Below, in pieces: positions 1 to 64,000 of a DNA stretch of 64,000 nucleotides. The position numbers and the translations under genes are program-made. Position 1 is the stretch's first letter, and each line of letters begins with the position of its first letter. Source of the DNA: Coniochaeta sp. PMI_546. Taxonomy: Eukaryota > Ascomycota > Sordariomycetes > Coniochaetales > Coniochaetaceae. The notes beneath the pieces are model-generated. The model had not been told where the DNA came from. It saw only the letters and a program-made list of their open reading frames with translations, and ran no database searches. The stretch lies in NCBI GenBank assembly GCA_021432605.1, contig MU271146.1, positions 1,860,001-1,924,000 on the forward strand, given 5' to 3'.

Positions 1-3000
1 GGTTCGAGCTCGAGAGAGAGCTGCTGATACATGTCATCAACGTGTCAATCTTGTGACAGGAGCCCGACAAAGCAAATCAGATAAGAAGAGACTGTTTGGA
101 TAGCATCAGCTCTTCATTATTGTATTCCATCGTGCCGTCAGTCCATTTTCCGTTACAAATCGGCTTGCCTCACAGTACCTATTCTGTTTATGGCTCGGAA
201 TGTATTCCCCTTCCCTCTTCTATGCCTTGACTGGGGGGTGTTTGGATCGCTCGCACCTGACGTAGACCACCCCAGATTGTCTGTGAGCAGATTAACACCT
301 ATTTCTGCAGTGATCCAGCCAGAAGGGACTAGTAGCAAAGCAATTATGCACTTCGGGTGGTCGAGAATTGCCGACCAGGGTAGTGTGAACTTGAATACGA
401 GGCGTTAGCTCGCTCTATTTCAAGGCAAGGTGCTCTCTCTAAGCGCGCCACTTTGGTCGACTCAGATCATAAGAGGCATTTGCCATCGCTTTCCCTGGCT
501 CTTAACAAGGTCGAAGAAGAGGCACGGTACACATGGCCTTAGGGTCGTGGATCGTCCCCCAAGCGCGTTGTTCTTGAGAGCAGGGGACGGCACTGGGTGC
601 TCGCGCTGACCGACTGGTAACCAGAAACACCGAGAACCTAACTCCGCCCCCAAATTAACAGTGACAGAACTCCAAAGAACGCACGCGCCGAATCTCGTCA
701 TTATGCCTTGTCCGCCTCCAATGCCCGTTTCCCTTGACAGTGGTGCCCCCAGGCACTTGCCCCTGAGCTTGCGTCACGACCTTCAACCATACCCACCCGG
801 TCTGTTCTAAACTCTGGAATGCATATGCGACGTCTTCGCAGCACTTTCCGACAGAAGGGAGAAAGTCTAAACACATTGGATTAGCGTTAATATCGGCAGG
901 TCAGGTCGTTTCAGACTCAGGGGTAGAGTTCGCCTCAACAGAGTCTAATATAGCGGAAAGCTACCTGAGCTACACCACATGTCATTCTCTGTAGAGACAA
1001 ACTAGAATCAAAAAGAGTCTAGCCGCCGTCATGGAGGTCTTTCCGCTTGGGTAAAGCGTCAGACACTGACTCTAGTGTCTTTCTCCTTTCCTGAGGACGG
1101 CCATTTGTCCAGCCACTTCAAGCCGTATGCTGGAGACATAACCGTGAGTCAAGCTGCTGATCGGTGATCGAGGTAATATACACGTGTATATTGATGTAAA
1201 TTGAAGTATCGCAGATGGGTCAGGAATGGCATGGAAACCTCGTCTGCTCTTTGGGTGACGTAGTTACCAGTGCGAACATGATGCCCATGTGCCATCCCGA
1301 TCAAGATGGCCAAAAGGGCTACACTCTTCGGGAAGGACAGGGGAGACAAACGTCCCAAATGAGGCCGCACAAACTTTGGCTGAGCGCTCGCCCACTAGTG
1401 ACCTCTCTGAAGCCTTAGAATTCGAATTAAGCATGGTCGGTCGGATGTGAGTTTCCTCAGTAGAGAGGAAGTCCGACGCTGGATCTACCGAGGCAATCCA
1501 CGATGTCTAGATGCAGGTCGTCAATGCCCCCAGAACATGCGCCGCCCGTACCTACGAGGCAGTAGAAATTGGCCGAATTGTTGAAGTTACCTCCGCCAAC
1601 CCGTTCCACCATGTCTGATGAGTTGGCATCATGAGCTCGTTGCACAGGTCGGCTGGCCAGCAACGACTTCACCCTCTGCGCTTACCACGGTGCCAAATTA
1701 CGATCCCTCACTGAGTCCGTCCAGTCAATCAAAAAGCACACGTCGCTAAGCAATCTACCATTCTTCACCGCTCCCTTCTGTACACCACTCAGCGTCTAAA
1801 ATTGGGAGGGCCACTGCCTGTGTCGCCGTCCATCCAACAATGAACGCACAGCGAAGGGCGGCCCCAAACAAACTGCATGTGTCGTGCAACCTTGTGTCAC
1901 CTGGATATATGCAAAGAACAACCAACGAACTTGTCCGCGGCAGAGCTGGAGGATCGACGGATTGCTCCTCCAGCGCATATTCCAAGCCACTCTGTCCGCG
2001 TCCTTGCAGCGGAGGTCGTTCCGCAGCTGTATTGGCATTTACTGCTCAAGCGAAGTTTATCAACAACCACAGGTCCCTCTGCGGCAGCTCGATAGGACCG
2101 TACGACCATACTGGGGTTCGATGCCACCGGTATGATCAGGCATCTCGGCGCGGTAATGGGTGTACTGATCTTGTCACTGCTATGCTAGGCCTTATGTCAT
2201 GGCTTGTCTGCTAACAATTTGGTGCTGCCTCGGGGCGAGGGCTTCAAGATCTAGCCATAATCCACCAAGAAGTTCTATATTATGACGGAGTATACATGAA
2301 GATGGGAATGCGACTGTGGAATTATGCCTGGGTGGTCATCGTCAACTAACGGATGCTCGTAATTCTTAGCCTATCATATTGAGCAAATTGAAATGCCCAT
2401 GTCAGAAAAGCTTGGTGATATAGCCCTCCCCAATTAAGTCAGGTACGACTTGAGCATGCGTTCTTCTACCACAGTATAGCTGAAGCATCGTACTCCACAG
2501 GCGCCTGTGTTGTTGCATCGCTTCAGTGCCCCTGCCATATGCCGGAGGACTGGTAGCTTAGCCTCAGTTGCCAGACGGCCTTCGTGTCAGAAGGATCCGG
2601 CGACGGAGAAAGAAGAAAGAGGCTTATGAGCACTTAGTAATAGCTCTCCTCCTGCGAGTCTTTGGACCTTCCCGACCTGGCTAACTCCGATGGCCAGGGT
2701 GAGGGTTAGCGAACAGTCACGTTGCCGGACACTGACTCTGAGCGGTGGCGAGGTCGGTTTTAGAAATGACAGCTTTATGCGACGGATATTTACAAGCTTA
2801 AAGAAAAGTAGTCCGTGGCGTTAGGGGTCCCGCCGAGCCGCGCTGCTGTTGCTTCGTTCAAACTGTCAAGAAAAGTTCCCGAACAGGCAAGTGGATGGAG
2901 TTCCATGTAGCGAGTCCTCAAACGTCATGACATGACGGCTACTGTGTATACATACTATGTAGTCAGATAGTGTACCATAGTAGTCACGCCGTTCGGTGGT

Positions 3001-6000
3001 GAAAAGAATGGGAGCCGAGCGCGACAAGTCCGGTGTTTGAGATGCTCTTGGCACGGACAAGGGCGAGAGCCGCTAGCAAGGGGTTTGGGCGAATGACGGC
3101 GTCTTATTTCTGGTTACACAAGAAGCAGTCGGACCGGCAAGGATCATAGCCTCACATCATTCCAGAAGCGCTCTAGGGCGAAGATCTTGCCGGGTCGCCT
3201 CCCCGCTGGGACGCTAGCTAACGTCCGTATTGGTCACTTTGTTGCGCGTGGCTTTCTTCAACGACGAGCTGAGTTGAGCAAGGGATACGGCCGTCTGCAT
3301 GAAGGACGACGTCGGCGCAAGGCGCTGACTCCCGCCTCGTTGGGAGCGATGTTGACCTGCTCTTTTCTGACGACATTTCTTGTGATAGGGCCGATGACCG
3401 GACGACGAACAAAGGAGATTTGCCAGAAAAGCAGCTGCTTAATTCGTTTGTGGCTGACGAGACTCCGAAGGTAACGTTAAACATGCGAAATTCAAGATGC
3501 CAGCTGTTCCGCTCGGCAATCACCGCACCTCTGCTGGCTATTTTGGACATAGCCATGGTCCTTATTCGAGGGAAAGGTTTTGTGCGCGTATTACCACAAT
3601 ATCGGCCACAATCCATCAAGGTTCTGACCAAGAAAAAGTCCCGATCCACCAACTACCGACGTATCCGGCCACGCGAGAGGCATTCGGTATTGTGATGCAC
3701 TGCGCTTGCAAGAATCTCGAGCTTCGCGTCTGACAGGCCAACGAACGTAACGCGCCCAATAGCATGATTTTGGAGTAACGCGCTTCGAACACGAGACGAG
3801 CTGACTTCCCATGTGTACGGCTGTTGCTATTCTCGGCTTTCACGTTGCTATCGCGCCTGAGCATGCAACGATGGCAAAGGTATCCGCCACTGTGGATGGC
3901 GTTATGGGAGGCGAGGCTAGCTGTCCCGGCCAGCTGGAACGTTTAACGCCTCGTCAGGTCGGAAGATATCAGTTCTGTGACCGGAATAGGCACCTTATGC
4001 ATGATTTGGGGATCTCCCACGCTGCGAGTCATGGCATGGTACGATGACCTCGGCCGAAGGTCAGAGACAATGCCTCCGGGCCTCAGCGGTAAAATATCCA
4101 GCAATACATCTCCGCTTTTACAGCACTACACCGTGACTACAGTGACTTCACAACACTATAACCCTGCTACACGTAGAATTGAGTCCACAGTAACCCACCC
4201 TGCAGGGCTGGAAGATGCAGTGGCTTAATGTCAGGCCTGACAAACCACTATGTGGTTCGGGCCGTCTGCCGAGTCGTCCTGGCAGCTTCTTATTCTAGGG
4301 TAGGCTCAGCCAGCCATACTGAGGCTCAGATGGTAGGTCCAGCATGAAGATTTTGGAAGTGCTGGCGCCCTTGGATTTGACGAAGGTCTTGTTGTATGGA
4401 TACAGTACTGGCGCAGCGCCTTCGGTACAAGCCAGCTGTGTCCGCAAGGGGCAAAGCTGCTGATCACCAGTGGAACTATGCGCTCAGTAGTGCTTGGCAT
4501 CGTCTGCTCCGTGGTATGGATCAGCTTCGTTTGAAAATTCTTTGAAGCACTTGGCCGTGCCACTCAGCGCCGTGCTCTGCGTTAGTGATGGCGAGCACAG
4601 GATCAATATTCAGGGGTTTTGGCCAGTTAGATGCCCTCCAGAGTCCCGAAAGAATCGAGCTAGACGCACAGAACGTCGGAAAGGCACGTCGGAGTTTTTA
4701 GCTATACGTTGTGATTCCCCAAAGCCAGGTTGAAGGCCTGTGAAGAGGCAATAATTTTGGCAGGTTCCCGTCGTGCATTCGCAGCGACGAATCTGGACGT
4801 CGAGAGGATGGTTGTAAATCACCCGCCCGGTGCATCCCTGCTCACCGCGACTTGACGTTGAACAGAAGGAATGACGTTGTATATGCAGCATCAAGTCGAA
4901 CTGGTTTCACCCGGCACCCTGACAACAGTATGGACACTAGCTTAGCATTCCTGACATATAGGTGGAGGATCCGGAGCCGAGAGTCTACGAATCGGGCAAT
5001 GGTTTAGCGAAGACTAGTCTCGTTCGGAGCCGTGAATGATAGGATAGAAGATCAGAGGCTCCGGTGGAAGGACAGTGTGCAGGTGGTCCCCCGGGCAAAC
5101 AGTTGGCGACGTATGTGGCACAGTGCGCTACTAGTGTACACTAGAGTTGTAGTTGATGAGCTGTCGTTGTCGAGACAATGGAACCGCTGTGGGTCATCAC
5201 CAGGCGCGAGCTCATGTCACATGGTCATGATATCCGCCTCACTCTCCTTGGAAGAACAGTCTATAAATAGCACTCCCCTACAGTGGGTCAAGGGAACCGG
5301 TTATCGGCGTGCCTTATTCGGTAACACGGCTTCTTGCAGTGAGGGAGTCGAGTGACCAACGGGTCCCACCGGGAGGAGTCGTGGCATGGAATCTTCGATG
5401 CTTTCGATTCGCAAATCTAAGATGCAGCCGTGATCCGATAGGAAAACAGCCAGGAAGGTGACTGGTTCGCTTGTTAGGTATGTCATGCTCACACTGAGTA
5501 GAAGGAAGTGATAATTTCACAACATACTTGTCATCTCTATTTCATTGTGGCGGAACACGGCCGTTCATGATGGTCGAATGTCTCAGAGACTTGGAGTGTG
5601 CTTGAGGGAGAGCACCTGATTGTGTGACGACAAGTCGGGACGAGGAAGACGAGGGTAAGGTACCATTGCCGCTCCCTTCGAAACAAAATACTGCATCGCC
5701 TACACCTGTGGAAGTGAATCAAGCGCGGGGTGGAAAGATATGGTTACAACGCCTCTTTGCAGTACAGGCTGCAGGCCGTTTCGTTCTGAGGCTCACCGCC
5801 TCCCCACTGACATCCTGGCTGCAACTCAGCATCGGCTAATAGGGTGCAGAGCAGGCCAGTACAGTGGATCGACCTTATTGGTGCCATTGCCTCGAGTGTA
5901 TAGGATAGTGTAAATGTTGCCAGATCCTAGCACTGTATGTACATGGTGTGCTTGTCTGCTGCTTGTGCTTGACAACGATCATGACATGACCGCGAATCAG

Positions 6001-9000
6001 CTTGCTTGACCTGGTGGTGGGATGTATCTTAGTCCGCCATCGACCGCTCGGCCTCCTCCGCGATTATCGGGATGAAAATCCGGAGGACATGCAGGACTCC
6101 TGTGGTGGTGAAGTCAGATGGCTATCGCGAGATGTCGCTTGATCGGGGCAACTTTAACATCAGCGCGTTGCATCCATGACCGTCATGACCGTCTATGCGG
6201 ACAAAATTATATTACGCAACAAAGAGACTAAAGAGAAACCGAGTAGCGACAGCCACGTGTAGATCTCCCATCAGCCTTAAACCTCCGACGCCACACGGTG
6301 ACGCCAACCGGGAACCGCGAATTAGCATATTCGACAATGAGGACGCCCTAGTACACGTATACACTACATAGTAAACAGCGGGGTGTGTCTGCCAAAACTC
6401 AGACATACAAAAAAAAAATACATTCAAGCAAAGGAGGGGCAGGAAAATCAATTTTTCGTGCCTGCTGCTGCTTGGGCAGTTTACACGTGTACCCCTCCAG
6501 AGAAAAGATGGTGGCGCGCTTGAAAAGAAGGTTAACTCTGAAATAGCAACAGCTATGCCGAACCGGGACTAGCGACTGAGGCTAATGCACGGGGATGATG
6601 GCATCGCTTGTTGCTGCCTCAGGTAATTATGCAGCTCGCAATCCAGTTCGACAAAGCTTGCAAAGGGGATTACCTCCGATCCCACACGGTGGATAGGTTC
6701 ACCGTCTGCTCCGCGGTATAACTGGTTGTGCGCTCGTCTTGTGCATATCACTTGGGACACACCACGTAAGGGAGGCAGTTGACAGCTGTTTGTCTCAGAA
6801 GCGAGGTTGGTGCCATTAACGCACGCTGTTTGGTAGAAGGAGCTAAAGGAGATTGTGAATTGTGGCAGTGCCTCCCGTGTCGTTGGAGGTTGGTGATGAC
6901 GCCAGTAAGGAGCAGGGGAAGGTAAACTTCGGGCTTTCTGCCCGTGCAGCAGGGGGTGAACCTTGGTGAAAAAGGCAGTGGGTTGAGCTTGATTAGCGGA
7001 TCAGATCATTCAGGAGCAAAAAGAACAAAGTCGTGCAACTTGGAGCCCTTGCAGCTAGAGGAAGCTTGTGAGACGGCCACTGGGTTTCGCTCTTCACCGT
7101 GTATTGGTCTTGCTGGTCTGTGCACAGCCGGGCGAAATGAAACTCGGCTCCGCGCACTGATTGCTTCAAACTTCAACCGAGGTGATCGTGGTTCGCGTGG
7201 AGAAGATGAGGGTGAAGTTGAAGATCCCGGGTTGACGTCGCCCGAGAACAACGGACCAGGACCCCAAAAAATCGCTGTTCCGCGCATCACCAGTCCGGGG
7301 TCCCTGGCCGCCAAAAATGGACACGAGAAACCGTTGTTTCACCCAACCAGACGAAGAATGTGAGCAGTCCGGCGAATCACGACGGGATTGGCCTGTTCAG
7401 TCGGGGTCAGGCATTTTGGGCGAGCTTTTAGTGGCCCGTGCCATTGGGAAAGAGGCTAGGGAAGACCCTGTGCATTGATTTTCAACGGCTAGGAAACACA
7501 TCGGCAGGGGGTTGATGCCAGGCGGCGGAGTATTTCTCAAGACCAGGGCTACAGTTGGGGACATGTGGGGAAAGTTTCAAGCTGTGCTTTGCAACAATTT
7601 CGCGTCGTCATCATCGACTTGCTTTTCAGTTGATGTTGTTGTGTGACTGTGAATCGGTCAAAGCGTCTCTTTCGAGCGTCACAGGACGTCTTCGAAGTCT
7701 AGGATGAGGCGGATGAGCCCTGCGGTTCCAACACAAAGTACTTTGAGGTGAGGAATCGACGTTCGGGGGCGCGCCGACGATAAGATGGTGCCGCTTCTGC
7801 CGAAATGTTCTCCGAAAGTGGGGTTAGATACCGTAGCTGCCCAACAGTATGGGTCGTTATGGAAATGACAGCCGGAGATCCAAACTCGAATGACTGATTT
7901 TTTTACCATCGGGCTCATCGGTAGGAGCGAGTCCACTCGGCCGGGGCAGGAAGGTCGCGCGGAGTGCTGAGAGTCCTGGTCCTGAACGGGAACTGCTATT
8001 ACTGTCACCATGATTCATACGCCCGACAGTGGCTCCATATGCCCAAAATAGCCGTGAAGTCCAGCATTTATGAAATGCTTGATGGTGCGATGCCGGTGGA
8101 TGTTTCGAATGAAGCTCTCTAGCCGGTAACTGCAGGCCGCAGTTTGGTAAGAGAGGCAATTCTTCAACAAAGATGGTCAACCCAGAGTTCATAGGGTTGC
8201 TGGCACTCAGTCCTCTGCTCGGTGTAGATTGAGCAGCGCAGGATATTGCGAGCATCTTCATCGTTTCAAGCTCCGAAGCACTGGAGCGTAGATGAAGTCA
8301 GGAAGTACCCCATCACGTTCCAGAGGGCAGAAGGCGTTAGGCGTGCCAAGTGGTGCGGCATGGGAAGGTCAGGTAGGTTTGACAGTGCTGCGTAGCTGGT
8401 TCGCAGGTAACGCAGCGGCAAGAACAATGCATGCTACCACACCAGAGACGCGTCGCCCGCATTGTTTGAGGAGAGCGCACACTCACTCATGAGCCACCTG
8501 CTGGCAGGCCGCAACAGCGCCGAGGGGAGCTCCGCCTCATCCTCGTGACTAAGGACAAAGCTCACCATATTTCGCTAAACACTATGATTTGAGAAGGGTC
8601 GTCCTTCGGCGTGATGAGCCCGCCAGAGCCATGACTGCGCCCTCAGGTACTCCAGATTGATTGATGATTCTGCCGGCATCACCTGTGTGTTGAAAATGGT
8701 AGAGTGGGCAAGAAGTGCCCTAGAGTCCAAGGATCCAGTGGTGGAAAGCGTGTGTGCTTGTGCCAACTGTTATGCATGCTAGGGGTCTTGGTGACCAGAA
8801 TTTACGGTGTATACATGCTCTGGTACGTTCAATGAAACTTGCAAGAAGTGCCAGTAAAGGGAAGCTCAGCCTCGATTGTGCGCCTAGTACAGTAAATGTT
8901 TTTTTCTCCCTCCCCCACAGAGAGGGCTAACCGCTTGTGGGCAGTGGGCGACAGCACGATGAGTGACTGCGGGTACCGAGACAACCTACCAGGCTCAGAT

Positions 9001-9900
9001 TGCCAATATCTTGATCGAGTGGCCGTTGATGTCGACGATATTTTCCAGTGTGAATCTTTGCAGATTTCACGTCTGCCATTGATCATCATAAATACAGAAC
9101 CCCGACGAAGCCGTCCAAAGAATGACAGTAGCGAAAGACGGTCTGGGGTGGATAACCCCGGCTCATCCAAACCAGGTACCAACTCTATTGATCAGACGGT
9201 GGACATTGTCAAGAGCTGACAGAATTATATCCACAGCCAGGACAGAATAACCACTGCAGCACTTGGCTTTCTGTTGCTTGGCTTGGTAGCCTCCACTTCA
9301 GAGAGTTTCTACTGGGCTGTAATGCCTTACACACTATGGCCATAGTATGACCGGAGGCTCGGCTACTTCGACCTAGAAAATGTGTCTTGGTGATCATGCA
9401 TTGCACATCACCATCATCAACTTTGAACCGGGAGGACTTCCGGATTAGACAAAGATATCCCGTCAAGATGCACCTGGGTGCGTTGGATACCTCATGCTCG
9501 AAGTTTGTGTCGTCGCAACAAGCGTACCTCTCCCTGGCGACTGAGTTGGTCTCCACTGCATCTTCCCCTTGCTTCCTTCACCCGTTCCGCCAACTTGAAG
9601 TTCCTGATGTGCAAGGTACAAGTTTAAGGTGTGGTTATGCTCGCTGGGGCAAGTCGGCTCAGCGACACCGTTCAATTGACATGCTGGTCAGACCAGACTA
9701 GCCATTTCCGGTGTGGTGCGCTGTGGCATCGTCCTGCGCTAGAACTCTTTTGGCACATGTAAGACCACCTTCCTCTCGGCACACGCTTGTCACTCTTGTG
9801 GTATCCTCCAGGTTGCATCCCCTCCTGGTGGAGTGTTGCCGCTCGGCCACATCCATCACAGTCCACACACACCCAACGTCCATGGGTTGTTGTATTTAAC
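1..9900. other. Gene-poor stretch without a supportable gene
   Basis: Reading frames on both strands are short (about 145 codons at most), overlap each other, and their translations show no domain, catalytic motif, membrane protein pattern or low-complexity protein signature that I recognise. I did not see convincing reverse transcriptase, transposase or long terminal repeat signals. The base composition looks mixed, not strongly AT-rich, so it does not look like a heavily RIP-mutated repeat block. Lineage-specific small genes or noncoding RNAs could be present but cannot be supported from sequence alone. Confidence 0.6.
1175..1192. repeat. Perfect 18-bp palindrome with CACGTG core
   Basis: The sequence AATATACACGTGTATATT is identical to its reverse complement over all 18 bases. 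The centre is CACGTG, the E-box bound by bHLH factors, flanked by alternating purine-pyrimidine arms. No gene is recognised nearby, so a regulatory role is only a possibility. Confidence 0.8.
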
Positions 9901-10703
9901 ATGTCAGGCCCCCCAAAGGCCGGACATGCCCTCCTCCTCTCGATCGAATCTGTATCGTCACCATAAGATCTACAGCCTCTCGCTGCCAAACCACTACCCA
10001 CATTCGCTTTTGCAAATCATCCTAGGAAGTCCTCGCGGCTCCTGTCATTCGCTTGTTTCTTTATTGTCATTGAAGTGCTTGGAGAGTTCTAGACCGACAT
10101 CCCGTCTTACCCGGAATCCAAGGAAAGAACTCTTGTCTCGCCCAAAAAACGATCGACCTCAACTTGATCGGTCAACCGCGTCCCTCACCTGGAACTGTCT
10201 AGTACTTTAGATGTTCCTCTGCCGGCTATACTAAAACACTTGGCTGAGTCTACTTGTGTGCCTCTTCGAACCCAACAACCCCCTACGATCGCTACTGTAT
10301 CAGCAACGGAAGCTTGGAGAGAAAGAGGGAGAACTCACGGAGAGAGGTCGGGTTTTTGCTGCTTGGTCATCTCACTGGGCTAGCATCACCAATATCAACA
10401 TTCGCTTTCACACGCCACAACAACCCTCAACCCACCGACTCCTCTCGGCGTTAACCTTGAGCAGCTCACCTGCTCCCTAGTGCCGTAGGATCCTCATCGC
10501 CGACTATCTACATCTTATATAGTTGGTCTCTGATCTCACACTTCTCATCTTCTGTTGCAGTACAACACGACGTTCGCTACCCCTTCGAAGAGACGTCCTC
10601 GTCTCTTTCTTCAAGTAGGACGCCTACTCAGAGAAAGCTTGTACTCGACGTCACTAACGCCCGATCTCAGTTCTTTCGTTAACTCATTTGCCAAGTCATC
10701 AAG
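9901..10703 (+). promoter_or_regulatory. Pyrimidine-rich promoter and leader of the zinc-cluster gene
   Basis: The 800 bases before the transcription-factor start are rich in C and T with CA-rich stretches, which is usual for fungal promoters and leaders. Several short upstream reading frames occur. A good 3' splice site, TTCTGTTGCAG, ends at about 10559 and may close a leader intron, although no single donor stands out. A long leader with upstream reading frames is common for regulatory genes in filamentous fungi; the transcription start cannot be fixed from sequence. Confidence 0.4.
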
Positions 10704-12777
10704 ATGGCCGGTCCCGGTGGTGGTCCCCCACGACGGAGGTATGCTATCAACGTCGTGACTTATGTGACATTTTTTCTAATCCGTAAGCAGCCATACCAAG
10801 TCTCGTAAGGGATGTGAAACTTGGTGAGTATCTTGAAATGTTCACGGATATACAACCAGAATTAGTCACTAACACTATGTTAGCAAACGTCGACATATCC
10901 GCTGTGACGAGAATTTCCCACAATGGTATGCTTAGTCGACGGCGGTACGCCCTTTGAAACACACTGAATACTGACCTGAGATCCAGCCGCAACTGCACAA
11001 AGCACAAAATCCGCTGCCCGTATAATGATATGCCGCCTACGGAGGAGAGATCTGCTAGCCCTGAGAAGCCGGATCTGCTCTGGACCCCTGAAATCGAGTC
11101 GGCCATTGAACAGTGGCGCGTGACCGGACTCTTCCCGTTCCCGAGCCTCAACATCTACCCGGCTCCAGATCCTCAGTCACTGACTCGCGAGGAACTTCGG
11201 CTCATCTATCACGTGGCAGAGATCAGCCATCAGCTCATCACCATCAACGCTAACGAGTTTACCCTGTGGACGCGCCAGATTCCGACGTAGGTTGAGCATC
11301 AATGCTGCCTTGGAAACCCAGGTTCAGTTGTACTAATTAACTTTGCAGCATCATTCAGATTGGGGCCAGTCATCGCTATGTCCTGCATGCTCTGCTGGCT
11401 TTCTCCGCTATGCACATCACCTTCTGGAATGAATGTCCAATGGTTGGAAACATGGTCTACGAGTACCGTGGGATCGCTCTCAAGGGTCTGCACGAAGCCA
11501 TTGGGTGCTTCTCTAGGGAGACATCGGACGCAGTTCTTGCCGCATCCCTTGTGCTGTCGTGGCAAGCCACCGATTGGTAAGTGACAAGTTGCAACTATCC
11601 GCGCACATCATGGATAGCAGCCTAACTCAGTCATAGGCGGAGCTGGACCCAGCATATGCAAGGTACCTCTTCGGTAAGTCGGTCACGGCAGGTTCCCATC
11701 CGAACATGCGGCTAACAGCACATGCAGGTTATCGACGCCATACAGAGAGACGGCTGGAAGGACGAGTCCCATTTCAGGGATTTCATCGCAGAGAGTAGCA
11801 CTTTCCCGACAGCTCCCCCTTCTCCCACGCCAGATCACAAGCCGAGCCAGCCGCGCAAGGAAGATCTAGCTGCATTCGAGCGCACATTTCAACAGGTGCA
11901 GTCGGTTGAAGCCCACTTGAAGCACATGGGAGAAGACACGACGCAGTTCGTCCGCCTCATCAACTTCTTGAAGGGTGTTCGCAAGGTCAGCCCAAGTCTG
12001 TCGGTTGCACAGCAGTTCGACCGTCTCCAACCACTCCGGAAATGGGTACTCTGGCTGCCCGTGTTCTATCTGCAGCAGACTGGCGGTTCGCCAAGTGCGT
12101 TGCTCACCATCGCGCACTACTATACCGTTGCCCTGCTTATGGAGCGGCTCTTCCCGGAGATTGGTGCCGCGTACTTCGGCAGCCTCACAATGGCTCCAGT
12201 TGAGGCAATCTACCAGCGCCTGCTGTTGATTCAGAATACGGCTGGTCTTGAAGCCGAGCAACAAGCCATGATGTCTACTGTGCTGTCTTTCATGGAATTC
12301 CCACTCGAGACTCTCAACGAGTTCCGCTCCCGCATGGGCCTGCTTCAGCCCCCTGTCTGGCCCTCGTTTCAGCAGTTCGTTCCGGCCAACTTCTACACGA
12401 CTGCGGATTCCCCCATGGAGATGCCGCCCACGACTTCCGAGTTTCTTCCGTACGGTGACAACCCTGCCTTCAGCTACAGCACCGAGGACCTGTCCGTCAT
12501 CACTGGCGACTCGGGACCCAACAGCGCCATCAGTCCGCTGCAGTTGTCACCGTTTACCAACCCGCAGTATCTCAGCATCCCCAGCCCGTCATATGGCGGT
12601 CACAGCCCGACATCCAGCAACTATGGTGACTTCGATACGGCCTCGGTTGGCGTCTACAGCGACCATGAAGACTTTGTCACGTATGACATGGGTTTCTCCG
12701 GGACCACCCCTATGCTTGGCGGTTCCAGCAGTTATGGCGTCGGGTTCGTGCCCCAACTCCCGACAGTGTGGACCTGA
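10704..12777 (+). CDS. Zn2Cys6 (zinc binuclear cluster) transcription factor
   Basis: Predicted nuclear DNA-binding regulator of 574 residues. Exons: 10704-10738, 10791-10823, 10884-10925, 10987-11286, 11349-11576, 11637-11673 and 11728-12777; every junction keeps frame and uses GT-AG. The N-terminus carries a complete cluster, C-x2-C-x6-C-x6-C-x2-C-x6-C, at residues 20, 23, 30, 37, 40 and 47, with the basic KRRHIRCDE segment. Two introns split codons of cluster cysteines (C23 and C37), so a wrong splice would destroy the domain. The region after the cluster, with FSAMHI and LSWQATDW, resembles the helical regulatory region of fungal C6 factors. The C-terminal 150 residues are rich in S, P, T, Y and G and look disordered, as activation domains often are. 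The target genes cannot be inferred. The start is the first ATG that reads into the cluster. Confidence 0.9.
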
Positions 12778-14199
12778 GATACTTCTTTGCGTACCACACG
12801 GGCCTCCTCTCCGGCTCGAGAAGAGCACTCCATTGATTGACTCTGGCGCTCAGGACTTCTGCTTCTGCTTCTGCGTTGCTTTCCACAACCCCTAGCTATC
12901 CACCACCAAAGGTTGGCTCGGGTTTCTCTTCGTCGCTTCCGCACCCTGCTGCTTCCCCATTCCTCGGCTCCGAGTCGTTCTCGTTGCTGCCGTTGCCGGA
13001 ATCACCGCTACCGTCACTGTCGTATCCCTCACTTCCATCACAGCGGCAGACGTCTTCTTCCGTTCCGGCAACACCGACTGCTCAAGATAAAGGGAAAGGA
13101 AAGGAGAAAGCAACCTAATGTTTTACGACTCCCCGTCAACCTCACTTACGAACTTGACGATTTCAACTTTGTTACTACGGCCTCCGATTCTCGACGAACA
13201 CGGCACGGCTTCTTTAATCGGTCCTATTTCGCAGAACGACACATTCGCAATTGTACACGCACTCCTTCCACGATCGCTACTTATATGACCACCGGCTCTC
13301 TAGCCATTCCAGGCATCTCGATGCCTCTTACGCTCCTTTACGACTGACACGACCGAACATTAATGTATTCTGCATAATACATTGTCGCTCCTTTTTTATC
13401 ATTATCGGCATGATACCCCATAGACACATTCCTTTTTGGACGGATACCCAAACTATAGACTCTCCCTTTGCATTTACCGGCTTCTTGGTCGGATGGTCAT
13501 ACACCAATACCCTCGTGGGTCACACTCCTTACGACTATTATTTATGACGACACTTCCATCGGCATAGACTACGCTCCTTACGGACTATTTACGATCATGA
13601 TACCCACTGCATAGCGACTGTTGTTACCTGCAATTATTTTTTGGCTTATTATACTGGTGTTTTGGGTGCTGGGGGAAAAAAAGAATCGGGAGTTTGGATT
13701 TTTATGTTATCAGCATCTGGTGGCGTTCTGTTACCAAATATTTCAATCTGTATGGGTCATATGAAAGGGCATATACGGAGGATCGTACATCTCTTTGGAT
13801 ATCTTGATCGGCTACGCTCCGGCGTCCAAGGCCTCAGCGCCTCGTTGGACAGGGACAAATGGGAGCACTTTGGAAACACGTTTATAGCATGCTTTTCTTG
13901 TTTTTGTGTTTGAGGAGAATGATTTGAGAGGTGTGCCACCCAGTGGGAGAATGAAGACAGAATGCGGGACCAGAGCGCGATCATGGATGTTGATACGGAT
14001 CGAGACTGTTCTAGGTGCTAGGTGCTCGGTACATATATGCACTTAATTTAATGCTTGCGAGACTTGACATCATCCAACACTGGTATCTTCAATACTCATT
14101 TTCCCGAGCTGATCGTGAACTTGCGCGTGTCCATCATTAACTAATGAACCACTAACGACCACCCCACTACTCGACCGTTCTCATACACCGCCTGCTACC
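12778..14199. other. Convergent 3' region, no gene seen
   Basis: This lies between the 3' ends of the zinc-cluster gene (+) and EBP2 (-). It begins C/T-rich (to about 13550) and then becomes more T-rich. Open frames of up to about 145 codons at 12837-13350 have no recognisable features and most likely represent the 3' untranslated region of the transcription-factor gene. Confidence 0.5.
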
Positions 14200-15691
14200 T
14201 CACCTCTTCCCAGCAGCAGCCTTCCTCTTATTCTTCCCTAGCCGAGGCGTCGTCTTGCCCTTCCCTCCTCCAGCCTTCATCCGCTTGACGCTGAAACCGC
14301 CCAGATCGCCGGCACTCACCGCATCGTTGGACTTGGCATGCCTCTTCTTGCCGCCGAAGCCGAACTTGGAGTCCTTCTTGTGCCGCTTCGCGGCCGGGCC
14401 GTCGCGACCGCCGGCACGCTTGCCGGCGCTCTTCCTGTCGGCGCCCTTGATCTCGTCTTCGACGGCGACGTCGAAATCGATGGCTTCCCTCTCGCCCGCG
14501 GCCGCACCGGACTCGGAGCGTTCTGTTATGTTTGTGTTAGATCAACCTCAAACGTAGCTGATAGGAGACCGGATCTGGGAAATAGAAAAACTCACTCCTC
14601 TTCAAAGTCTTGATCTTCTCCAGCGTCTCCCTCTTGGCCTTGGCGCGCTCCTGCTCCTTGGCGACCTGGACCTGCTTGCCGAACTTCTTCAGGTCGCGCT
14701 GCTTCCGGGCCTCGGCAGCGGCCTTCTTGCTGGTGGCCTCCTCGACGAGGCGCGCCTTGACCTTCTCCATCTGCCCCTCGTTCTTGACCATCTCGGCGAA
14801 GTAGTCGTTGGGCCGGGTGAAGGGCACGCCCTCCTTGATCAGCTGGGCGCGGCCGATCTTGGCCGCCTCGAGGGCCTGGGCGTAGAACGCCAGCTCGCGC
14901 TGCAGGTCGTCTTGGATGTCCTCGATCGCGTCGGCGGTGGGCTTGGACGAGACGACGGACTGGTGCGTCGCGAAGGGGACGGAGGGTCCCTGCGGGAGCG
15001 CGATGCGTGCAAGGGCGGCGAGGAGGGCGGTGTGGTTGTTGATCGTTGTGCGGGTGTGGGGAACGAGGTCGTCGCGCTCTTCGTCCTCGAGGTCCTCTAG
15101 ATCCTCGAGGTCGATGTCTGAATCTTCCTCGTCTTCTTCCTCTTCTTCCGAGTCGGACTGGGCGATTGCGGCCTTTCGTACTTGCGACTTGTCGGCTTTG
15201 GGCTTGGGGAGGTCGGTGGGCTGCTTCCCTCTCTTTGGCCGCTCGATCTTGGCTTCCATCTCCACCTCGGACTCGGATGAGCTCTCGTCGTGTTCGAATT
15301 GGGCGAGGTCGAGCTGGTAGATGGTTAGTGTCTGAGACAAGAGTGGTGGCTGCGACGGCAGGGGTTTCTATGCACTCACCTTGCCCTCCTCGTCGGATTC
15401 TTCCTCGTCGGAGTCGCCTTCCTCTGCCTCGTCATCAATCAGCCCATTCATGTCGTTATCGGCATCTGAGTCCTCCTCTTCTTCCCAATCGTCGTCATCG
15501 TCATCAGACTCTAGCTCAGCGTCCGCTTGAGGTTTCTCCTTTTGCTGTGGCTTCTTCAAGTTCCTGGTGTCGGGCAGCCCCGCTCTACGCTTTTTCCTCG
15601 AGTTTTCCTTCTGCTTCCTCTTTTGCAGAACCTTCTTGATGTCGACGCCCTTCTCGGCGGCGAGAGCCGATAGTAACCTGCTTTTGGCCAT
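14200..15691 (-). CDS. EBP2: rRNA-processing protein EBP2
   Basis: Nucleolar protein of the Ebp2 family, needed in yeast for 27S pre-rRNA processing and 60S ribosomal subunit assembly. The model has three exons on the minus strand, 15691-15380, 15313-14596 and 14522-14200, giving 450 residues with GT-AG introns of 66 and 73 nt. The first third is highly charged with runs of D and E, typical of nucleolar proteins. The conserved core follows, with the segments RELAFYAQAL and PFTRPNDYFAEM. The C-terminus is the family signature, KFGFGGKKRHAKSN, then a basic tail with RLGKNKRKA. The frame stays open upstream of the chosen ATG, but MAKSRLLSAL fits a true N-terminus. A GATGAGCT sequence near 16048 resembles the PAC element of ribosome-biogenesis genes, though a single copy is weak evidence. 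Confidence 0.93.
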
Positions 15692-16386
15692 GTTGTGTCT
15701 TCTGTGGTGTCGAGGTCTGTATCGTTTGTATGGAGACCTTGGGCTTCGTATCTGGTTAGGGCGACCCTGCAGAACTTTTTTTCGTCGAGGTCGATTTTCT
15801 GCCGCAGTGTTATGCGGGCCTAGTTGGAGGTTTAGGAGCGCTAGGAGCTCACCGCTCATACAAAAAGCGGGTCCGCCCGTCCTTGGAGCTCTCTCCGAGT
15901 TTGGCATCTTTATCAAACATTCCATACCTAGGGACATTGATCCGACAGCATACTTATAGCAGCCGACATGATCACAGAAGAGACATGCAAAACCATCGAC
16001 TATGTAGAGTAGGGTGAAGCTGTCGCGCAAACTTACTTTGTGAACAGGGATGAGCTCCTTGGGCTGAATGTTCTGAGGAATGCAGTTTGGCGGCGGGAGT
16101 CACAATGCTGATGCTATTTAATGGCAGGAGAGAGGGAGGTTCGGTGTCCTACCAAGTAGTAGAACACGACAAAACCTTCTAAGCAAAGTCATATGACAGA
16201 CGAGTCACAAGTCACAAGGCAAAATGGACGCTCGAAGTTGGGCCAACATGCCTTCATTAAGATTTTCCATTCTAGCGATAATGTACTAATCCATCCATCC
16301 CGTCCCCTCTCCAAATAGAAAATAGCCCCCTTGCTGGACAGCTCATGGCCAACTCGCCATCCAACGAACAAGGGACCTAGGTATCA
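15692..16386. other. Upstream region of EBP2
   Basis: This is noncoding sequence between the EBP2 start and the 3' flank of the pheromone gene. It holds CT-rich and GA-rich patches and a GATGAGCT motif near 16048. No other gene was seen. Confidence 0.5.
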
Positions 16387-16935
16387 TCAACAGTAATGCA
16401 CATCGTCGTCCGGTACGGGCCAGTCCCTCTCGAATCCCGGCTCGGGTTGACAGCCCAGGAAATCCTGTGTCAAAAAGGCTGACGATGGCGAAGAAACGTA
16501 AAATGTCGTGGTTGGGGTTATGTAGGTGTGGCATTGCCGGCTGACAGGGGAGAAGTGAAGTGAAGGTGGTCTGTGGAAGTTGCGTCGTAGCTCGGCAGCT
16601 GTGGATGGTCCGCTCAAGGTGCAGTGGGCCATGGTGGTTCTGAAGCTGCTGTCGCTACTAGGAGGTCCGAACGAGGCGTGCTGAGGTTGAGGTGGAGTTG
16701 GCTGCGCACAGCGAGAGATGAGTGACGGGTCAGACGTCTGGCTGGGGACGATGCTTCTCTGATTTGGCGAGGACATTGTTGGTTTTATAGGTGAGAAGTT
16801 GCTCGGAAGCGAAGACAGGGGTTCGTGAGATTCCGGTGGTATCGATGATGTCTTCGCTTGGTGTTGCCAGATGCTGGGTTGGGAGAGCTCCCGTCGACTC
16901 GTCTCTTGCCCCGTTCGAAAGGCTCCGTAGGTCAT
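16387..16935 (-). other. 182-codon frame directly after the pheromone stop; probably 3' UTR
   Basis: An ATG at 16935 follows the pheromone TAA with no base between, and the frame runs 182 codons. The translation is rich in S, P, T and Q, with no recognisable domain; the end, with PVPDDDVHYC, looks more protein-like. Fungal pheromone transcripts can have long untranslated tails, so 3' UTR is the simplest reading. A separate downstream cistron or an exon of an unrecognised gene cannot be excluded. Confidence 0.3.
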
Positions 16936-17004
16936 TTACATGACAACGCAGTAGCCGTCGAGGTTGGTCTGGACCTTGGGGGTGGAAGTCTGCTTGGAAG
17001 GCAT
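16936..17004 (-). CDS. a-factor-type lipopeptide mating pheromone precursor
   Basis: A 22-codon gene, ATG at 17004-17002 and TAA at 16938-16936. The peptide begins MPSKQTSTPK and ends LDGYCVVM. The last four residues form a CaaX box (C19, V20, V21, M22), the signal for farnesylation, removal of the last three residues and carboxymethylation. The size, MPS start, S/T/P-rich leader and YCVVM end match the mfa-1-type precursors of Neurospora and relatives, which are exported by a Ste6-type ABC transporter and sensed by a Ste3-type receptor on the opposite mating type. The leader before the ATG is CA/CT-rich (ATCAATCAAC then ATG), as in strongly expressed fungal genes, and a TATA-like ATAAATA lies about 115 bases upstream. 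It is too short for usual gene callers. The mature N-terminus cannot be predicted from sequence. Confidence 0.88.
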   Translation of the reverse strand: MPSKQTSTPKVQTNLDGYCVVM

Positions 17005-17849
17005 GTTGATTGATTTGAAGTTTGCTTGAAAAGCGGAAGCTGGTTGAGTGTTGTGTATTGAGTTGAAGATGATTGTGCTGAGGAGGAGAAGTTAGAATCT
17101 GCTCGGGAGGAGAGGCTGGTATTTATGGTTTTCTCGTCCCTCGAGATCAACAGATGAGATTGAGGATGAATAGCCTGTGGGCTGTATGCTGCGAGTTCTT
17201 TGCATTGTGGGACTGAGAAAATACCCTAGGTGAGGCGCACGAGGACAAAAGAAGCCATCGCCACTTCGATGCTGCTCGCCCAGAAAGAGTGCGTGATATT
17301 GTCACCTTAGTATTGTCCTCAAGCAAACAGGCAAACATATAGAAGTCTTTTATCATGGATTCTAGACCGAGCGCAAAAGTCTCATGGATCTAAGGCCTCG
17401 TGTCCTTGGATGGACGCCACATCGAATGTCATGCACACTCTAGGACACCACATACGTTCCTTATAGACTTTCAACAAAAAGAAGGTCGAGAGTACTAGCA
17501 AAGCATTTAGCGTCACAGGGTAAAACGCTGTGATTTCGTTCTCAAGCGTGAAAAAGGATTGTGGAGAGGTGTGATAGTGATTGGATTTTGTGGTAGCTGA
17601 AGTCGACTTAGTATTATCTCCTTAGTATTGTTCTCCATCCCTACTACGCGGATCATGTACACAGCTCGACACTAAGCTGCAACCACAACTCAAATATCAT
17701 ATAATTCAATAATGAAGCTTAAGAATCTGACAAAAGGCCAAGCCACCAGCATGCTTCGCCTCGGCCTTGGAGTCGATGACGGTCCTTTTCCTCCGCTGGT
17801 CACGCTCTTGCTCGGAAAGCAGGGCAGCTATGAAAAAAAAACACTTGAT
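17005..17849 (-). promoter_or_regulatory. Promoter and leader of the pheromone gene
   Basis: Noncoding sequence upstream of the pheromone ATG, bounded by the 3' end of cyanase. On the minus strand it holds an ATAAATA TATA-like box at 17126-17120 and a CT-rich leader with CTTCTCCTCCTC at about 17090. Farther upstream lie repeated CTTAGTATT motifs, listed separately. The bases nearest 17849 are probably cyanase 3' UTR. Extents are inferred. Confidence 0.5.
17305..17635. promoter_or_regulatory. Three copies of CTTAGTATT upstream of the pheromone gene
   Basis: CCTTAGTATTGTCCTC at 17305-17320 and CCTTAGTATTGTTCTC at 17620-17635 differ at one base in 16. A shorter copy, CTTAGTATTATCTC, lies next to the second at about 17607-17620. 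They sit about 300 and 600 bases upstream of the pheromone ATG. The ATTGT core resembles the site bound by SRY-type HMG-box proteins, the class of some mating-type regulators. That link is inference. Confidence 0.55.
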
Positions 17850-18473
17850 CTAGAACCTAGTGAAAGGGAGCCTATTTCGAGGATGTTAGTTGAAATCCAC
17901 AGACAATCGACACCAAGAAATTTATCAGATGAACGGACCATTTGCCCCTGAGTGTAATGACTACCCAGGATGCCCCGGAATCATCCACCTCCTTCTCGAC
18001 GTTTGTGTTGAAGCAGATGGCACTCATAATACCGTCGCCAAACTTTTCGTTCAGGACTGCCTTGTACGCGTATCCGTAGTTCTGGACGATCTCATACAGG
18101 CGATAAATCAGAGGCTCGACAGGAGGCATGGGGCCAGCCCTGCCCCTGTCAGGAAATCCCATCATTTGACTGGCAATAGTCTCCTTGGGAACTCCGAGGA
18201 TTTGTGACAGCTTCTCCACATCCTCGGCAGATGCTTGTACCTGACCGTAAAAGAGGCCAGCAACAGCGATCTCACTACGTCCGAGCTCTTTGGCGAGCGT
18301 TTCAAAGCTGAGGCCCCTCTCGGTCTTGGCCTCGAAGAGAGACTTGGAATACGCAGGTAGTCGATCAACAATCGAGCTCTGCAAGAAGTTAGTCACCATA
18401 GCTAACACGTGTGCTAATCTGTGTTGTTTGATAGTCTTACATCTAGCGAAGCGAGCCTTGGTTGTTCCGACAT
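17850..18473 (-). CDS. Cyanate hydratase (cyanase)
   Basis: Converts cyanate plus bicarbonate to ammonia and carbon dioxide, detoxifying cyanate and releasing nitrogen; cytosolic decamer in the characterised family. Three exons on the minus strand, 18473-18441, 18378-17939 and 17871-17850, give 164 residues, close to the family length. An N-terminal helical domain contains [19 protein letters not shown]. The catalytic triad known from the E. coli enzyme is present: Arg and Glu in YRLYE (R104, E107) and Ser in DGIMSA (S130). The last exon is only 22 nt; it restores the family C-terminus GKWLPFTRF across a junction that splits the Trp codon. Its intron has an unusual donor, GTCCGT, so automated models may miss it and read into the intron. 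The 18473 ATG begins [11 protein letters not shown]; the frame is open upstream but less plausible. Confidence 0.95.
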
Positions 18474-19264
18474 GACTGTTAAGTTGAGTTGCTGTCTAAG
18501 TCTTGTGAGGCGTATAGCTGGATGCGGAGAACGGAACAAGTGTTTATGATACAAGAAGCAGGAGTCGAGAGAGGATTCCAGGACTACTGAAGCAAGCACG
18601 AAAGAACAGGAAGAAGAACGGCCGAGGTCGCTTCTTGAATGCCCTCACTCAACGTCGTCATAAACGCGGTCATTATAAGCCGGTCGCCGTACCCCGCGTT
18701 GCTAGGCGCCCCCGCCTGAACGGAGAAAGGCCGGACACTCGGGAAGCCCCCAGTTTCTGTGTAACTGCCGTTACTAAACTCGATCCCAGAAGGGTGTTCT
18801 TGGTCTCAGTAATCGCAGTACTGGAAGGCCCGTCACCATCCTTCCAATGCAGACTTTGTTGGTGTACCAAAGCCCAAAGACTTTGGAGGTAAACATCGAA
18901 ATGGAAGGCCGCTCCGTTGGTCCCCGTGTGCCCACAGTGATCTCCAAACTGAAGACTCGGAATTAGACTCAACTCATCCATCCAGCCTGCTCAGCCCCAT
19001 GGGACGTGACATCATACAGACTTCCTGTAGACATCGCAAGCTCGAGCCAGGGCAGCAGTTGTGAAGCTGACTGTCCCTGCATGAGCGGTCCGATGCGGAT
19101 CTGGATTGCGGTGGGGTCGACTTATCTTATCGGAGATTATCTTATCGGAGACGTGGGGAATTTTTCCGGTCTTCAACCCTCCATACCGCAATTGCCAGTC
19201 CGCGACGACACGAGCTCTTGGGCACTCTCACATTAGTAAAGCCACAAGCGAGAAGGGCACCATC
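18474..19264. promoter_or_regulatory. Divergent promoter between cyanase and the CCDC137-like gene
   Basis: About 790 bases separate two divergently transcribed starts. No gene was seen inside. The right half carries a GATA tandem repeat, listed separately. Leader sequences of both genes lie here. Confidence 0.55.
19122..19151. repeat. 15-bp tandem duplication with four GATAA sites
   Basis: The unit TTATCTTATCGGAGA occurs twice, perfectly, at 19122-19136 and 19137-19151. On the minus strand each unit gives CGATAA and AGATAA, so four sites fit HGATAR, the core bound by AreA/Nit2-type GATA factors. The repeat is about 115 bases upstream of the CCDC137-like ATG and about 650 upstream of the cyanase ATG. 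Cyanase yields ammonia, so nitrogen control is plausible but unproven. Confidence 0.75.
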
Positions 19265-20355
19265 ATGCCGCACAAACATACCAGAAAGGAGAGGGATGAA
19301 TCAAGGTTTGTACTGTGTACTTCGCACCGGGACATGCTGTGACTGACTCCCTGCCCAGCTTCAATCTGCCTCCAACCGAAATTGCAAAGCCATTGCCTGT
19401 CACGTCGATATCCAAGCATAAGCTAGAAAAATCAAAGCAGGGCACATGGAGAGGTAATGCATCCAAAGCTGCTGCACCAAAGGGGAGCGGGTCGAAAGGG
19501 AATGCTCCAGACGAAAAGAAGAATCGGAAGCGAAAGCGACAAGACGACAAGAAAGATGACGCACCACGCGCTTTCAAGAGACTCATAGCCTTTGCCGAGG
19601 GAAAGAAGCCTCGTGGTGGCCTAGATGATGGGGTTGTGCTTTCGAAGAAACAGAAGAAGGCGGCCAATGCGGAGGCTGCTGGTACATCCGCAGAACCTGC
19701 GAAAGCTGCGAAACAGACGGAGAAGCAAGAGCGGGATATACCGACGATCCGGCCTGGAGAGAGGCTATCAGAGTTTGCGGCCCGTGTCGATGCCGCGCTG
19801 CCTCTGGGAGGACTGGTTACCAAGACGGCGGTGAAGAACGGCAAGGATATGCTGGGTATCAAGGTGCCTCAGACTCGGAAAGAGAAGAAGATGCACAAGC
19901 TCTACGAGCAATGGAGACAGGAGGAGCGGAAGATCCAGGAGAAGAGAGAGGAGGAAGCCGAGCTGGCTGAGGAGGAGGAAATGGACGACGAACAGGGAGG
20001 AGTGAAGTGGAAGATCGACATGGAGGATGATGCTGCAAGAGGAAAGAAGAAGAAGAAGGGCAAGAAGGGGAGGGTCCTGGGAGAAGTAGGTGGAAAGGAG
20101 GAGGATCCTTGGGAGGAGCTCAAGCGGAAGAGGGGAGAAGGCAAGATCGGGCTTCACGATGTCGCAAAGGCTCCGCCCGAGTTGATCGCTCCAACAGCCA
20201 AGCTTCCGATGGTGCGTGGCGCAGCAGTCAATGTCGGAGATATCCCCAAATCGGCTGGGAGCCTGCGAAAGAGGGAGGAATTACAGAGCTTGCGCAGCGA
20301 TGTCATCGCGTCTTACAGGAAGCTGATGGATGAGAAGCGGTCGAGTAGACCTTAA
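19265..20355 (+). CDS. CCDC137-like lysine-rich protein, probably nucleolar
   Basis: Two exons, 19265-19305 and 19359-20355, joined by a 53-nt GT-AG intron with a CTGAC-type branch, give 345 residues. The protein starts MPHKHTRKERDES, then NLPPTEIAKPLPV, a pattern I associate with a conserved but poorly studied ascomycete family. It is very rich in K, R and E with nuclear-localisation-like runs (KKNRKRKRQDDKK, GKKKKKGKKG). Three segments in order resemble human CCDC137: RPGERLSEFAARVDAAL, then APPELIAP, then a C-terminal helix with SDVIASYRKLMDEKR. A predicted coiled coil lies at roughly residues 185-230. A role in ribosome assembly or nucleolar chromatin is inferred from composition and from neighbouring EBP2, not shown. 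Confidence 0.75.
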
Positions 20356-20752
20356 TTAATTCTAAGCTTTATTGGCACCGTGTCAATGTCATAGGCCTCA
20401 AGATCGCACGGCCTGGAACAATAGCAATGTCCAACAACTGGCAAAGCCACAACTGCTTTCCCAGAATAAGCTGTCTAGAGTGTGAGTGTTTCACACCAAA
20501 GAAGCACATAATAAAGAAGATTTGAGCCAAGACCTTCCTCAGTCAGTGGTCCCACTTTTTCCAACTTAAAGTCAACCTCCCACTCCAACTTCCCCTCCAC
20601 TTTGACTGCAACCAAATCTGGAGACCCAACCTCGTCAGCTCAAAAAAAATAATCGTGGCCCACCGCAACACCCGGAGTTCAATTCCGACCGTGGACAATT
20701 TCAACTCGTCTTTTTCTATCATCCTTGGGATGTGAAGCCTTGCGAAGCTATC
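20356..20752 (+). promoter_or_regulatory. Promoter and leader region of the Tfc3 gene
   Basis: Short noncoding stretch between the 3' end of the CCDC137-like gene and the Tfc3 start. It contains CA/CT-rich sequence around 20560-20640. No gene was seen. Confidence 0.45.
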
Positions 20753-23700
20753 ATGAAGGAGGGACTTGAGGGGGTTGTAGAGTTCTTACTCCCAGAGCTG
20801 GCCTTTGCCGGCGAGCAGGGTGAGTCGATCATCATGTCGCTATCCCGGCCCACGTGATATGGTTCGAATGGTCCTAGAGAATCGGTGTCTTTGCTCACAA
20901 GTATTCATATAGGACTGTCAGTTGATGGTTTTCTTGCTTTAACAAAGCAATACTTCAAAGGAGAGAAGAAGGCAGCTCAAACTCAACAGCAGGGCAGCCA
21001 CAGCAATGGCGACAACGAGGTTCTTGATCCATCGACGTCCGCCGAAGCGTCTACTACATCAAGCGATGCGGAGCTATCTTTCGCACGCGGCGCTTGGACC
21101 TGGCTGGTATCCCGGCCAAATGTTCTGGTGGGCGGCAATAGGCGTTGGAACAAGCTTAGCTTGGACGAGGTGCTGGCTCTCCCAGAGCCCGATGGTTCAG
21201 GAGCGGCGCCAAGCACTCCGGCACAAGGAGACACCCCGGCTCCAGGAAGTACTCCAGCCCTAGGAAGCGCACCAGCTCTTGGAAGTACACCAACTCCTGG
21301 AGTTATCCCAGCCCCAGGGAATCCCCAAGCTCCCGAGGGGCCATCTTCGCAGACACCTATCTCAGCACCTAAACAGCGAGTGACCAAGTCCAAATCTACC
21401 TTAACTACCCGGCCCAGGATCCAGGTGACGGAAGAAACGGTCTGGCAGGCTGTTGCCGGACACGGCGTCGATTACAAACAGATTCCGAAGCTGGAGTGGC
21501 ACCTACTGCAAGGTATCGCCCCTACTAAGCACAATGGAATCCTCCAGAGTGATCTCCGACGATTGGTAGGACAGGACAAACGGTCTGTCCCGAAGCGCAC
21601 CGATTTCCTTGCTGCCAAAGGATACATCGTGAAGCGTTCGATCATGGTCCGAGCATCCAAGACCAGCAAGCTCTGGTTAGCTGGCTTTGCCCCTTCAACC
21701 ACCGTGGAAAGCAGCGAGGCCTCGCAATCTATGGATATCAAGATGACCAAGGAAACCTTGATTAGAGACCTATCCCCTGTACCGTGGCATGCCAAGTGGA
21801 CAGGGGCAGACATCGATGTGGAGACTTTCGCTGAGAGCGTCATTGCCATCGTCAAAGCCTGGGGCGTCATGAGATATTCCGATGTAAGGCTGAAGATGGG
21901 AGTGTACGAGCTACGGTGGCAGATGAGGGTGATGGCCCGTCTCACGAGAAATCTGGTAGACATGGGGATCATCAAGTACACAGCTGCGACCTTCAACAAT
22001 TCGAGGAAGGTTTGGAAAGACTGCGTCAAGTTTATCAGGGATCCAACCGAGGCAGAGTGGGCGAAAATCCTCGCAACTGGAAAGAAGACCTCGAAGTATA
22101 CCGACTTGTCGAAGGACCGCCAGCCGAAACCATTTGCGTTGTCCTTGTCCGAGAAGACGACTCCCCAGCCACAGGAGACGGTGGCAAAGACCAACGACGA
22201 AGGCGCCGTTGGAGCCAGTCCCTCAAAATCTTCCTCTCGCAGTCTGGCAGGCTGGGTGCCAGAAAAACCACTCGCACAGACTCTCTTTGACGCAGTTGAC
22301 GCCGCTGGCCCGGCTGGAGCTACCAACCCACAGATCAGTGCGGGGACCGTTGGCTACAATTTTCGTCGTTATGTCGGCACTATGTTGACAAACATGGCAA
22401 TGTGTCGACAGCCTCCACATTTGCAGAAGTTTCAGTTGAACAGGACATTGGTACGGGTGGACAAGACTAGCGCCTTCACCTACACGACGAATCAGAGTGT
22501 TCAGCCAGCGCGAAGTCAAGAGCAATCGGGTCATTCATCGGTCCCTGGGGCTCTAAATGATGATGATGCACATGCTGTGGAGGCACCAGCACCTCCCAAG
22601 GCGTCCCTTTACGGTTTCGCCCCTATTCAAGAGGAGAAGCTGGCCAGCCCTGCTGCTTCGCTATCTGAGATCAGCCGGAAATTACGCGGACGGCACCGGC
22701 AGCATCTTCCTCCAAGGCCTCCCCTAATAGATGAAACACCTGGACCGGACGAGGATGGTAGACCGCCCAAACGTCGTCGTATCGTGGGGGAGGGCGATGT
22801 AGAGGTGGCTGATGTCGACTCGCAGCCGCCCTTGCCAAATGAGAAGCTCCCTGGAAAGCCACCTGGCGCTTACATCGGTGAACCTGGATCGCTGAATCCG
22901 AATCGGAAGAAGAACGGCCGCCCTAGGAAGTCGTTGGTTGTGATCTTCAAGACGGATAAACTGAAAGATCCGGCTTTTTGGGAGACCGACTCGATGCTGG
23001 CTCATAATCCCGACGAGACAGTCGTGAACGTTCAGTACAACGGTATCCGTGGTAAGCTGTGTCTCAACCGGAGGGACAAGACAGTTGTGTTCTCTCGGAA
23101 ACCGCAACTACCTGGTAAGGAACCTCTGACCATCCAGCTGGGAGACCTGCTTGAGGAACCTGTGGTTAGACCTGTCCCAGGCTGCGACGACAACAGCCTT
23201 GTCTTCGTGACCAAAGAGAGTGGTGGGAATCCATCTTGGAATTACGTCTTTCTCTTCAAAGATGACGAGACCAGTCAACGGGGCGTAGTCGAAATACTGA
23301 AACGGGTCAGGTCAATAGCGAATGGGGAGCCTATCGGGGACGACCAAGGGGCTGAGCCTACGGAAGCCCTAGCCATTACCCGAGAGGCCGGTTCTCCTGG
23401 AGTCATTGAGACCACTGAACAATCAAAGCCGGCTGAGCCATCCGAGTCCCTCACGACCGGGGAGACATCGATGGCCGGGCAAGCAGAATCAACAACGGCG
23501 ACGCCCAATGGCAAAGGGAAAGGAAAAGGCAGAGGAAAGAGGAATCCTCCCGGCGCTGGACAAAAGCCCTGGAAATGCGAGAAGTGTGGCGGAACCTGGA
23601 AGAATGACATCGGCCTCAAGTATCATTTGACCAAGGCTCAGGTTCCCTGCAACCCCGACTATGTCGCAACGGCTGCCGTCCCTATCCTGTCGAGAAAACG

Positions 23701-26700
23701 AGGGAGAAGGCCTCCGACCCTGCCCTCTGGCCTCGAAGACCCTGCGAATGAAGGAGAAGATAGAGATGAGGATGAAGGTCTGGCTGCTGGTCGTCGAACA
23801 ACGCGTCAGCGAGCAAGTACCAAACCTCGCAAGCGATTTGATATAAGACTCGAGCGCAGCGGAGCGCCAGCATTTCGAGGGCTAATGGTTGACCAGTCCT
23901 ACTTGAGTAGAGATACTGAGCCAGTTGCTCGTGCTGACACGAAGCGGCTCGCTGCAACCTCGGCAGTGAGCATTGTTGAAGCTCCGCGGCCTGCTGCGCA
24001 TTCAGGAGTAAACGAGTCAGTGACGCCTGGAGTCAAAACTGGGCAAGGAACAGCCCAAAACAACGATCTCTTGCTACCAGAAAACGCGCAGATGGTCCTG
24101 AATGACCCCACAGATGCACCTCCGCCTCATGACGATATCGCAGCGCATGGTGAGGCAGTCCAGTCTCCTTCAAGTCGTGCCGACGACACTGTCCGCGCTG
24201 AAGCCCCACGTCGTGAGATTTCGCCGACCCATAAAGACAGGCTTGTGCAGGATGATACCATCGTCAAGGGTAAGGCTCTTATCCACACTCCTTCGTACGA
24301 CGAAGCTTTCGTTCAAGACGATGACCCCACCCAAATTGACACTCCTATGCGGGATATCGGGGGGCTACGTGACGAGATATCTGTCCGTGCGGAGACTGCG
24401 CTCAACAATGCGAACATGGGAGGTACGTCTCCTATGAAGGAGCCACAAACCCACAGCCTACCAAGGTCGGCAGCACAGATTGTTAGCGGCTCTGAACCTT
24501 CCGATACCCCTCTTATTCCATCACAGCTGGCTCCTGTAAAAGAGGCAAAGAAGCCCACTGCACGAAAAACAGCCGCATCGGTGGCCCACGGCGAGGTGCA
24601 GAACAGCGGTACAGTTTCTGTTGAAGCTCCAAATGAAGTAAGAGCCGAAGAGACACCTCGGCGACGCCCTCTGCCGGACAAACCAGTCAAGCGCCTTCAG
24701 GACCAGCGAGATACAGGGCCGACGCCATTCCAAACGGCGAACAACTACGTCCATCTTTCGACTGATTCAAAGATCAGAACCGCACAGGCTCTCGACATTG
24801 TCGAGTACCTCCTCCAGAACAATGGCGGCATCTTCCCTGGGGACAAAGCCCTCTTCTATGCTATGCTAAGGATCTATCTCAAAGCCTTCAGTGGGCAAAC
24901 GCCGCCGAGCTTCAAAAATTTACAAGTAGCTTGCAAGAGACTTACTACTAAAGGCAAGGCGCGGGAAATTGTCCATGCATTCCGCCACACCAACGGCAAG
25001 TTTGTCACTTGCACTATGCTTCTTGCCAGTGGTATGGATCCAAACAGCATAGTTCCAACAGTGCTGAAGAAGAAGATGCAGGATGCATACCCAGGCGTCT
25101 TTATCCCGCCGGCATTCTCGCCCTCCAAAGAGGAACTTAGGTTGCTTGAGGAGTTTGACAGGGAGCCAGCTGAGATCGAGGAGACCCCCAAAACCGAAGG
25201 GAAATTCCGACTGAGGCGGGACAATATGGAAGTCGAGGTCATGAATGCCCCATACTACCAAGAGAATCCCCAGGAGCTTGGGGGACAACCAGACGCTAGC
25301 GGTCACGGTACGCCGGTTCGTGGCCCAACAGGTGAAGAAACATCAAGGAAGCGCCGCAAGCGGAACCAGACACACCCCGTTGCCGATCAACCATCCGGCC
25401 GAACTGCCAAGAAGCAGAAAACCCTCGGTTCCAAGCTTCTGTCATTGCCATTTGCGAGGAAAAAGGACACTGATGCTGCTAAAGACGTCAGTGACGACGA
25501 CACGGGCGACGTGGAAAACCGAAGCCCTGGCTCGAAAGGGGCCTCGTCCCCTGAGCCTGAGATCAGCACGTGGGAGGCTTCGACAATGGATACGACTCCC
25601 ATCGCCAATGCCATCAAAGCATATGGTCTGTTGCCTCCAGCCAAATCCGGTCCAAGGAAACGCCGAACTGTTGGCAACCTCAGAAAGCTTCCCAGGGAAG
25701 TAGGCCGTGCACAGAACCCTGGATTGGATAGTCTTCCTTACTTTTTCTTCACCAACAAATACGACAAGTATTGGTCCGAGCACACTCATGCCACGAGACT
25801 ACAGTTCCTCGACCCTAACACTCGGCTAGACGACTACCACGTTACAAGCTGGTTCGAAGGGCTAGGGGATTCTGCTCTGATTGACGATACGAGCTCAACT
25901 GCTACTGACGAAGATGTGATGTCGTCGACTGGAGAAGAAGAGCCTGCAGTGGTTGAGGAATGCTCTTTGGTACCACCAGTCATTGTCAGAGAACATTCTC
26001 AGGGAGTTTGGCCTATCCTCCCCACGCAATCCTTCGGACAGAGCTTACAGATGCAAGGATGGACCCCAAGCCCCCAGTTCATTCTCCATGAAATCTTACC
26101 AGCCAGCATCAACCAACTGGCGTCATGGAACAAGAGAAAACGTGTCAAATTCGATGGGTTCAACGATCCGACGTTTGCTGAGTTCTGCGAGCTTGTCGAC
26201 CGCTGTGAAGGCTGGGAACTATCCAAGAAGGGCATGGAAACGATGACTTTCGGCACTCTCGCGCCTGACTACATCTTCATCAACGCATCCCCTCCCGTTT
26301 TCGTTTCCCGCATGCAGCCTGTCGCACCTGTCTGGCGTGACGAGAACCTGTTCACGATTGAAACCTTCCCTTACGAGCTCGCTATGACTTTGGCTGAGGA
26401 CGATGACGACGGGCAACTATACAAGAAGCCGAAACTCGATCCCCTTGGCAAGAAGCCGAGAGGTCGACCTCCAGGAAAGAAGACGTCGCCAAAGAAAGAT
26501 CGAGCAGCGGACCCCCAGGAGCCGCGGGAGAAGAAGCGAGTGGGCAGAAAACCCAAGAGGATTCGGCTGCCGGCCTTGGAGGTGGAACGCGAGCATACGG
26601 CTTACCCGCAGTCTGCGGAGGAGTACATGGACATCCACCACGGCGCAGAACGCAGTCCGGAATGGAACAGTGAGCACACCCAGCTCGCAGCCTTCGTCTG

Positions 26701-28162
26701 TGTCACTACCCTTCTCGGCGGAGTTGCGAAGTCTGTGGATTGGGGTCTGATGATGAGATTATTCCCTGACATGTCGCTGTCACATCTGCGCAAGTTCTTC
26801 GGCGAGATGAACAAAGACCGAAAGTCTACCATTATCGACCTCACAGAGAAGTTCCAGAAAGCTTTCCTCGAAGCTTACGAAAAGGGCGAGCTCCCACCCC
26901 TTGACTACGACAACGTCCTGGCATATGACTGGAAGGCGTTGACCTTATGGACCAGAGGCCTAGCGGGCGACGAGTCCACTCTGCCGCCATCATATGCGGA
27001 CCTTGCTCAGAGAGATATGGTGGTTTCCGACAGAGCGCATCAACCACGCGACTGGAGAGAGACGTTCTGGCTCCCTGCCAGGTCACTCTACAACAGGTAT
27101 CAGGACTCTAGCTCGCAGGCCTTTGCAATGTCCATCGACCCTCAAGTACAGATAGAGGGTGAGGACGACAACCTACGCGTGGCAATGTCCTGGGTCCGCG
27201 CCCTCTGCGTCACCGCTCCCCATCCGCCAGAAGTCGTCTCGGACAAATGGGAGACCTTCAGGGGCTTACCCCGAACAGTGATCTCGGACCTGATTGACAA
27301 GTCTATCCGAATTCTGCAGGAAAGGCTAGTCATTACCAAAGACAAGAACCTCGTCGTCATGCGCCTCAACGACCGCGTCTTCAAGGCTCTTGACAAGGCA
27401 GCGCAGGACCAAAAATTCGCCGAGGCGGCACGCTTCAAGCGCCGCTTAGACAGGGCCTTGAGAAAGGGCAAGGGCCGCTACCGCATTCCGTACACGGCCG
27501 ATGACGACGGCATGATTATGGCGCTGCTCAACCTGCAGGCGCATGGCCGCATTACGATCGAAACGGATAATAAGTGTGTGCCCCTTGGGTACGAGCCGTT
27601 CAACTACGAGACGAGGAAATTTGATCGGAAGTATCACCACTTCCGGCTCTTTGCTGTGCCGACGGAGTCCTACGTTTACAATACCGTTCAAGAGGACAAC
27701 TACAAGGATGGGGCAAGCGACGAGCTGGCGGTCTTGCTCGACAACGTCAAGGCTAGCACACCGCCTCGCGTCGGACCGCAAGGCGAGCTGCCGCTGTGGG
27801 TCAACTTCTTCGGCGATGTCGACGAGATCCGCTGGCGCAAGTGTCTGGGCGCTGTGCTCTTCATCCTATCCACGAGGGGCCCGATGGGGGCGGACGCCAT
27901 CGCCGAGCAGCTCAAGTGCGTTGTGCCATTCGAGGTGAAGATGGTGTTGGACTGGGCGGACCGGCTGGGCCTGTTGGAGCAGATGACGCCTTCCGCGCCT
28001 AAGTGTGTGCGGGAGTGGTGGTGGTTGGCTGTCGATGCGCAGAAGAAGAGGGCTGAGGGAGCGGATGCGCGGAAGAGGAAGGGGAAGGGACGGGCTGATG
28101 CCGTTGAGGTTGGGGAGCGTGGGGGGTCTGCTTCTGCTGCTGCTGCTGAGTCAAGGGCCTAG
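20753..28162 (+). CDS. tfc3: TFIIIC B-block-binding subunit (Tfc3-like)
   Basis: Largest subunit of RNA polymerase III factor TFIIIC, which recognises the B box of tRNA genes. Exons 20753-20819 and 20913-28162 give 2438 residues; the 93-nt intron has a GTGAGT donor and the short first exon encodes MKEGLEGVVEF. Winged-helix-like B-block sequence lies near residues 180-270 (LEWHLLQGIAPTKHNGILQSD). A Pro/Ala/Gly tandem repeat, SAPALGSTPTPG and variants, spans about residues 115-155. A zinc-finger-like segment, CEKCGGTWKNDIGLKYH, lies near residue 910. An AT-hook-like GRPPGKK and a basic KRVGRKPKRIR stretch lie near residues 1870-1905. The final 600 residues are folded and conserved-looking (WVNFFGDVDEIRWRKCL). 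The stop at 28160-28162 is followed by 58 more in-frame coding-like codons, so the C-terminus may be incomplete. Confidence 0.85.
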
Positions 28163-28339
28163 GGGAGCCCTAGTGGACCAGAGTGCGAGAAGAAGCCCGT
28201 GAAGAGCAACCAGGAGAAAGACCCTAGCGCAGAGGGAAAGGATAAGGAACCTAAGCGATTCAGTTATCAAGAGTTGATCAAGGCGTTGAGGGTTCATGCT
28301 GTACCCACCACGACGAAGGCTGGGTCCAGACAGCGCTGA
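28163..28339 (+). other. In-frame coding-like continuation after the Tfc3 stop codon
   Basis: After TAG at 28160-28162 the same frame stays open for 58 codons to TGA at 28337-28339. The translation is hydrophilic and protein-like, including KRFSYQELIKALRVHAV. Two candidate short introns would remove the stop in frame: 28109-28162 (54 nt, donor GTTGGG) or a 48-nt one from about 28126 to 28173 (donor GTCTGC). Neither donor is strong. A recent nonsense change or chance are the alternatives. Confidence 0.4.
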
Positions 28340-31300
28340 TGGGGTTCGGGGCGCATATTGTTGGGGATGATGGACAAACGGAAGCCCAGGAAAGGCGGTC
28401 AAGGGGAGACGATGCCTGGCCTGAACTCACTGTAAGAGTATTATGGACCTCGCCTATCATGGCTACTCGTACGATAGTACAGACAAGAAAAGGGGCGGGA
28501 AATACTCGATTTTCTAGTGAATGATCTGATGCTCGGAAACTAAAGTCGTAGTGATACAACTTTCATCGCCCTCCGGCATGTCCCACGTCCAACATAACCA
28601 ATCCTCTTCATCTGATCCAGCAGCTGCCCGGGAAGAAATGCTTGGCCATTGTCGCATGTCGGACACTGTCATCCAATATTTGACAGCATTGACTGAGTCT
28701 CAGTCACGTACACAGCATGACATATGCGCGCATTACGCAAAAAGGCGGCCAGAAGGCAGCCAGACGAATCCCCTCCCCTGCCCCTGAGCAAGCAGACCAA
28801 TGGTCCGCCATTGCGAAGTGTCAGTCTGCTAGCACGACAGCCTTGCCATACGGTCGAAGTACCTCAGTGGTGCAAGTACGTAGGCCGTCTATCGCCATGA
28901 TCTGCCCCTCCAAGTCACGAGGAGTCAGGGGGGATGACCAATAGTCCCCAACGACTGTCTGGAACTGCGGTTCCAGGAACATCGCGACAAATATTGGAAG
29001 TCTATCGCCCTTATCTCGTCATATATGATATGTGATTCGTTTTTGATCATTCAACTCTGACACAGCAGCGTGAGATATAGCGGTCTAGCATGCCCGTCAG
29101 ACTGCAGATGAGAGCTCTTCGTCCTTCCTGTTGTGTTGCCGAGCTCGGCGTGGCAACAATCGAGGTTTTCCTATAACCACCGGACGACAATAGTGTCCTT
29201 TTAGTCCGCTCGTGACTGGGAAAAGAGACGGTTAGGAGAGGGATATAGGAAAAGCGCAAGGGGTGAAATGCATAAGATCGCGCCCGCGTCCATTGCCCTT
29301 TTTGGATCACACGACACAACATGCAGCAAAAGCGGAAAAACCTGAGCAAAATTTGTCTCTGGATTTGCCAGCTTCCAAGTCTGTGTGTGACTGACACACG
29401 ACAGCGTGGATTGGCAGTGTCCTCGAGGATTGTTACGAAGAACAACAGTCAAGAGGCCCCCTGTCCTACTGGTCTTACCTGCTCCGCGTCATCGACATGG
29501 GCGGGCGTATGGACGAGATCCTTGCAGCGCTGAGCTCAACCGTGGAACGACATTGAGGCCGGTCCCTGACAAGTCCGGACTTGTCCTGTCCGGCGCAGCA
29601 GATAGGCTGAGAAGCGGGTGCCGCAATCCCGCAGATCCGTGTCCCTTCCTGCGAGTAAGAAACCAGGTAGTGAGCTCAAATGAGACCCTTCTCGCATGAA
29701 GTCTCTGAGCCAAACAACCGCTCTGGTCATTGCCAGGGGCCCTCGTAAACGCCTGATATCATCACGTTAATCAGCTGCAAAGGAGATTTTGAGAGGAAGG
29801 GACTTGCCGATGCGGATTCCGCACTGCAAACAGCTCATTTGGCAACGGAATTCTTTCCCCTCCTCTGTACGAAGCTAGCCCCCATGTTCGCAGGACGCCA
29901 CGCGAACCATTTCGATCGATCCAGCCAGCAGCCACCAGTGGTGGCTTGGATGCTTTCGGCGAGGCGGGGAACATCCTTGGAAATTCAATCGGTGAAAGAT
30001 GCCTGACTTGTCGAGATTTGCAAGGCCTGGACAAGGATGCTATGATGGCTAGTCGATTCTTCCCTCTTCAGCAGGGCGTAAGTTGCTGCACGTACATCCC
30101 GAAAGGTAAAACCCCATCCGCCGCCGCACAGGTTCCACAACTGCAGCTTGTGAAGTCTGGTTGTCGTGTTGGCCATTCTGCAGGTAAGAAAGGTGACCGC
30201 TTCGGGGGTGTGAGAGACACAGAGTACGCGGCCTGGAGGCACATGGACGGTGAGCGGGATACCATATTGGCAGGCTGCCAATTCGTGTCGTTTCACGTCT
30301 GGTCGCTTTGAAAGGTGTCAAAGTCCCAGTCAACCGTCGGACCGAATGTGTTTTACTGCGTAGGGACATTGCGGCTACCCGCATCGCACGCTATGAGGTC
30401 TAACGTTGAAAGCGTGGTGAGCCTCAAAATGGTAGGTAGCAGAGCGAAGCATGCGGAAGGTCATGTGTCTTCGGCGGTGACTGCCTGGATCAGGCTATAC
30501 CTGAATTAAGGAGTAGGTGAGCGTAACCTGACCCCAAGTCGCGCGGCTTGTCTGCTGACTGCAGTCTCTCGCTGTCAATTCTCGCCTGCTGCTGCAGGCG
30601 CAAGTCAGCCATGCCCATCAATGCATATAAGACAAGCCGCAAAGGACGACGTCTCTCCACTTGACGTAGCAAACGTAGATCAGAGGGCAAACCTGTCCTG
30701 TCACAGTACACATAATATACACTGGCACGTAATGTATATTGCAAGTACAATCCCACAGAGGAACCTTCTCTCATGTAGTAGTCATGTCGGTTGGCGCCGT
30801 CTCTGATATTAACGGGCATTTTGAGACAACATTTGCACCCCACGATGTGGCATAAGAGTGTCTTAGGAGATTACACAGCCAGTAGTCTGTAGTCTGTCTG
30901 TGGGATAGCCTGTCCAGTGAACACTGCGCAAAGTGAAACCTGACACTGTGTTCCAGATGAGTTCCGTACTACTCGAGTTGCTCATGACCCGTCGGAGGTG
31001 CGAACGAAGCCTCTAACTTGGTTGCTCGGCCTCACCCGTGAACGTTCTTCAGCTTTCCGGTTGCCGAACCTGCAGCGGGGGAATCGATTCCACAACGGTA
31101 GTTGACAAGTACTCGTGTAGCAGACGTCTGCCGTGCCTATCTCTGACGTGGCAGCGGCTGAGCAACGACCTTTAGTCCCGTGAACAAGCGAGTTTAGCGC
31201 CATGATGAATGGTATCGGGTGCGTGAGAGCTTAATTATCGGCCCGGTACTGTGGACTGGCCCGAGATACCCGTCGGAGGCTAAGAGAAATCACACTGTCT

Positions 31301-34300
31301 TGCGGGAATACTGATAGCCCAAAGAGGACATTTCCTTGGAGAGTCGGGGGGATATCACTCGCGTGTACACAATATCGAAGCAGTATATTTGTTTCAAGTG
31401 TAAGTTCGTTGCTGGCTCCACTTGCGTCTTACAGTCTCGGTCGGCGTCTTGCACTTTCGAAGAACCGCGATACACCGGACGACTAAAGTACAGATACTGT
31501 CTTTTCCAGCATCATGCTGCCAGCCACTCGGTTAGTTGTCGAATGAAACTGTGTTGGCGTATCATGCAATGGTCGGTTTTGAAAATCAACAAAGTTACCA
31601 ACGGACCAACCCGCATTGTACCAGATATGACATATCGCAACTCGGCTTCTGCTTCCACTGTCACTTATCGTCTGGCCCAACTGTGCCTCGGACAATAACG
31701 GTCGTGTTTTACACAAAGGATCGACTGAGACAGCTGAACACTGACGTTGTATCCGTGAACTGCAATCCTTCGTTGGGGCTTATTGGCACATCGAGTAGAA
31801 TGTAAGTTGGACGAGTTATCTCGTACCCACCCTGGTGGCGCCAGGGCAAACTTCCTCTCTGTGCTGTAGCGCAACGGGAGCACACCAACAAGCCATGAGA
31901 TTGATGGTACGGAACCGTCGGAGTTGAGCGTCACGCCATCGAAAGATGTGTTCAAGCTTAGCTCTGTGAACAGAATACGCGTATAAGCATACAAATATCC
32001 ATTACATAATTTGCGCAGACCAAGTGTATCTTGGTGATGATCCACACGTTTGGCGTCCATTTAACGACCAGAAATTGCCCTTGGAGCTGGCAACGTCATA
32101 GGGACCCGCCAGCTTGTAACATGGTCCGCGCATACACTAGGTAGGAAGGGGGGAAGAAAGAAAATGGAACAGGAACCCGAGCCGGCGGAAACGAGTGGGT
32201 TGGCGGCCAGTGGGCAGGGTTTAGCTTTCAGTTTGCGGAGTGGGTGGGGAACACAGAGCATGAATCCGCGTGCCTGTCAGGCCTGCTGGCCTGTCCGGGG
32301 CTGCTATCGAAGGATTTTCGAAGGCCCAGGCGGAGTTCGGCACGGCGATCTTCCAACAGTCAGCCTTCCTTCCGAAAGGTGCCTGCTTGGCATCTTGGAC
32401 GCGTCGTGGCTCGATTGGATGTCTGACCACGGCCGCCGCGTCGACGTGCATGCAAAGCTGTCGATCTCAAACCCGTAATATCGGGCAATTGTTTGTTGCA
32501 TCGTCCCCGTGACATCTCGCTTGCTCGCTAGGTCGTTTGGGGCTGCCGGAGACGAGAGTGCATTCGTATTTCATGATACGAGTGGACAAGGGACATCGCA
32601 ATAGATTGTCGGCCAGGGTCTGTCGGAGCTGTAAAAGCACGAAATGATGTGCAGTACACGTGTAAGCCAAACGTCGATCCATCAAGGGTCTGTCGGATTT
32701 ACTGGGAGTCAAGGGTTGCGTAGTCATCCCAGTCAGCCAATGCTGTGAGAAATGGTTGGTGTACGTGGAATGAGCAGCGAGTTTTGAAACATCATGTCGA
32801 AGATCCCGATTAAGTTTCCCACCAGTCAACTAGCGCCCCGTTAGCTTCAGACCGTTGGAAACTTTACCGCAGCCCAAATCTCTGACAGAACAATAACACC
32901 GTTTGTGAACTGTATATCATTGTACACGAGTTCATGATGGTACACCGGACAAGATTGTCCTACACTACTGTGATGGTATGCGCGCCTACTGGGCACTGTG
33001 TCCTGCCTAGTCATCCCATGAGAACGAAGCAGCGGATTAGCTACCGCATCATCTCGGCATCCCCCGAAATTGCCTTCTCTCAGCGAAGCGTTCTGCCTGG
33101 GTGGTATCGCGCAGTATCCCGTTCCATGAGCAGGCGACCATGACCTGATACTTCCTTGACCGCTGCCGAATGGGATTCTGAAGGCACAGAAATATGTTGC
33201 TCAGCAGTGCTCCCGGATCCGGAGTATCAGGCCACAAGTGTTAGATTTATGGTATAGAAGCAGGATTGCTGTCGGTTGAGACGTCCTGGCACAGTATCGT
33301 GGCATTCGTTGTGCAGCCGAATGGACAGTCACGGAAGCGTCAAGAGCTTCCGCGGCCGAAACTGAGGAATTAAAACTCTCCTTGGTCCTGTTGTCCAACA
33401 TTGTGATGCAACATGCATCTTGCCACAGCACTCACGATGCCGCACAAGCGGCCCATCCCGCGGATATGCATCCAGCCATACAGAGGCTTGAGATCAACTG
33501 TACCTGGCTGTAAGTGTACCAAGACTAAATGACATCCAAACACTTGTTAGGTACAAAGCTATAGATATGCCAGGTGGCATTGCCGAAGGCTTGGTGAACG
33601 AAGCTGAAAACTGCTGTTGGTCTGAGGATCCAAATCCATTGCGGCAACTGACTCATTCCAGCGGTGAAGCCTGTTGTCGATGTTGTCAGGCTGTGTGTTT
33701 CGGCAGTCAGGATCGACCGCCATTAGCGTAGCAACCTCGCGGTCATGCTATTCTGGCCGCTTTAAGCGAATCCAGCTTCAACTGGGGGCCTCGTAACCTG
33801 ACTGGGCGGCAACCAGTGTTTGTCCATTGCTGGCTGTCCACCAGCACCAATTCGGATAGCCGGTGTTTAGCCATCGGGACAGGGACTGTCCGGAATCAAA
33901 CCAGGGCTTTGGGCCATTGTACTAGGCCCGACGAGGATGCCCTCCGCCCTGTCAGTTTGGCTGTCGATCAGGGACCTGCAAAGAATGTGAAACAAGCAGC
34001 AACTGGATGTCGGCGCGATCACAAGCACGCACTTCAGCAGATCTCATGTGGGGTAACGCTGCCGGCTCGTCATCGACTGCCTGATCATCAAAATTACGGT
34101 TCGAATTCGAGCATCTACCTCCCTTGCGTATTTCTTGCACTCATCAAGGGAGAACTTTCGCCCCGCTCGGATATCCTTGGAGACGTGGTTGCTTGAACTT
34201 GCCCCCAAACTTTGGATTAATATCCAAGGATATTCTATCTGCCAACACTGCTTCCTCTTGCAGCCGCCTGTCCGAGCCAGACTATGACAGGCTAGCGACA

Positions 34301-35033
34301 CTGATGTGCTGCTGTAACGTAATTATACAGCGGGGGTGAGGGGGAACAAACCGCTTGACGGAAGGACGGCAAGACGTCAACAATAGCTTGAAGTCTTGGA
34401 CTTGGAAACTTGGAAGGAATGTTTGGGCGGATCTGACAGACATTGGCTGGCCGCTGGGCGCGCCAGCAAGGTGTACGTGGCTCTCAAAGGAGAGTACCTA
34501 CGTTCCACGATCCACGTTTCGTGATACAATGGCGCAATCTTGGCTATCGTCCATATCAAAGAACATATCTCACCGCACTCAGAGGCTCATGGACCTGAAG
34601 TACCACAGCGGACAGTCGCTGGAACTTGATATATCTTGCAAGATGTGGAGTCGTGCTTCCTAGGGAGCGGTGTGACGGCCGCACTGAGCCTACCAGTCGC
34701 ACTGCTCCAAGGGGAGGAATCCTCCCAGGTAAGAAGCGCTGACTTTGGAATCCCGGATGGACGCCACGAGCATTGTGACAGGAAACAAAGAGAAGCTCCC
34801 GTGATGTGATAGCGGGCAGCAGTGTTTGACGACGAACTCGGCTTGCTGGATAGAGAGGTGCCGGGACAAACGAGCCATTGGCCGTTAGAGGAGACCACAG
34901 ACGGAGAACATTGGAGGAGCAAAATCCCCTACGGAGTATAAACGGCCGGGAGGGGTGGCCTCGTGACCCTCCGACCAACCAACGTCTACCAACCCTTGTA
35001 ATTGCCGGATGCGACCGTAACCCGAATATCTTA
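28340..35033. other. Gene-poor stretch
   Basis: Frames on both strands are short and overlapping, with no recognisable domain. No convincing transposon remnants, tRNA or rRNA were seen. A perfect 18-bp palindrome at 29568-29585 is listed separately. Base composition looks mixed and similar to the 1-9.9 kb stretch. Confidence 0.55.
29568..29585. repeat. Perfect 18-bp palindrome GACAAGTCC/GGACTTGTC
   Basis: GACAAGTCCGGACTTGTC equals its own reverse complement. The half site GACAAGTCCGG recurs near 3022-3032, and a GACAAGTCCG occurs near 37768. It could be a dimer binding site or a chance or transposon-derived palindrome; no nearby gene gives context. Confidence 0.8.
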
Positions 35034-35454
35034 ATGGGCATTATCAAGGTCCTTGAAGTCCTCGAGGTAAGCGCCCATCTCCGACTCAGTGCCTGTCATA
35101 CACAAAAAGACAGCTAATCTGACTCTTTAGAGGTTGACAGGAACCCATGTTCATAATGCTTGTGGCGCGCCCCCCAAGCAAGCCGAGCCGACGCAAAAGT
35201 GTGACGCCACGAACTTTCTCGAGGAGAAAACACTGTGCGATGAGCCTATCTGGCGTTTATGGCGCCATCGGCAGCGAGAGGTGAGAGTTGATAGACGAAA
35301 TCGGATATCGCGGGTTATCATGTCCAATAAACCTCGTTTAGACGGGGGGGATGAGGGAAGCTGTGGACTATCGGCCAAAGACAGCCTCAGAAACAGCAAC
35401 CTCTTTGCCGTCAGTGACCACTCGCCTAGCTTACCGGCCGGGGGGTTCCCTTGA
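35034..35454 (+). CDS. Weak candidate: small spliced hypothetical gene
   Basis: An ATG at 35034 opens 11 codons (MGIIKVLEVLE) to 35066. A well-formed intron follows at 35067-35130: donor GTAAGC, a branch-like CTAATCTGAC near the end, and acceptor CTTTAG. The second exon, 35131-35454, stays in frame for 107 codons to TGA, giving 118 residues. The product is hydrophilic with scattered Cys, Arg and Trp and has no domain I recognise. Support is only the splice signals with frame continuity on both sides. It may be a noncoding transcript or chance; codon use is not clearly coding. Confidence 0.22.
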
Positions 35455-35915
35455 GCTGTGGCAGATTCCTGACCTTCCTCATCTTGCAAAGGCCCCCTGC
35501 AATGCACATCGTATCTTGGGCATGTTGCGACAGTTGCATGCAGCATGCATGACATAGTGCCTCACAGAGACAGTTTACTGTGGTAGAGACGACTTCAACA
35601 AGTGGAAGGCCTAATTCCTGCATTGGCAAATGTAGCTCCTCAGTCCAGCCGAGGCTGTGTTGCACATGGTCGAATATTACACGACACCTTGACAGCGAAT
35701 GAGATACTTCGGTGTCTTCGACCACGTGCACAATCTGAGTTCGATCAGGACATCTTGTTCGTGACTACAAACAGAGCTACAAGTGGTGGGACTACACTGC
35801 GTACGAGCCGTACACAGAAAATGTCGGTGAAGGAAAAGACGGTCCAGTAAGTAAGGCTGCCGTACACGCGATAAATTTAGGTCCGCGCCAAGCACGGGCA
35901 ACAAGCGGAAGAGGG

Positions 35916-35931
35916 TACCTACACGTAGGTA
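35916..35931. repeat. Inverted repeat TACCTAC-ac-GTAGGTA
   Basis: Seven-base arms TACCTAC and GTAGGTA are separated by two bases. The TAGGTA half is also found at about 37070, 46962 and 60453-60472 in this window, always outside coding sequence. Confidence 0.7.
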
Positions 35932-37082
35932 GTGGAAGCTTGGTGAAGCTGTAGCGCTGGTGGAATGTACCCAGTATGCTGCATGTCGTTTTTGGTTATC
36001 TGGCGCAGCAGCTGCGCATCCCTAGTCACGAGAGAGCGAATCCTCGCTCTACAGTCGTGCTTGATGCTCATACACGGTCTCGATTGGCTCTGCTCGGGCT
36101 GCTAAGCCTGCTTCCTCCGACGCGCTGCGACAGCGCTACAGCGGTCACATTGGACCGTCTGTCATAGTGATTGACTAAAATGCTGCCGAAGTGACGCGCT
36201 CACGGCGAGGATTGGTGTGAATGTGGAAACTTACTTTGCAAAATCGGTGACATAATCTGCGTTCTGTTGGTACACGTTGCAATACAGTTGCCTTTATGCC
36301 TGTTTCGGAGACTGCTTAGGATGGAAACAGACACCGGCGGGAGGGGGTATCTTTTCGTCTCAATCTCGAGGTATGGTATGGCGCGAACAACGGACGTTGG
36401 TATGACGCGGGTCCAGGTGTAAGGTGTGTTTGGAGCTGCTTTTGGAGGGTGCAAAGGCAGTCTGGCTGGCAAATTAGGAAGAACAGGCGCATGCATTTGT
36501 GGAGCTGGTGGTAGGACAAGGAGCCTGGCAAGGCTGCAGCTCGACGGGACAGAGTCCAACCCAGTCATCCGGCTCCAGCCAATCCTTGTACTGCTTAGTT
36601 CAATGGCCTTCTTTACAAGTACTGATAGAAGAATGCAATTGTGAAATTGCGTGTTTGCGTTGGAATCTTGGGTCATGATTAAACTTCACTGCGAGCATGG
36701 CGGGTTGTGGATAAGCTTTATTTGAGTAAGCCTGCTGCTTATTCACGCACTTGCTCTCGTCTCAATGGGATTGTCGACTCTTTCCTTCTCTTGCAATCAC
36801 GTCGGCAAGAAAGATCTTCATCCTGGAGATGAGAGGGGTCCTGCGATTCTTACGGCGAAACCCCGCAGATGAGAACGAGGCCAAGATAGACATGAATTTA
36901 GATCACATTCCTCGAGAACGAAATAACGATGTTCGCGGGGATCCTGCGAGTCGGTAGTACAGCCCGCCATATGTGTCGCAGGAGGCAGTATACCTGATTG
37001 CTGGATAATACGTGTAGACATTGACCTCAGGTCTTGTTCAAGGACTGTAAGTTGAGGTCCAAAGGCATACCCTACCTAGTAT

Positions 37083-37098
37083 GGGTATACACATACCC
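37083..37098. repeat. Inverted repeat GGGTAT-acac-ATACCC
   Basis: Six-base arms with a four-base loop, in noncoding DNA about 2.2 kb upstream of the phospholipase C gene. No function can be assigned. Confidence 0.6.
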
Positions 37099-37599
37099 GA
37101 TGTATGCATAACCCACCGTTTCACATTGTACTGCGTAGTGTAGTTAGTTGTTTAACCGGTCTTTGCCTTCGCAAGCGTGAGAAAAGTTTCGAAGATGGCC
37201 AGCCGCAGAGCCGTGGCCGGCATTGAGCGGCTCCAATGCCCAATCTCCACTGGATGGACATATCCTGAACCTGCCCTGGCAAGGATCTGTTCTCGGAGCT
37301 CAGTCAATCTGACGACACTGGACGCACAGAAGCGGAAGAGTACTTTGGAGATACATTTCTCTCGGCCCAGTCCACTACAACCGCTGCATCAGTGCTCCCC
37401 AGTCTCGAGCTCAAATTTTTATTGACCGTGGACATCTCCGTGGGACGGGGCGTTACGGTTTTGATGTACTTGGCAGATCGACCTCTGCATTCCACTCTCT
37501 TCTCTGGAGAAGACTGATCTCGCTACATGCTAACTACCTTATGCAGACAATCTCGAGACCTCTCACTAGCTCGGGTCTTATTTCACAAACAGAAGCTTC

Positions 37600-39258
37600 G
37601 CAGGATGAGACTCGAAGCGAGCTTCACTTTGCGACCAAGAAAGAGTCATAATCTGACAGTGGCATGAGGCTTCATACGGGGGTCAAGTACTTCGTGGGTA
37701 CTTTGAGCGAAGAGGAAGGAACCAAGGGAACCAAGGGAGCGAATGAACTAAGTTTGGCGCTAATCGACAAGTCCGTCCCCCTTTTCACCCCTTTCGCTTT
37801 TGCCAACTTTTTTCTCTCCCTCCACAGTCCGGAGTCCGCACAATCCAATCCCAATCCACACCATAGAAATCCATTTCCCAAGTAGTGTAGAAGCTCCTGA
37901 TCGTGTTCCTGGTCTCCCACACACTTCACTCTGCTCCCCTGTCGCCGCCATGTCTCCCGCTCCGTCACTCCATCCAATAGCTAATTCCCGGCCATGCCTC
38001 CGTTTCGACTCGAGTTGAACAAAAGCATGACTGGTCCTCTCCATCCGCCTCTTCCATTCCACACACCACCACCCCATAACGACCAAGGCCGCAACCACCA
38101 CGGCCAACTCGCCTATTCTAACACTCCGTCTCTCTGCGTCCACTTCCACGGCACATGTCAACTGTCTGTCACCACGAGTTAGGCGACCCGTGAACAAACC
38201 AAAAGCGACGCCTCTCTAGTCGCATATCCCATAGGCCCACTAGCGCGTTCGCAGTCAGCGCAGAATCCAGCACCAGCGCCAGAGGATATAGATATCACAC
38301 GTTGGCAGAGAACTAACACATATCTTCCACCACGGGCTCATTGTTCGCACACATCGAGAACTCTACTACGGCCTGGTTGCTGCTGCTCTTTGCACTATTT
38401 GAACCGGTGGTCCGTTAGCAACGTCGTACGAATCACGGAGACGCGGACTATCTGTACGCTTCACTCGATCTTTGTCCTGGGTCCACGACTTGACATCTGC
38501 GCATACCCTCTTGCTGCAACAAGCCGCGGCAAGAGACGGATTGCTCGGTGGCCTCGAGCACTGCATACAAAGATCATCACAACACGGGACCACGCATTAG
38601 TCCTATACTTTGTTGGGTGTGGCTCTCAAAAGACGCACCGCACCGCCTTGCGCTTCTAGAAGGAGGTTCTGCGATCAGTTGCTGGTCGTTGCGCGGGTGC
38701 CAAGCTACTACCTGCTCTCGGGCAAGTCTCCCCCACAGCTTCAACTCGTTCCTAATCCAGCGACTTGCATACAGTTGCCAGCTCACCATTCTGCCGTGAG
38801 CAGTCACAAAACGCGGGCCGCCCCAACCTCGGAATAATCGAGGCTGCCTTGGGTTCCTGCACCTTGGTCCCGTGCGGTACCTCTACAATCTGTATACATT
38901 CTGTCCAATATAGGCCACTGGATCTGGTGCGACGATTACCTGCTTATTGGGACCCCCAACCCTAGGTCACTCGCCAACTTGCTGCTTCTGCATCGCATCC
39001 CACTCCTAAATATAAGAACAGCCCTGACTCTTTTCCCTTCGACGTGGTCCCTTGCATCAGTCACTTTGTGTTTGACACCCGTTCAAGCCTTGAGAGACCG
39101 GATACGTCTGATACGATGCGGCGAAAGACGCTTACCCCTGGTAACTGACGGTGCTCTTCAGCCTTCACGCCCTTGCCCAGTCGCAGCAGGTCTCATAGGG
39201 CTTCAGGGGTATCATATCCGCTACAGTATCCCAGGGATCAGTCTCAAAGCTTGGGACA
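37600..39258 (+). promoter_or_regulatory. C/T-rich upstream region of phospholipase C
   Basis: From about 37770 the plus strand is strongly pyrimidine-rich, with runs such as CCCCCTTTTCACCCCTTTCG and many CA-rich stretches up to the gene. This is typical of fungal promoters and long leaders. Short upstream frames occur, but none looks like a gene. The transcription start is not determinable. Confidence 0.4.
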
Positions 39259-42200
39259 ATGTATGCCTCTGAGAACCGCGAGCCTTCACCAAGCTCTTCC
39301 GCTCCGACAGTATCCAGCATGAGCAGTCTAGAGACGCTCCCTGGCAGGCGTTCGCGCCCCAGCCAGCTCCAGACCAACATTCCTTCGCAGACGCACCTCA
39401 TCGCCATTCCTGCCTCAGCTGCTAGCAGTTCATCAGCAGCCTCAAACCCCGAGCACATGTTCCCAGCCCTGTCTACTGAGCCAGTCAGTATGCTTGGCGG
39501 GCTGTCGATACAACCATCACCAGAGTCTTTACGAGGGAGGGCTTTGGAGGCTTCTCTTCCTCCACCATTCCAGCTGCCGGATGCCGTGCTCTCTCGAAGG
39601 AGGAGTAGCAACTCGCTCACGCAGACTGCCGTGACGAGCCCGAGCTCTACGGTGCAGGAGCCAGCGCGTGCCCCGAACATGATGAGGCGTTTCTCCAATA
39701 GAGTGAGCGCATTCACTGGCAGTATGGGCTCTGCGCTTGGATCTAGTAACCGGAGGCAGTCATCTGCACACCCTGTTAGCCGAGACGGCAGCGTGGGTCC
39801 CAGTGTCATCCGTAACAGACTGAGAAGCAATAGTAATAATTCAGCTGTTGCTCCTCCGGACAATGCCTTCTACTCGGATTCTGAGGACGATGCCCCTAAC
39901 GACAATGACATCCCCACGTCATTCTACGGGGGTGATGCAAACAGTTTGCGTGATTTCTCGCCTCTGACCACAACAGGATCTACATCTGGCACCTCGTCGC
40001 CAGGAGCTGAGGATCGTGGTCCCACCATCCCGCAAGCACTGGAACACGGCACGTGGATCTCAAAACTGTCGAAGAAAAAGAAGCCAAAGAGGATCTTCCT
40101 GACGCTAGATCCCGACGCTGCCAAAATCTACTGGGACAAGAATTCGCCTGCAAAATGGATATATCTCGACGATATCAAGGAAATCCGTACCGGTGGGGAC
40201 CTCAGTCAGTATCGGGCAACATTCAACGCTCCGGATTCTTATGAGACTCGAGGCTTTTCGCTGATCGTCGCGACATCGGACAAAGGGAGGACCAGGATGA
40301 TCCATCTCGTCGCCGAGGACGAGAAGAGCTTACGCGACTGGACGACGGCTATCGAGCGTCTGATGTCACACCGCGAGGACTTTACAGCAAGAGTGATGGC
40401 TTTTGATGATGACGCAGTCCAAGCATTTTGGGACAGCGAAATGACGCGAAAATTGGGAGGCACGCCTAAGAACGACGCAGACAGGCGGATCGACCTCAAT
40501 GGCCTCAAAAACATTTGTCACAATCTTCATATGCATTTGCCGGAAAATGTTATGCTCGAGCGGTTCAGTCAAGCAATGACCTTGAATGAGGAGTTTAAAG
40601 CCGATGCGTCACTGGATCGTCGTGGCTTCATGGCATTCGTCCAGCTGGTGAAGACGAGACTGGATATCCAGCCTATCTATCGTCAGTTTGCGTCCGACCT
40701 CAGGCTTGGACTAACGCTCGAAGACTTTTTCCGTTTTCTCCGCGAGTCGCAGGGCGAAAATGTTGAGGAAGAATCGGCTCATTGGCATTCCGTTTTTGCA
40801 GAGCTGCTACGCAAGGCGAAGTCAAAGTCTATTGTGAGGCTGATGGATGAACGGCCAAGATTATCGGAAGCTGCTTTTGCAAGCTTCTTTGCAACCGATG
40901 CAAATCCCTTACCAAGAGAAACCGACGTGGTTCAAACAGTTAACCTTGACCGACCCATGAACGAGTATTATATCTCGAGCTCCCATAACACGTATCTCCT
41001 CGGATACCAAGTCCGTGGGGAGTCTAGCGTCGAGGGTTACATCTCGGCCCTCTCCCGTGGATGCCGCTGTGTTGAGATTGACTGTTGGGATGGGCCGAAG
41101 AACAACGACCCTGTCGTTATGCACGGCCACTCTTTGACCACTCAGATCTCTTTTCGCGAAGTCATCAACACCATCAACAAGTATGCTTTTGTGAAGTCGA
41201 ACTATCCGCTGTGGATCTCACTCGAGGTCCGATGTAGCTCTGCAACTCAAGAGAATATGGTCAAGATCATGATTGACACCTTCGGCGACAAGCTAGTGCT
41301 CCAACCTACCGATCCAAAGTCGGATCGGTTGCCGTCGCCATCTCAACTCATGGGACGTATATTGATCAAGGTCAAGAAGCCGCAAGGTGGTGGCGATGAG
41401 CTTCGAAGGGGCACCGAAATCATGGGACGAAGGCGCGGCAACAGCTTTACTTCACCTCTCCAGCGACCCACCAGCATGGATAACGGATCTCTCCCGGGAA
41501 GTCCTTTGCTCAGTCCCCTGGGCAACCCGTCTCGGAAGACCAGCACCAAGATCAACACCATCACTGAGGGCCGGGTCCCGGAAGCCACGCCGAGCAGCAG
41601 CACGAGCGAACAGGACAGCGACAGCGACAAGGATTCGACGAAGAAGGTGCCCAGCAAGATCAATCCTATCCTGGGAAACATGGGCGTATATGCCGCAGGC
41701 ATCACGTTTAATGGTTTTGATGCGCCCGAGGCCAGGGTGTTTAATCACATCTTCTCCTTCAAAGAAAAGACATTCCGGAACAACGACACGCCAAAGGAAA
41801 GGAAGCGAGCTCTGTTTCGCCACAATATGCGCTACATGATGAGAGTCTATCCGGATGCGACTCGCTTTACCTCCAGCAACTTCAACCCCCTCATTTATTG
41901 GAAGAGAGGGGTGCAGATGGCGGCCCTCAACTGGCAGACGTTCGATCTCGGGATGCAAATCAATCAGGCAATGTTCGAGTGCGGCACAGATCAGACAGGC
42001 TATGTTCTCAAGTCCAAGGGCCTGCGCGAGATCCAGATGATACCCAACGGACCGGGAGAGTGGGCGACTAAGCGGGAGAGAAAGAACGTCAAACTCAATA
42101 TTGAAGTGGTTTCTGCACAGCAGCTTCTACGACCCTCCAACCTAGAGGGGAGACGGACGCTGGATCCCTATGTTGAAGTTGAACTCTTTCTTCCCGACGA

Positions 42201-42660
42201 CAAGCAACACAAGGGCGAAGCGGCTGGTGGTCAGAAAGAGAATGCTCTGAAGCTACATACCAAGATCGTCAGAGGCAACGGGTTTAATCCTTCTTTTGGT
42301 GACAGGTTGGAGTTTCCAAGCGTACAGACCAAATACCCAGATCTGGTATTCGTCCGCTGGACCGTTAAGCTTGCCGACAAGAACGTCAGTGATAGAGCCC
42401 AAGTACTTGGCACCTTCACGGCCAAGCTGGAGCATCTCAAGAAAGGCTACCGAACCCTGCCTCTCCTTGACCACAACGGCGACCGATACCTTTTCTCGAC
42501 TCTCTTCTGCCGAATCGACTACGATGTCACCAGCATCTTTGTCCCTGCTCCGACTGAGGATACAGAGGGTGGCAATAGCAGGTTCCGGGTCGTCCGACCC
42601 TCGTTCCTCAACCGCTCGAACCTCAGCCCCAAGACTAGCCAAGACAATGGCCTGTCTTGA
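39259..42660 (+). CDS. PLC1: Phosphoinositide-specific phospholipase C (delta type)
   Basis: Hydrolyses phosphatidylinositol 4,5-bisphosphate to diacylglycerol and inositol trisphosphate at membranes, linking calcium and nutrient signalling. Single exon of 1133 residues. Order of parts: S/T/P-rich disordered N-terminus (1-250), PH domain (about 260-375, KRIFLTLDPDAAKIYWD), EF-hand-like region (about 400-540), catalytic X box (about 565-710), linker rich in S, T and D (about 715-800), Y box (about 805-930, ITFNGFDAPEARVFNH and SSNFNPLIYWKRG) and C2 domain (about 940-1080, DPYVEVELFLPDD). The two catalytic histidines known in this family are present, in SSSHNTYLLG (about H576) and VVMHGHSL (about H621). 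The EF-hand loops do not look like complete calcium ligands. A fungal Plc1 of this domain order is expected to be calcium-activated through the catalytic site and C2 domain. Confidence 0.96.
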   Translation: MYASENREPSPSSSAPTVSSMSSLETLPGRRSRPSQLQTNIPSQTHLIAIPASAASSSSAASNPEHMFPALSTEPVSMLGGLSIQPSPESLRGRALEASLPPPFQLPDAVLSRRRSSNSLTQTAVTSPSSTVQEPARAPNMMRRFSNRVSAFTGSMGSALGSSNRRQSSAHPVSRDGSVGPSVIRNRLRSNSNNSAVAPPDNAFYSDSEDDAPNDNDIPTSFYGGDANSLRDFSPLTTTGSTSGTSSPGAEDRGPTIPQALEHGTWISKLSKKKKPKRIFLTLDPDAAKIYWDKNSPAKWIYLDDIKEIRTGGDLSQYRATFNAPDSYETRGFSLIVATSDKGRTRMIHLVAEDEKSLRDWTTAIERLMSHREDFTARVMAFDDDAVQAFWDSEMTRKLGGTPKNDADRRIDLNGLKNICHNLHMHLPENVMLERFSQAMTLNEEFKADASLDRRGFMAFVQLVKTRLDIQPIYRQFASDLRLGLTLEDFFRFLRESQGENVEEESAHWHSVFAELLRKAKSKSIVRLMDERPRLSEAAFASFFATDANPLPRETDVVQTVNLDRPMNEYYISSSHNTYLLGYQVRGESSVEGYISALSRGCRCVEIDCWDGPKNNDPVVMHGHSLTTQISFREVINTINKYAFVKSNYPLWISLEVRCSSATQENMVKIMIDTFGDKLVLQPTDPKSDRLPSPSQLMGRILIKVKKPQGGGDELRRGTEIMGRRRGNSFTSPLQRPTSMDNGSLPGSPLLSPLGNPSRKTSTKINTITEGRVPEATPSSSTSEQDSDSDKDSTKKVPSKINPILGNMGVYAAGITFNGFDAPEARVFNHIFSFKEKTFRNNDTPKERKRALFRHNMRYMMRVYPDATRFTSSNFNPLIYWKRGVQMAALNWQTFDLGMQINQAMFECGTDQTGYVLKSKGLREIQMIPNGPGEWATKRERKNVKLNIEVVSAQQLLRPSNLEGRRTLDPYVEVELFLPDDKQHKGEAAGGQKENALKLHTKIVRGNGFNPSFGDRLEFPSVQTKYPDLVFVRWTVKLADKNVSDRAQVLGTFTAKLEHLKKGYRTLPLLDHNGDRYLFSTLFCRIDYDVTSIFVPAPTEDTEGGNSRFRVVRPSFLNRSNLSPKTSQDNGLS

Positions 42661-44568
42661 CATACCTGCTCGTCGCCGGCCCGGCAAAAAAGCACCATGT
42701 ACAACAGCCATTCTATCGCTACACATATCTGGATGTGTACCATCATTTCTTCCTTCGAAGTCCACTATTTTTCATCAACTGTCGAGCAACCTTCGCTCAG
42801 AGTTTTCGTTTAGGGCTCAGCATATGCCCAAGAAGTTCATCAGGACACGGCGTAGGAGGCAAGCATGGGATAGATCAGGGCCTCATTTTTTTTTTCTTTT
42901 GTCACCTGCACCTTTTTTCCTAGCGTTGGCGTTTGACGAGACGTTCCGATTTTTGGTCCGGAACTATGATGATATGGCGTCTGTTATAGACTTGGAATAC
43001 TAGGGAGGAAACCAGACATTTGGGATGGTGATTGCATGGATTCGACACCAAGGGTCAGATGCATCAGAGCGGCAATGGGAAAAGCGAATCCACAATACAC
43101 ATTCCAAGACGGGGAATGGAAGTCTATCCAGGCGGTAGCGGAACACCACGGGGTTTAGGTGGGAAGGTTCCTTTTGAGCTGCTAGCAGCGTCTTCTTCTT
43201 CGAGTTGATGCCAGATGATGACGTTGGTGTCGTCTCGGCAGTTAATGTTTTTCCCCAGTCACTGTTTTCTCTTCTTCATCCCCCCATACCTGTGTTTCTT
43301 ATTTTATTTCCGTTTTTCGCAACCCATCATTCTGCTGCATATGAGCCTTAAGCTCTGGAAGGAGAATCATTCATCACTGTCGCGGCACCTGTTGCAAAGG
43401 TTCCGACGTGGCATACTCATATTCTCAAGTGCCTTGAAGGCTACGATGATGAAAGATACAGAATAAACAATACCAGTGGCTCGCGCTGCAATATTTTACT
43501 GACAACACTGCTGGTTTCCTCTGGAACTGTTCGGCATATTGCACACTCCCACGTAGTCAGTGACCTTATCGAGACGAGATTTGCAACGGGTAACCCTCTC
43601 CGTCCATTTGCTGTCTTCATGAGCCATGGTTGAGTGAAAGATCGATGACGAGTAGACTACGCTGCGCAATTCAACGAAGCCCATTGCAACCTAGAGCATG
43701 TAACAACCATAGCATGCTGAACCACGGTACAGCATAGACGAGACCATGCACGCGAAGAGGAGGAGCACGAAGGGGTTCTATTGCTCCATCACGGGATGGA
43801 AGCTGACCTAGGATCAACGTCCCTACCTACCGCACAGCACCACGACAGCTCACAAGGGTGGTATCCTCAGCCGTCTCGCCGATCTCATAGCCCTGGCCGT
43901 CCCTGCTGCCCACGCCTACAAGGTGGGATGTCTGGCTCCCTCAGCTGGCTTACTGACTCCAGTCTGCAGCACTTATCTTTTTAGCGTGGGGGGACAGCAT
44001 GCCGTGTCCTCTCTATTTCCGATGATAGCGAAGCGATGCTTAGAGTCTAGATCTGTCGAGACAATACACCTTGTAAGTTGGACCGAGCGTACATGGCGGC
44101 TAGAAGTGAAATCACCAGTGACATGAAAGTACGAACAAGATACCCTTTTGTATGCTTGAAGCAGTAAGAACTCCCAATAATCCCAACCTAACCGGGCTGA
44201 ACCTAACCTCGATGGGTACATAAAAACCAAATGTACATAATGTCCCGAATACAAGGGCGCTCGCTGCGCTTTCAAGAGCCCAGAATTTAGCAAGAAATAA
44301 ATGCCCGCTTAACCGCAAAAGGCCCGCCTGCGCATGGAACCTCGACATCCAGAGTATATTCCGCATGCGCAACCCACACACCGGTAAGTTCCGGCACCCT
44401 AGCCTCACAGCTGCGAGAGGCTGGACAGCTCCCTGCTTCCCAAGGTGCCGAGACATGTCTGCCTCAGCCCTAGAATCACCCTCACCAGCTGGCCCGAAAG
44501 TTCACGCAAACCCAGGAGACGGATGGCGTGTGAACCACCATGTGACAGCACAATGAGCAAGTAAATTC
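42661..44568. other. Convergent 3' region between PLC1 and PFA3, no gene seen
   Basis: About 1.9 kb between two convergent genes. The part just after PLC1 is T-rich and likely holds its 3' UTR. Frames on both strands are short and featureless, and nothing else was recognised. Confidence 0.5.
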
Positions 44569-46400
44569 TCAATCAACCCCATCATCCTCCTGTGCCGCCC
44601 TAACCCTTCCGTTGGCCGGCACACCCCCCGTGGGACTCTTCCTCAACAACCCACTTGCACCGCTCCGGCCCCAACCGCCATTAGTAACGAGGTTCAGCGC
44701 CGTCCGCTCGGCCTCCGCCCTCGACACCTGACTGGGCACGGCCCTCTTAGCCGCCTCCTCCTCGTCACTGCTAGTGTCAAACAGATCCTCGTCCGCATAC
44801 CCCCCATCAGCCTCCACAGTCCTCCCGGCCGGACTCAGCCTCCGAAGCGAAACAGCATCCTTTCCTTGCGGCTGCGCCAGGTCGTCCGCGTACATATTCG
44901 GATCCCGCCCCAGGATCCTATCAGCTTTACTCGGCGTCCTCCGTCCACTCCCGGGACCACCTGCCAGACCGGGACTCGCACTCCTGTTCCCAGCCCCGTT
45001 AATCAAGGGCTCCTGCTGCCGCGGCTGGAGATAATGCCTCCCCGCCCCCTCGGCCCGCACACTCGGCACAGTAGGCGTGTGCACGGGCGTCTCCTCCCCC
45101 CACCCGGCCGCCCTCTCGCGGTCGCGCTGCTCCCTCCGTTCTCGGGCAATCCGCTCCCTCGCCTCCAGCCAGCGCGGGCTGGGCTCCCAGCTCCACCCGT
45201 CGCCGGTGGTGTTGCATATCGGCAAGGCCCACAGCCACGGGCTCGGACCGAAGAGGTGGAGCAGGTTGCGCTTGGGGCCCAGGTCGAAGGCGTTGGGCAG
45301 CTTGGCGCTGTCCTGCTCGTCGAGGTACTCCTCGTACCGCTTCGTGGCGCGGTAGCGCTCCAGCTCGTCGTAGCTGATGGGCCGGGAGCCCTCCAGCATC
45401 GGGCCGGAGGGGGTGGAGGACGAGTTCGTGGTCGAGGTGGACGTGGAGGGGGAGCGGTACTCCTCGCCCTCTTCCGGGCGGGTTATTCCGGGTAGGGCGT
45501 TCTGGTGGATGTCCAGCAGCTGCTGGCCGTATTTGGGTAGGGCTACGCCTTGCCCGTTGTGCTGCGCTATGTAGGTGTCGCGCATGCTCTTGCGTAAGGG
45601 GGAGAGGTATCGTGTTTTCTCCAGGCATTCGATGGTCGTCTGGCCTTTGCTGGCGAGCCAGATGTGCCACGCCGTGAAGGCGCCGACCACCAGGCCGATG
45701 ATGCCGGATATGACGGCCAGCATGATGAAGTTGATGGGCATGAGGTTCTCGACGTAGGTGGTGTTGCTCATGATCTCGGCCCAGACCCAGGCGCCTGAGA
45801 CGGCGAAGGCGTAGAGGGCGAAGAGGGTGGTGTAGACGAGGAAGAGGAGGAAGGCCTTGTGGTTGCGCAGTCCGATGCACGTCGCTAGCCAGGGGCAGTG
45901 GTGGTCCATCTTAAGCACGCAGCGGCGGCAGGTGGAGCAGTGGTGGGCGCGGTCGGGCTTGCGGGCCTGGCACTTCTTGCAGAAGCGCAGTTCGCCGTTG
46001 GACTTGACGGTGAAGGAGGTCGCGGCCGGCGGGGCGTGGGTGGGCAGAGTGCTATATCCATTGTCGTTTGTGGTGCTGCCTGGCGGGGTGAAGACAGCTG
46101 TTGTGTAGGACCAGTTGAGGAGGCCGTAGAGAAGGAGTCCCCCAAAGGCGGTCGATGGGCCTGGTAGATGGTAGAGAGCAGGTCAGTTTCCCGGGCCAGA
46201 GAAAGCAAGCAAGAGGCACAAGAAGTAGCAACCGAGACATTGTACAACATACCTATCCATGTTACCCGTGACTTTGTGGTGCTGATGTTAACTATGACCC
46301 AGACTGCCCAGGTTGTGAGGCCGTAGACAAAGGCGAGAGGGAAGTAGGTGGCACACGTGCAGCAGTACCGCTCGATCTTTCGGGCCCAGCGTCGAGACAT
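44569..46400 (-). CDS. PFA3: DHHC palmitoyltransferase, Pfa3-like
   Basis: Transfers palmitate to protein cysteines; yeast Pfa3 acts at the vacuole on Vac8 in vacuole fusion. Two exons, 46400-46253 and 46160-44569, separated by a 92-nt intron that splits a Gly codon, give 579 residues. Two membrane spans precede the cysteine-rich domain (first AFVYGLTTWAVWVIVN). The domain, about residues 105-155, reads CKKCQARKPDRAHHCSTC then DHHCPW, with DHHC near residue 134. Two further spans follow, including FLLFLVYTTLFALYAFAV. A TTxE-like motif (QTTIECLE) comes after the last span. The C-terminal half is a long hydrophilic tail. An in-frame ATG at 46436 would add 12 residues; MSRRWARKIERYC is the better fungal start. 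The Pfa3 assignment over other DHHC enzymes is by overall resemblance. Confidence 0.9.
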
Positions 46401-47156
46401 GTTTGGCGGAGGGGAGAGAGAGGAATGGGCATCCATTAGCCGATTCTATGCCCCTGCTACCGGTTCATGGTTTGCCAAAAAGAGTGTTCAAGACCAGCAG
46501 ATGAAAGCTGGTATCTTACGGTTTGTGTTGAAATTGTTGAGAGTAGAAAGTAGTTTGGAGGTCAGATTGATGGCTGATGATCGGCGTCCCGAAATCAGGG
46601 GAAGTTGATTCGTAACCCGCCGTTATCGATTGTGGCGGATCCCGTGGCGGTGCGCCCTGGCCAATGGTACGTACTGAACATGTACCACTGTACAAGGTAC
46701 ATCGTTAACGACGTTGCTGTCAGCCAGGGAAGATCACTCTAGGACCAAGATGTATCTGTTTTCTTCACGACAGGGGTAAAGTATCGTCTTAATAACACAT
46801 AATATCTTTGAATAACGAATCTTGCACATAGTCAATGTCAGAGGTCAATAGCATGGACCTATCTCCCAGTACAGTAAACAGAATGACCCCCGTACCAGCC
46901 GTGATCCCGACCCTAAACCTGACCGAAGAGTTGTTGTTCAAGAACTCCCAGAAACGAACATAGGTACTCCGTGATCAAATGACGAAACGGCCTCTGCTTG
47001 CTTGCTTCTGGCTCCCATTGCCATCATCTCCACGGCTATTGCTTCTTATTAACACAACCCAAAACATCATGGTATCATAAAACCCCCCCAAACCCAAACT
47101 GCTCCCCAACTATAAACAACTTGAACGCGACTCCCGACCCTGGCTTGCTCCGCCTC
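46401..47156. other. Region between PFA3 start and kinesin 3' end
   Basis: Contains the PFA3 upstream region and the kinesin 3' flank. GTAC-rich sequence with inverted halves (GGTAC and GTACC) occurs at about 46665-46702. No gene was seen. Confidence 0.5.
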
Positions 47157-50100
47157 TTAGGCCTCAATCGCCTTGGTCTTCTTTGTCGACTTGGCCGTAC
47201 CAATGTGAGTGTTGTGCACCTGAAAATACACCTCATTAGCTCTTCTCCTCTGTTATCTTTCTTCTTCTCTTGCAGTAGGAAACGTACCTTGGTAGCAAAC
47301 CTCAAACTCGTCAACGTCTCCTTGAGATGCGCCTCGAGAGGCGACACCATGACAAACATGAGCGTCTTGCTGTTGCCCCCCAGGCTATACTGCAACAAGT
47401 GCGTAAGCTTGCTGTTCCGGTACGGCACGTGCGCGCTCCCCCTGCCCAGCGCCTCGATCACATCCCCCAGGCACGCCAGGCTCTTATTGATGTTCTGCGT
47501 CTCCTTCATCCTCTCGCCCTCGGCCCCAGAGTGGTTCAGCCGCTCCGAACCTGCCAGATCAACCAGGTTCAGCGTGCCCTCGCACCGCTCCCCCGTTGCC
47601 GCGTTCTCCCCAACCAGCTTGAGGATGAACACCGAATGCGACCGCGAACTCCGCTCATTCGCCTTCGTCGCCGCCACGCTCCGGTTGTTCTGCGCCTGCC
47701 GCAGCATCACCTCCACCTTGTCCGCCGTGTCGAGCCTCACAGTCTTGACGTTCGTGACAGTGGTCTGCTTGCGGGCCTCGTCGTGCCGGATCTCAATCTT
47801 CTTCTTCCCGTCCACCTCCTTCGCCGGCGTCAGCAGGTCCCGCAGCTCCTCGTTGTACACCTCCACGAAGCTGCCCTCCATCGTGTACCGCCAGCTCTTC
47901 TCCTCCAGCTTCGTAATCGTCTCGTAGATCATGTGCGTCGCCCTCGGTATCATCCCGTCCGCGCTCGACATCGTAAACGTCTTGCCCGACCCCGTCTGGC
48001 CGTAGCAGAATATGCACACGTTGTACCCGTCCAGCGCGCTCTGCACCAGCTGCGAGATCTCCCCAAACACCTCCTCGTTCCGGATCCTCGGGTCGAAGAC
48101 GCGGTCAAACTCAAATGGATACGTCTTCCTCGTCACCGCACCCAGACTGCTCCTCTCCTCCAGCCCCGTCACGTCGATCTGAGTCGAGCTCTTCTCGTCC
48201 GGGAACGCGAACCGCGCCTCGCTCCCCTCCGCCTCGCCCAGCAGCGGCCGCACCCGGCACATAACGCGGATGTTGCCCTTGAGCTCCTGATACTTGTTGA
48301 ACAGGATGCGGCGCTCCGTCTCCTCCCTGATCAGCTTCTGCCTCGCCTCCTCCGCCTGCCGGAGCGCCTCCTGCAGCCGCGCCTCCATGCTGGTGAACGA
48401 GTCGGACTGCTGCTTGCTGTCCGACTCGAGGAACTCGACCTGCGACCGGAGCGTGAGGTTGTGCTTCTGGAGCTGCACGATCGTGTTCGACATCTCCGCC
48501 ATCTGCTTCTGCAGGTTGCCCTTGGCTGTCAGCTCCCGGTCCAGATCCGCTTTCGCGTTGTCGATCTGCCCGCGCAGGACGTCCATCTCGCGGTCCTTCC
48601 CCTGCAGCGCGAGGCTGAGGTCCTGCTGCTCCGTGCCCAGTCTCGTCTGTAGCTCCTGAATCTCCTTGGCCTTTTGGATCTGCAGGTCCTCTAGCTCGAC
48701 CTTGTAGTGCCGTTCTAGTGCCTCCAGCGCCTCACGGTTGGCCTTTTGCAGCCGCTCTGTCTCGTCGGTGAGCTCGCGCCGCAGCTGCTGTAGTTCGTCA
48801 CGGTGGTCTCTGGACCTGTCTTCCAGAGCGTGGCTGTGCGTCCTCCGCTCATTCTCCATGGCCATAGTTAGTTGCTGTAGCTGTCTCGTTAGGTCGTCGA
48901 TCTGGTCTTTTAGCCGTTCGTTCTTGTCTTGGAGCTGTTCATTCTTTTCTTGGGCCCGGCTCTTCTCGCGTTCGAGGTCGTTCACTGACCGTCTGTTAGC
49001 CATCTCACATGTCCTCCGTCCAGGAGCCCTTCCCCGGTAAACACTTACTCCGCGTCTTGGCCAACTCGAGCGCCTCGTCTTGGCTCTTGCGGTCTGTGAG
49101 GGAGGAGTTCATAACATCCTTAAGCGCCCGGAACTGGGCCTCGACCTCGTGGAGGCGGTCGTCTACGTCCCATGCTGTGAAGTCTGTTAACGTTGATTCC
49201 TTCCTGAGGAAACATGGCTTCTTAGAAGGGGAGCATTTCGAAGGAGACTTCTTCGGACTGTCTGCGACAGCGTTCTTCAACGTTTTCTCAAAGGTGTTCA
49301 GCGCCGTCTCCACGTCCTCAACTGGATGAAGAGGACGGACAGGCGTGCTTGGGGGTGGCAGCGCTGGGGTTGGAATAGCTGGGGGCGGCATATTTGCGGT
49401 CGAGCTACCGCGAGGTTCGGTCGGTGAGCAGTTCTATTGCCCACCAACTTTCACTCTCCTCCCGGCCCTGACTGTCGTGTCACTGAGTCGAGGCCCGGGT
49501 TGGGGGACTGCTCGAGTCGCGCTGTGCCCTTCGCGCTTGGAGTTCACTTGTCCTCCGTTCTTCTGCGGGCCGCCAGCCTCTCCCTCCTCCTCCTCCCTGA
49601 TCGTCATGTGCCCAAACCTTGAGGTCAGGGAGCTGAGGGATGACTGTCTGCTGGTCGCGCATTTTGTAACAGAAGGACTTGGAATGAAAGACGGCATAGA
49701 CGTGCTGGGTCGGAGTCTTGGGTTGAACAAGATTCCGTTTTTGTCGCGAATGGAAGACGAATGCTGACTGGAGAAAGAAAAGTTGACTGGTGAGATCATA
49801 CATTGACTTCCTGTACTTGTGTCAGGGTCAGGGCCCCGGTTGCTCATTGCTGTAGCTGGCCGCCGGGAGGTGTTCGCTCGTGGGCGGCCACTGAGCGACT
49901 GGCCGAAGTTGTTGTTGCCCATCGATGTTTGGGGCCGATGCCCGGGACCGACGCTTTGTGCATAACTGCTACTGGATGTGTGTCGTGAATGGCCGGAGGT
50001 GGTGGACGAAGTGCGAGATAATGGTTGTTTTGCCTGTGTAGGGACAGTCAGCAGCTGGTCGTGACGAATAGCCCGTCGAAAGTGCGGTCCGAGATAGCGC

Positions 50101-50918
50101 AAGGTCGTGATGAGGACATAGTCTGCTTCTGGCCATCTTCTGGTCACGGAGATAGATCTCGAGAGCCGTTTATAAGTGCAGCGACGGCTGGGCCTCGCCG
50201 ACCTATGCGCGACATCACAAGCGACGCAGTACGCTGTAGCCAGAAGCGCAAGCAGCCATGGAAGGCGGGATGTCTGGAGATGGTAAAGCCAAATATGATG
50301 GCCATATGGGGAAGCCATGGTGGAGAGCGAACAGCCCAGCGTGGATGCGGTTCGGTGGCCCCCTGGTGCGATCGATGTTGCAAGGCCCGGCAGAAGAAGA
50401 TTGGGACGGTCAAGAAGATGCACATCATGGTGTAACTTACCGCAAGATTCACTATCGACGTCGCCTTCGTGGCTGTTACCTTGGGGGGCGGGAGTTGCGA
50501 CTTTGTCGGTTTGTATTCACCAGCTCTTTCGACTAGACTTTGTGGTTTCCGTTTTGCATCTGGTTGGGCTGTTTCAGATTGAGATACGCGGTCAGTCCCA
50601 GGTCTCGGGATTCCGCGTGTGGTAGACAATTGAGGACAAAGCTCACGATAGTCCGTGTTGGGTCTCTTCAAGCCGTGTGATGGCGGAGGCATGGCGGCAG
50701 CGATACGGGCATTGGCCTGTGAGTCGGTGATCTCGTTGAGGGCTGATGGCGGCGCGGTGGCCGTGTATCGCGTCGGTGGGCGGAGGCCAGACATTGTTGA
50801 CGACCGGAATTGCTGCATCAATCGAGAGCTGTGGTTAGCAACAGAATAATAGCCGACAGGGTGAAAAGGGAGACTCGGATGAAAGACGCACCGAATTCTC
50901 TGAATAGCTGTTGTCCAT
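47157..50918 (-). CDS. Kinesin-14, C-terminal minus-end motor (KlpA/Kar3 type)
   Basis: Minus-end-directed microtubule motor of spindle and nuclear movement. Proposed exons: 50918-50892, 50812-50441, 50033-49445, 49378-49049, 48984-47288 and 47219-47157, giving 1025 residues. An S/R/P-rich N-terminal half, expected to bind microtubules, is followed by a coiled coil (about 440-680) and a C-terminal motor (about 690-1005). The motor has the P-loop GQTGSGKT (near 768), switch I NERSSRSHSVF and switch II LVDLAGSERL. The last exon gives VHNTHIGTAKS, the usual kinesin-14 end. Motor exons are firm. N-terminal exons are less so: the first (MDNSYSENS) rests on a TGCTAACC branch and an in-frame junction, and the 66-nt intron 49379-49444 removes an in-frame TAG at 49436-49434 using a weak GTGGGC donor; an alternative is 49434-49547. 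One intron, 50034-50440, is unusually long at 407 nt. Confidence 0.87.
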
Positions 50919-51490
50919 GCTAAGGATACGCGACGGTCGGATGACAACTTGAAAGGCAAAGTATGAAGCAAGGAGCAAAGCCCCGGATGCAGTCGAAGTG
51001 GAGGGAGACGTTGTGGCGGCGTCTCTGAAGGTCCAGTGTTGAGACAGGTGTGGATGCCAGACGACATGGGTGTGATCAGCAAAGCGTGGCGCTATCGACA
51101 CTTCGGCTGTTGTCTGTTTACGGAGCAATGCCAGCGACCGGGCAACGAGCGACCAATGAGTGTGGAGTTCGGATGATCTGTGCGCCAACTACGTACCGTA
51201 ACTGAGGGACATCATCCAGGGTTAGGGTCGAGTGAGTGAGAAGGTCAGGTTCAGCAGGACGAGAGTTCAGGTTGATTTAACGAAATGCCCCATGAGACTG
51301 AGATAACAAGAGAGCGCATGTGTGACATTAGTTCATACATTACTAAAGAATGCAATATCTGCTTCTGCTTGCACATAGGCGGTACGTATCAAATGTGGCT
51401 CACACCACGGTAGATGGTGTCCTGATAAAATCACTACCCGCTATATGCCCGCTACATGGTATCCCATACAGATCACGATGGTCTCTAAAT
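50919..51490. other. Region between kinesin start and the unnamed membrane protein gene
   Basis: Holds the kinesin-14 upstream region and the 3' flank of the next minus-strand gene. No other gene was seen. Confidence 0.45.
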
Positions 51491-52750
51491 CTAATCCCCG
51501 CTGACCCTAGCGTGCCGGAAATATTTCATGCCTACCCAGGCAACCACAACCCATACCCACGCCATAACGCCTGTCAGTATAATCAAGGCCGGATAGTAGC
51601 CCACTATCGGCAGTGTGGGATCGTCCTCCAGCTCCGGAGGTGCATACGGGGTAGTCCCGACATCCCATGCCCAGCTCCAGACTCCGAGACAGGAGCCCAT
51701 GCCGACCACAAAAACGACCCAGGTCACTATTAGCACCACCCAGCCCCACCACTCCGTCTCGGAGTAGTCCCAGTCTGCTTCTTGTTGCGGCAGCGGCGTC
51801 GTTGACAAGCCGGCGAGGGACGTCAAGGCCAGAGGGGACTTTGCTCGTTGCGTGGTGGCCGACCGCCGCCGTTGTATTGGAAGCACGTGTGAGGAGGAGG
51901 GCCCGGCTGAGTTGCCAAGTCCAGGAAAGTATGAGTCCGATCCGGACGACATGGACGAACGGTCTGGCCGTAGTGCAGGAGGTGTGCCGGGTCGGAGGCC
52001 ACCGCTCATATGCAGTGCATCCTCGTCGTCGGTTGTAGAATAGCTTATTGTCGGGCTCGTGAGTATCGACTCCGTGTCTATGGTCAGCGGCCGGACCCCC
52101 TTGGGTATCGATATTGGTTCCGCTGCCGGTGCTGCTCCTCCTCTGGCTATTGGCGTTGGAGGACCCGAGTCTGTCGCTGTAGCTGATACAGACCGACTGG
52201 CATAGCCATCCATGCTGGGCCTAGGTGTAATATCTGATATTCCCCCGGATATGCCTAACCCATACCCGGCGTCGTAACTGATCCTTGTACTGCCTGAGGG
52301 CGTCCTGTCACCGTCGTCTAACGGCATCGGACTCGATATGTATTCCTTGGCGTCCGCCGCACCATCCAGAAGTGACTGGGTGATTGCTTGTTTCGTTTCG
52401 AGACTGAGGGTCCGTGACTCTCTCCTTTCGCGTTGTGCGCCCCGACCGAGCAGAGCGACCTTCCTCAGCGAACCTCTCCGTCGCCTTGTTTTAACCTGTT
52501 GCTGTTGTAGGGCGTTGGACATGGATGTGGGTGCGCCGCGAGTGGGAGAGACGGGTACCGAGACCTCTTCTCGGGCCTCGTCTATACTTGAGCGCGACCT
52601 AGGTCTGTGGTGCTCGGGGCTCGAACGCATAAAGGAGAATTTGGACAGTAGGCCACCCGCCCCGGAGATGCTGCGCTTTCGCGTCACCGGAGGCCGGTTG
52701 GACGACGCATTGGACGTTTCCGTCCCGTTTATTGCTGAGCCTTGCTCCAT
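51491..52750 (-). CDS. Uncharacterised fungal protein with two C-terminal membrane spans
   Basis: Single exon, 419 residues from the ATG at 52750; an in-frame ATG at 52792 would add 14. The first 300 residues are rich in S, T, R, P and G and look disordered, with basic patches (KTRRRRGSLRK) and many S/T-P sites suited to phosphorylation. The last 100 residues look strongly constrained: a WDYSETEWWGW motif, a first membrane span (VVLIVTWVVFVVGMGSCLGV), a short acidic and proline-rich loop with TTPYAPPELEDDPTLP, a second span (ALIILTGVMAWVWVVVAWV) and a short basic tail ending KYFRHARVSGD. I do not know an assigned function. The arrangement suggests a membrane-anchored protein with a long tail on one side of the membrane. 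Confidence 0.82.
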   Translation of the reverse strand: MEQGSAINGTETSNASSNRPPVTRKRSISGAGGLLSKFSFMRSSPEHHRPRSRSSIDEAREEVSVPVSPTRGAPTSMSNALQQQQVKTRRRRGSLRKVALLGRGAQRERRESRTLSLETKQAITQSLLDGAADAKEYISSPMPLDDGDRTPSGSTRISYDAGYGLGISGGISDITPRPSMDGYASRSVSATATDSGPPTPIARGGAAPAAEPISIPKGVRPLTIDTESILTSPTISYSTTDDEDALHMSGGLRPGTPPALRPDRSSMSSGSDSYFPGLGNSAGPSSSHVLPIQRRRSATTQRAKSPLALTSLAGLSTTPLPQQEADWDYSETEWWGWVVLIVTWVVFVVGMGSCLGVWSWAWDVGTTPYAPPELEDDPTLPIVGYYPALIILTGVMAWVWVVVAWVGMKYFRHARVSGD

Positions 52751-53520
52751 TATTCTGATGTTGAGACCCGGAGACCGACAGGTCGCAGGCATGCGTGGAA
52801 GCAAGCGTGGCACATGAATAAAGTTCCGGCGATCAGCACTTTCGCGGAATTGACAGGTATAGATCCATTGCGACGGAAGTAAACCTTGTTAAGCTGTCTC
52901 AGGAGATGTCGGAATGAGGACTGCAGGGGCGACTACACGTCAAGGATTTTCGATTGTCGATAAGATGCTGGTTGAGAAGTGCCGTTTACGCTACAATTGC
53001 AGAAGGAAAGCGCGACCAGGAAATGCCATGACGGAGGGCGGTGATGTCCCATGATGTCCCACAGTCGAATCTCGGCCCGCAGCGACTTCCCTGAACCCTG
53101 GTCTGCCGGCGGCTCAACCCCCCACTGGAGCCACCTACTGAACCACCTGTGCTATGCCTACTGTAGTGTACATGCTACAACTTGCTTGCAGATGCACATA
53201 TGCAAGGGAGACCTCCTTCAAGAGAACCGGTAATCTATCGACAGTCTGCAGGTAGACACCCTAACTATGAATTGACATGACCACCTCAGTTCGCGAATCA
53301 ATGAGACACAACATGTGGTGAACCATCTACTATGTACACGCAAGGAAGCCACGACTCATCAAAAGAAAACAAGCTCAACGCTAGACTTGATGAAGCTACA
53401 CCCTTATCTCGCTTGGCCCCCACCTCTCTCCCCTGGCTCACACTTTAGCCCGTCGTCCAACGTCCAGACCTGGACGTGGAGCTGTTTAACCTGAACCATT
53501 GCACGTCACTCCCACATTCC
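52751..53520. promoter_or_regulatory. Divergent promoter region
   Basis: Noncoding sequence between the minus-strand membrane protein gene and the plus-strand Zrg17-like gene. A short direct repeat, GATGTCCCAT followed by GATGTCCCAC, lies at about 53043-53063. The segment just before 53521 is C-rich. No gene was seen. Confidence 0.45.
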
Positions 53521-55179
53521 ATGGCTCCTGGCCTAGATGTGCCAATTGTGACAGCGGAAAGAAGTAGAAGACCGCCTTCAATCGTCATCCCAGACGCCCA
53601 AGACGAGAATTGGAACGATCCTCCGCATGTCAATCTCGTAGCAGCGACCACTCCTCCACCACCCAGAGCGCCAGGCGCCACCCTCACGCCTTCGTCCTCG
53701 CTACAGCCTCAGGCCACCTATCTCCGGCCGCCAACGCCAACCTTTGCCTTCACAATGGCCGACGACACGAGTACTGGCGATGGCGACGCCTCTAACTCGG
53801 GGGTGCCTGCCTCTTCTGCGGCGAACCCCTTCAACTTCCAAACACAATTCATGTCCACCTCGCCCGTGAAGTCTGTACGTTGAACAACATTAGATCCATG
53901 CACCTGCACCCCATGTACTGTCTTCTGCAGGACACACAAGACTGACGTTCTCGTCCAATCTCTATAGAACATAGGCCAACGCCGCGGCCATCGCTACAAA
54001 CACTCCTCCATATCCGCCCAGCACCAGATCTTCCAAGAACCCCCACCGCGCCCACCCCCCGTCCTGCCCGCGTCCCTGCCCATCCCCACCCTCCGCGAAG
54101 CCTGGTCCAGCATGCAGCGCGACCAGCGCGCCCGCCTCTGGTGGTGCTGCTGCCACGGCCTGGTAGCGATCTATGTCTTCTTCAGCGCCGAAGGCAGCCT
54201 GGCCATGACCGCCCTGTCCCACCTCGTCTTCTTCGACGTCGGCAGCGCCGCCGTGTGCGTCGCCGTCGAGGTCCTCGGCAACTTCGAGGTCTGGCGCCGG
54301 TCTTCCATCAGGCACCCCTTCGGCCTGCAGCGCGCCGAGGTCCTGGCCGGCTTCGCCATGTCCGTGTTCCTCGTCTTTGGCGGCTTCGACCTGCTGAGCC
54401 ACAACCTGAAGCACGTCCTCGAGTCCGTCGGGGAGCACGCGCCGCACCATCCGCATGCGCACCCCCGCACCCTCAGTCCCGGTACGGTGGACACGGCCAG
54501 TCTCGCGGCTGTGGTGAGCACCCTGATCAGCGCCTACGGGCTGCGCAATCACGGCCGCATACGGAGGGTCATGCGCGTGCGAATACCTTTCTTCTTCTGG
54601 GCCGGGGCGCCGCGGTTCGCCGATGACATCGATATCCTCGCCAACCCGTTCCTGTTCCTGACGCTTACTTTCAGCTTCCTGATGCTGCTGCTTCCGCTGC
54701 TGAGCGTCACGTACTTTGTCTGGCTTGACCGCGTCATATGCGCGGCCATCGCTGTCTCCATGTTCGTGCTGGGCATACGGCTTGCTGTTGCGCAGGGGTT
54801 CATGCTGCTCATGAGCTACAATGGGAAGACCTCGTCCGCCTCCTCTTCGGCGTCGTCTATAGACATGAAGAAAACGGACGGCAAGACCATAAGCAACGGG
54901 CCGGGTGGCAGCGACAGCTCGGTGTCGGCCGTGGTCCGCGAGATTGAGTCCGAACCGAATATTGCGCGGGTAGAGGAGGCGCAGTTCTGGCAGGTGCACT
55001 ACGGGCTGGCCATGGCGAATCTGAAGATCTGTCTTGTTCGGGGCTTGGACGACAGTACCTTGAGTCAGCTGAGGAGTCGTGTGGCAAGGGTGATAAACAA
55101 CCGGCTCGGAGAAGGGTACGGTCGCGGGTCGAGTCTCAGGTGGGAGGTCACTGTACAGATGAGTACGGATGGGAAATGA
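53521..55179 (+). CDS. zrg17: Zrg17-like cation diffusion facilitator (zinc transporter)
   Basis: Two exons, 53521-53874 and 53968-55179, with a 93-nt intron, give 521 residues. The intron sits in frame between SPVKS and NIGQRRGHRYKHSS. The N-terminal 165 residues are hydrophilic and proline-rich. About six hydrophobic spans follow, from HGLVAIYVFFSAEG onward, with a conserved-type FGLQRAEVLAGF segment after the third span, as in CDF proteins. A His-rich loop, HAPHHPHAHP, lies near residue 275. The C-terminal cytoplasmic domain contains QFWQVHYGLAMANLKI. In fission yeast, Zrg17 pairs with Cis4 to load zinc into the early secretory pathway. Zrg17-type subunits lack some zinc-site residues, and the HxxxD pair expected of an active CDF is not obvious here, consistent with a partner-dependent subunit. 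Confidence 0.87.
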
Positions 55180-55973
55180 GTTACGGTCTTGCTCTTTAGC
55201 TTCATCGGGTCGGCGTATCGGTTCGGGTGTGATAATTATCTAGGGTATGGCACTAGCCGGACACACAGGGCCCGTTCTTTGAGGCTCCTCGCGGCGGTTT
55301 CTTGTATTTGATTTGGGCGCCATCACTGAGCATCAGCCACCCGACAGTGGTAGATAAGGCTGGATATCGAATGTAGTTTCCAAGCAGTTGAGGACATACC
55401 AGGTCCACTTGGTATAGTTGGTATGACCTTGGGGAATGCCCTTCATCGGTTGTAACACCGGGTCCTGGTGTCGGTCAGAACTCACGGTCAGTTGTTCAAG
55501 TCCCAACTGTGCCTATTCCTTTTTACCTTTTTGCTTTTTATTTTGCTCCCAGGACCATCCATCTTGTTGCCTTCCGTAACCTACCAGTCGTAAACTGTTG
55601 AAGAGTCTAGAGGTAGTCTTCGGAAGTCGCAATATATCCCGTCAATAGAACACCAGTCAATGAGCAGACGACACAGTTAAGAGATCAAGATAAGCCGCAC
55701 GCAGATATTCTCATCACCACATCCTGACAACTATCACGAATACGGAAGCGGAAATCACTCCTCCCAGCGTTGAGCAAGCGAGACAGGCTGCCATTCAGAC
55801 CTAAACTTTCAAGTGAGAGCCCGTCCTGAACCTATATTGGCCGTACCTGAACCAGCACAGTAACGCGGAGCGTAATGGGTATGATTCAGCCAGGACCTCC
55901 AGCGGTAGCATGATTCATTCTATTCATCAGCTTGGTCCTCAGAATACGTCTTCGTCATTCTCTTTCGCAGAGG
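55180..55973. other. Intergenic region, no gene seen
   Basis: Holds the 3' flank of the Zrg17-like gene and the upstream region of the repeat-protein gene. T-rich sequence at about 55517-55550 may mark the Zrg17 3' UTR. No open frame of note. Confidence 0.5.
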
Positions 55974-55982
55974 TATAAATAG
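55974..55982 (+). promoter_or_regulatory. TATA box of the tandem-repeat protein gene
   Basis: TATAAATAG fits the TATA consensus and lies about 119 bases upstream of the ATG at 56093. Between them is a CA-rich leader of the usual fungal kind, ending in CACTATCACC just before the ATG. This is the clearest core promoter in the window. Confidence 0.7.
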
Positions 55983-56092
55983 AGACAGCATCTCGACCCA
56001 GTGGCTCTCGGGCTCGAACTCCCAGCACCAGACAACACAATATCAAGCATCTCAAAGCATAAACATCACATTACTCGCATATCACTATCACC

Positions 56093-56572
56093 ATGTCGTC
56101 CGGCGACCAAGGCGGTGACAAGCTCCCCTCGTTCAAACGTACCCGGACGCCCAACAAACTCAAGAAGCGCCCGTCACAGCGGAGGCCAGCAAGCGGAGCA
56201 CCTAGCTCATCCCAGTCAGGCAAGCTCCAGAAGCCGAACCCGACCAGCAACGAACCTAGCTCGTCCCGGGCTATCGAGCCCCAGAAGGAGTCGAAGCCTG
56301 TGAGTGACGGATCTAGCTCCAAACAGCCTGCAGAAGTCCCGAAGCAGAAGCCTATCGACGACAAATCTGGCTCTAAGCGGCCTATTGAACTCCAGAAGCC
56401 GGATCCTGTCAGCGGCAAATCTGTCTCCAACGAGCCCGCCGAATCCAGTAAACCAAAGCCGACCGGCGATGGATCTGGCTCCAGCCAGCCTAATAAATTA
56501 CACGAGTCGAAGCCGGCCGGCGGCGGATATAAGTCCAAGCAGCCTGAAGAAATACGGAAGCCGTTGCCCTGA
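56093..56572 (+). CDS. Repeat protein: 18-residue tandem repeats, function unknown
   Basis: 159 residues, single exon. After a basic N-terminus (MSSGDQGGDKLPSFKRTRTP), residues 38-145 are six copies of an imperfect 18-residue unit, and residues 146-159 are a seventh partial copy. A typical unit is SGSKRPIELQKPDPVSGK: S-x-S near the start, a KP or SKP about two thirds along, and a G, D or N-rich end. The composition (S, P, K, G, D, E) predicts disorder. No signal peptide or domain is seen. Support for a real gene is the TATA box, the CA-rich leader and the CACC-ATG context. The third forward frame also stays open at 56304-56693 and runs past the stop, so a spliced form with another C-terminus is possible. 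I know no named family for it. Confidence 0.6.
   Translation: MSSGDQGGDKLPSFKRTRTPNKLKKRPSQRRPASGAPSSSQSGKLQKPNPTSNEPSSSRAIEPQKESKPVSDGSSSKQPAEVPKQKPIDDKSGSKRPIELQKPDPVSGKSVSNEPAESSKPKPTGDGSGSSQPNKLHESKPAGGGYKSKQPEEIRKPLP
56204..56569 (+). repeat. 54-bp imperfect tandem repeat, 6.8 copies
   Basis: Units begin at 56204, 56258, 56312, 56366, 56420, 56474 and 56528 (last one partial, 42 bp). Every full unit is exactly 54 bp, so frame is kept in all copies. Units have diverged at many positions, which suggests an old expansion kept in register by selection on the reading frame. Confidence 0.85.
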
Positions 56573-56797
56573 ATTGATGGAGAGCACCATGACAGGACTC
56601 ATCAGCGCCCTTGCCGAGTGTCTCGAGTGTGAAATTGTCTACAGTAAGGGAACGACGATGGAATCCATGACTAGGAGAGTGACTAGACAGTAAATAGCAA
56701 TATAGCCCCCTCTAGTAATTCAAAATCATCTATCTGGAGCACCTGCAATACATTGAAAGTTTGTCGATACGGCCAAATGACTTGAGAATATGACTGG

Positions 56798-57472
56798 CTA
56801 CTTCTCGACGACCGCCTCGTCCGCTTCCAAGGACCGTAGATGAGGGTCTCTACCACGGTCCTTGGCGGAAGCCAATTCTTCCTCAGGCAAACACTCCAAT
56901 TTGTCGACTTGCTCGGACAGTCTGACGATTTCTCTGATTGTTGCTGGGCTTGGCCATTTCAAGGCTTCCGCGAGCGGTGATTCTCCTACTGTCCCAACCG
57001 CCTCTTCCGTTGCTTCTGTTTCGTCCATTGCATCGTCAGCATGTAAATCTTCGTGCTGATTATCGGATCGTGGAGTGTGACCAGCCGCATGGGTGGAAGT
57101 GTCATTGTCCTGTAGGAGGTCATTTGGTCGTCCTCGTCTAGCACCCCCTTCATGTTTTCAACGAGTCCAGCTTGAGGACGCTTTCGAGCCCGAGACGTCC
57201 TACTCCAGATGGATTCTGAGCAACCTCATATCCCAGTCCTGAAAAGTTCGAGTTTACAGTCGTACAGGAACTCGAGACATTGAAAATGACAAGCAGAACA
57301 GGAAGGTCGCTTGGCGTAGTAGCAAAAGAAAGAAAAAAAGACAACACGAAGATGGAAAGGGTGAAAGGAGGCAGCGCACCAATGAATGACCCCAGCAAAA
57401 CGGAAACTATCCGCCACCTGCTCCTAGAACCAGTGGTGGAAGAAATGATACGAAGATCTGCCAAGCGAGCAT
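56798..57472 (-). CDS. Candidate small spliced protein with hydrophobic N-terminus
   Basis: Proposed exons 57472-57418, 57238-57204 and 57109-56798 give 133 residues. The first exon encodes a signal- or anchor-like start, MLAWQIFVSFLPPLVLGAG. The 179-nt intron that follows ends in a good CTTTTCAG acceptor but has a weak GTGGCG donor. The second intron, 57110-57203, has donor GTAGGA and acceptor CTACAG, and frame is kept at both junctions. The last exon is acidic (DAMDETEATEEAV) and has a helical segment with IREIVRLSEQVDKLECL. The third-exon frame alone (76 codons from an ATG at 57028) is a simpler alternative. No relatives are recognised. It is convergent with the 18-residue-repeat gene. Confidence 0.33.
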
Positions 57473-57977
57473 GCTAACCAAGTGTATACTCTCTATGCTG
57501 CATCCGATACTAGAGCACATCCTACCCCGACCTAAAGATGACGAAAAGTAACGATTCACAATGCCTCCACCTCATCCTACCCATTCCCCTGACCAGTTCG
57601 ACCCACTGTGACCGATTTGGTACCATGATACTGTGTATATCTTGCCATGGATACATGCTGAAATCTAATCACATCCAAAGGTATTCCATGAGATCGGACG
57701 GCAATGATAGGGGGTATATTGACTTATCCAGAACACAAATTGATGACTGAGATGGCACACGGAACCAGAAAACAACGTCTGAAGCAAGCACAGCATTCCC
57801 AGCTGGACCGGAGCCTAACCTGCAACACATTTCCACAGCCCTCCGCCAAAAGAATGAACAATGTGGGATATCTTCAAAAGCACCAAAGCACCATGCCAAT
57901 GCAACACACAAACCTGAGATCGGGATCAATAAGACTTATAAAACCCAGAAAACCATCACGCAACTACCCAAGACAGA
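57473..57977. other. Region 3' of GPC1, no gene seen
   Basis: Likely holds the 3' UTR of the minus-strand GPC1 gene and the upstream region of the small candidate gene. Nothing else was recognised. Confidence 0.45.
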
Positions 57978-59582
57978 TCAACTTCCCAACCCAATCACCT
58001 CCACCCCCTTCCTCTCCCGCGCCACATCCCTCGCGCCCCCCTCGAGATCCACCCCCGTCGCCCTCCCGACCTGCGCAACCTTCTCATCCACCAGGAGCGG
58101 TATGGCATCGACCTCGCTCCCCTTCCTCCCCTCGCCCAGCCCCTTCTCCCTCTCCCCGTGCTCCACCCCGGGCGTCGTCGAGCCCGGCCCGCCGGGCGAG
58201 TCCTGCCACTTGGCCACCTCGGCCTTCATGGCCTCGAGCTCCTTCTGGAACCTCTTGCCGAAGACGTCGATGTAGTACGTGCTCCCGTTGTAGACGCTCC
58301 AGCTGAAGACCAGGGCCAGGAAGGCGGCCGAGGCGTAGCGCGAGTAGAACCACAGCGGGCAGGGCATCATGGTGAGCACGGCGTACAGGTACTGGATCAG
58401 CATGAAGGCCGGCTCCTGCAGGGCCTCGGGCAGGCCCAGGACGAGCTTGCCGATCCACACCTTGCTGTAGGACCTGCGCAGCCAGGTGAAGGAGGTGGGG
58501 CGGCCGGCGGCGATCTTCTCGCGCCGCCGGACGGTGATGAAGAAGTAGTAGCTCAGCTGCCACACGGCGTAGGGGATGGAGGACCAGATCAGCATGGAGA
58601 CCATGTTGGCGTAGGCCGTGGGGCTGCCGGGCGGGGAGTGCTGGATCTGGTAGACGGCCGGGAAGCGGATGGCCTGGACGGCCGGCGGGGTGAGGTGCAC
58701 CATGCAGTGCAGGGTGACGCAGGGCATGATGTGGATGAAGAGGGAGGTGACCTTGTCCATGCTGTGGAAGACGAGGCTGTTGCGCCACATGATGATGGCG
58801 ACGGCGTTGTTGCCGAAGGCGAGGCAGTAGGTCGACAGGAAGAGGCGCTTGGAGCCCGGGAAGACCCAGAGGCTGAGCATCAGGAGGAAGTTGACGAAGT
58901 AGCACAGGTCGGCGAGGAAGTAGTGGTAGCCGCGGCGGTGGTAGGTGTAGTAGCGGATGGGCATGAAGTAGAGGATCTGGGCCGTGTACCAGAAGTAGAA
59001 GTACTCCGGGTAGGCGCCGATGAGGTAGCCGGACACGAAGATGTTCAGGACGCCGAAGATGAAGGAGATCTTCTCACGCAGGGTGATGGTCTTTGAGTCG
59101 TTCCACTGGCGGTTGAGCTTGTCGACGCTGCTGCGCATGCGCTTGCGGTAGCGATCGAGCTGCTCGTCGGCCGAGGGCACGTGGCGCCGCCACTCCTCCA
59201 CCATGCGCTCGCGCGCCTTCTCGCTCCGGGTCTTGAGGGCCTCGCGGGACTTGCGGACCTTTTCCGCCTGCGCCGAGATGCCCTTTTGGAGCTTCTCGAG
59301 CTGTTGTGGGAGGGCGAAGTTGTCGAGAATGTCGAGGACTGTGAGGCGGTCTAGGGGCGGGAAGTCCCAGTCCTCCTGGTAGGAGCTGCTGCCGGAGAAG
59401 GACGGGTTGCGGGAGAGTTTTGGGGTGGTTGGAGCCAGTGTGGGCGTGTCGAGGACATGGTCCGTCGGAGAGGTCCCGCTGGCATCTTCGGGAGTCAGGG
59501 CTGGATCGCTGCTCGATGTTGAGAGCGCGTCGTTGAATTTGGTGCCCGGTATGGGTATTGGCTGGGCCGGCGAGTCGGCCAT
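57978..59582 (-). CDS. GPC1: Glycerophosphocholine acyltransferase Gpc1
   Basis: Acylates glycerophosphocholine with acyl-CoA to give lysophosphatidylcholine, feeding phosphatidylcholine remodelling; an integral membrane enzyme of the Gpc1 family (formerly DUF2838). Single exon, 534 residues from the ATG at 59582 (MADSPAQPIPIPG). An in-frame ATG at 59675 in good context would add 31 residues. A disordered S/T/P-rich start is followed by a charged helical stretch (about 80-160) and then the family core: SFIFGVLNIFVSGYLIGAYPEYFYFWYTA is split over two spans, followed by IRYYTYHRRGYHYFLADLCY and LAFGNNAVAIIMWRNSLVFH. About eight membrane spans are visible, ending at FLALVFSWSVYNGSTYYIDV. A hydrophilic tail follows. 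The gene is divergent from SMC1. Confidence 0.93.
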   Translation of the reverse strand: MADSPAQPIPIPGTKFNDALSTSSSDPALTPEDASGTSPTDHVLDTPTLAPTTPKLSRNPSFSGSSSYQEDWDFPPLDRLTVLDILDNFALPQQLEKLQKGISAQAEKVRKSREALKTRSEKARERMVEEWRRHVPSADEQLDRYRKRMRSSVDKLNRQWNDSKTITLREKISFIFGVLNIFVSGYLIGAYPEYFYFWYTAQILYFMPIRYYTYHRRGYHYFLADLCYFVNFLLMLSLWVFPGSKRLFLSTYCLAFGNNAVAIIMWRNSLVFHSMDKVTSLFIHIMPCVTLHCMVHLTPPAVQAIRFPAVYQIQHSPPGSPTAYANMVSMLIWSSIPYAVWQLSYYFFITVRRREKIAAGRPTSFTWLRRSYSKVWIGKLVLGLPEALQEPAFMLIQYLYAVLTMMPCPLWFYSRYASAAFLALVFSWSVYNGSTYYIDVFGKRFQKELEAMKAEVAKWQDSPGGPGSTTPGVEHGEREKGLGEGRKGSEVDAIPLLVDEKVAQVGRATGVDLEGGARDVARERKGVEVIGLGS

Positions 59583-60809
59583 GTCGGATGTGGTTCGGGT
59601 GTGAGAAGGTCGGTAGTGGTTGAAGGACACTCTCCGGAGAGCGGTGGCTCCTCGGACTACAAGAACGTCAGCCATGGCTCGCCTTTGGTCTCTGTAGACG
59701 ACGACAAGGACCAAGAGGATATCGAGGGGTTGACTTACAGGATAGATTTCAGCAGAGCTAGGAAAGCCAAGGGGGAAGGGAGGTTTGAAGCCCTAGTTTA
59801 AGCCGGAACGAAGTATAGGAAAAAGCGATAATAGTAACGGGCACTCAAGTACTCAGTACATGAGGGGTCTCTTGCAGACCGCGAGGATTGCGATATAGGA
59901 GGGGTTCAGAGTCGAGACGAGAAAGAGAGAGAGAGATAAGGTTGCTATGAGGGTTGTGTTTGAGCAGTGAGTGACCTGCCGTCAAGCTCGTGATGATGTA
60001 CTGGCAGCCTACACTACACTAGACTAGGAATCTTGGATGTTGACGTTAACCGTGCAGCGTTAGCGCGTGCCCGGTAGCGTCATTCTGGGGTTCCTCCTTC
60101 CTGCTCCTGTTCCTCTGGCTTCTCCTGCCTTGATTGCCAGGGGACCGTTCAGTTGCTTTACACGCTAGGCGTGTGCTCATCAACCGCTGTCATTGGCTCA
60201 ACCCGAGTCAGATCTACTATGACAGATGTCCCACGAGAACAAGACCTACCACTCACTGCCGTCCCAGATGACACCTATCATCCGCAAATGCTGCTGCTAG
60301 GCACATTCTGGATCCGAGAAGTATCCTGTACATTTCTTCAGACGAGGATCACATTTTCATCCTCGCGGGGTCGAGTTTGAGACGCCCAGGAAGGCCGAAT
60401 GCGGACTACAGCGGCAATGCCCTGTGAGCCAGGTACAGTACCAGAATAAGGTAGGTACTGCCATAGTGTAGGTACCTTTATATAAGCGGGATTTGCAGTA
60501 AAGATAAAGTGGTCTGTGCGTTATAGCGACCCTCGATACCCCACCTTGTCGTCGCGTAAATTCCAAGGCGCGCTCTCACCGAAATTGAGAGAGGTGTGTT
60601 TGATCGAGATATCCAGAGTTGCGGTCATCCGAATAGTTACACATTCTCCTGCGGGCTTCAGACGCGTCTACGGCCACTGCGAGTCTGACATATATTTTTG
60701 TCCCCGCATACCCGTGCGCATCGGCTCGGCGCATTCATAGCCGGGACAGTGCCACGCGTGTCTGCACTTGCGACTTTCCACTTTCGCGACTCGGACGACC
60801 ACCGCAATC
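59583..60809. promoter_or_regulatory. Divergent promoter between GPC1 and SMC1
   Basis: About 1.2 kb between two divergent starts. It holds a GAGAAAGAGAGAGAGAG purine run at about 59918-59936, two GTAGGTAC copies at about 60453-60472 and a TTTATATAAG TATA-like sequence at about 60477. No further gene was seen. Confidence 0.5.
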
Positions 60810-63800
60810 ATGGGGAAGCTCATCCGACTTGAGCTTTTCAGTACGTCTTTCGTTCAGCGCTGTTTGATTCTTGGTATGCTGCTAACCAGCTCCGATCAGA
60901 TTTCAAGTCCTACAAGGGCCACCACACCCTGTTGTTCGGCGATTCCTACTTCACCTCCATCATCGGTCCCAATGGCTCGGGAAAGTCAAACTCGTAAGCA
61001 AACACACCTCGCTGATCTATGGAGGACGAGGCTGACGGACCTGGTCGCATAGTATGGACGCGATATCCTTCGTCCTGGGTATCAAGTCGTCACATCTCCG
61101 ATCATCACACCTTCGCGACTTGGTTTACCGCGGGCGCGTAATGAAAACCTCCAAGATCCAGGACGATGGCGCAGCGACAAACGGCCACGAAAACGGAGAG
61201 GAAGAGGACGAGGAGTCGTCCCAGAGGATGCGCGGCGACCCGAAGACGGCGTGGGTGATGGCCGTCTACGAAGACGACGCCGGTGACGAGCAGAAGTGGA
61301 AGCGGACCATAAACAACAACGGCTCGAGCGAGTACCGGATCAACGACCGAGTCGTCACCGCCGCCCAATACAACGAAGCCCTCGAGGCCGAAAATATCCT
61401 CATCAAGGCCCGCAACTTCTTGGTCTTCCAAGGAGACGTCGAAGCCATTGCCGCACAGTCACCGCAGGACCTCACACGCCTTATCGAGCAGATTTCCGGG
61501 AGTCTCGAGTACAAGGCAGAGTACGAGAGGCTACAGGCCGCGGCGGAGCAAGCTGTGGAGAACCAGAACTTCCAGCTACACCGCCGACGTGGCATTAACG
61601 CCGAGATCAAGCAGTACCAGGATCAGAAGAAGGAGGCTGACAACTTCCAGAAGAAAACCGAGGAGAGAGACCAAGCGGTAGTCACACACATTCTGTGGAA
61701 ACTGTATCACTTCCAGCGCGTCATGGACGAGTCGAGCGTCCGGATACAGGAACACCAGGATAACCTCAAGGAGTTTCGACGCAATGTGGAGGCCGCAGAG
61801 AGGAAACTGGAAGCAGCACGAAAGGAGCAGGCGACCGTTGGCCGCGAGGTCGGGAAGGTGGAGAGGCAGATCCGGGCCAAGGAGAAGAGCATCGAGGAGC
61901 GTGAGAATAGTCTCGTGCCGATCGATGAGAAGATTGCGCAGAGCAACCGAGATCTCGAGGGTATCAAGAAGCGGATCGAGAACGTCACCAGAGAAAGAGA
62001 CGAACAGGAGGCCAACATCAAGAAAGCCAAGAAGGATCTTGCGACCGTGGAAAAGGCACAACAGCACTTCGAGAAGCAGTGGGCGGAGACCCTCAAGAAG
62101 CAAGGAAAGGAGCTGAGCGACGCGGACCGTAAGGAGTACAATACCCTACGAGCCCAGGCCATGGCAAAGTCCTCGGAGAATCGCGGAAAGCTGGAAAATC
62201 TACTGCGCCAGCTGAAGGATGATGAGGTCACGGTCAACAGCCTCAAGGGCAAGGTCGACACGTTCGAAGCTGCTGTGGAGAAGCTACAAGCAGAAGTGAA
62301 CACCATCAATGAGCGGAAGGCCGCGGTACAGGAGGCCGTGAAGCAGATCACGAGCGAGCTGGATGCAAAGAAGAAGGAGTTCAACAAGGTGCAGTCAGAG
62401 CGTATTAGGATCAACAATCTGCGCACCGAGCTTGACGAGAAGCTCCAAGAGGTGCTGAAAAAACTTGCCGAGGCCGACGATGGCCGCCGTCAAAACGACA
62501 AGGAGGCCCGCAAGAAGGAGACAGTGAACAGCCTGAAGCGCACCTTTCCTGGTGTCCGAGGGCGCGTCGGCGAGCTTTGCAAGCCGAAACAGAAAAAGTT
62601 TGACGAGGCCGTCATCACAGCTCTTGGAAGAGATTTCGATTCTGTCATCGTCGACACGGAGAAGGTCGCTATCGACTGCATCCAGTACCTCAAAGACCAG
62701 CGGTTATCTGCCATGACTTTCATCCCCCTCGACAACGTCAAGGTCAACCAAGTCAACTCCGCTGTCAAGGGCATTCCCGGCGCTCGGCTGACAATAGACA
62801 CTATTGACTTCGACAGCTCCCTCGAGCGAGCCATGTCCTACGCCTGCGGCAGTTCCATCGTGTGCGACACCTTCGAGATCGCAAAGGATGTCTGCTTTAA
62901 GAGAAACATCCAAGTCAAGGCCGTCACACTCGAGGGCTCCGTGATCCACAAAGAAGGTCTCATGACCGGTGGGCGCAACCCAGAGAGCAAGGGCAACAAG
63001 CGCAAGTTCGAGGAGCACGATGTGCAAAATCTCCACCGTATGGCCGAGAAGTTCCGCACCGATATCGAGAAGCTGCCGAGAGACCGCCGTGATATGGTCG
63101 AAGAGACACTTCAGCAAGACCTTAGGGGACTGGAGGGTCGGCTGAGGATGGCCCGTGACGAACTCAATGCTTTTGAGAAAAACCTCAAGAGCAAGCAGAA
63201 GGAGCTCGACAACGCCCAGCACCAACTGGAGGAGTGGGAGCCCAAGTTCGAGGAGAAGAAGGGCGAACTTGAGAGCACAAGGGCCACGGTCGCTAAGTTC
63301 GAGAAGGCCATATCTCAAGTGGAGGACAAGATCTTTGCCAGCTTCTGCAAGAGACTTGGGTACGAGAATATTCGTGCCTACGAAGCGCAGCAGGGCAGTC
63401 TAGAGCAGGAGGCGGCTCAGAAACGGCAGGACTTTGAGGTACAGAAGCAGCGGCTGCAAAGCAATCTCACCTGGGAACTCTCCCGTTACAACGCGACGAA
63501 AGACAGGTTGCAGAAGCTGGAGGAGTCGCTACAGAGATTGAAGAGGGATATCAAAGAGTACACGGCGGAGAAGGCCGAGATCGAAGAGGCCATGGGCGAC
63601 GACCGGGATAAACTCGAAGCCCTCAGCGAGAGCCTTGAGGAAATCAAAGCTGAACATGCGGAGAAGTCGAAGAAGGTGAACGACATCAAGCAAGATCTGC
63701 AAAGGAAGAGTAAGGAGATCGAAGCCCGGCAGAAGGAGATCAACGCTCTCGAGGCCGAAGTGCAGAAGAACAGCGCCGGCAAGTTCGCCCTTCTAAGGAA

Positions 63801-64000
63801 ATGCAAGCTTGAGCAGATACAGATCCCGCTATCGGAAGGCAGTCTGGACGACATCCCGAATGAGGATGCTTTGCTACGTCAAGACGAAGATGCAATGGAT
63901 GTGGACGGACAGGACGAAGATGAAGCGGCGATGGAGGCGGCGATGGATGACCATGGCATTGTGGTTGACTTTGACAGTCTCGACGAGGATCTCAAGAACG
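60810..64000 (+). CDS. SMC1: Cohesin subunit SMC1 (3' end beyond window)
   Basis: ATPase arm of cohesin, which holds sister chromatids together and organises chromatin loops, working with Smc3 and Scc1. Exons 60810-60840, 60900-60993 and 61053 to the edge give the first 1024 residues; about 1260 are usual, so the C-terminal ATPase half with Walker B and signature motif is outside. The start is MGKLIRLELF; the first intron splits the Asn codon of NFKSYKGHHTLLFGD. Walker A is GPNGSGKSNS (residues 33-42), ending at the second intron, then MDAISFVLGIKSSHLR. A basic and acidic insertion follows RGRVMKTSK. One long coiled coil runs to about residue 535, the hinge spans about 540-680 (GVRGRVGELCKPKQKKF to EGLMTGGRNPESKG), and the returning coil reaches the edge. 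All frames are consistent across introns. Confidence 0.97.

Follow-up and report, generated by a model that had tools for sequence, protein, structure and literature searches.

A probable short a-factor-type pheromone gene in Coniochaeta sp. PMI_546 and a candidate mating-type operator shared with pheromone-pathway genes

Analysis of a 64,000-nucleotide stretch of the Coniochaeta sp. PMI_546 genome (the window; contig C4:1860001-1924000 of the strain's own genome) points to a long and very rare candidate operator specific to MAT1-2, GAACAATACTAAG (CTTAGTATTGTTC), that probably joins the making of the lipid pheromone (a-factor, farnesyltransferase beta and ICMT) and its STE6-like export with STE2 sensing of the partner's pheromone and adds to these a P450 gene and perhaps an aspartyl protease; we hold this reading with moderate confidence. 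The pheromone gene itself is a 22-codon ATG frame plus stop, found by translating both strands and running on the minus strand from 17004 to 16936, and its 22-residue peptide begins with MPS and ends with YCVVM. The sequence-only reading had proposed an a-factor-type pheromone gene with this start and this CaaX end at 16936..17004, without stating the strand; the frame is there, whilst the plus strand of the same interval reads otherwise. Sequence, locus and genome context support the proposed identity. The frame is very probably an a-factor (mfa/ppg2 type) lipopeptide pheromone gene of a MAT1-2 ascomycete, an assignment based on the frame and its CaaX box, the chance controls, the similarity to the C. 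globosum a-factor, the locus, and the mating and processing genes present in the genome.

The promoter of the pheromone gene carries two exact copies of the 12-mer RACAATACTAAG and one near copy. On the minus strand these are the element GACAATACTAAG at 17306..17317, 302 bases before the ATG, the one-mismatch copy ATAATACTAAG at 17607..17617, 603 bases before it, and the element AACAATACTAAG at 17621..17632, 617 bases before it. The AACAAT copy at 17621 holds an ATTGTT core on the other strand, and the GACAAT copies read ATTGTC. Searching the window for TTAGTATT on either strand returned three occurrences, every one within the pheromone promoter. Nearer the gene, a TATA-like CATAAATA (17120..17127, minus strand) precedes the ATG by about 120 bases, with a CT/CA-rich leader between it and the start codon.

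Across the 33.5 Mb genome, RACAATACTAAG occurs nine times and its backward control six times. Two exact sites precede STE2, at 583 and 625 bases before the chosen start (C19:304865-304918). At the density of the backward control, the chance of two sites falling less than 1 kb from STE2 is about 1.6e-8, a figure that is only rough because the word was derived from the pheromone promoter and seven pathway loci were inspected for it (STE2, STE3, MAT, ICMT and three prenyltransferases). STE6 was asked for beforehand among the five exact sites then unassigned, and one of these proved to adjoin an ABC transporter gene (L046), which it precedes by 279 bases (C7:1989813-1989824). The ABC protein, encoded in one open piece of 1087 aa, scored 406 bits against Ste6, 482 against P-glycoprotein and 437 against the ABCB1 entry 7zk4; its assignment as STE6 is a weak one, and we refer to the gene as STE6-like.

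Further exact sites were found before two genes outside the established pheromone genes. The first, 233 bases before the inferred start of a P450 gene near a contig end (L044, C2:37000-46900), belongs to a group in which the exact word and two weaker copies (4411, 4544 and 4581) lie within 370 bases before that start. The second lies 429 bases before the start of a secreted-type aspartyl protease gene, in the opposite orientation (L048, C14:514000-523900), with a near copy 14 bases from the exact word (sites 4691 and 4705). The P450 gene is possibly a new mating-type-specific gene; a Bar1-like role for the protease, in which it would remove the pheromone of the partner, is only a guess. Two other exact sites displayed no link to mating: the one in L045 is on the margin of a frame for a TPR protein that weakly matches NACHT, and the one in L047 falls within an open frame that matched no family. 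No small CaaX genes were flagged around the sites at L044, L045, L047 and L048, and an NCBIfam search with three element-linked genes returned no useful name.

Selected genome loci were also scanned with ACAATACTAAG, allowing one mismatch. The farnesyltransferase beta gene displayed a one-mismatch copy, AGAACAATACTATG, 248 bases before its ATG (C15, L043:1078-1091), and the ICMT gene displayed one in the opposite orientation 240 bases before an ATG that was set by eye (C3, L023:2556-2569). The STE2 locus contained an extra one-mismatch site approximately 3.7 kb upstream (L049:8000), outside the claimed promoters. No site was found in seven of seven control promoters with approximate limits, namely those of EBP2, cyanase, TFIIIC, STE3, MAT1-2-1 and both geranylgeranyltransferase beta genes, and 177065 bases that were chosen independently of the motif and lay outside the claimed promoters contained no sites at up to one mismatch. 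A Markov model yielded 16 sites at that threshold per 1,280,000 bases.

The arrangement resembles that of the a-specific operators of yeast, where one operator type (a2/Mcm1) stands before the a-factor, STE2 and STE6 genes, as one candidate operator type here stands before the a-factor, STE2 and STE6-like genes. Inspection of the word contexts by eye against the consensus gave no clear Mcm1 half-site.

Published work on mating regulation in filamentous ascomycetes, cited throughout from the available parts of each text, provides a closer comparison. In P. anserina with FPR1, a MAT1-2-type regulator, five pheromone-pathway genes were raised: the lipid pheromone gene, PRE2 (STE2 type), RAM1, the isoprenylcysteine methyltransferase gene and STE6 (PMC3125171, in which the STE24/STE14 naming is inconsistent and the p-value for STE6 is weak). 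The word precedes the counterparts of all five in the present genome, as exact copies in three and one-mismatch copies in two, with the identity of STE6 putative. In F. graminearum, the HMG domain of MAT1-2-1 binds ATTGTT, PPG2 is MAT1-2-specific and the STE2-type receptor PRE2 looked constitutive (PMC4559316); a MAT1-2-1 site has also been reported in the promoter of its alpha-type PPG1 (PMC11708053). The AACAAT copies described here contain the ATTGTT of that F. graminearum site (ATTGTT / ATTGTTTAA; PMC4559316), but the present word is longer, CTTAGTATTGTY, with a TTAGT side that the Fusarium motif lacks. The sites given in the available papers on other ascomycetes are likewise short HMG cores. 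For P. anserina, a motif search is reported to have yielded the HMG word ATCAAAG in both pheromone promoters and no HMG core in PRE2 (PMC3730723); the word described here is therefore not one that all Sordariomycetes share. Among the matches listed in literature searches, none for ACAATACTAA or TTAGTATTGT was about fungal mating by title, and the available parts of those on a-specific elements in filamentous ascomycetes did not report the word.

We consider the shared promoter word a reasonably probable candidate for a MAT1-2-specific operator of MAT1-2-1. The main alternative is that it is the site of another regulator, either an HMG protein of the FMF1/PaHMG5 type or a pheromone-response factor, acting in both mating types. 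PaHMG5 weakly binds sites in P. anserina pheromone promoters (PMC3730723), and each of the two MAT proteins of V. dahliae binds AACAAT in the promoters of Ppg2 and Pre1, and each increases the activity of the two pheromone promoters and decreases that of the two receptor promoters (PMC11077750). This explanation is possible but unlikely, as the FMF1 motif is TCTTTGTY and not ATTGTT (PMC11708053), and STE3 and the MAT locus, possible targets of such a regulator, have no site.

The mating type of the strain was approached through its HMG-box genes. Of ten HMG-box matches in the genome, one on C5 has its box interrupted by an intron. It lies between two genes, one encoding an APN2-type nuclease and the other a protein of the SLA2 type with ANTH and I/LWEQ domains. 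We take these flanks to be the usual setting of MAT1, and the hallmark residues of the C5 box look to us like those of MAT1-2-1. A different HMG locus (L011/L024) had been considered as MAT1-2-1 and was dropped in favour of L009/L026. Two open frames without Pfam matches (4733-5314 and 5883-6803, minus strand) were also observed at the MAT locus, L026, between the SLA2-type gene and MAT1-2-1. Searching the genome for MATalpha gave no match, as did the control, and a MATalpha gene is likely absent. The strain is most likely of the MAT1-2 mating type, because a MAT1-2-1-type HMG gene lies between SLA2- and APN2-type genes and MATalpha was not matched; MAT1-2 is the mating type that makes a-factor (PMC10182648). 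The alpha-pheromone repeat pattern W-C-x3-G-Q-x-C-W had no match in the whole genome although STE2 is present; the repeat may differ from this pattern, so absence of an alpha-pheromone is not shown by the search.

Both receptor genes, STE3 and STE2, are present in the genome, as is an ICMT gene (3.8e-26). Three prenyltransferase beta genes were separated by PDB comparison: the gene on C15 is the farnesyltransferase beta gene (best match Ram1, 3.4e-59), whilst C8:52847 and C8:690407 encode the beta subunits of geranylgeranyltransferase I and II, respectively. In yeast, farnesylation, cleavage, methylation and trimming of a-factor, its export by STE6 and its sensing by STE3 are established, and PMC3125171 names some of these steps. 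In the present fungus, MAT1-2-1 would bind CTTAGTATTGTY sites, which read RACAATACTAAG on the opposite strand, at upstream distances of roughly 230-630 bases, and so co-activate the genes for the a-factor, STE2, the STE6-like transporter, farnesyltransferase beta and ICMT, and the 22-mer would be translated in MAT1-2 cells. The farnesyltransferase would lipidate Cys19 of the peptide, the VVM would be cleaved off, the new peptide end would be methylated by ICMT and the N-terminal leader would be trimmed. Export would proceed through the STE6-type ABC pump, and the STE3 receptor of MAT1-1 partners would bind the exported peptide.

It is also conceivable, though improbable, that the frame was once a functional a-factor gene in a fungus that is now asexual, or that it serves a purpose unrelated to mating, for instance density sensing. 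The MAT1-2-type gene is the only MAT type seen in the strain, and PMC10182648 mentions quorum sensing through a pheromone in F. oxysporum. Against this, the frame, the receptors and the processing genes are all present, and the word is common to the pheromone and receptor genes, as expected of a working mating system.

As to the frame itself, the CaaX box codons (Cys-Val-Val-Met) occupy 16939..16950 on the minus strand and form the predicted site of farnesylation and processing, the role described for such boxes in PMC11077750 and PMC10569646. The protein matched once in the strain's own genome (E 7.3e-10; 33,477,513 bases in 24 contigs). By eye, the peptide has no hydrophobic stretch, which fits a very short precursor without a signal peptide, and a Pfam search of its 22 residues gave no match. 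Its codons rank fourth of 351 short frames (18-40 aa) in synonymous codon preference, at 0.24 bits per codon compared with 0.20 for EBP2, and its GC3 is 86%. The window contains 661 frames of 15-120 aa that start with ATG; seven of them have a loose CaaX end, and two of the seven also begin with MPS. Directly before a TAA or TAG stop, the motif Tyr-Cys-[VIM]-[VIM]-Met is present at three sites in the 33.5 Mb genome, the pheromone frame among them; the other two were rejected as a second a-factor, as were two GC[ST]VM-stop sites as an h-type gene, all four having no upstream ATG in the open stretch (counting TAA and TAG stops only). A literature text search for YCVVM returned no match.

Comparison with published precursors was made with two species. 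Aligned with the C. globosum a-factor, which is printed without its CaaX end (PMC3068285), the pheromone frame scored 38, the highest of the 661 window frames, the next reaching 28. This score was attained by nine of 20000 full shuffles of the peptide, and by 339 of 20000 when MPS and YCVVM were held fixed and only the middle was shuffled. The M. grisea a-factor aligns with the peptide over YCV(V/I)M only, and other window frames outscore the pheromone frame against it.

Cyanase (cyanate lyase), the upstream neighbour of the pheromone gene, was identified at 17872..18399 (Pfam PF02560, 5.9e-30), with a short first exon that may lie further up, and the rRNA-processing gene EBP2, the downstream neighbour of the pheromone gene, at 14537..15692 (Pfam PF05890, 2.8e-60, and EBP2 chains in the PDB). 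The 5' end of EBP2 was set by eye, and the profile matched to 146/246, so at least one 3' exon lies beyond 14537. All three genes are on the minus strand. Directly after the pheromone stop is a 182-codon open frame (16387..16935, minus strand), which was rejected as a gene (no Pfam match; synonymous codon score 0.012 per codon) and is most likely untranslated 3' region.

An a-factor precursor gene near the cyanate lyase gene has been described in N. crassa, M. grisea and F. graminearum, with the a-factor gene downstream of cyanate lyase in C. globosum and M. grisea; EBP2 and MYND genes are among the published flanks, their order and orientation vary, and the locus is partly conserved in N. crassa, M. 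grisea, Fusarium and C. globosum and rearranged in P. anserina (PMC3068285). The P. anserina pheromone gene is Pa_2_2310 (PMC3125171) and Pa_2_2300 is a cyanase (PMC7849911), the two having neighbouring gene numbers. The MYND zinc-finger search gave six matches in the genome and none in the window, the nearest on the contig being about 320 kb away; MYND adjacency was not treated as defining an a-type locus, because gene order varies in the available description (PMC3068285). The sequence-only reading correctly placed the frame between EBP2 and cyanase and away from the mating-type locus, but the remark misleads, since this position is the published a-factor locus (PMC3068285).

The gene thus shares a short CaaX precursor and the cyanase locus with N. 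crassa mfa-1, F. graminearum ppg2, P. anserina MFP and the C. globosum and M. grisea genes (PMC3068285), and differs in a peptide sequence of its own, compared letter by letter with C. globosum and M. grisea only, and in the lack of an adjacent MYND gene. With the h-type or multi-repeat precursors (Trichoderma hpp1, V. dahliae Ppg2, Huntiella), it has in common a C-terminal CaaX or CpaX box, and according to the available texts h-type precursors of some Fusarium species occupy the same locus as the a-type. In contrast to these, of which the h-type is marked by a repeated internal CaaX-like motif and Kex2 sites, the present precursor has a single mature unit and a single, aliphatic CVVM box, with no internal repeats.

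The reading in which a short frame downstream of cyanase has its CaaX-like end by chance and encodes no pheromone is very hard to credit: of 4000 sequences obtained by first-order Markov resampling of 16300-17870, 198 contained at least one frame of 15-45 aa with a CaaX end, and the window holds a second MPS...CaaX frame that looks like chance, but only one of the same 4000 resamplings also had an MP[ST] start, and the codon preference, TATA and leader, C. globosum similarity, published locus and word common to mating genes argue otherwise. That second frame (94 residues, MPS...CLVL, plus strand, 9926-10210) was rejected as another pheromone and taken as chance because it has no codon bias (preference -0.09), a lower GC3 (51%) and no Pfam family.

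The pheromone gene is of an ordinary kind at a known chromosomal address, and as one more a-factor it is useful for annotating mating and for predicting the pheromone of the fungus. The promoter word matters more than the gene itself. If the word is the operator of MAT1-2-1, the mating-type-specific gene set of a mould could be listed by genome search; if true, this would reveal the wiring of the a-specific gene set in a filamentous ascomycete, a compact regulon readable from DNA alone.
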